From Phycisphaerales bacterium (GTDB taxonomy: Bacteria; Planctomycetota; Phycisphaerae; Phycisphaerales; UBA1924), in contig JABWBB010000032.1 of assembly GCA_013360675.1 (NCBI GenBank), positions 1-34,466 of the forward strand: a stretch of 34,466 nt of DNA. The letters run 5' to 3'. Below, piece by piece: positions 1-34,466 of the stretch; position 1 is the first letter of the stretch; each line of letters begins with the position of its first letter. Below the pieces are notes generated by a model. It had not been told where the DNA came from. It saw only the letters and a program-made list of their open reading frames with translations, and searched no databases. The translations under genes were made by a program, and so were the position numbers.

Positions 1-233
1 TGCGCGTGGGCGTTGACCAGCCCGGGCATGACCACGGCCTCAGGACGTGCGAGGCACCGAGCGTCGGCGGCGGCGGGGTGCGTGTCGACGTCGGCGGGGT
101 GCCCCACCGCCAGCACCCGCGGGGCGGTCTGCTCTTTCAGGCTCAGCAGGAGCGCGCCGGGGGCATGCAGATCATGCGCGTCGACCACGCCGGCGGCGTC
201 GATGCGGAGGATGGTCGGGTTCGGGACGGTCAC
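1..233 (-). CDS. Amidohydrolase-family protein, N-terminal fragment (runs off the left edge)
   Basis: Reading the minus strand from a GTG at 231-233 gives about 77 residues ending in VVMPGLVNAHA at the window edge. That motif is the usual entry to the metal-dependent amidohydrolase barrel: a beta-rich N-terminal segment, then PG(L/M)(V/I)NAHxH, whose histidines bind the metal. Only the first expected histidine is inside the window, so the substrate class (imidazolonepropionase, cytosine or atrazine deaminase-like) cannot be told. A purine-rich stretch lies about a dozen bases before the GTG, and an in-frame TAG lies a little further upstream, so the start cannot be much earlier. The gene is divergent from the OmpA-family lipoprotein gene, with about 200 nt between them. 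The fold is fairly secure; the function is not. Confidence 0.7.
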   Translation of the reverse strand, partial: MTVPNPTILRIDAAGVVDAHDLHAPGALLLSLKEQTAPRVLAVGHPADVDTHPAAADARCLARPEAVVMPGLVNAHA

Positions 234-398
234 CAGCGTCGATTCCCCCGCGGATTCATGGCCAGCCGACGCGGGTTCCGATATCTACACCCCGGGACGG
301 GCTTGTTGAAGTCTGCACCCCGGGGCCGGTACGCGCAAGGCTTGCCGGATACCATTCGCCTGGACAAGTCCGAGAACAACCCGGGTGCAGACCCGACC

Positions 399-414
399 GG
401 CGGGAGATCCCGCC
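399..414 (+). promoter_or_regulatory. Short perfect hairpin in the leader of the OmpA-family gene
   Basis: GGCGGGA and TCCCGCC form a perfect 7-bp stem with a 2-base spacer. It ends about 14 nt before the AGGAG ribosome site (429-433) of the lipoprotein gene at 441. In RNA it could influence ribosome access or transcript stability. It has no U-tract, so it is not a standard terminator. In DNA this G+C-rich it may be fortuitous. Confidence 0.3.
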
Positions 415-440
415 CGGCACGAAATGTAGGAGTGGAATCC

Positions 441-1319
441 ATGACGCATGTGATGAGGAATCGTTGGGGTCGGGTCCTTGCGGGCTCGCTGGTGGCGCTC
501 GCGGCGACGATGCTGGGCGGCTGCGTGGGGCAGGGCGAGCACGATCGTCTCTTCGAGACGAACCGCTCGCTCCAGTCGCGCAACGCCGACCTCGAGCGCG
601 AGAACTCTGAACTCAAGCTCGCGCTGGACCAGATCCGCGGGGGCGTGGGGCGCGGCGAGGCGACGATGTCGGAACTCCAGCGGCGCAACGCCGAGCTGCA
701 GCGCCAGTTGGACCAGGCCCTGGGCGATCTGCGTTCGCTCGAGTCGCGTCTCTCGTCGCTGAACTTTGGCCCGGTGGACTCGGAGACCGACGCGGCCCTG
801 CAGGCCCTGGCGGCGCAGTACCCGGACCTGATCAAGTATGACTCGGCGCGGGGCATGCTGCGCTTCGCGTCGGACCTGACATTCGACTCGGGCTCGGCGA
901 TCGTGAAGGAGAACGCCAAGCCCGCGATCGACGCGCTGGCCCAGATCCTCAACTCGTCGGCCGCCTCGCAGTACGAGGTCGTGGTCGAGGGGCACACCGA
1001 CAGCCAGCGGATCGCCAACCCGGCGACGCTCCGCGAGCACAAGACCAACCGGCACCTGTCGGCGCACCGCGCCATCGCGGTGATCGAGCAGCTGGGCTCG
1101 CGCGGCGTGGGCCCGACGCGCACGCTCGCCAGCGGGTGGGGCGAGCACCGCCCCGCCGTCACCAACACGCCCAGTGGGAACACCCCCGCCAACCGGCGCG
1201 TGGAGATCTTCCTGGCCAAGTCGCGCGGCGGCACGGCGACCGACGCGGGCACGGGCTCGTCCAGCGCGACGCCCGATCAGGACCTCCCGCCCTCACGCCC
1301 GATGGACATCACCAAGTAA
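441..1319 (+). CDS. OmpA-family (Pal/MotB-like) peptidoglycan-binding lipoprotein with coiled coil
   Basis: This 292-aa envelope protein should be anchored in a membrane by lipid and hold peptidoglycan through its C-terminal domain. Residues 1-28 form a lipoprotein signal peptide ending in the lipobox LGGC, with Cys28 as the lipidated residue. Residues about 33-107 are a charged heptad-rich coiled coil. Residues about 140-260 are an OmpA domain, with the usual FDSGSA strand, EGHTDS (183-188), the NRHLSAHRA helix and the closing NRRVEIF motif (251-257). The tail is Ser/Thr/Pro-rich and disordered. The start at 441 is chosen because AGGAG lies 7 nt upstream and the signal peptide begins there; the same frame stays open further upstream without such features. 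The gene stands alone and ends just before a strong terminator. A Pal-type role in envelope tethering is inferred; no Tol genes are nearby. Confidence 0.9.
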   Translation: MTHVMRNRWGRVLAGSLVALAATMLGGCVGQGEHDRLFETNRSLQSRNADLERENSELKLALDQIRGGVGRGEATMSELQRRNAELQRQLDQALGDLRSLESRLSSLNFGPVDSETDAALQALAAQYPDLIKYDSARGMLRFASDLTFDSGSAIVKENAKPAIDALAQILNSSAASQYEVVVEGHTDSQRIANPATLREHKTNRHLSAHRAIAVIEQLGSRGVGPTRTLASGWGEHRPAVTNTPSGNTPANRRVEIFLAKSRGGTATDAGTGSSSATPDQDLPPSRPMDITK

Positions 1320-1346
1320 GTCCGTCGAATCCGCGTCAACCATGAC

Positions 1347-1376
1347 AAAGGCACGCCCTCGGGCGTGCCTTTTTTT
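1347..1376 (+). terminator. Rho-independent terminator after the OmpA-family gene
   Basis: AAAGGCACGCCC (1347-1358) pairs perfectly with GGGCGTGCCTTT (1361-1372) across a 2-nt spacer, and a run of T residues follows. It lies 27 nt after the TAA of the lipoprotein gene. The minus-strand gene ending at 1455 converges on it, but the T-run serves mainly the plus strand. Confidence 0.92.
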
Positions 1377-1454
1377 CTTGGACAGCGTGAATAGAGCGCA
1401 CGACCAAGGCCACACACTCGTGCCGCCAAGCACCGAGAGAAGCGTGATGAGGGC

Positions 1455-2663
1455 TTATCCGGGCTTGCGTTCGTGCCAAGCCTTGAGGACCGCCGCCTCG
1501 CGCTCGGGCGAAAGCCCGCGGGCGGCGTTGGCCCGTGCTGCCTCGGGCAGGCCCCTGAACCACGCCAGCGTGTCGGCGCACGTCACGCTCACCGGGCGGA
1601 AGGTCAGCCCCGCCCCGACGGCCTTGGCGTTGCTGCGCTGATGGAAGCCCGCGCTCTCGCCTTCGGGGGGGATCCACAACGGCATGTCCCCCCAGGGCGA
1701 GACGTTGTGCTGACGAAGGAATGCGGCGTCGACCCAGGTGAGCGAAGCGTCGTTGGCGCTGTTCGTCATGCAGGCACTGAGCACATGCCCGATCGTGCAG
1801 CGCGTGCCGGGAGCGGCGGGCGGGCCCAGGGCATTGAAGACGCCCGCGACGTTGGCTTGCGCCAGGCGGATGATCCACTCGGCCAGGTCGCGCACGTCGA
1901 TGTACTGCACCGGGTCGTCGGCGTTGCCCGGGGCGAGCACCTCGCCCCCCTTGTCGATGCGCGCGGGCCAGTAGGTGAACCGCCCCGTCGGGTCGCCCGG
2001 CCCGACGATCAGCCCGGGGCGCACGTTGGCGACGCGCCCGGGCATGGCGGCCTCGGCGGCCTGCTCGCAGAGGGCCTTGAGCGGGCCGTAGTTCTCGAAA
2101 CTCTCGCCCATCGTCTCGATGCTCGGATCGGCCATCGTGCCCACGGGTGAGGATTCATCCAGGCCGACCTGCGCGTTGGAGGCGTAGACCGACATGCTCG
2201 ACACGAACGTGTAGTGCTTGACGCGCGGGGCGAGAAGCTCCGCCGACGCCTTGACAATGCGCGGCACGTAGCCCGAGGTATCGATCACGGCGTCCCACGC
2301 GCGACCCTCGAGGGCGGCCAGGCCCTTGGGGGCCTTGGGGTCGCGCTGGTCGGCGGGCTTCCAGTCGTCGGCGGCGAGGTTGGGATCGCGGTTGCCGTAG
2401 AGAACCTCGACCTTGTCCATGAAGTCATGGGCGCGCCCGGCCTCGCGCCGGCGTTCTTCGATCCGGCCGCGGTTGAAGAGCGTGACGCTGTGCCCGGCGG
2501 CAAGGGCGGCGCGGGCGAGTTCGGGGCCCAGGAAGCTCGTCCCGCCCAGGATCAGCACCTTGAGTGGCGTGCGCGGTCGGGCGGACCGCGCGTGGCGGAC
2601 CAGCACCAGCCCGGCGGTCGTAGCGGCGGAAGCCTCGAGGAAACGACGACGCGACATGGTCAT
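1455..2663 (-). CDS. Tat-signal NAD-dependent epimerase/dehydratase (extended SDR)
   Basis: This 402-aa short-chain dehydrogenase/reductase starts with an apparent twin-arginine signal (MSRRRFLEASAATTAG), which suggests export in folded form with its cofactor. The Rossmann entry is KVLILGGTSFLG (35-46), a variant of GxxGxxG. SSMSVY (155-160) and YGPLK (192-196) supply the Ser/Tyr/Lys catalytic elements, and QYIDVRDLAEW (253-263) is typical of extended SDRs related to nucleoside-sugar epimerases and CSP41-like proteins. ATG 2663 is preferred because GGAGG lies 7 nt upstream; an upstream extension of 38 residues lacks this support. The gene is divergent from the MlaE permease gene with about 92 nt between. 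The substrate is unknown. The family is secure; export is inferred from the signal alone. Confidence 0.88.
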   Translation of the reverse strand: MTMSRRRFLEASAATTAGLVLVRHARSARPRTPLKVLILGGTSFLGPELARAALAAGHSVTLFNRGRIEERRREAGRAHDFMDKVEVLYGNRDPNLAADDWKPADQRDPKAPKGLAALEGRAWDAVIDTSGYVPRIVKASAELLAPRVKHYTFVSSMSVYASNAQVGLDESSPVGTMADPSIETMGESFENYGPLKALCEQAAEAAMPGRVANVRPGLIVGPGDPTGRFTYWPARIDKGGEVLAPGNADDPVQYIDVRDLAEWIIRLAQANVAGVFNALGPPAAPGTRCTIGHVLSACMTNSANDASLTWVDAAFLRQHNVSPWGDMPLWIPPEGESAGFHQRSNAKAVGAGLTFRPVSVTCADTLAWFRGLPEAARANAARGLSPEREAAVLKAWHERKPG

Positions 2664-2755
2664 GCGAAAACCTCCGGCAATGCGAGGGGACTGCGTGCAG
2701 AATAGCGGGCCATGGCGGGGCGGTGTTTCCGGCGGCGGGGCATATCCTTGGGGCC

Positions 2756-3607
2756 ATGGCTCAGCCCCCTGCTTCATACCCGGTTGTTGCGATGTATATC
2801 GCCGCGCTGGGGCACGCGCTGCTCACGCGGATCGCCGCGTTCGGGCGGTTCGTGCGTTTCATGGGGGCGACGTTCGCGGGGATCGGCGCGGTGCGCACAT
2901 GGGCGCGCCGCGACCGCCTGGGTCGCCAGTTGTTCTTCGTGGGCACGACGAGCGTGCCGATCCTGGCGATCACGGGCGGGTTCATCGGCATGATCCTCGC
3001 CGTCGAGGGCTTCCGCCAGTTCCAGGCCATCGGGCAGGAGGGGCGGCTGGGCGGGCTGATCAACATCTCGATCGTGAAGCAGATCGGGCCGGTGCTGGCG
3101 GCGGTGATGCTCGCCGGGCGCGTGGGGTGCTCGCTGACGGCGGAGCTGGCGTCGATGCGCGTGACCGAGCAGCTCGACGCGATGCGGGCGATGGCCTCGG
3201 ACCCGGTGCGCGTGCTGGTGGTGCCGCGGTTTGTGTCGTGCGTGGTGATGATCCCGGTGCTGACGATCGTGTCGAACCTGTGCGGCGTGCTGGGCGGGTG
3301 GCTGGTGACGGTGCAGTTCTACGACACCGACCCGAGCGTCTACTTCCGCTATTCGGCGCAGTTCGTCAACTGGTTCGAGATCGCCTCGGGGCTGGTCAAG
3401 GCGCTCTTTTTCGGCGGGGGGATCGGGCTGATCGCCTGCTACAAGGGGTTCAGCTGCGACGCCGGAGCCGAGGGCGTGGGCGAGGCGACCACCGACTCGT
3501 TCGTCACCAGCTTCCTCTGCATCATCGTCATGAGCCTGGTGCTGGCCAAGGTGCTCAATGACGTGCAGTACTGGTATTACGGCGGGGTGATCTCGGTCAT
3601 GTCGTGA
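2756..3607 (+). CDS. MlaE/YrbE-family ABC transporter permease
   Basis: This 283-aa inner-membrane protein has about five hydrophobic segments. It matches the permease of lipid/toluene-tolerance (Mla) ABC transporters, which move phospholipids or related lipids between membranes. The diagnostic stretch is at about 108-158: KQIGPVLAAVMLAGRVG, then AELASMRVTEQLDAM, then DPVRVLVVPR. Start ATG 2756 gives a short soluble N-terminus. A GTG at 2723 and an ATG at 2792 are in the same frame, so the start is uncertain. No ATPase (MlaF-like) or MCE-domain (MlaD-like) gene adjoins it, so its partners must be elsewhere. It converges on the 3' end of the respiratory operon, separated by a hairpin. Confidence 0.9.
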   Translation: MAQPPASYPVVAMYIAALGHALLTRIAAFGRFVRFMGATFAGIGAVRTWARRDRLGRQLFFVGTTSVPILAITGGFIGMILAVEGFRQFQAIGQEGRLGGLINISIVKQIGPVLAAVMLAGRVGCSLTAELASMRVTEQLDAMRAMASDPVRVLVVPRFVSCVVMIPVLTIVSNLCGVLGGWLVTVQFYDTDPSVYFRYSAQFVNWFEIASGLVKALFFGGGIGLIACYKGFSCDAGAEGVGEATTDSFVTSFLCIIVMSLVLAKVLNDVQYWYYGGVISVMS

Positions 3608-3625
3608 CGCGGCTTGCCGCGTCAC
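3604..3625. terminator. Hairpin between convergent genes (likely bidirectional terminator)
   Basis: GTGACGCGGC and GCCGCGTCAC form a perfect 10-bp inverted repeat with a 2-nt spacer. It begins inside the stop codon of the permease gene and ends 6 nt before the stop of the last respiratory-operon gene. Outer arms GTCATG (3596-3601) and CATGAC (3633-3638) extend the symmetry. There is no T-run on either side, so intrinsic termination is less certain; it could also act as an RNA-stabilising 3' hairpin. Confidence 0.6.
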
Positions 3626-3631
3626 GCACGA

Positions 3632-4462
3632 TCATGACACCGCGGGCGCGACGCCCGGGGCGCGGTCGGCACGGGGCGAACCCGTGGGGGATGAACCCGT
3701 AGGGCGGCGGCGCTGCGGAGCGGCGGCGAAGGCACAGGTGAGAACGCCCGCGAGGCCCGAGAGGGCCGCCGCGGGGAGCGTCCAACTGACGTGCTTGATG
3801 GCGTTCTTCGAGAAGTTGTACGCCGGGCCCGAGCGACCCACCGGGGGCATGAGCGCGAGCGCGGCCTGAAACTGCCACGTGTTCTGCTGGAGTTCGCCGG
3901 GCTTGGGGGCCTGGCGGGCCTTGGCGGTGGGATAGCCCAGACGCTCGTGGTGGATCGTGCCGTCGGGCAGGAGTTCGTAGAAGTCGAAGTCCCAGTCGCG
4001 CTGCCAGACCGCGCCCCAGGTCTGGGGGTCGGTGCCGGGGCGGACCGTGCGCGTGACGATGGCGAGGCGCTCGGAGATGTCGCCCGCGGTGAAGCGGCCC
4101 ATGACCTCTTCGGAGGAGAGGCCCGAGGCGGGGATGAACCGCTGCACCCGGAGCCAGTCGGAGTGCGCGATGAGCCCGGGCAGCAGGTTGTTGCTGGGCA
4201 GGCTCGGGACGAGTCGAACCTGCTGATCGCCGTACGCGATAACGACGCGCGGGGCGTCGGGGCGGCTGGTGTCCTGCGTGATCGAGACCTCGCGTCCGGC
4301 CCACATGAAGCGATCGTCGTTGACGGGGCGGAAGGCGAAGAACTCGGGCGGATTGGCCTCGTGGAACGCGACGATCCGCCTGGACATCTCGACGATCGAG
4401 CCGACGCAGATCACGCCGCAGGCGATCGAAATGGTCCAGAGAATCGGGCGGCTGGTGGCCAT
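3632..4462 (-). CDS. Uncharacterised membrane protein, last gene of the ACIII-caa3 operon
   Basis: I do not recognise this 276-aa protein. A transmembrane helix at about 7-26 is followed by roughly 200 soluble residues and a second helix at about 228-248, then a Pro/Arg-rich tail. The middle domain therefore most likely lies outside the cytoplasm with both termini inside. It contains aromatic-rich stretches such as QRDWDFDFYELLPDG (155-169) and TWQFQAALALMPPVG (195-209), but no heme (CxxCH), FeS or copper motif. The only cysteines are in or near the membrane segments. It starts 13 nt after the stop of coxD, so it is probably cotranscribed with the oxidase genes. A role in oxidase assembly or as an accessory subunit is inferred from position only. 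Confidence 0.75.
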   Translation of the reverse strand: MATSRPILWTISIACGVICVGSIVEMSRRIVAFHEANPPEFFAFRPVNDDRFMWAGREVSITQDTSRPDAPRVVIAYGDQQVRLVPSLPSNNLLPGLIAHSDWLRVQRFIPASGLSSEEVMGRFTAGDISERLAIVTRTVRPGTDPQTWGAVWQRDWDFDFYELLPDGTIHHERLGYPTAKARQAPKPGELQQNTWQFQAALALMPPVGRSGPAYNFSKNAIKHVSWTLPAAALSGLAGVLTCAFAAAPQRRRPTGSSPTGSPRADRAPGVAPAVS

Positions 4463-4475
4463 GGGTGGTGCCGGT

Positions 4476-5165
4476 TCAGTGCGGGTGGGCGTGGTCCGCG
4501 GCGGGCGCGGGGGCGTCGGTCTTGAGGGCGTCGGTCATGCCGGTGCGACGACGCGTCTTGTTGGGCGAGTTCTCGTCCGTGGGATACCACGAGTGATCGG
4601 CCGGGTGCGGGTGGTGGGCGTGCGTCGCGTGCTCGAGCGCTTCAAAGTGTGACTGGCCGTGGGCCTCGATGAGGCGATCCTTGGCGGCCTGGTACATGGG
4701 CTTGCCCCCGGCGGCGGCGACCATGGCTCCTGTGCCACCCTTGGTGACCTGCCCGTACTTGACCGGGTCGATCGCGCCACGGGTGAAGAGATCGATGGCG
4801 GTGAAGGAGATGAAGATAACCAGGCAGAAGATCGAGGCCACGAGCACCAGCGAGTTCATGGGGTTGTCGTAGCGGAGCTGCATGAAGAACATCACTACCA
4901 GAATGCTCTTGACGGTCGCGATGGCGAGCACGCCCACGACGTTGACCCACTTGGGCAGCGCGATGCCGAAGAAGGGCTGAGCCCACATCTCGAGCTGCGC
5001 CATGCCGACCGTGGCGGCGGTGAAGAGCAGCAGGATGGCCAGCACGCTGCGCAGCATGAACGGCGTGACGATGACGTGCGTGGCGTGCCCGCCGTGCCCG
5101 GGCTGGTTTTGCCCGTGCGGATCGAGCGGATCAAAGGCGGGGGTGTCGGCGTGGGTGTGGGCCAT
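4476..5165 (-). CDS. coxD: Cytochrome c oxidase subunit IV (prokaryotic type), long His-rich form
   Basis: This 229-aa small subunit belongs to the caa3 oxygen reductase. It has a His/Gly-rich N-terminus (1-30) and three transmembrane helices at about 36-58, 72-97 and 104-126. The pattern between and within the last two helices (VNVVGVLAIATVKSILVVMFFMQLRYD, given here as positions 74-100, then NSLVLVASIFCLVIF) is that of prokaryotic subunit IV (COX4_pro). The core fits the family, but about 100 hydrophilic residues follow it, including many histidines (for instance HATHAHHPHP). Usual family members are near 100 aa in total. ATG 5165 is chosen because the recognisable protein begins there. It lies 29 nt after coxC and 13 nt before the last operon gene. 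Confidence 0.85.
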   Translation of the reverse strand: MAHTHADTPAFDPLDPHGQNQPGHGGHATHVIVTPFMLRSVLAILLLFTAATVGMAQLEMWAQPFFGIALPKWVNVVGVLAIATVKSILVVMFFMQLRYDNPMNSLVLVASIFCLVIFISFTAIDLFTRGAIDPVKYGQVTKGGTGAMVAAAGGKPMYQAAKDRLIEAHGQSHFEALEHATHAHHPHPADHSWYPTDENSPNKTRRRTGMTDALKTDAPAPAADHAHPH

Positions 5166-5194
5166 GGGTGGTGGTCCTTGGGTCCGTGCGGGGT

Positions 5195-5965
5195 TTAGTG
5201 GATGAGGTAGAGCATGGGGAAGAGGAAGATCCAGATGAGATCGACCAGGTGCCAGTAGAGCGCGGCGATCTCGACGCCGGTGTAGTACGTCGGGCCGTAG
5301 GTCTGCTTGAACGACTTGACGAGCACGCGGGCGAGCAGGGCCATGCCCACGAGCACGTGCAACGCGTGCAGCGCGGTGCCCGAGTAGTAGATGCCCCACC
5401 AGAGGCCGATGTTGGGATCGGTGGCGAAGGGGTAGCCGAAGAGTTCGCCCGGGCGCTTCCCGCCGTAGCCCGCGACCTCCTGGAAGAGGCCGAAGAAGGC
5501 CTTGTTGCCGGTGAGTTCGGCGGCGTGAGAGGCGAACGAGGGATCAAGGACGAAGAAGTAGCCCGACCACTTGGGGGTGTATTCGAAGAGGAACTTGATG
5601 GCGACGAAGATCCCGCCGCAGATGATCGTGATGATCAGATTGAGCTGGAGGCGCTTCTGGCGATCGGTCTGGGCGCAGAAGACGGCGGTGGCGGCGGTGT
5701 AGCTGGAAAGGAGGAGGATCACCGTGTTGATGGAACCCCATCGCCAATCGAGCGACTGCGAGCCCTCCAGCCACGCGCCCGGATACATGGCGCGGAAGAT
5801 GGCATAGGCGCAGAAGATGCCGCCAAAGAGGAGGATCTCGGTGGCCAGGAAGAGCCAGAAGCCGAGCTTGATCCCGTCGAACTCTTCGGACTGGCTGCGC
5901 CAGTGATGCCCGTGCTTGTATTTCTGCCACAGGGGGGCATCGGACTTGGAGTGCAGGGTGGACAT
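5195..5965 (-). CDS. coxC: Cytochrome c oxidase subunit III
   Basis: This 256-aa membrane subunit of the caa3 oxidase stabilises subunit I. It shows five main hydrophobic segments. FWLFLATEILLFGG (36-49) contains the conserved membrane Glu43. HALHVLVG (200-207) and YWHLVDLIWIFLFP (237-250) are family signatures. A polar stretch at about 130-187 between helices 3 and 4 (carrying ELTGNKAFFGLFQEV and KRPGELFGYPF) is longer than in typical five-helix bacterial subunits of about 190-210 aa. It begins 18 nt after coxA and is clearly part of the same transcript. Confidence 0.95.
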   Translation of the reverse strand: MSTLHSKSDAPLWQKYKHGHHWRSQSEEFDGIKLGFWLFLATEILLFGGIFCAYAIFRAMYPGAWLEGSQSLDWRWGSINTVILLLSSYTAATAVFCAQTDRQKRLQLNLIITIICGGIFVAIKFLFEYTPKWSGYFFVLDPSFASHAAELTGNKAFFGLFQEVAGYGGKRPGELFGYPFATDPNIGLWWGIYYSGTALHALHVLVGMALLARVLVKSFKQTYGPTYYTGVEIAALYWHLVDLIWIFLFPMLYLIH

Positions 5966-5983
5966 GCGTGATCTCGCTTGGCG

Positions 5984-7741
5984 TTAGTCGGGCTTGGCGG
6001 GAGAACGAACGACGGTGGCGGAGGGGCTCGCGCCGGGGATGGGATAGTCGGCGGGGTCCATGCCCGGGGGCACGACGCTCTCGTAGTCGTACGGGCCGTG
6101 GGTGACCAGCGGCTCGTGGTGGAAGTTGTGCTCCGGGGGCGGGCTGTCGGTGGCCCACTCGAGGGTGAGGCTGCCCCACGGGTTCTGGGGGGCCTTGCGC
6201 CCGGCCACGAGCGAGTGGACGAAGACGAAGAGGTGGATGAGGAAGCCAACGAGCAGCATCAGTGAACCGATGGTTGACCACTGGTGCAGCGTGGTGAAGG
6301 CGTCGGGGTAGCTGGCGTAGCGCCGCGGCATGCCCTGCACGCCGATGAAGAACTGGGTGAAGAAGGTGAGGTTGAATCCGAGGAAGACGACGATCGCCGC
6401 GAACTTGGCGACGGGCTCGTTGTACAGCTTGCCGAACATCTTGGGCCACCAGTGGTGGAGGCCGGCCATCAGGGCCATGAGCGTGCCGCCCATCATGACG
6501 TAGTGGAAGTGGGCGACGACGAAGTAGGAATCGTGGAGGTGGACGTCGGTCGCGAGCGTGCCCAGGGGCAGACCCGTGAGCCCGCCGATGGCGAAGAGGA
6601 AGAGGAAGATCAGGGCGTAGAGCATGGGCGTGGTGACGGCGATCGACCCTTTGTACAGGGTAACGGTCCAGTTGAAGACCTTAACCGCCGTGGGAATCGC
6701 CACGAGGAACGTGAGAGCCGAGAAGACGACCGAGGCGGCCTCGCTCATTGACGTGAACATGTGGTGGCCCCACACGATGAAGCTCACGCCGGCGATGCCC
6801 AGACCGCTGTAGGCCATGGCGCGATAGCCGAACATGCTCTTGCGGGCGTGGGTGGTGATGACCTCGCTGATGATGGCCATGCCGGGGAGGATCATCACGT
6901 AGACGACCGGGTGGCTGTAGAACCAGAAGAAGTGCTGATAGAGGACGGGGTCGCCGCCCAGGGCCGGGTCGAAGATGCCGATGCGCAGAACCCGCTCGAG
7001 CACCAGCAGCAGCAGCGTGATGCCGATGACGGGCGTGGCCAGGACCTGCAGGATCGAGGCGGCGTAGATGTTCCAGACGAACAGGGGCATGTCGAACCAG
7101 CCCATGCCCGGGGCGCGGAGCTTGTGCACCGTCACGACGAAGTTCAGCCCCGTGAGGATCGAGCTGAACCCCAGGATGAACGCGCCCAGCACCATGATCG
7201 CCACGCGCCAGTATTCAAGATCGGTCGTGGTGGAATACGGCGTGTAGAAGGTCCAGCCGGTATCGACACCGCCCAGGATGATCGCCGTCACGGCGAAGAG
7301 CGACCCCAGGACATAGATGTACCACGAGAGGAGGTTGAGCCTGGGAAAGGCGACGTCCTTGGCGCCGATGAGCAGCGGGAGGAAGAAGTTGCCCAGCGAG
7401 GCGGGCACGCTTGGGACGAGCACCATGAAGACCATGATCGCGCCGTGGAGGGTAAAGATGCGGTTGTAGATATCGTTGCCGGCGCTGATGCTGGTGGCGC
7501 CCTCCTGCGCGAAGAGCTGGCCCTGAACGACCCCCTCGACGATGCGGGTGGGCTCCCAGAGCTCGAGGCGGACGAAGATCGCGCTGATCCCACCCAGGAA
7601 GAACATGAAGAGGATCGCGAAGAGGTACATGACGCCGATCTTCTTGTGATCGACGGTCGTGGCCCAGTCCCAGATGACGGTCATGGGCCCGCCCTTGGGG
7701 GTCAGGTAACTGCCCTCGTGATGATGCGTGTCGTGTGCCAT
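5984..7741 (-). CDS. coxA: Cytochrome c oxidase subunit I, A2-type (caa3)
   Basis: This 585-aa catalytic subunit reduces O2 to water at a heme a3-CuB centre and pumps protons. It has about 12 helices. Ligands visible: His99 (TLHG, heme a); His277 and Tyr281 (YSHPVVY, CuB and the cross-linked Tyr); His326-His327 (WGHHMF, CuB); His411 (heme a3) and His413 (heme a) in VVAHFHYV. Asn118 and Asp129 ([13 protein letters not shown]) fit the D-channel entry. The usual Glu of HPEVY is absent: the sequence is FYSHPVVY, the YS motif that defines A2-family heme-copper oxidases such as the Rhodothermus marinus caa3. GGAGAG lies 6 nt before ATG 7741. It sits between coxB and coxC. Identification is secure. 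Confidence 0.98.
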
Positions 7742-7787
7742 GGTGTTCTCTCCGTCCCTGGGGTGGGCGGGTTGCTCCGTGTGAGGG

Positions 7788-8900
7788 TTAGTTCCCGCCG
7801 CGATCGCTCAGGGACTTCATGTACGCGAAGATGGCCTCGAGTTCGTTGTCCTTGATCTGGCCCTGGAAAGACGTCATCTGGTTCGAATAGCCCTCGACGA
7901 TCTTCTTCGCCGGGACGAGGATCGACTCGCGGGCGCTGTTCTCGTCCATGATCGCGGTCGAGCCATCGGTGTACTTGGATTCGTACCCCCACTTGTTCAG
8001 CCACGTAGGGCCGGTGCCCTTGGACCCGTCGATGGTGTGGCACGAGGCGCACTTGCGCTGGTAGATGAACTTGCCCAGGTCGATGGGCGAGAGGCCCGCG
8101 GTGCCGATGGTGCCCAGCCACTGATTCCACTTGTCCTCGGGGACGACGCGGATGACCGCCGCCATCTCGGAGTGCTCGTTGCCGCAGTATTCGGCGCAGA
8201 AGACCCAGTGGTCGCTGTAGGGCACGCCCCACATGGGGCTGGACTCGTTGAGCCCGTGGGCCTCGCCCAGGGTGGCGGCGTCGGCGGGGAGCGACGTGTT
8301 GAACCAGACGCTGGTGTAGCGGTTGGGCATGATGTCGGCCTTGATCCGGAAGTCGGGGACCCAGAAGGCGTGCATCACGTCGCGCGAGTTCATGCGCAGC
8401 TTGATCGGGCGGTCGGCGGGCATGTAGAAGATCGGCACCGGGCGCGAGCCGATGGTCGTCGATTCGCGGCTCTGCGAGCCGTTGGGGTACTCGAGGTCCC
8501 AGTTCCATTTGTAGGCCGACACGCTCAGCTCGATCGCATCGCCGGGGGCGACCATCTTGTGCATGTACCCCTGGAAGCCGACGATGAACATGGGCACGAG
8601 GCAGAGCGTGGGGACAACGGTCCAGACGATCTCGAGCTTGGTGCTGTGGTTGGGGCTGGCCGGGGCGATGGTGCCCGGACGACGCCGGTAGCGGATGACC
8701 CAGTAGAACATGAGCCCCATCAGCAGCACGAACCACGCCGTGCAGAACCAGAAGATGCCGATGTACACCCAGTCGGTGTGCTGGCCCTCGGCGGTGGTGG
8801 CCGGGCCGCGGAACCAGAGCCGGGTGAGGGTGTCGTTGATCCCGGCGGGGAGCGCGAAACCCGCGTTGAGCAGCCCGGAGGTGTCAAGCATCCGCATCAT
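7788..8900 (-). CDS. coxB: Cytochrome c oxidase subunit II with fused cytochrome c domain (caa3 type)
   Basis: This 370-aa electron-entry subunit has two transmembrane helices (about 44-69 and 90-112). A cupredoxin domain carries the complete CuA site: His177 (VMHAFW) and the cluster [12 protein letters not shown] (235-246) with Cys235, Glu237, Cys239, His243 and Met246. A C-terminal cytochrome c domain (about 275-366) has heme motif CASCH (284-288) and probable axial Met342 in QMTSFQG. The fused domain makes the enzyme a caa3 oxidase that can take electrons directly from a donor complex without a separate small cytochrome. The start ATG 8900 lies 4 nt after the sco stop, with GGGGTGAG just upstream. 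The N-terminus before helix 1 is long (43 residues) with no strong signal peptide. Confidence 0.97.
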
Positions 8901-8904
8901 CGGC

Positions 8905-9822
8905 TCACCCCATGTTCGCCGCGGGCTGTTCGACCCGCGGGGAAGCGTCGTTGGCCCGCGCGAGCGCGGGCGTGGACGAACGGTTCGCGCCGCGTCGGCG
9001 GACCCGCTCGCTCAGGATCATCAGTCCGATCAGCCCGCCAAGGCCGATCACGGTCGCTGCGCCGGCGATCTGCATCACCCGGATGACCTGCAGCGTGTAG
9101 GTCCCCGTGGCGTCGTCGTACATGTAGCAGAAGAAGAGCAACCGATCGCCCACCGACTTCACCAGCTTGCCCTCGGTCGCGTCCAGCAGCGAGAGCTTCA
9201 GGTTGCGCGCGGGGTAGGAGAACCCGTAGATATAGCGGCTGACCTTCCCCTCGGGCGTGATCACGAAGATGCACGCCGGATGGCTGTACTCGCCGTTCTC
9301 CAGCCGCTTGTATTTGAAACCCACCGCGTCGGCCAGTTCCTTCACCGCCGCCGCCTGCGACGTATGGAACTGCCACCCGGCGCGCACATCAGCCGTGACC
9401 GGGCGGTTGTACCCGGCCAGGTAGGCCTCGCGTCGCCCGCTGGCGTCCTGCGTCGTCTCGGCGGGGTTGAAGCTCACCAGCAGGCAGTTGAAATCCTGGC
9501 CCACGGTCAGGTCGAGGTCCTGCAGCGATTCGGCGATCTTCTCCATCATCACCGTGCAGATCACGGGGCACTTGTAGTAGACCAGCGCCAGCACCGCGGG
9601 CTTGCCGTCTTTGAAGTAGTCGCCCAGGCGGACCTGCTTCCCGTCGGCGTTCGTGAAGACCTCGTCGAGCGGGAGGGTGTTGCCCACCTTCTCTTCGATG
9701 TCGAGTCCCTGGGCCTGCTCGGGCACATCGGCGAGCAGCTTCTGCGCGCGCGCCGCGGGCGTGGCGATGCTCAGCATCAGCATGCCCAGCAGCAGAAGGA
9801 GTTGGCCCGGCAACGGCTTCAC
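8905..9822 (-). CDS. SCO1/SenC-type copper chaperone with C-terminal membrane anchor
   Basis: This 305-aa protein has a cleavable-looking signal peptide (1-26, ending ARAQ), then a thioredoxin-like SCO domain (about 45-225) and a C-terminal transmembrane helix at about 249-272 followed by a basic cytoplasmic tail. Copper ligands are Cys85 and Cys89 (KCPVIC) and His181 (YSHPACIF). SCO proteins deliver copper to, or reduce, the CuA site of subunit II, and coxB follows within 4 nt, which fits that job. Canonical SCO1 is anchored by an N-terminal helix, so anchorage at the C-terminus is notable; similar forms exist near ACIII loci. The start is GTG 9822 with weak ribosome-site support; the signal peptide supports it. 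Confidence 0.92.
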   Translation of the reverse strand: MKPLPGQLLLLLGMLMLSIATPAARAQKLLADVPEQAQGLDIEEKVGNTLPLDEVFTNADGKQVRLGDYFKDGKPAVLALVYYKCPVICTVMMEKIAESLQDLDLTVGQDFNCLLVSFNPAETTQDASGRREAYLAGYNRPVTADVRAGWQFHTSQAAAVKELADAVGFKYKRLENGEYSHPACIFVITPEGKVSRYIYGFSYPARNLKLSLLDATEGKLVKSVGDRLLFFCYMYDDATGTYTLQVIRVMQIAGAATVIGLGGLIGLMILSERVRRRGANRSSTPALARANDASPRVEQPAANMG

Positions 9823-9841
9823 GAGCGGTCTTGCGCCTTCC

Positions 9842-10240
9842 TTAATTGGTGTCCTTGGGGGCGTACGAGGCGACGACGCGCTTCATGGCGGCGTCGATCG
9901 GGATGCGGACGCGGTCGTGGTCCATCCACGCATACTCGCCCGGCTGGCCGCGCTGGCCCAGTTCCTTCTCCGCGTTGAACTGCGCCGACTTGAAGGCCTT
10001 GGCCGACGAGGTCGTCTCGACGGCGTGGGCGCGCAGCTGGTTCGAATAGCTGTTGAAGTACATCAGCGTGCCGATGACCGACACCACCACGAAGACGCTG
10101 ATCCCCACCATCCAGATGAACAGCAGGTTCACGTTCACCACGCCGGCGTGTTCGGCCTGGGGCATCCCCTCAGCCTTCGAATGGCGATGCCACTCGTCCA
10201 CGTGCTCGTGAACCTCGGGCGTGTGCAGGTTGCTCGACAT
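9842..10240 (-). CDS. Small single-pass membrane protein between ACIII and caa3 genes
   Basis: This 132-aa protein is not one I can name. Residues 1-32 are polar and His-rich, a single helix spans about 36-62, and a soluble tail of 70 residues follows, probably outside the cytoplasm. The tail ends with DRVRIPIDAAMKRVVASY (109-126). The RIPI(D/E)xxM core of this stretch recurs in ActE just before its heme motif (RIPIEVSMDLL), in the same operon. There are no cysteines. It follows actF by 131 nt and precedes sco by 19 nt. By position it could be a seventh ACIII subunit (some ACIII loci have an extra small subunit, ActG), a linker between the two complexes, or an assembly factor. These roles are inference. 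Confidence 0.8.
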   Translation of the reverse strand: MSSNLHTPEVHEHVDEWHRHSKAEGMPQAEHAGVVNVNLLFIWMVGISVFVVVSVIGTLMYFNSYSNQLRAHAVETTSSAKAFKSAQFNAEKELGQRGQPGEYAWMDHDRVRIPIDAAMKRVVASYAPKDTN

Positions 10241-10313
10241 CGATGCCCGTCCTTTCCATCACGCGCCGCTCATGCCATTCCTGTCAGGCCGCGCGTTTTC
10301 CCGTCAGACAGTA

Positions 10314-10340
10314 GTCTAGATCCGTTCAACGTTGCTAGAC
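10314..10340. promoter_or_regulatory. Inverted repeat GTCTAG...CTAGAC with internal palindrome, between actF and the 132-aa gene
   Basis: GTCTAG (10314-10319) and CTAGAC (10335-10340) are perfect inverted repeats around a 15-nt centre, which contains the 8-bp palindrome CAACGTTG (10327-10334). It is relatively A+T-rich for this DNA and sits in the only gap of more than 100 nt inside the 15-kb operon. It could be an operator for an internal promoter; on the minus strand TTGAAC (10325-10330) resembles a -35 box, but no good -10 follows. Confidence 0.35.
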
Positions 10341-10341
10341 A

Positions 10342-10362
10342 TGCCCGGTTAAACCCCGGGCA
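10342..10362 (-). terminator. Weak hairpin after actF (possible attenuator)
   Basis: TGCCCGG and CCGGGCA form a 7-bp stem with a 7-nt loop, 10 nt downstream of the actF stop on the minus strand. There is no T-run, so it is at most a weak or processing-type hairpin. It could set the ratio of ACIII to oxidase transcript. Confidence 0.35.
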
Positions 10363-10371
10363 GAAATGCCG

Positions 10372-11679
10372 TTAGACGTAGTTCTTGTGGTGAAGCGATT
10401 CGGGCATGTAGGGATCGTTGGTCGCGACCAGCGTGCCCGACCCGACCTTGCGGAGCAGGAAGCCCGTCAGGATGAGGGGGCAAGCGGCGATGCCGACGGC
10501 GTCGAGCCAGACGCCCGCGACGCCCGGCCCGGCATCCCCCGCCGTGGGCAGGTAGGCCATGGGGCGGATGATCCAGGCGATGTCGCAGAGGTGCATGAGG
10601 ATCGCCCAGAGGGCCATGAAGGTGAGGGCGTTGTAGCTCTTTTTGACGCCGCGGAAGATGAGGATGAGGAACGGGGCGCCAAAGTGCCCTGCCATCAGGA
10701 TGATGCCCAGGTTCTGCCACCCGTGCGACTGGCGATGGAGGAAGTAGGACGTCTCTTCGGGGATGTTGGCGTACCAGGTAAGGAAGTACTGCGAGAAGGC
10801 GATGTAGGCCCAGAAGACCGTGAAGGCGAACATCAGCTTGCCCAGGTCGTGGAAGTGCTCGCTGGTGACGACGCCCTCGAGTTTGCCCGCGCGACGCAGC
10901 GAGGCGAGGATCAGCACGACGACCGACACGCCGCAGTAGATGGCGCCGGCGAAGTAGTAGACGCCCCACATGGTGCTGAAGTAGCGGAAGTCGAGGGCCA
11001 TGAGCCAGTCGAAGGCGGCGAACGCCGTCGACAGCGCGAAGACCAGGATGCCCCACGAGCTGGTGAAGCGGGCCTTGAGCGAGAGGAAGCGGTCGCCCGT
11101 GGCGTCCTGCAGGACGCTCAACTTCCACAGGCGGCGCGAGAGGTACGTCCACACGAACAGGTAGAGCGCGGCACGGATGACAAAGAAGACCGGGAAGGTC
11201 GCGTGCCCGGGCTCGTGGTGCTGGGGCCAGAAGAAGTAGCCCGCCTTCTTGTGGAGCAGATGGTCGTTCGCCCATTCGGGGCTAAGCCACAGGAAGAGCT
11301 TGCCGTGCGTGGCGATCTCGATGGCGATCGTCGGCAGCACGAGCAGGGCCGCCACGGGAGTGAAGGCCATGACATTTTCAAACTGGCGACGGACGGTCGC
11401 GGACCAGCCGGCGTTGGTCAGGTGGAACACCATGACCAGGGCCATCGCTCCCAGGCAGATGGCCAGGGTGGCGGTGGAGCCGATGTGGTACGCGGCCAGA
11501 GCGTGCTTGAGCGTCACCCCGCCCGCGCCGATAAACCCGGCGATGAGCGCGACGACCGCGAGCACCAGGCCCACGCCCACGAGCGTGAAGCCCATCGGGT
11601 GCGGCCCGGCGAGCGTGACATTCTCGCGCGACAGTGGATCGTGGTGGGCCCCGTGGCTGGAGGCGGCGGTGTGACTCAC
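10372..11679 (-). CDS. actF: Alternative Complex III membrane subunit ActF
   Basis: This 435-aa polytopic inner-membrane protein has about ten hydrophobic segments. ActF is a paralogue-like partner of the NrfD-type quinol subunit ActC in Alternative Complex III and is not thought to bind a redox cofactor. Recognisable features are the sixth position of an actA-F series, the soluble His-rich N-terminus (1-20), the charged periplasmic/cytoplasmic loops around HKKAGYFFWPQHHEPGH, and the segment FAYIAFSQYF-like (seen as VFWAYIAFSQYFLTWYANIPEE) typical of ActF proteins. The start is GTG 11679, overlapping the actE stop by 4 nt (GTGA), which indicates translational coupling. A 131-nt gap follows. 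Confidence 0.93.
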   Translation of the reverse strand: MSHTAASSHGAHHDPLSRENVTLAGPHPMGFTLVGVGLVLAVVALIAGFIGAGGVTLKHALAAYHIGSTATLAICLGAMALVMVFHLTNAGWSATVRRQFENVMAFTPVAALLVLPTIAIEIATHGKLFLWLSPEWANDHLLHKKAGYFFWPQHHEPGHATFPVFFVIRAALYLFVWTYLSRRLWKLSVLQDATGDRFLSLKARFTSSWGILVFALSTAFAAFDWLMALDFRYFSTMWGVYYFAGAIYCGVSVVVLILASLRRAGKLEGVVTSEHFHDLGKLMFAFTVFWAYIAFSQYFLTWYANIPEETSYFLHRQSHGWQNLGIILMAGHFGAPFLILIFRGVKKSYNALTFMALWAILMHLCDIAWIIRPMAYLPTAGDAGPGVAGVWLDAVGIAACPLILTGFLLRKVGSGTLVATNDPYMPESLHHKNYV

Positions 11680-12437
11680 TGGGCACCTCCGGCGGGCGGG
11701 GTCATCTTCGGCGGGCGGGCCTTCTCGAGCGCCTGACGCTGCGCCTCGGGGACATCGTTGATCGTGGCGTTGCGCGAGGCCTGCAGCGCCCGCAGGTACG
11801 AGACGATCGCCCAGGCGTCGTGCGCGTTGACGGCGTGTGCGTAGGCGGGCATCGTCAGGCGGCCATCACCGCCCAGCTTGCCGTGGCGGATGATGTGGAA
11901 CAGGTAGCCGTCGCGCCCGAAGACGTCGGACGGGTCGGAATACTTGGGATCGTGAAACGTCGGCACGACGGGGTTGAAGCTGACGCCGACGGTGCCCTTG
12001 CCGTCGCCCAGGTACCCGTGGCACGCGACGCAGTAGATGTTGAAGCGTTCCTCGCCGCGCTTGAGCAGGTCCATCGAGACCTCGATGGGGATGCGTTCGA
12101 CGTAGGTGGTGCCGTCGGCTTCGAGCCCGCGATAGGTGCGGTCGTCCTCGCGGAGGAGCGCCTCACGATCGGCGGCGAAGGGAGCGGCCCAGGCGTCGGA
12201 CGCGACCACGTCGGTGCGGCCGAAGGGAACGGTGCCCGGCACGCCCGGGCGCATGGTGCGCCCGTCGGCGAAGAACTCGTTGCCCGCCTGCGGGGCGAAC
12301 TTGGGCATGTCGTCCATGTCGGGGAAGAACTGGCGTGGCGGGCGATCCTCGCGGTCGCCGCGACAGCCCGACAGCCCCGCCGCGAGACTCGCGAGCGTGG
12401 CGGCCAGAAGGATGCGATGTGCGGTTGAGTGGGTCAT
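11676..12437 (-). CDS. actE: Alternative Complex III monoheme cytochrome c lipoprotein ActE
   Basis: This 253-aa protein is a lipid-anchored periplasmic cytochrome c, the probable electron exit or relay subunit of Alternative Complex III. A lipoprotein signal peptide ends with LSGC (Cys25). The heme motif CVACH is at 136-140, and Met196 in LTMPAYA is the likely sixth ligand. RIPIEVSMDLLKRGEERF (115-132) precedes the heme; part of it recurs in the 132-aa protein downstream. ATG 12437 is chosen because it gives a compact signal peptide. An in-frame ATG at 12473 overlaps the actD stop but has its purine-rich site too close and would add 12 residues. The end overlaps actF by 4 nt. Confidence 0.93.
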   Translation of the reverse strand: MTHSTAHRILLAATLASLAAGLSGCRGDREDRPPRQFFPDMDDMPKFAPQAGNEFFADGRTMRPGVPGTVPFGRTDVVASDAWAAPFAADREALLREDDRTYRGLEADGTTYVERIPIEVSMDLLKRGEERFNIYCVACHGYLGDGKGTVGVSFNPVVPTFHDPKYSDPSDVFGRDGYLFHIIRHGKLGGDGRLTMPAYAHAVNAHDAWAIVSYLRALQASRNATINDVPEAQRQALEKARPPKMTPPAGGAQ

Positions 12438-12469
12438 GGATTGGCTCGTTCGGCGTGATGGACCGCCGA

Positions 12470-13039
12470 TCATTCCTCCACCAGTTCGATGCTCTTGGCC
12501 CCGGCCTTCTCGAGCAGCGCGCGGGTCTTGTCCGGGTCAAACATGGGATCCGACGCCTCGACCGAGATGAAGAAGCGGTCGTCGCTCACGCTCAGGAAGC
12601 GTTCCTTCTTGAGCAGCGGGTGGTGCCAGCGCGGCAGGCCGTTGAGCATGAGCATGCCCAGCAGCGCGGTGAACGCCGCCGACAGGATGCCCAGCTCGAA
12701 CGTGACGGGCACGAAGGCCTGCCAGGCGAGGAACGGCTTGCCCTGCACCATGGTGGCGTAGCCCTGGGTCGAGACCCAGGCCTGGAGCAGGAATCCCATC
12801 CCCGCGCCGCTGAGGCCGACGATGCCGATGGCCAGCGGGAGCTTGGTCCGCGCCATGCCCATCGACGACTCCATGTCGTGGATCGGGAAGGGCGAGTGAA
12901 CATCCCAGCGTGCGTAACCAGCGTCGCGCACCGTCTCGGCGGCGTGGACGACGGCGGCGGGAGTGGCGAACTCAGCGAGGATGCCGTGGATCGGCTCCCC
13001 GCACTCGGTGGCGTATGCCTTGCCTGAATGGGCGCCCAT
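12470..13039 (-). CDS. actD: Alternative Complex III subunit ActD (DUF3341)
   Basis: This 189-aa protein has a soluble N-terminal half (1-64) and two transmembrane helices at about 67-89 and 107-133, joined by a short loop, then a cytoplasmic tail. It matches the DUF3341 family: an opening ILAEFATPAAVVHAAETVRDAGY region, then WDVHSPFPIHDM (45-56) and the late FFISVEA segment. ActD carries no redox centre and supports the membrane part of the complex. It starts 3 nt after the actC stop; ATG 13039 begins the conserved protein directly. Confidence 0.94.
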   Translation of the reverse strand: MGAHSGKAYATECGEPIHGILAEFATPAAVVHAAETVRDAGYARWDVHSPFPIHDMESSMGMARTKLPLAIGIVGLSGAGMGFLLQAWVSTQGYATMVQGKPFLAWQAFVPVTFELGILSAAFTALLGMLMLNGLPRWHHPLLKKERFLSVSDDRFFISVEASDPMFDPDKTRALLEKAGAKSIELVEE

Positions 13040-13042
13040 GGC

Positions 13043-14587
13043 TTAGTGCGCTCCCTTCTTGTGGTCATCGGCGTGCGGGCTGGCCTGCGGCAGCACGGCC
13101 TTGATCTCGGCGATGGGGAAGACGGGGAGGAACCGCAGGAAGAGGAGGAAGAGCGTGAGGAAGATCCCGCAGCTGCCCACGAAGATCATGATGTCGACGA
13201 AGGTCGGGTGGAACATGTGCCACTCGCCGGGCAGGAAGGCCCGGTGGAGGCTCGACACGATGATGACGAAACGCTCGAACCACATGCCGATGGTGATGAA
13301 GAACGACACGATGAAGATGACCAGCGGGCTGCGGCGCATCGCCTTGATCCAGAAGACCTGAGGCGAGATCACGTTGCACGAGATCATCGTCCAGTAGGCC
13401 CACCAATAGGGCCCGAAGGCGCGGTTGAGGAAGACGTCGACTTCGAAGGCGTTCCCGCCGAACCAGGCGATGAAGAACTCCATCGAATAGGCGAAGCCCA
13501 CCATCATGCCCGTGACCAGCAGGATCTTGGCCATGTTCTCGAGGTGGCGCAGCGTGATCAGATCCTTCATGTGGGCGTAGAGCACGCGGCAGGGGATGAG
13601 CAGCAGCAGCACCATCGCGAACCCGCCGAAGATCGCCCCCGCCACGAAGTAGGGCGGGAAGATCGTCGTGTGCCAGCCGGGCAGGATGCTCGTGGCGAAG
13701 TCCATCGACACGATCGAGTGCACGCTGAGCACCAGCGGGGTGCTGATGCCCGCCAGCACCAGGTACGCCGCCTCGTAGCGGTGCCAGTGACGCGACGAGA
13801 AGCGCCAGCCCACCGCCAGCAGGCCGTAGATCACCGCGCGGGCCTTGTCGGTGCGAATGGGCACGAAGGGCGCGATGCGGGCGGCCGAGTCGCCCAGTTG
13901 ACGCAAGCGCCGGTCGGCGCGGTCACGCAGGGTGGCGAAGTCGGGGATCATCCCCATGTACCAGAAGAGGAACGAGACCGTGCCGTAGGTCGAGATCGCG
14001 AAGACGTCCCACAGCAGGGGTGACTTGAAGTTGGGCCAGATCCCGTTGGCGTTGGGGAGAGGCGCGAGGAACCAGGCCATCCACTGGCGGCCGATGTGGA
14101 TGCCCGGGAAGGTGGCGGCGCAGATGACGGCGAAGATGGTCATGGCCTCGGCGGCTCGGTTTACCGCCGTGCGCCACTTCTGCTTGAAGAGGCACAAGAT
14201 GGCGCTGATGAGCGTGCCGGCGTGGCCGATGCCGATCCAGAAGACGAAGTTGGTGATGTCCCACGCCCAGTCGACCTGGTTGTTGAGACCCCACGTGCCG
14301 ATGCCCGTGATCACGAGATAAAGAATCATCAGCCCGCCGAAGCCCGCCAGCGACGAGGCGAACAGGAAGGCGGGCAGCCACCAGCGCGGGGGCTTGTTCT
14401 CGGCGTAGCCGCAGACGATCTCGGTGATGTCGTGGAACGAGCGGTTGTTGAGCACCAGCGGCGCGCGCACCGCGGGGTCATCGACCAGCGAGCCGTCGCC
14501 CGTTCCGGGGGCGGGGGGCATCGACGGGCCGGGCGCCTGGCCCGCCAGGCGGCGTGCCGTCAGTTCATCGGGCGAAAAACTGCTCAT
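13043..14587 (-). CDS. actC: Alternative Complex III quinol-binding membrane subunit ActC (NrfD family)
   Basis: This 514-aa NrfD/PsrC-type integral membrane protein has about ten helices. In Alternative Complex III, ActC is the main site of quinol oxidation next to the FeS subunit ActB. Features seen: a disordered Pro-rich N-terminus (1-45); [15 protein letters not shown] (47-61), typical of ActC; the helix stretch [17 protein letters not shown] (115-131) with His122; and [10 protein letters not shown] (160-169) with His164 and Arg167, conserved membrane-facing polar residues of the family. It overlaps actB by 4 nt (ATGA), implying coupled translation, and precedes actD by 3 nt. Assignment is secure. 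Confidence 0.96.
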
Positions 14588-17500
14588 GCGTGGACTCCGG
14601 GCAGAACTCGCAGCGAAATCGGGCGACCTTTCTCACGATCACGCCCGGGCGTACGCACGGCGTGGCCCTTCTCGTCGTGACCGCCCGCGGGCCCGTGGTG
14701 GAACGGATGCTCCCAGCGGTGCTTGCGGTCGGCGTCGCACAGCGCGGGGTTGGGGTTCATCACGCGGAGCATGTGGCTCGTGCGCGGGCGGGTGTTGACA
14801 TAGCCCAGCAGCAAGTAACTGCGGGCGTGGGCCCGCGTCCTGGCGACCTGGCTCTGCGCATCGAGCATGTCGCCGAAGGTGATCGACCCCGAGGGACACG
14901 CCTGCTGGCAGGCGGTCTGGAAGAAACCGTCGGGCACTTTGTCGAGGCCCTTGAGGCGGGTCTCGTAGCGGGCGGCGTTGATGCGCTGGATGCAGTACGA
15001 GCACTTCTCCATCACGCCGCGCGAGCGAACCGAGACATCCGGGTTCTGCTGCATCTTGGTGATGTCGTCGAGCTTCTGGCGGAGGCGCGGGGGGATGAGG
15101 TTGGGGTTGACCTTGTTGTGCTTGCCCGAGCCGGTGATCCCGCCGCGATCGGGGGCGATGGCTTCGATGGCGCCTTTGAAGTAGTAGTCGCCGTTGAACT
15201 TGTGCCAGCCGTACTCGAAGAAGTTGTACCGGCGCACCTTGTAGGGGCAGTTGTTGGCGCAGTACCGCGTGCCGATGCAGCGGTTGTAGACCATGTAGTT
15301 GATGCCCTCGGGCCCGTGCACCGTCGCATTGACGGGGCAGACGGTCTCGCAGGGGGCGTTCTCGCAGTGGACGCAGGCGACGGGCTGGTGGTGCATCGCC
15401 GAGGGGTCGTTGAAATCGGTGCCCGCGAAGTAGCGATCGACGCGGATCCACGTCATCTCGCGACCCTTGGCCACTTCCTTCTTGCCCACGACGGGGATGT
15501 TGTTCTCGCTCTGGCAGGCGATGGTGCACGCCCCGCAGCCCGTGCAGGTCTGCTGGTCGATCGTCATCGCCCACTGCTGGTCCTTCGAGTACGCCGAGCC
15601 GGGCTGCGCGTTCTCGGGGCCCTTGTTGTACGGGTTGTTGTAGATCGAAATGTTCGCGGGCGTGTGCGACAGTTCGCCCAGCCGTTCGGCGAAGTTCAGG
15701 TCGGCCTTGGTGCCGTACATCCCATCCACGCGGCTGTCGATCTCGTCGCCGAAGGCCTTCCACGCGGGCAGGTCCACCACGCGCACGAGCGAGTCGCGCC
15801 CCGTGATCGCCCAGTTGTTCTGGGTCGAGACGATCATGTACGCGCCGGCGTCGGGCTGGGGCGTGATCGTGCCGCGGGCGGCGTTGACGCCGAAGCCCGA
15901 TCCCACCAGCGGGTAGAAGTTGAAGCCGACGCGGTCGCCGACCTTGCCGCAGTCATCGCGCCCGTAGCCCAGCACGCAGATGGCGGTGTTCTCGGCCATG
16001 CCGGGCAAGAGCCAGACCGCGCCGCGCACCGTCCGCCCGTCGATGGTGACGTCGGCCTGCACGGCTTCGGGGTAGTTCGTCTTGGTGTACGCCCCGTCGG
16101 GGTCCTTGTGGCTGTAGCCCGTGGGGAGCAGGCCCATCGCTTCGGCGGTCGCCGGGGCCATGAGGATCGGATTGTCCCACACCGTGCGGGTGGCCGCCTC
16201 GGGCAGTTCCTGCAGCCAGGGAATGTTGGCCCAGCGCCCGTCGCCCGGGTTGCCCACGCGGAAGACGACATCCAGCGCTTGCGTGCTGGGGGCGGCAGCA
16301 ATCGAGAGCGAGGCCAGGCCCTCGGCGATGCTGGCGAAGTTAATCGTCGGGTTCAGCGGCGTCGGGGCCGAGCCGGGCAGCACGCCGTCGTGCAGCGCAC
16401 GGCGCCAGGCCTTGTCGAAGCCGGCCTCGCCCAGGCGTGTGCGCCACTGGTCGCGGACGATCTCGTACCCGTCGATGCGGGCGGTCGAATCGGTCGAGGC
16501 GAGCAGCGCGAGGAACTCGATGGGGCTCATCGCCGGCTCATAGATGGGCGCGATCATCGGCTGCACGGGCGCGAGGGTCCCGTCGAGCGCGAGCGTGTCG
16601 CCCCAGCTCTCGAGATAACTCGCGGCGTTGAGCGACCAGGTCGACGCCGCCGCCGTCTCGGTGCTGTCGACGCTCAGGCACAGCGTGGTCGGGCAGGACT
16701 TGTACAGCGCGGCAAAGCCCAGATCGCCCGGGGCGTCGTACACGGGGTTCGCGCCGACGCACACGACCGTGTTGACGGCGTGCGACTTGAGTTTGGCGGC
16801 GAGGCCGGCCAACCTCGCGCGGGAATCCGCCGCCTCGTCCTCGCCCATCGGGTAATAGGCCACGCTCGCGCCGATGTTGCCCAGGGCGGCGTTGAGAGCG
16901 CACACCAGCGCGTGCACCGGCGCGGGGAGCGAGTCGCCCGCGACGATCAGCGTCTTGCCGCGGTTGGCCGCGTCGGCCAGGTCCTTGGCGCACGCCTCGA
17001 GGAAGTTTCGATCGATGTCGCTGGTGTCGCCCGCGAACGACGCCAGCACGCTCGTCACCGCCTGGGCCCCGGGCTGCGCCAGCATCGGCAGCAGGAACTT
17101 GGCCAGTTCCACCGCGAAGGCGCTGACCCGCGAGGGGGCCAGGCGCAGGCGGTGGTCGGCCTGCCCGCCCGTGAGCGAGAAGCCGCTCTCGACCATGTAC
17201 AGGCGGCTCATGTCGTCCTTGGTGCTCGCCAGGTCGCGCGACGCGGCGAACCCGCGCGCATTGGCCACCTCGCCCGCCTCTCGCGTCACAAAGTCGCGGT
17301 CGAGCGACAGGATCACGCGCGTGTTCTGCTTCGAGATGTTCAGCACCTCTCGCATCGGGCTGCCGAAGGCCAGGCGCGATCCCTCGATGGGTGCGCTGCT
17401 CTGCGCGGGCGACCAGGCCACCCACGCGGCCTTGGGCCAGCGGGCCAGCACCTTCGCCTTCATCGCGGCGAAGGTCGGGCTGCTCGTCTTGTCGGCGATG

Positions 17501-18165
17501 AAGGCCAGCCCCTCGCCCTGGGCGGCGTCGTACTTCGCAAAGTGCGAGCCCGCCCACGCGCGGAAGTCGTCCCACGTCGCGTTGACGCGCCCCTTCGCCG
17601 GATTCTTGTAGACGGGGACCATCAGGCGGTCGGGGTCGTAGAGCGACAGGATGCTGGCCATGGCCCAGGTCGACACGCGCCCGTGGTTGGCCGGGTGGAG
17701 CGGGTTGCCCTCGATCTTGGTCGGGCGACCCTCGTGGGTTTCGACGAGCAGGCCCTCGGCCCCGCCGTCGGGTCGCGCAAAGCTCGTCGCGAAGTAGAGC
17801 GGCTTGCCGGGGATCACGTCCTCGGGCGCGTTGGCCGAGTAGGGCATGATCGTGTGATCGGGGCGACGGCAGCCGGGGATCGTCGCCGCACCCGCCAGGG
17901 CCACCGACGCGCCGATGAGCTTGAGGAAGTCGCGGCGCGTGTCGCCCCCCTGGGCCATGGCGCGGCTGAACTCGGTCGCGCCCGCGGTGAACTCGCGCTC
18001 GACAAAGTCGCGGAAGTGGGCCGTGTCGGCGGCCTCGTCGAGGCTGCGCCAGATCGGCACCCCGCCCGCGGTGGCCAGTTGCCGGTGCACGCTGGCCAAC
18101 TCGCCCTTACCGGGCTGCTTCGTTTCACCCTTCGTCGTGGTCGGGTATTGATCCGCGTTGCTCAT
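14584..18165 (-). CDS. actB: Alternative Complex III iron-sulfur subunit ActB (molybdopterin-like plus FeS domains)
   Basis: This 1193-aa periplasmic-facing subunit takes electrons from quinol and passes them through FeS clusters. Residues 1-100 form the extended Tat translocation domain of the family ([14 protein letters not shown] at 38-51, then [11 protein letters not shown] at 77-87). A molybdopterin-oxidoreductase-like domain follows (about 100-840); in characterised ACIII it binds no metal cofactor. The C-terminal ferredoxin-like part starts at about 865. It has 15 cysteines in four groups (874/877/880/884, 931/934/939/943, 963/969/973, 1055/1058/1086/1090), enough for three [4Fe-4S] and one [3Fe-4S]. 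In CIGTRYC a Thr (966) takes the place of one expected Cys, which fits the 3Fe site. It lies 58 nt after actA. Confidence 0.97.
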
Positions 18166-18223
18166 GATGACTCTCGGGAGTGGCGTGAAATTCGTCGTGG
18201 GGCCGGATCGTCGGGCGTGAGTT

Positions 18224-18928
18224 CTAGTAGTGACACGCGCCGCAGTTGTCGGGCGGAGTGCGCTCGAGCGATTCGAGCAGCGCCTTGCCGATGTTCGTCG
18301 CCTCGGCGCTCCCCGCGGCCCGGTCGGCCAGGTGCTTCTCCACCCAGATCAGGTCCGTCACGCGGTCCTTGGGAACCAGCGCGTCGCCCGGGTTGGCGTG
18401 GCAATCCAGGCACCACGACATGCTCAGCGGCTGCACCTGGTGCACCACCGGCATGCCCGCGATCTGCCCGTGGCACGAGTAGCAGCTCACCCCCGCCGCC
18501 ACGTGCACCTGGTGCGGGAAGTTGTGCACGTAGTCGGCGAGTTTGTGGACGCGGCGCCACGGGATCGATTCATCGCGGGCGTAGGCGTCGCGGATGAACG
18601 CGGTCTTCTCGACGTGCACGGGCGAATCGGTGAACTGCGTCAGGCGTCCCTCGGCGTGACAGCCGTAGCAGACCGACACACTGGGGATGTTCGCCTCGTA
18701 GCTCTTCTCGACGTTGGAGTGGCAATAGCGGCAGTCCATGCCGAGCTTGCCCGCATGGATCTGGTGATTGAACCCGCCGCCGGGCTGCAGGGGCTGATAG
18801 CCCACGTCATAAAACTTGGGCGTGGCGTAGTACCAGAACCCGCCCACCGCCGTCGTCGCGCCGCCGGCGACAACCACCGCCAGCAGCGTCGGCAACGCGT
18901 TCGTCCACTTCGGGAAAATGACCGACAC
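18224..18928 (-). CDS. actA: Alternative Complex III pentaheme cytochrome c subunit ActA
   Basis: This 234-aa multiheme cytochrome is anchored by one N-terminal helix (about 11-33). Five CxxCH heme motifs are visible: CRYCH (66-70), CYGCH (87-91), CYSCH (149-153), CLDCH (173-177) and CGACH (229-233, one residue from the C-terminus). Five hemes match ActA of the Rhodothermus marinus complex. Additional histidines (for example in FNHQIH and HNFPHQVH) can be distal ligands. GTG 18928 is chosen because AGGAGG lies 6 nt upstream. It is the first gene of the 15-kb operon and diverges from ctaA across about 250 nt. Confidence 0.96.
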   Translation of the reverse strand: MSVIFPKWTNALPTLLAVVVAGGATTAVGGFWYYATPKFYDVGYQPLQPGGGFNHQIHAGKLGMDCRYCHSNVEKSYEANIPSVSVCYGCHAEGRLTQFTDSPVHVEKTAFIRDAYARDESIPWRRVHKLADYVHNFPHQVHVAAGVSCYSCHGQIAGMPVVHQVQPLSMSWCLDCHANPGDALVPKDRVTDLIWVEKHLADRAAGSAEATNIGKALLESLERTPPDNCGACHY

Positions 18929-18992
18929 CGACGCCTCCTCTCACGAGGTGTTCACCATCCGGCACACTGGGCCATGAGGCCCGGGGGGTCCG

Positions 18993-18998
18993 AATATA
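18993..18998 (-). promoter_or_regulatory. Possible -10 element for the ACIII-caa3 operon
   Basis: TATATT on the minus strand lies about 65 nt upstream of the actA GTG, in the most A+T-rich patch of the divergent intergenic region. No good -35 hexamer sits 16-18 nt before it, so an activator or another sigma factor would be needed if it is used. Confidence 0.25.
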
Positions 18999-19036
18999 CA
19001 GAGTTTGTCGCACTCAGTTCGGCGATCCCGAACCGT

Positions 19037-19053
19037 TTGCTGTAGGGCAGCAA
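19037..19053. promoter_or_regulatory. Inverted repeat TTGCTG/CAGCAA in the actA-ctaA intergenic region
   Basis: TTGCTG (19037-19042) and CAGCAA (19048-19053) are perfect inverted repeats with a 5-nt centre, about midway between the two divergent starts. It is a candidate regulator site able to control both the oxidase operon and heme A synthesis. I cannot assign it to a regulator family. Confidence 0.3.
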
Positions 19054-19106
19054 TTTCGCCGCCCTGGGACTACGCTGTCAAGGCACCGATCCTGTCAGAC
19101 CGCAAG

Positions 19107-19121
19107 TGAGACTGCGTCTCA
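19107..19121 (+). promoter_or_regulatory. Short hairpin in the ctaA leader
   Basis: TGAGAC (19107-19112) and GTCTCA (19116-19121) form a 6-bp stem with a 3-nt loop, about 55 nt before the ctaA ATG and well upstream of its AGGAG site. Could be a leader hairpin or an operator half; no further support. Confidence 0.25.
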
Positions 19122-19175
19122 AGACCAACCGGCCCCGGTTCGACTTCTTAGTTCCCCTTTCAGGAGCACGATTCC

Positions 19176-20519
19176 ATGCCCAGCCGCCCCGCTTCTCCTC
19201 TCATCCGCGAGGTCATTCAGCCCGCCTGGGCGGGTTCGATCGGGGTGGCCGCCGTGGTGTGGACGGCGTGGTTTGCCCTGCATTTGCCGTGGCTTGGGCT
19301 CTCCGAACAGATCGCCAAGCCGATTCTCCTGGCGACCTGGTTCGTAGCGCTGATCGTCGCCTCGATCGGGGCACTTCACCATCGTCGGATCAAGGTCGGG
19401 GTGACATGCGGGTTCTACTCGTCGCTGCTGGGGCTTGCGATTTTTCTTTCGATGAGTTCTCCACAATCTGCTTCTGAGGCGGGGGTTGTCCCCGGGTTGG
19501 CACTTTTGATCCCGGGGTTTCTTGTGCTCGGATCGGTCCTCGGGCTGTTTGCCGGAGTCGTCGCGAAATCGCTGGGGTGGCCCGTGCCGCCGGGGGGCGA
19601 GCCCGACTGGTTCAAACGGGCGGCGATCATGACGGTGGTGGCGGCGTCTCCCCTGCTGTTTGTCGGGGGGATGGTCACCAGCACCAACAGCGGGATGGCC
19701 GTGCCCGATTGGCCGGGCACCTTTGGGAGCAACATGTTCCTTTATCCGCTGGGGCCGACGGTGGACCCGGCGGTCTACTTCGAGCATTCACACCGGCTGT
19801 TTGGCACGCTGACGGGGCTGACGACGATCATCCTGTTCGTCTGGGCGTTGCTGGCGGATCGGGGCGGGCGGGTCAAGGTGTGGGCGGGGCTCGTGCTCTT
19901 GCTGGTGATTGCGCAGGGCGTGCTGGGGGGGATCCGCGTGCGCATGGGCGACGCCGATCCGACGCGCGACATGCGCTTTTTCGCCGTAATTCATGGTGTT
20001 CTGGCCCAGATCGTCTTCGCGATGATGACCACCTTGTGCGTGTATCTGTCGCGCGGGTACCGCGAGATCGCGGCGTTCGACGGCGCGCGCAAACTGCGGG
20101 TCTTCGGAACCGCCGCCCTGCACCTGACCCTGGTTCAACTGGTCCTGGGTGCGCTCTATCGCCACCTGCGCCACGGGCACTCGCTGTGGGCGCACGTGGG
20201 CTTTGCCACGCTGGTCATCATCGCGGCGTTGATCGCGGGTTTTCTCTGCGTCGCGCTGGCGGGGCGGGCGGGCGCGCCCGGGCGGCTGCTCAAGGCGTGG
20301 GGCATCGCGCTGCTGATCGCGGTGACGGTGCAATACCTGCTGGGGTGGGTGGCCTTCATGGGGGGCGGGCGGGCGCTCGAGGCGGCGACCCAGGCCCAGG
20401 CGTACATCCGCACGCTGCATCAGGCCAACGGGGCGCTGATGCTGGCGACGGTGACCGTCGTGGCGGTGCTGGCCCGGAAGGCCTGGCCCCGGGGGTCACG
20501 CCCAGCGGCGTCGGCATAA
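19176..20519 (+). CDS. ctaA: Heme A synthase (COX15/CtaA) with N-terminal four-helix extension
   Basis: This 447-aa membrane protein oxidises the methyl group of heme O to make heme A for the caa3 oxidase. The CtaA core covers about 147-440. GGMVTSTNSGMAVPDWP (164-180) is the family entry signature, and EHSHR (203-207), IHGVLAQ (272-278) and LHQANGAL (414-421) hold heme-ligand histidines; His340 (WAHVGF) is a further candidate. Residues 1-145 are extra: about four hydrophobic segments (18-40, 49-68, 77-95, 106-130) unlike the normal CtaA start. AGGAG lies about 9 nt before ATG 19176. It is divergent from the operon that needs its product. The core is certain; the role of the extension is unknown. 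Confidence 0.94.
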   Translation: MPSRPASPLIREVIQPAWAGSIGVAAVVWTAWFALHLPWLGLSEQIAKPILLATWFVALIVASIGALHHRRIKVGVTCGFYSSLLGLAIFLSMSSPQSASEAGVVPGLALLIPGFLVLGSVLGLFAGVVAKSLGWPVPPGGEPDWFKRAAIMTVVAASPLLFVGGMVTSTNSGMAVPDWPGTFGSNMFLYPLGPTVDPAVYFEHSHRLFGTLTGLTTIILFVWALLADRGGRVKVWAGLVLLLVIAQGVLGGIRVRMGDADPTRDMRFFAVIHGVLAQIVFAMMTTLCVYLSRGYREIAAFDGARKLRVFGTAALHLTLVQLVLGALYRHLRHGHSLWAHVGFATLVIIAALIAGFLCVALAGRAGAPGRLLKAWGIALLIAVTVQYLLGWVAFMGGGRALEAATQAQAYIRTLHQANGALMLATVTVVAVLARKAWPRGSRPAASA

Positions 20520-20526
20520 TCGCGGA

Positions 20527-20555
20527 TTGACCAAACCCAGGAAGACTGGATACTG
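20527..20555 (+). promoter_or_regulatory. Possible sigma70-like promoter before the DUF1800 gene
   Basis: TTGACC (20527-20532) matches five of six bases of the -35 consensus. After 17 nt comes ATACTG (20550-20555), a weak -10. The site is about 110 nt before the ATG at 20666 and just past the ctaA stop. It would give the DUF1800/DUF1501 pair its own promoter. Confidence 0.35.
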
Positions 20556-20665
20556 GAATACGGGATTCTCTGAATCGGGGCCCGGGGCTTCGCGGGGGTG
20601 CAATACGCGCCATCCGGGGGGCGTTGTGCCGATGGAGGGTGTTGAGCCCCAGGGGGATATCGACC

Positions 20666-22306
20666 ATGCGCTACCAGCCCGATGCGAAGACGGCCGAGCC
20701 GACCCCACCCGAAACGACGGTGGATGCCGGCACGGCATCGCCCGAGACTGCCCCAGCGAAGGCTCCCGCGGTCCGCGCGACACCCGACAAGATCGAATCG
20801 ACGCTGAGTCCGATCCGCAAGGACGAGTTTGGGTACGACCAGGCGCGGCACCTGCTGTGGCGGGCCGGGTTCGGCGGGACACCCCAGCAGATCGAGACGC
20901 TGGCGTCGTGGGGGCCCGAGAAGGCGGTGGATTACATCCTCGGGTACGACAAGGTCGAGTTCGAGGCCCCCGCCGCGGACAAGTTCGACAAGGACATCAT
21001 GCGTCCGCCGACGGAGGAAGAACGGCGGATGGTGACCGAGGCTCGCCGTCGCCAGGACGAGGAGACGCTGGCCAAGGCGCAGCTCGAGCGGCAGCGTCGC
21101 GAGCGGGAGGATCGTCGCCAGGTGGGCGAGATGCAGAAGTGGTGGCTCAAGCGGATGGTGGAGACGCCGCGTCCGCTCGAGGAGAAGATGACGCTCTTCT
21201 GGCACGGGCACTTCGCGACGAACTACCGGACGATCGAGAACAGTTACCACGTCTACCTGCAGAACCAGTTGTTCCGCAAGCACGCGATCGGGAGTTTCGC
21301 GGACCTTTTGTACGGGATCATCCGCGACCCGGCGATGATCGCGTACCTGGACAACAACGACAGCCGCAAGAACCGCCCCAACGAGAACCTGGCGCGCGAG
21401 ATCATGGAGCTGTTTGCGCTGGGGCTGGGGAACTACACCGAGCAGGACATCAAGGAGGGCGCGCGGGCGCTGACGGGCTACACGTTCAACGACGACGAGT
21501 TCGTGCTGCAGCAGAACAACCACGACACGGGGGCGAAGACGATCCTGGGTCGGAAGGGGAACTGGGACGGGGATGACTTTGTGCGGATCATCCTGGAGCA
21601 GCCCGCGTGCGCCCATTTCATCGCTCGCAAGGTCTATCACTACCTCGTGGCGGACGTGCCGCCGGATGAGCGTGGCGGGGACAAGTCGATGCCCGGCCCG
21701 CAGCGACAGGCGATCCGGCAGATGGCCGATGCGCTGCGCTCGAGCCGCTACCAGATGCGCCCGATGCTGCGCCGGCTGTTCCTGAGCGATCACTTCTATT
21801 CGGCGCGGTTCATGAACGACCAGGTAAAGAGCCCCGCGTCGCTGGTGGTGGGCGCGATCCGCTCGCTGGGAGCGCCCGCACGGGACCTGACGATCCTGGC
21901 CGACGCGATGGACCTGATGGGGCAGAACATCTTCTACCCGCCCAGCGTGAAGGGATGGGAGGGCGGGAGGGCGTGGATCAACACGTCGACGCTCTTCGTG
22001 CGCCAGAACCTGCTGGCCTTCCTGCTGACGGGCAAGCGGACGCAGGGGTACGACCCCACCGCCGAGACGATGAAGTACGACCCGCTGCCGCTGATCGCGC
22101 ACCTGGACGAGCGCGAAGGACAGGCGGCCCGCAACCCCGGGGCGATCGTCGAGGCGCTGATGAAACTCGCGCTCGGAACGACGCCCGCGCACGCACGCGA
22201 GCCGCTGATGAGTTTCTTCGCGTCCAACGGCAATCGGGTGACGCGCGAGAACGTGACGGGGCTCTTGCTCCTGCTGACGGCGATGCCCGAGTATCAGTTG
22301 TGCTGA
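20666..22306 (+). CDS. DUF1800 family protein
   Basis: This 546-aa protein belongs to the DUF1800 family, whose biochemical role is not established. Its genes are commonly paired with DUF1501 genes, as here. Residues 1-45 are Pro/Ala/Thr-rich and disordered with no signal peptide. The family body starts with ARHLLWRAGFGGTPQQI (60-76) and continues with EEKMTLFWHGHFATN (172-186) and ENLAREIMELFALGLGNYTE (240-259). A charged helix at about 113-160 looks coiled-coil prone. ATG 20666 has AGGGGG 9 nt upstream, so an upstream in-frame start is not needed. The DUF1501 gene follows after 28 nt. Confidence 0.92.
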   Translation: MRYQPDAKTAEPTPPETTVDAGTASPETAPAKAPAVRATPDKIESTLSPIRKDEFGYDQARHLLWRAGFGGTPQQIETLASWGPEKAVDYILGYDKVEFEAPAADKFDKDIMRPPTEEERRMVTEARRRQDEETLAKAQLERQRREREDRRQVGEMQKWWLKRMVETPRPLEEKMTLFWHGHFATNYRTIENSYHVYLQNQLFRKHAIGSFADLLYGIIRDPAMIAYLDNNDSRKNRPNENLAREIMELFALGLGNYTEQDIKEGARALTGYTFNDDEFVLQQNNHDTGAKTILGRKGNWDGDDFVRIILEQPACAHFIARKVYHYLVADVPPDERGGDKSMPGPQRQAIRQMADALRSSRYQMRPMLRRLFLSDHFYSARFMNDQVKSPASLVVGAIRSLGAPARDLTILADAMDLMGQNIFYPPSVKGWEGGRAWINTSTLFVRQNLLAFLLTGKRTQGYDPTAETMKYDPLPLIAHLDEREGQAARNPGAIVEALMKLALGTTPAHAREPLMSFFASNGNRVTRENVTGLLLLLTAMPEYQLC

Positions 22307-22334
22307 ACCCGCGACGGACCCTGGAGGTGGCCTG

Positions 22335-23660
22335 ATGGACCTGTCTTCGAGCAACGCGTATACGCGGCGTGAGTTCCTGGGGCGGGGGCTGGTGATGGCC
22401 TCGGCCGCAGCGACGATCCCCGCGTTCATCCACGGGACCGCGCACGCGATGAACAAGGTGCTGGGCTCGCTGTCGAGCCTGCCGGGCGTGCCCGACGAGC
22501 GGATCCTCGTCGTCGTGCAGCTCTCGGGCGGGAACGACGGGCTCAACACCGTGGTGCCCTTCTCGATGAGCGAGTATTACCGCGCCCGGCCGGGCATCGG
22601 CGTGCCCGAGCGCGACGTGCTGCGCTTGGGCTCGAGCGATGGCGTGGGGCTGCACCCGCAACTGGCGGGCTTCAAGAGCCTCTATGACGACGGGCTCCTG
22701 GGCATCGTGCAGGGCGTGGGATACCCCAACCCCAACCGCTCGCACTTCAAGTCGATGGACATCTGGCACACCGCCGACACCACGGCGACGGGCGACGGCT
22801 GGATCGGCAAGTACATCGACAGCGAGTGCTGCGGCTTTGGCAAGGGTGAATCGGGCACGCCCGAGCGCCCCGACGGCGCGAGCGGCCCACCTTCGCTGGC
22901 CATCGGGCGCACCGCGCCCCTGGCGATGCAGGGACGACTGGTGACGCCCGTGGCCTTCGAAAACGCCGACCTCTTCCGCTGGAGCGGGCAGGAAATCCAC
23001 AAGAGCCTGCGCGAGCCCTATGACGACCTGAACCGGCGCGGCGACGAACAGGCCGAGCGCAAGGAGAGCAACGCGGCATTCCTGCTGCGGACATCGCTCG
23101 ATGCGCAGGTCTCGAGCGACATGATCCGCAAGGCCGTCGCGCAGCGATCGCAGGTGCAATACCCGGGCAACGACCTGGGGCGACAGTTGGCGATGGTGTC
23201 GAGCATGATCCGCGCGGGGCTCAAGACGCGCGTGTACTACGTGCAACTGGGCGGGTTCGACACGCACGCGGGCCAGGGCGGGGCGCAGGGACGCCACGGG
23301 CAGCTGCTCAGCCAGGTCGGCGGTGCGCTCCGCGCGTTCTACACCGACCTCAAGCAGCAGGGCAACGACCAGCGCGTGCTGACGCTGAGTTTCTCCGAGT
23401 TCGGAAGGCGCGTGGCGCAGAACGCCAGCGGCGGGACCGACCACGGCACCGCTGCCCCCATGTTCCTTGTCGGGCCCATGGCCAAGCCGGGCGTGCTCAG
23501 CAAGCACCCCACGCTGAGCGACCTCGATGACGGAGATCTCAAATACCTCGTCGATTTCCGCTCGGTGTATGCCGCGGTCCTGAGCGACTGGCTCAAGGCC
23601 GACAGCAAGGAGATCCTGGGCAAGTCGTATCAGGCCGCCCCGGTGATCAAGAAGGCCTGA
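22335..23660 (+). CDS. DUF1501 family protein with Tat-type signal
   Basis: This 441-aa protein starts with a twin-arginine-like signal (YTRREFLGRGLVMASAAA, 9-26) and is therefore probably exported folded. The body is DUF1501, related in fold to the alkaline phosphatase/sulfatase group. ILVVVQLSGGNDGLNTVVP (57-75) is the family hallmark. A later GGFDTHAGQ and a C-terminal SEFGRRVAQN...GTDHGTA region carry the conserved Asp/His residues. The catalytic activity is undefined in the family. A GGAGGT site ends 6 nt before ATG 22335. It is cotranscribed with the DUF1800 gene; such pairs are frequent in Planctomycetota. Confidence 0.92.
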   Translation: MDLSSSNAYTRREFLGRGLVMASAAATIPAFIHGTAHAMNKVLGSLSSLPGVPDERILVVVQLSGGNDGLNTVVPFSMSEYYRARPGIGVPERDVLRLGSSDGVGLHPQLAGFKSLYDDGLLGIVQGVGYPNPNRSHFKSMDIWHTADTTATGDGWIGKYIDSECCGFGKGESGTPERPDGASGPPSLAIGRTAPLAMQGRLVTPVAFENADLFRWSGQEIHKSLREPYDDLNRRGDEQAERKESNAAFLLRTSLDAQVSSDMIRKAVAQRSQVQYPGNDLGRQLAMVSSMIRAGLKTRVYYVQLGGFDTHAGQGGAQGRHGQLLSQVGGALRAFYTDLKQQGNDQRVLTLSFSEFGRRVAQNASGGTDHGTAAPMFLVGPMAKPGVLSKHPTLSDLDDGDLKYLVDFRSVYAAVLSDWLKADSKEILGKSYQAAPVIKKA

Positions 23661-23779
23661 GGCCCGCGCGGCGTTTGGCGGTTGGCTGATGAGCGTTCAA
23701 CGGGCGGGGGCCGGCAACACGCCAGCCCTTGTTCGTTGATGGCCGTCGCCCGCATGGGCAGGCGTTGCTAGCGTTGGGC

Positions 23780-24436
23780 ATGAGCCGCACCCGCGTGGAC
23801 ATGGTGGTCTTCGACTGGGGCGGGGTGATCCTGCGCCACTGCCGCTCGTTTCCCGAGGCGTGCGCGCGGGCGGGGTTGCCCGTGCGCGGCGACGTGGACG
23901 CCGAGGCCTCGCGGGCGCGGCGTCGCCCCATTGCGGCGGCGTACCAGCGCGGGCAGATCTCGACGCGGGCGTTCTATGACGCTCTGCGCGACGCGCTCGA
24001 CGGCACATACACCACCGATGAACTCCGCGCGATCCATCACGCCTGGCTCATCGATGAGTATGAGGGCGTGGGTGAGGTCATCGGGGCGATCCACGCGCGG
24101 GGCGTTGCGACCGCGCTCCTTTCAAACACCAACGCCTGCCACTGGGCCAGGCACCTCGCCAAGGCCTGCGGCGGGGGGCCGGACTACCCCACGGCAGCCA
24201 TGCTTACGCACAGGCACGCGAGCCACCTGCTGGGGCACGCCAAGCCCGACGCGGACATCTATCACGCCTTTGTGCGCGAGGTGGGCGTCGGCCCCGGCTC
24301 GCTGCTGTTCTTTGATGATCTGGACGACAACATCAACACCGCCCGCGCGCTGGGCTGGCAGGCCCAGCGCATCGATCACACGGGTGATACGGCGTCGCAG
24401 ATGCGTGCGCATCTTCGCGCCCACGGCGTGTTGTAG
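23780..24436 (+). CDS. HAD-superfamily hydrolase (YihX-like)
   Basis: This 218-aa protein is a predicted phosphatase of HAD subfamily IA. Motif I reads VVFDWGGVIL (9-18), with the nucleophile Asp but Gly where many HAD phosphatases have the acid/base Asp; FDxGxV is normal for the YihX/epoxide hydrolase N-domain group. Motif II is LLSNTNA, a Lys near LGHAKPDADIY supplies motif III, and FFDDLDDNINTARALGW supplies motif IV. The cap region lies between motifs I and II. ATG 23780 is chosen because it leaves a short lead to motif I; a further in-frame start lies 51 nt upstream. It converges tail to tail with the YyaL gene, with only 3 nt between stops. Substrate unknown. Confidence 0.85.
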   Translation: MSRTRVDMVVFDWGGVILRHCRSFPEACARAGLPVRGDVDAEASRARRRPIAAAYQRGQISTRAFYDALRDALDGTYTTDELRAIHHAWLIDEYEGVGEVIGAIHARGVATALLSNTNACHWARHLAKACGGGPDYPTAAMLTHRHASHLLGHAKPDADIYHAFVREVGVGPGSLLFFDDLDDNINTARALGWQAQRIDHTGDTASQMRAHLRAHGVL

Positions 24437-24439
24437 GGA

Positions 24440-26725
24440 TCAGTCCGCGTCGAGGGCGATGTCGAGTTCGAGCATCGCGGGGGGTTGGCACTCGGTGGCG
24501 GTGCAGGCCTGGAATGAAACCGCGAGGAGCGGGCGACCGGTGATCGGGCCGGTGCGCTCGAGCACGACGACAAGTTCAAACTCGCCGTGATAGACCTTCG
24601 CGCCGCCCGGATCGGCGGGGAGCGTTTCGCCCGCGGGGTAATCGGCATAGGCGGCGATGCCGCCGCCGTTGATCACGTCGACGCGGAAGGGCGTGAGCGA
24701 CGTCGACGCGGCGGTCTGTTCCGCATCGGCGGCGATGACATGGCACCCCTCGGCGATGCGCACCAGCAGCGTGGTGGTCGCCGGCTTTCCCTGGGGGATC
24801 GCGAGACGCTCCTCCGAGGCGAAGACCTGCACGCTGGCGTGCATGTCCTTGGGGGTTTGGCGCGGAGTGATGGGTGCGTGGCCCGCCTCGGCAAGGCCGG
24901 GCGGGGCGAGCAGGGACGCCTGCCCCAGGCGCATGAGGCGAAGGATCGCGGCGACGCCGTGCGTGCAGGATGTGGGCGACTGGCTGATGCGGTCGGAGCA
25001 GGCCAGGAGGATGCGTGAGGCGAGATCGTGGCCCGTGGGATCGCCCGCTTCGCCCGCGTCGATGAGCGCGTGCGCGAGAACCGCCGTCGAGCCGGGGAGC
25101 GCGCCGTCGTGTGTCGAGCGCGGGCGGACGAAGAGATCCGCGTCGGAGGCGGGGGCATCAAAGGCGGCGTGCGTCGCCGGATCGACGAAGATGCGCTTGG
25201 CATCAACCAGCAGCGCGTGGGCTTTTTCTTTCAGCGCGGCGGCCTGCGGGTGCACCCGCGCGAGCATGAACAGCGCCCGGCAGAGCCAGGCGTAATCCTC
25301 GAGGCGCGCCGGGATCGACGCCTGCCCGGCGCGGCTGGTGCGCGTGAGCACGCCCGCGGCGTGCGTGCGGAGGAGCGACTGTGCGGCATTGAATGCGGCG
25401 TCGGCGTACCGCGGCGCATCGAGCAGCGGCGCGCACGCCGCCATCGCGTGGATCATCATCCCGTTCCACGAGACGATCGATTTGTCGTCGATCCGCGGCG
25501 AGGGACGCGCCCGCCGCGCCGCGAGCAGTCGCTGGCGGATCGAATCGAGCCGATCGCTGCCGAGCGAGTCGGCGATGCCCGTGCTGAAGCCAAGCACCCA
25601 GGCTGGGGCATCGCCCGGGTGGTGCGGGTCGCGGAAGTTGGGCGGACTATCAAGGCCAAAGACACGCGCGGCGTCGGCGGCGTCGGGGCCCAGGATCGCC
25701 TCGAACTCGGCGGGTTTCCACAGGTAGTTGAGCCCCTCGCGCGAGCCGACCTCCGCGTCGATCGCGCTCAGGAACATCCCGTCGGGGCTTGTCAGTTCGT
25801 CGAGCACGAAATCGAGCGTGTGCGTCGCGATCGCGGCCCAGCGCGGGGCGTCGTAGAGGCGCGCCGCGCGGGCATAGACCAGCGCGAGCTGCGCCTGGTC
25901 GTAGAGCATCTTTTCAAAGTGCGGGACGGTCCACGTCTGATCGACGCAGTAGCGGTGAAACCCTCCCGCGAGGTGATCGTGCAAGCCGCGCGTGCCCATC
26001 GCGTCGAGCGTCAGCGTGACGGCCCGGTCGAGAGCCGGACGCGTGTCGGCGTCGACCGCGGCGCGGGCGTCGAGCAGGAGTTCGAGAAAGACCGGCTGGG
26101 GAAACTTGGGCGCGCCCCCGAAGCCGCCGTGGCGCGTGTCAAACGCGGCCAGCAGCATGGCGACGGCGTCGCTCACCTGGGCCGCCCCCAGTTGCATGGG
26201 CGTGCCCGCATCGGTCATTTGCGAGCGCACGGCGTTTGCGATCTCGTCGGCCTGCGCGCGCACGCCCTCGGGCTGTTCCTTCCACACCTGGGATAGGCCC
26301 TCGAGCACCTGGCGGAATGAGGGGCGGTTGAGATCCTGGCGCGGCGTGGGCGGGAAGTATGTGCCGCAGTAGAAGGGCATGAGCGAATCGGGCTCGAGGA
26401 AGAGGCTCATGGGCCATCCGCCGTGCCCGGTGGTGATGACGGTGGCGGCCATGTAGATGTCGTCGACGTCGGGGCGTTCCTCGCGGTCGAGTTTGATGCT
26501 GACGAAGTTCGCCGCGAGCAAGGCCCCGATGGCGGGGTCCTCGAAACTCTCGCGTTCCATCACGTGGCACCAGTAGCACGTGGAATAGCCGATCGACAGG
26601 AAGATGGGCACGTTGCGTTCACGCGCGAGCGCGAAGGCCTCGGGGCCCCAGGGGTGCCAGTCGACGGGGTTGTGCGCGTGCTGGAGCAGGTATGGGCTGC
26701 TCTGCCCGGCGAGGCGATTGGGCAT
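24440..26725 (-). CDS. YyaL/DUF255 thioredoxin-fold protein
   Basis: This 761-aa cytosolic-looking protein belongs to the YyaL/SSP411 (SPATA20) family. It has an N-terminal thioredoxin-like DUF255 domain (about 1-165) and a C-terminal (alpha/alpha)6-barrel resembling N-acylglucosamine 2-epimerases. [18 protein letters not shown] (9-26) is the family signature, and STCYWCHVM (48-56) holds the CxxC pair Cys50/Cys53. [15 protein letters not shown] (99-113) and GGFHRYCVD in the barrel also match. Family function is not settled; a redox or sugar-related role has been suggested. It is downstream of the 313-aa gene by 23 nt and probably in the same transcript. Length is near the usual 650-790 aa. 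Confidence 0.93.
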
Positions 26726-26748
26726 TGGCGACTGTATCGGGGCGGGGC

Positions 26749-27690
26749 CTAGCGCGACGCCTGGCCCAGCGTGCGCAGTGTCAGCGCCAGGAACGAGCGG
26801 TCCTCGACCACGTCGCGCAGCACGGGGATCGATGGGTCCTCGACCGTGCCCTCGGAGGCATCCAGTCCCATCGTGCCGATCGCCGCCAGGCTCGAACGCA
26901 GAACCGCGTCGGCGGGCAGGAAACCCATCGTGATGGAGACGGCGCTGTCGATCGCGCGGACCTCGTCATGAGCGGCGTCGTCGAACAGGTCTTCGCGATT
27001 CTGCTCGAATGCCCTCGCATACACGGCGGCGGCCTCGTCTAGGCCGGGGGCCGCCTGATGCGCCGCCAGCCTCGCGAGCTGCTCGCGCAGCGTATCGAGG
27101 GGTTCCTGCAGCACGTCGCGAGCGTGGAGGATGCGCAGCGCATCGGCCTGGGTAAAGACCGGGAGCACGATCGTGCGTGGTTCGTGCATCAGGGCCATCT
27201 CGGCACGCTGGGCCACGCTCTGCGGGTGCGAGCGGGCCACGGCGCACGCGTGCGTGGCGCAGACGCGATCGATCGCCGCCGAGATGGGGATCAACACGCC
27301 CGGATCCGGGCCGCCTTTGAGCAGATCGCCCGCGACGGCGTTGAGGTAGAGATCTTCGTCGCCTGTTTCGTCGCGCATCAGGCGGCGCAGAGGCGCATAG
27401 CGCGGATCGATCGCGATGCCGCGGAGAACCGCCAGCGCCTCGTCGATGGTCTCGCGTCCGTCGGCGTCGGGGCGGAGCACGCCCTCCTGCCACAGCTGCT
27501 CGCTCCACGCCCATGAACGGACCAGTTCGCGGAAGGCGGGGGCCCGCTCGGCGGCGGATCGGGCCGCGACCGCGGCGTGCGCGCCCACCGGGCCGGGCAC
27601 CGCGGTGACGACCTCGCTCGCGATGAGCAGCGCGGCCATCGCCGGCGCCTCGCGCGTGGTCAGGTGATAGGGGCTCACGCCGATGCGCAT
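26749..27690 (-). CDS. Unrecognised 313-aa protein
   Basis: I do not recognise this protein. It has no signal peptide or clear membrane helix and looks mostly helical and cytosolic. It opens with [16 protein letters not shown], an unusual, well-structured start that may mark a family. The middle has an Asp-rich segment ([21 protein letters not shown]) followed by a Cys/His-bearing helix ([19 protein letters not shown]). It is tightly placed: 3 nt after the hydrolase gene and 23 nt before the YyaL gene, so it is likely cotranscribed with both. Its codon composition looks like that of its neighbours, and it occupies the only sensible frame there. Function cannot be inferred beyond this. Confidence 0.75.
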
Positions 27691-27693
27691 GCG

Positions 27694-29007
27694 TCAGGGC
27701 TCCTCATGCGAAAGAGCGGCGTTGAGCCAGTCGATCATCGGCCCCATGTCGCTGGGCAGGGCCATGAACAAGGATTCGTGCCCGTATTCGCGCTCCCAGC
27801 GCTCGGGGCGGCCCAGCCGCTCCCACAGGGCGTCGCCCAGCGGGGCTGGAACCGCCTTGTCGAGCGTGCCGTGGATGAGCAGTGCCTTACGCCCGCGCAG
27901 CGCAGCCGCGGTGTGGAACGAATCGAGCGGGGCCATGCCCAGATATGCGTCGGCCAGGCGTCGCTTGTCCTCGGGCGTGGGCGGGCCATCGACCCACCGG
28001 GTCTCGATCGCATCGATCATGGCGGCGTAGTTGCTCGTGTCGTTCATCAGCCAGAAGTGACACCCGCCCCCGACCATGACGCACGCGGCGTAGGGGCCCG
28101 GCTCGCGCGCGACCACCGTGGGCAGCGTCATCGCCCCGCCGCTGAACCCGATCGCGATCCGCGGCAGCGATGCGTAGGCCGGGCGCACCTTCGCCAGGTG
28201 CGCGAAGGCGGCCTGGGCGGCGTAGGCGCATTCGGCGGCGCGGGTCGAGAGCACGCGGGCGATCGCCTCGGCGGCGGCGGGGATGTTGTCGTTCTTCACA
28301 ACAAACCGCGCCCGCTCGGTAAAACGCGAGGGCTGGGCCTGCATCCGCAGTACGGCGTAACCCTGCCTGCGCAGTCGTGAGGCCAGGAGATCGAGCGTGC
28401 CACCCGGCGAACCGAAGAGCCCGGGCATGAGCAAAACGACGGCGCGGGCTTCTTGCCTCTCGCCCTCTTCGGGGGCGATGGGTTCAAAGAGCGAAAACCA
28501 GGTGCGCTCGATCTCGACGACGTCGTTGATGCCCCCGTCAGCAGGCGTGCCCGAGACGAACATGAAATCGAGAGCCGCATCGTGGCGGCGTGAACGGGGC
28601 ACCTCGCGCCCCTGTGGCGCGGTCATGACCTCGTAGACAAACGCGTTATCGCGTTCGCCGCGGAACAAGACCCCGGCCTCCGCCCCCACCGCCTTGCGCA
28701 GCGCCTCGATCGGGGCGGTCAGCTCGGGGGCGTCGGAGGGAATTGGGCGAAAGGTGCGGCTCGACTGCGGGCGCTGGTTCGGGCCGGCGAACGGGATGAT
28801 CTCGCCCTGAATCGTGGACGATTCACGCCGCCAACGCGCGGGCCACGCCTGGGTGTAATCGGCGAAGGGCAGCCCCACGTCGGGCTTCGGGTAGTCCTGA
28901 AAGAGGGCGATCGCGGGCGAGGGGAGAGAACTGTTCTGCGCATGCGAGGCGGGCTGGCAAACCAGCAGTGCGAAGACCAAACCCAGAAACAGGCGTGCGC
29001 GGGGCAT
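27694..29007 (-). CDS. Exported alpha/beta hydrolase
   Basis: This 437-aa protein has a signal peptide (1-23, ending SHAQ) and an alpha/beta-hydrolase domain at about 185-437. PGLFGSPGG (195-203) is the oxyanion-hole region. The nucleophile elbow is GFSGGAM (287-293) with Ser289; likely acid Asp383 is in HGTLDKAVP and His410 in EYGHESLF. Residues 24-180 are an additional N-terminal region without an evident family. A periplasmic esterase or peptidase-like activity is inferred; the substrate is unknown. ATG 29007 overlaps the galE stop (TGATG), so translation is probably coupled. A longer open frame upstream overlaps galE and is not real. Confidence 0.85.
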   Translation of the reverse strand: MPRARLFLGLVFALLVCQPASHAQNSSLPSPAIALFQDYPKPDVGLPFADYTQAWPARWRRESSTIQGEIIPFAGPNQRPQSSRTFRPIPSDAPELTAPIEALRKAVGAEAGVLFRGERDNAFVYEVMTAPQGREVPRSRRHDAALDFMFVSGTPADGGINDVVEIERTWFSLFEPIAPEEGERQEARAVVLLMPGLFGSPGGTLDLLASRLRRQGYAVLRMQAQPSRFTERARFVVKNDNIPAAAEAIARVLSTRAAECAYAAQAAFAHLAKVRPAYASLPRIAIGFSGGAMTLPTVVAREPGPYAACVMVGGGCHFWLMNDTSNYAAMIDAIETRWVDGPPTPEDKRRLADAYLGMAPLDSFHTAAALRGRKALLIHGTLDKAVPAPLGDALWERLGRPERWEREYGHESLFMALPSDMGPMIDWLNAALSHEEP

Positions 29008-30047
29008 CACGCGCGATACCCCGTGGGGTGGGCTTTGAACCAGCGCCACGCCGAGGCGACGATCTCGTCGATGCTCGTCACGCTCGCCTTCCAGCCCAGT
29101 TCCTTGGCGATGCGCGAGGGGTCGGCGTAGAGGGCGGGGGCATCGCCCGGGCGGCGTGGCTGGTCGTGCGTGGGGATGGGGTGGCCCGTGACGCGGCGGA
29201 CGGCGTCGATGATCTCGCGAACGGAATAGCCGCGCCCGATGCCGACGTTGTAGACGAGGCGAGACCGGGCCTCGTCGCCGGGCGTGAGGCGGGCCATGGC
29301 CAGGGCGTGGGCGTCGATGAGGTCCTCGACATGGACGTAATCGCGGACGCACGTGCCGTCGGGCGTGTCGTAGTCGGTGCCGAAGAGGCCCACGCGGTCG
29401 CGCTGGCCCAGCGCGCACTGGATCAGCACAGGGATGATGTGCGACTCGGGCGTGTGATCCTCGCCCAACACGCCCGAGCGATCGCACCCGCAGACGTTGA
29501 AGTAGCGCAGCAGGGCATAGGCGAAGGGCTTGCCCGCGACGGCGCAGCCGGCGGCGAAGTCCTCGATCATCCATTCACCCACGAGTTTCGTGCGCCCATA
29601 CGGCGAGACGGGGTTGCGTGGGCAGTGCTCGGGAACGGGGATCATCCCTTCGGGCGGCTGGCCGTAGGTGGCGCAACTGGAGGAAAAGACAAGGCGCGTG
29701 GCGCCGGCGATCTCCATCGCCTCGAGCACGCTGACGAGCCCGGCGATGTTGTCGCGCGCGTAGCGCAGGGGCTGCTCGACGCTCTCACCCACATAGGCCA
29801 GGGCGGCGAAGTGCATGACGGTATCGATCGCGTGGCGGCGCATCGCGTCGACGAGGCGGGCGCGATCGTTGATGTCGCAGGCGATGAACTCGAAGCGGTC
29901 GGGGGCGACGGCACGCACCAGTTCGATCGCGCGCCGGTGCCCGCGATAGAGGTTGTCGACCCCCACCACCGTGTGCCCGTCACGCAGCAGTCGCTGCACC
30001 GCGTGCGAACCGATATACCCCGCGGCTCCGGTGACAAGGACATTCAT
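29007..30047 (-). CDS. galE: UDP-glucose 4-epimerase
   Basis: This 346-aa extended SDR interconverts UDP-glucose and UDP-galactose using bound NAD, supplying sugars for envelope polysaccharides. VTGAAGYIGSHAV (5-17) is the NAD-binding GxxGxxG. FSSSCATYG (121-129) provides the catalytic Ser/Thr region, and SPYGRTK (148-154) the Tyr150/Lys154 pair. RYFNVCGCD and GTDYDTPDGTCVRDYVHVEDL match the GalE substrate region very closely. Length is typical (about 330-345). It starts 64 nt after the DedA-like gene and overlaps the hydrolase gene by one base. Confidence 0.95.
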   Translation of the reverse strand: MNVLVTGAAGYIGSHAVQRLLRDGHTVVGVDNLYRGHRRAIELVRAVAPDRFEFIACDINDRARLVDAMRRHAIDTVMHFAALAYVGESVEQPLRYARDNIAGLVSVLEAMEIAGATRLVFSSSCATYGQPPEGMIPVPEHCPRNPVSPYGRTKLVGEWMIEDFAAGCAVAGKPFAYALLRYFNVCGCDRSGVLGEDHTPESHIIPVLIQCALGQRDRVGLFGTDYDTPDGTCVRDYVHVEDLIDAHALAMARLTPGDEARSRLVYNVGIGRGYSVREIIDAVRRVTGHPIPTHDQPRRPGDAPALYADPSRIAKELGWKASVTSIDEIVASAWRWFKAHPTGYRA

Positions 30048-30111
30048 GCGACGGCACGCTCCGGGCGGCCCTGCCCGGGCGGCCCCAACGGATGATACGA
30101 AGCGTGCCCGC

Positions 30112-30708
30112 CTAGCGCAGCCACTTCACCAGCACGACCGCCCCGATGATGAGCAGCGTGCCCACGATGCTCAGCAGGTTGAAGTAGCGATCGATGAACC
30201 CCTTGATGGGCGGGCCAAAGGCGTGCAGCAGCCACGCCACCAGGAAGAACCGCGCCGAACGCCCGATCGCCGACGCGAGAAGGAACATCCCCAGCGAGAC
30301 GTGGAAGACCCCGCCGGCTATCGTGAAGACCTTGTAGGGGATCGGCGTGAACGCCGCGACGAAGACGCACCAGAAGTTGTACTTGTCGTACAACCCCCCC
30401 ACCATCTCGAACTGGGACTGCTTGAAGATGTACTTGAAGAAGAAGCCCTCCACCAGGCTCCACAGCCCCCAGCCGATGGCGTAGCCCGCCAGCCCGCCCA
30501 GCACCGATGCCACACTGCTGACCAGCGCGTAGTAGAACGCCCGCGAACGGCGTTCGAGCGTCAGCACGATCTGAAGCACGTCGGGCGGGATCGGGAAGAA
30601 ACTCGACTCTGCGAAACTCAGCAGAAAGAGCGCCAGCGTCGAGTGCTTGTGGTGCGCCAGCGACAGCACCCAGTCGTACATCCGCCGATGCAGATGCCAC
30701 GCAGGCAC
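30112..30708 (-). CDS. DedA/VTT-like (YqaA-type) membrane protein
   Basis: This membrane protein of about 198 residues has around four to five hydrophobic segments and belongs to the VTT/DedA group, which is linked to lipid scrambling and membrane homeostasis. FAESSFFPIPPDVLQIVL gives the re-entrant loop with the acidic residue and prolines. AAFTPIPYKVFTIAGGVF followed by SAIGRSARFFLVAW carries the second loop and conserved Arg. The start is uncertain: GTG 30708 (GGGGAG close upstream), ATG 30681 and TTG 30789 share the frame, and the region before 30681 encodes only a Pro/Thr-rich leader. It lies between lgt and galE on the same strand. Confidence 0.87.
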   Translation of the reverse strand: MPAWHLHRRMYDWVLSLAHHKHSTLALFLLSFAESSFFPIPPDVLQIVLTLERRSRAFYYALVSSVASVLGGLAGYAIGWGLWSLVEGFFFKYIFKQSQFEMVGGLYDKYNFWCVFVAAFTPIPYKVFTIAGGVFHVSLGMFLLASAIGRSARFFLVAWLLHAFGPPIKGFIDRYFNLLSIVGTLLIIGAVVLVKWLR

Positions 30709-30814
30709 GGCTCCCCGCGGGGCCGGAGCCGCGGTCTGGGTCGGGGTGTCGCCGGGAGGTGTTGGAATCGTCGGGTTCAAGGTCGGCAAGCGTATGCGGG
30801 GGTCTGGGCGTGGC

Positions 30815-31888
30815 TTACGCCGCGGCGTGACGCACGCCCCACCCGCCGTAGAGGGTGTGATCCTTGCGGGCGAGGGCGATGAGCATCATCGCCACCCCGC
30901 CGCCGATCATCGCAATGCTGAGCCACTGGCCCCGGGTGAGCCCGGCGATGTATTGAACCTGAAGGTGTGCATCGGGCAGACGCCAGAAGGCCTCGGTGAT
31001 GATCCGCCCCACGCCGTACAGCACCAGGAACCAGCCCCCGATCATCCCCGGGCGTCGGGGCGAACGCCAGAACAGCAGCAGCGCCAGCCCCACCACCACC
31101 CCCTCGGCCAGACCCTGGTAGATCTGCGACGGGTGGCGGGCCGAGATGAAAGGCTCGACCTGGGCGGCCAAATCCGCCCCGCGCGGGCCGCGAATGATCG
31201 CCAGCATCCGCTCGAAGGTCTCGATCGGCGCCTCGTTGGGGAGGGCGTAGCGGGCCACGAGGTCATCCCATGCCTGCTGCTGCACGGGCGTAAGTTGGGG
31301 CGTGTGGTCGCCCAGGCGTTCCTGCGGGAAGCGGACGCTCCACCAGGGCCCGGGCTCGCCCGGAGCGGCGACGATCGTGCCCAGCAACTCGCCGTTGATG
31401 AAGTTGGCCAGTCGCCCCAGCAGCAGCCCGGGCGTGGCGGCGAGTGCGCACAGATCAAAGAGGTGGAACACGGGCATCGCGCCCACGCGCGAGCCGGTGT
31501 CGTCCTTGAAACCGCGGGCAATCCAGAAGCAGGCGAGGAGCACGCCGAGCATCCCGCCGTGCGAGGCCATGCCGCCTCGGTTGATCATGAGCAGGCCCCA
31601 CCAGGGGATGTCGCTCGAAAAGGTCCAGAGCAGACTGGGCTCGTAGAAAGCGACATAGCCCAGACGCCCGCCCGCGACGACGCCGAAGATGAGGATGAAG
31701 ATGGCGTCGGTGACGCGCTGGTAGGGCAGCGGCGTGAGCCCCCGCTTCGAGAAGGCCCGCATGATCAGCCACGCGGTGTAGCACCCCAGCGCGTACGACA
31801 AGCCGTACCAGCGCAGGCCAAACGAGCCCGAGATCTGCAGGACGAACGGGCTCCAGTCGTGGAACCAGGCGCCAAGGGTGAGGGGCAT
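30815..31888 (-). CDS. lgt: Prolipoprotein diacylglyceryl transferase
   Basis: This 357-aa inner-membrane enzyme transfers diacylglycerol from phosphatidylglycerol to the lipobox cysteine of prolipoproteins, such as the OmpA-family protein and ActE in this window. LRWYGLSYALG (25-35) is the Lgt start. MASHGGMLG (107-115) contains the conserved HGG, GRLANFINGELLG (158-170) is the Lgt signature, and RHPSQIYQGLAEG lies near the C-terminal part. It is longer than Escherichia coli Lgt (291 aa); the extra part is a polar segment at about 185-245, after the signature. It starts 37 nt after tatD. Confidence 0.95.
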   Translation of the reverse strand: MPLTLGAWFHDWSPFVLQISGSFGLRWYGLSYALGCYTAWLIMRAFSKRGLTPLPYQRVTDAIFILIFGVVAGGRLGYVAFYEPSLLWTFSSDIPWWGLLMINRGGMASHGGMLGVLLACFWIARGFKDDTGSRVGAMPVFHLFDLCALAATPGLLLGRLANFINGELLGTIVAAPGEPGPWWSVRFPQERLGDHTPQLTPVQQQAWDDLVARYALPNEAPIETFERMLAIIRGPRGADLAAQVEPFISARHPSQIYQGLAEGVVVGLALLLFWRSPRRPGMIGGWFLVLYGVGRIITEAFWRLPDAHLQVQYIAGLTRGQWLSIAMIGGGVAMMLIALARKDHTLYGGWGVRHAAA

Positions 31889-31925
31889 GCGCGGAGTCTA
31901 CGTCGGCGCGGGTCGGGCGTGGCGG

Positions 31926-32723
31926 CTAGGGCTCGATGCCGAAGAACCGACGCGTGGTGGTGTTCACCTGCGCGACCAGCGCCTCGAAGGAAACGCCGCG
32001 GATCTCGGCCAGTCGGCGCGCGGTGGCGGCGGCCATCCAGGGCTGGCAGGGGCGCTCGCCCCGGTGGGGCTCGGGCGAGAGGAACGGCGCGTCGGTCTCG
32101 ACCATGAACCGGTCGTCGGGCACCAGCAACGCGGCGGCCCGCACCTGGGGGGCGTTGCGATAGGTCAGCACGCCCGTGAACGAGACGCACGCGCCAAAGT
32201 CGAGCAGGCGGCGCATGTCGCTTTCGTCGCCCGTGAAGCAGTGAAACACGAACCGGGATGGGTCGATCGTCGCGACGCGCAGGCGGTCGATCAGTTCGGC
32301 GTAGGCCTCGCGGCAGTGGATCACCACCGGCTTGATCAACCCGCGCGCATCGCACGATTCGATCAGCGCCAGGTGCGCCTCGAGCACCTGGTCTTGCAGC
32401 ACACGGGGCGGATCGGCGTAGTGGTTGTCCAGCCCCAGTTCGCCCCAGGCCACGCAGCGTGGGTCGGCGGCGATTGCGCCCAGCAGCGGCCAGTCGTGCG
32501 GGCCCTTGTCGGCGTAGAGCGGGTGCACCCCGGCGGTGAACCAGACCCGCGAATGGGCCCGGGCGATCTGCTGGGCATTAAGTGCGTCGGGAACGGTCGT
32601 CGAGACGCTGATGCAGCCAGTGACGCCTTCGCGGGCGGCTCGGGCCAGGACGTTCGCCACTCCGCCCGCGGGGCGGTCATCCGAAAAATCGGGGAACGTG
32701 AGGTGGCAATGGGTGTCGATCAC
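31926..32723 (-). CDS. tatD: TatD-family metal-dependent deoxyribonuclease
   Basis: This 265-aa TIM-barrel hydrolase has the TatD pattern of metal ligands. It opens with MIDTHCHL (1-8, first two His), then GELGLDNHY (Glu), VVIHCREA (His), FVFHCFTGD (His) and ETDAPFLSP (Asp). TatD enzymes are 3'-5' exonucleases or DNases for damaged DNA. Start GTG 32723 is chosen because IDTHCHL normally follows the initiator directly and the length then fits the family (about 260). No good ribosome site is visible. It is divergent from the transglutaminase gene and 37 nt upstream of lgt. Confidence 0.93.
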   Translation of the reverse strand: MIDTHCHLTFPDFSDDRPAGGVANVLARAAREGVTGCISVSTTVPDALNAQQIARAHSRVWFTAGVHPLYADKGPHDWPLLGAIAADPRCVAWGELGLDNHYADPPRVLQDQVLEAHLALIESCDARGLIKPVVIHCREAYAELIDRLRVATIDPSRFVFHCFTGDESDMRRLLDFGACVSFTGVLTYRNAPQVRAAALLVPDDRFMVETDAPFLSPEPHRGERPCQPWMAAATARRLAEIRGVSFEALVAQVNTTTRRFFGIEP

Positions 32724-32828
32724 GCTGGGGGGAGGGTATCGCGCTGGTGTAGACTCGTGCACGCCCCCGCCGCCCCGCTCGGCCAACCACGGCTCTATGA
32801 GACCGACGGGGGCGCAATGGAGTTTCTC

Positions 32829-34334
32829 ATGCGGATGCGAATCTTGCCTGGTTGCCGCCCTGTCGCCCTGGTGATGGCCTGCCTCGTGAACGTGGCGGCC
32901 CTGGCCAGCCCCACGCTGGGACAAAGCCTCGAGCGCTGGTACATGCTCGAGATGAGCGGGCAGCGCGCCGGCTGGAGCCACAGCACCCAGACGCGTGAGA
33001 ACGCCACCATCACCACCGACACCAACATGCTGTTCAACCTCAAGCGCGGGCCCACCGAGATCAAGGTCACGATGGGCACGAGCGTGGTCGAGACCGACAA
33101 GGGCGAGATCGTCACCATGCGCTCGCTGCAGAAGCTGGGCGCGATGGAGGTCGAGCAGAAGTACGTCTTCCGCGAGAAGGACGTCGAGGTCACCACCACG
33201 CAGGCGGGCGCCAGCCGCACCGCCACGCAGCCCAGGCCCGAGGGCGCCTTCCTGACGCCCGCGGCGGCAGAGGAGTTCCTCAAGCAGCGCCTCGCCTCAG
33301 GGGCGAAGGAAGTCACCATCCGCACGCTCGACCCGACCACCGGGCTCTCGCCCATCACCGCGACCTACACCAACTTCGAGCCCGCGATCGTCAAGGCCCA
33401 GGGGCGCGACATCGAGACGACCAAGATGCGCGTCGAGGCTTCGAATGCGCCGGGCATGCCCAGCCATCAGTATGTCGACGCCGCGGGTGTGGTTGTCCGC
33501 GTCGAGACCCAGGTCGGCGGGATGAATGTGGTGATGACCCTCTCGACCGCCGACGAGGCCAAGGCCGCCACGACCAAGGCCCCCGAACTGATGATCAGCA
33601 CGTTCGTTACGCCCGATCGGCCCATCGAGAAGCCGCGCACCACGACGCATGGCGTGTATCGCCTCTCGATCACCGAGGGCGACATGCCCGAACTCCCCGC
33701 GACCGGCTCGCAGGCGATCCTCGAATCCGACAAGGGCGTGGCCCGTGTGAAGATCACCGCCGACACCTTCACAGCCGCCCCCGAGGCTGATGCCTCCAAT
33801 CCGGCCTTCACCGCGGCGAGCGCCGCGGCGGACTCGACGGACACGCGCATCCTCGAACTCACCAAGCGGGCCCTCAAGGACAGCGGCGAATCCAAGGCCC
33901 AGCGCGCCGAAGCCCTGCGCCGATTCACGCACACCTTCATCCGGCGCAAGAGCCTGGGCGTGGGCTTTGCCAGCGCGACCGAGGTGGCCCGCACCCGCGA
34001 GGGTGATTGCTCGGAGCACGGCGTGCTGCTCGCCGCCATGCTGCGGGCCGATGGCATCCCCTCGCGCGTGGTGGCGGGGCTGATCTATGCCGACAGTTTC
34101 GCCGGGAGCGAACGCATCTTCGGCTATCACATGTGGACGCAGGCGCTGCTCGAGATCGACGGCGTGAAACGCTGGGTCGATCTCGACGCCACGCTGGGCA
34201 AGGAGACACCCTACGACGCCACGCACATCGCCCTGGCGCTCACCGACCTGGCCGATGGCGAATCGACCACCGCGATGGCGCGCATGGCATCGGTCCTGGG
34301 ACGATTGAAGATCGTGGTCGAGGAAATCCGGTGA
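32829..34334 (+). CDS. Secreted transglutaminase-like protein
   Basis: This 501-aa protein has a signal peptide (1-32, ending TLGQ), a long beta-rich N-terminal region with no recognised domain (about 33-340), and a C-terminal transglutaminase/protease-like domain. The catalytic triad is visible: Cys394 (REGDCSEHG), His434 (FGYHMWTQ) and Asp453 (WVDLDAT). Such domains act as peptidases or amidases on proteins or peptidoglycan-like substrates. Two nearby ATGs are in frame; ATG 32829 is preferred because GGAG lies 6 nt before it, and ATG 32817 would add four residues. The end overlaps the next gene by 4 nt (GTGA), suggesting coupling. Substrate unknown. Confidence 0.9.
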   Translation: MRMRILPGCRPVALVMACLVNVAALASPTLGQSLERWYMLEMSGQRAGWSHSTQTRENATITTDTNMLFNLKRGPTEIKVTMGTSVVETDKGEIVTMRSLQKLGAMEVEQKYVFREKDVEVTTTQAGASRTATQPRPEGAFLTPAAAEEFLKQRLASGAKEVTIRTLDPTTGLSPITATYTNFEPAIVKAQGRDIETTKMRVEASNAPGMPSHQYVDAAGVVVRVETQVGGMNVVMTLSTADEAKAATTKAPELMISTFVTPDRPIEKPRTTTHGVYRLSITEGDMPELPATGSQAILESDKGVARVKITADTFTAAPEADASNPAFTAASAAADSTDTRILELTKRALKDSGESKAQRAEALRRFTHTFIRRKSLGVGFASATEVARTREGDCSEHGVLLAAMLRADGIPSRVVAGLIYADSFAGSERIFGYHMWTQALLEIDGVKRWVDLDATLGKETPYDATHIALALTDLADGESTTAMARMASVLGRLKIVVEEIR

Positions 34335-34466
34335 GCGAGCCTCTGCCGCCCATCCCCGCCCGCGATGCGCGCGGGCACAAGGGCACGTTCGGCACGGTTG
34401 TCGTAGTTGGTGGAAGCCGCGGCGCCGACCAGCGGATGGTGGGCGCACCGGCGCTGGCCGCCCTGG
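34331..34466 (+). CDS. ADP/ATP-dependent NAD(P)H-hydrate dehydratase, N-terminal fragment (runs off the right edge)
   Basis: Forty-five residues from a GTG at 34331 open with a short lead and then RGHKGTFGTVVVVGGSRG and MVGAPALAAL. This is the start of the NnrD/YjeF C-terminal domain family (the usual pattern is HKGxFGxVLVxGGSxGMxGAAxLAA), which dehydrates damaged NAD(P)H hydrates. AGGAA lies 5-6 nt upstream, and the GTG overlaps the stop of the transglutaminase gene. Catalytic residues are beyond the window, and whether an NnrE epimerase domain is present elsewhere cannot be told. Confidence 0.82.
   Translation, partial: MSEPLPPIPARDARGHKGTFGTVVVVGGSRGADQRMVGAPALAAL

Follow-up and report, generated by a model that had tools for sequence, protein, structure and literature searches.

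A membrane protein encoded between ACIII and oxidase genes in a Phycisphaerales bacterium: probable identity as ActG, and a C-terminal module that may recur on cytochromes

Introduction

What is the small membrane protein that is encoded exactly where the genes for ACIII give way to those for its oxidase? The question is raised by a stretch of 34,466 nucleotides from a Phycisphaerales bacterium (assembly GCA_013360675.1, contig JABWBB010000032.1; the window), which holds at this junction a protein of 132 residues that matches no family when scanned with Pfam and NCBIfam. A first-pass annotation, made from the sequence alone, had proposed it as a seventh ACIII subunit or a bridge between the two complexes, or else as a relative of ActE. 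The analysis described here gives the protein what is very probably its name, ActG, and a family that extends across three phyla. ActG is a subunit already known in kind and little studied; what deserves attention is how widely it occurs in these phyla and that cytochromes appear to have exchanged tails with it. One paper, in its accessible part, calls ActG specific to the ACIII of Chloroflexus aurantiacus (PMC9316378), and the ACIII-caa3 supercomplex of Rhodothermus marinus is known only from a 20 Å map, according to the portion of PMC5928083 available. The short conserved module of ActG offers a mutable handle on how ACIII holds its oxidase, and an exchange of tails among ActG, cytochrome c and CoxB, if true, would make that holding directly testable.

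The locus and its protein

All the genes concerned lie on the minus strand, to which every window coordinate given here refers, in the order actA-B-C-D-E-F-actG-SCO-coxB-coxA-coxC-coxD. The series begins with actA, which encodes a multiheme cytochrome c detected by domain scan (18224-18928), and actB (14584-18165), an open reading frame placed through homologous loci whose identity we take from established knowledge of ACIII clusters. These are followed by actC (13043-14587; PF03916), actD (12470-12964; PF11821, E 2.6e-55) and actE (11676-12473), whose product is a monoheme cytochrome c of 265 residues from the first ATG that matches chain 6f0k_E. The product of actF (10372-11679) has no Pfam match at E 1, and the gene is presumably rightly named from its place, from homologous loci and from what is established of ACIII clusters. 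A gap of 131 bases separates actF from actG (9842-10240), which has an ATG start and an AAGGA-like ribosome-binding site 5' of it, and only 19 bases separate actG from the downstream SCO1/SenC gene (8905-9822; PF02630). Then come coxB (7788-8900), which the domain scan shows to be a caa3-type subunit II with a cytochrome c domain, and coxA (5984-7741), recognised as an open reading frame with counterparts in homologous loci. The first-pass placement of a single-pass protein of 132 residues at the junction is therefore borne out, between actF and SCO-coxB.

The hydropathy of the protein reveals a single strongly hydrophobic stretch, predicted to form a transmembrane helix at residues about 39-61 (10058-10126), where the AlphaFold2 model also has a high-confidence helix. 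There is no cysteine, and no CxxCH or other cofactor motif. Towards the C-terminus lies a module, residues 103-126 (9863-9934), that is conserved among 52 homologues in the form Y-x-W-x-D ... V-R-I-P-I-D-x-A-M ... Y and that includes RIPIDAAM at residues 112-119 (9884-9907). Within it AlphaFold2 places strands at residues 104-106 and 112-114 and a helix at 115-126, with pLDDT of 48-65 over the block, such that the module may, at low confidence, be a short pair of strands followed by a helix. The model as a whole, with a mean pLDDT of 61.9 and a pTM of 0.26, is too poor for a fold search. Acidobacterial and proteobacterial homologues, scanned with Pfam only, unlike the window protein, gave one non-significant match, to DUF7016 at 0.18.

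Relationship to ActG

The identity of the protein emerges from profile comparison. When a profile of 51 homologues is compared with the chains of the PDB, it finds 8k9e_G, a chain named ActG, at E 2.5e-10, with the next match at 0.019; a profile of 22 sequences reaches the same chain at 7.1e-6, and an acidobacterial homologue by itself at E 0.0064. The window protein alone returns only chance matches from the PDB and no ActG, and so the link runs via intermediates. It extends over about 45 residues of the tail, with the transmembrane helix outside, and homology to an experimentally identified ActG is thus established by profile and for the tail only. We take 8k9e_G to be the ActG of C. aurantiacus ACIII. 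The protein, found also in entries 8k9f, 8x2j and 9ilt, is small and has a C-terminus, LLNSYGYTMEGKVHIPIDRAMDLIVERGLPVR, that matches the family module, whereas its N-terminus and membrane segment cannot be aligned with those of the window protein. The window protein is also set apart by the histidine-rich character of its N-terminus and by the end of its tail, which is Y where 8k9e_G has RGLP. A single transmembrane helix, the lack of CxxCH or other cofactor motif and a place in the act cluster beside actF are all as would be expected of ActG.

How does this compare with what has been published? In C. aurantiacus, ActG is described in the available text as membrane-bound and as one of seven ACIII subunits (PMC9316378). 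The accessible part of PMC3150298 has actG preceding SCO1 in the Cr operon of this organism, and as the last gene of the Cp operon (Caur_0621-0627), in which there is neither SCO nor oxidase genes. For R. marinus, the portion of PMC5928083 at hand reports ActG as a seventh subunit, predicted to have a single transmembrane helix, that was detected by mass fingerprinting and is absent from the map, and states that ActG is not found in every act cluster; on this description it would resemble the window protein. By contrast, the available text of PMC9316378 holds that ActG is not present in R. marinus ACIII. Given this disagreement, the name ActG may cover two unrelated small proteins. Our literature search found nothing on 8K9E and no open paper on the contacts of the ActG tail. 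Taken together, the homology to 8k9e_G and the synteny with actF and SCO-coxB make it very probable that the window gene is actG, encoding the seventh ACIII subunit within an actABCDEFG-SCO-coxBACD superoperon, much as the first-pass annotation had suspected.

Conservation, gene context and distribution

A search with the single window sequence finds homologues in 22 of 41 genomes, comprising 22 of the 25 that belong to its own family and 0 of the 16 that represent the rest of the order. Scanning genome contigs yielded four actG loci, including one acidobacterial and one alphaproteobacterial MAG. Across the 52 sequences compared, P114 and A118 are invariant (52/52), W105 is kept in 45 and I115 in 42, position 116 is D or E in 47 and position 119 is M or I in 37, but R112 is found in only 22. 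The signature is therefore YxWxD...G.V.[IV]PI[DE]xA[MI] rather than RIPI as such. This table omits loci L037 and L044, and alignment A3 omits L037, L041 and L044, on account of poor matches or unclear starts; L029 is a duplicate of L023.

The neighbourhood is similarly constant. In all 24 larger loci (L023-L046) ActG lies inside a SCO-coxB cluster, with coxB missing only at L040, where the stretch ends, and actF is seen in all except L031, a short stretch whose smaller counterpart L006 does show actF. SCO adjoins actG in 29/29 acidobacterial loci, 28 of which have actF; among planctomycete loci actF is present in 29/29 and SCO in 28/29; and in the proteobacterial phylum to which L025 belongs, 10/10 loci have the tail motif, 9/10 actF and 7/10 SCO. 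The order actF-actG-SCO-coxB accordingly holds for planctomycete, acidobacterial and most proteobacterial loci, and linkage to SCO is not obligate, as no SCO was detected adjoining actG at L192, L193 and L198 (3/10). At L193 (genome G496) the locus is rearranged, with actG adjoining coxB-coxA, actB oppositely oriented and no actF in the stretch.

Searches of the same samples, with the profile for ActG and the model for ActD, found ActG in 60 and ActD in 100 of 149 Acidobacteriota; in 37 (39 before curation) and 107 of 199 Planctomycetota; and in 10 (13 before curation) and 33 of 299 genomes of L025's phylum. The weak matches in G202, G247, G563, G452 and G427, which are without the tail and without ActD, were not counted, nor were second weak matches in G183 and G361; G069 was counted, as were G265 and G372, where the match misses the tail yet lies 2.6-2.7 kb from actD. 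ActG thus occurs in 107 of 647 genomes over three phyla, and every one of the 107 is ActD-positive. With P114 and A118 invariant and the gene in so many genomes, the motif is conserved and the gene recurs elsewhere, as the first-pass reading needed both to do. ActG lies no more than 3 kb from actD on the same contig in 58/60 Acidobacteriota, 36/37 Planctomycetota and 9/10 of L025's phylum, the exceptions being G070 and G368 (separate contigs), G148 (6.6 kb, in another order) and G496 (opposite strand). Of the 240 ActD-positive genomes, 133 have no ActG, and the subunit is therefore not essential.

Possible roles of ActG

What might such a subunit do? In the mechanism considered here the single transmembrane helix would anchor ActG beside the membrane arm of ACIII, and the conserved C-terminal module, YxWxD..G.VRIPIDxAM, would plug into a site on ACIII and stabilise the complex; in oxidase-linked clusters ActG would also help to hold ACIII next to the oxidase. 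The presence of ActG without oxidase genes in the Chloroflexus Cp operon, as given in the accessible part of PMC3150298, implies that ACIII should itself carry the docking site. We infer this docking mechanism with the odds evenly balanced, and identity and mechanism together form the best explanation of the data, one that is reasonably likely to be correct.

One difficulty relates to topology. The count of lysine and arginine flanking the helix is higher on the C-terminal side in 33/52 sequences and on the N-terminal side in 5/52, a bias that argues for a cytoplasmic tail and against a docking role in the periplasm. Set against this, the N-terminus of 8k9e_G is arginine-rich within the aligned part, and the tail may lie on either side of the membrane.

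The strongest competing explanation is that the protein is a bridge specific to the ACIII-oxidase supercomplex and not a subunit of ACIII by itself. This would account for why ActG loci, where the stretch is long enough to tell, are almost all oxidase-linked, and why most ActG-less loci are standalone or have another oxidase order, but it is hard to reconcile with the Cp ACIII of C. aurantiacus, which has ActG and an operon without oxidase genes (PMC3150298 and PMC9316378, as far as the available text of each goes), and we regard it as improbable.

Could ActG instead be an oxidase assembly factor, a partner of SCO in work on the CoxB copper site that binds copper through its histidine-rich N-terminus? 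The adjacency of actG and SCO in nearly all loci would fit, as would the charge bias, which would place the N-terminus outside. The N-terminal DxWHxH...H region (residues 15-31; 10148-10198) is conserved in Phycisphaerales homologues, with D15, W17, H20 and H31 each in at least 90% of 22 sequences, but when acidobacterial sequences are added the family consensus no longer contains this motif, and the three proteobacterial loci with no SCO detected beside actG (L192, L193 and L198) sit poorly with the idea. Moreover, ActG is a chain of solved entries (8k9e_G) that we take to be ACIII complexes. Together with the Cp operon, which in the part of PMC3150298 available has actG and no SCO, these points make an assembly factor unlikely. 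The histidine-rich stretch of the Phycisphaerales proteins is, in its own right, a possible metal site.

The likeness to ActE

The RIPI motif had first drawn attention to the protein. Both copies exist as the first-pass annotation had them, RIPIDAAM in the small protein and RIPIEVSM in the pre-heme segment of ActE (12072-12095); counted from the first ATG the latter occupies residues 127-134, and the 115-122 given for it would correspond to a start 12 residues further on. The best score for an octamer shared by the two proteins (BLOSUM62, 28) is reached by 6.25% of 2000 shuffles of the small protein (P 0.06). Of the 12 operon partners compared, ActE gives the smallest shuffle P (0.055, uncorrected), followed by ActC at 0.095. 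The match within this genome is hardly beyond chance, and would appear to be incidental.

The comparison of families leads to the same point. Of the 74 further ActE proteins compared, 23 of them from loci with ActG and 51 from loci lacking it, none keeps R[IV]P[IV][DE]..M ahead of the heme, and the looser [RK][IVL]P[IVLM] is found there in 8. The window ActE matches the R. marinus ActE, 6f0k_E, at E 1.2e-42, and the aligned segments read YVERIPVAVT in 6f0k_E, YVTTIPIRIT in 6lod_E and VDAMPFPVT in 8k9e_E, the last two being presumably the ActE of Roseiflexus and Chloroflexus, respectively. RIPIEVSM is thus the pre-heme element of ActE itself, and no link to ActG is needed. The best alignment of the ActE family profile to the ActG module does land on the RIPI segment, with an hhalign probability of 0.46 and a score of 12.75, but controls score 9.4-18.2 and the similarity is thus not beyond chance. 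Kinship of the small protein, as a heme-less form, with the ActE N-region is therefore very unlikely, and so is a motif common to the two that serves a single docking surface, the alternatives that the first-pass annotation had suggested.

ActG-like tails in clusters without ActG

If ActG is dispensable, what is found in clusters without it? A total of 80 ActG-less ACIII loci were fetched, 40/40 of an acidobacterial sample and 40/70 of a planctomycete sample. Many are standalone ACIII clusters, and others have SCO-coxA-coxC-coxD-coxB downstream. L157 and L169 have the oxidase gene order of the window and a different small membrane protein at the place of ActG; these single-helix open reading frames (L157:2717-3253 and L169:6646-7047) are missed by the ActG profile, the former ending in LAVPIHEGLRRYLRAYREQHGR and the latter being without the tail motif.

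The oxidase-linked ActG-less loci frequently have a cytochrome c after actF or a cytochrome domain on CoxB, and many of these cytochromes have ActG-like C-termini, for instance NRIPVARAVDILCREY (L135), PKIPVSMAMAKLEEEY (L112), KTIPVDDAIEAM (L149) and REFPIDEAMEAL (L179). Such a tail, on a separate cytochrome c or fused to CoxB, is present in 17 of 22 clusters of this kind (L112, L113, L118, L121, L122, L124, L127, L129, L135, L137, L138, L141, L145, L148, L149, L177 and L179), the list of 22 having been drawn up by the analyst from the fetched loci. The pattern is absent from L109, L116, L156 and L174. Left outside the 17 were L133, with the same gene order and IPVSRAMARL after the heme, and L158, with RRTIPIEQAKRAY in a reading frame other than that of CoxB. 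The same pattern occurs in 0/28 ActG-positive loci that show an ActE or CoxB with a heme site and, with the identical script, in 0/58 remaining ActG-less loci; a close variant is found in 12 of 612 C-termini of other operon proteins. As the genomes are related, the Fisher P of 2.7e-9 for 17/22 versus 0/28 is no true probability.

In ActG-less acidobacteria the tail-bearing cytochrome c lies between actF and SCO, the same neighbourhood as ActG, and in ActG-less planctomycetes the tail is fused to CoxB. The tails read IP[IV]xxA...L..E[YF] at the C-terminus, spaced just as they are in ActG, but these proteins differ from ActG in having a heme domain and in lacking the YxWxD...G part of the module. 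With hhalign the ActG module matches the cytochrome tails at a probability of 92.6 and a score of 30.4, the best of 87 control windows scoring 16.7; the tail had been noticed by eye before testing, and the windows compared had been chosen so as to centre on the motif. The probability is 73-84 against full-length mixed cytochrome alignments, 85 against four CoxB fusions and 18-35 against full-length acidobacterial cytochromes alone, and falls to 0.26 for a reversed alignment and at most 3 for nine other families. An HMM of the ActG tail only, run over 9495 open reading frames of ActG-less loci, gives a best E of 0.015 versus 0.49 in reversed frames; its top matches are tail-bearing cytochromes with odd domain boundaries, a result too weak alone. 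PDB searches with a tail-bearing cytochrome and a CoxB fusion found no solved chain over the tail.

These observations raise the possibility, which we put forward as tentative and somewhat less likely to be right than wrong, that the C-terminal module of ActG is a portable tag for docking to ACIII. One set of superoperons would have the tag on a bare membrane anchor, ActG, and those without ActG would bear an equivalent tail on a cytochrome c or on the cytochrome domain of CoxB, with the electron acceptor or oxidase thereby tethered directly to ACIII. A docking site on ACIII means that a CoxB-fused tail would tether the oxidase to the complex, and as c-type cytochromes are periplasmic the cytochrome tails should be so too. 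The first-pass idea of a docking surface shared by the ActG tail and a heme protein may still hold in another form, judging from the sequences compared, with the tail placed behind a cytochrome c.

A separate feature of the ActG-less loci is that 19 open reading frames (377-856 residues) join ActD and a heme-bearing ActE in one frame, as in L135:8383-9570 and L113:8935-10122, against 0 in ActG-positive loci. A similar ActD-ActE fusion is reported for Melioribacter in the accessible part of PMC3534657.
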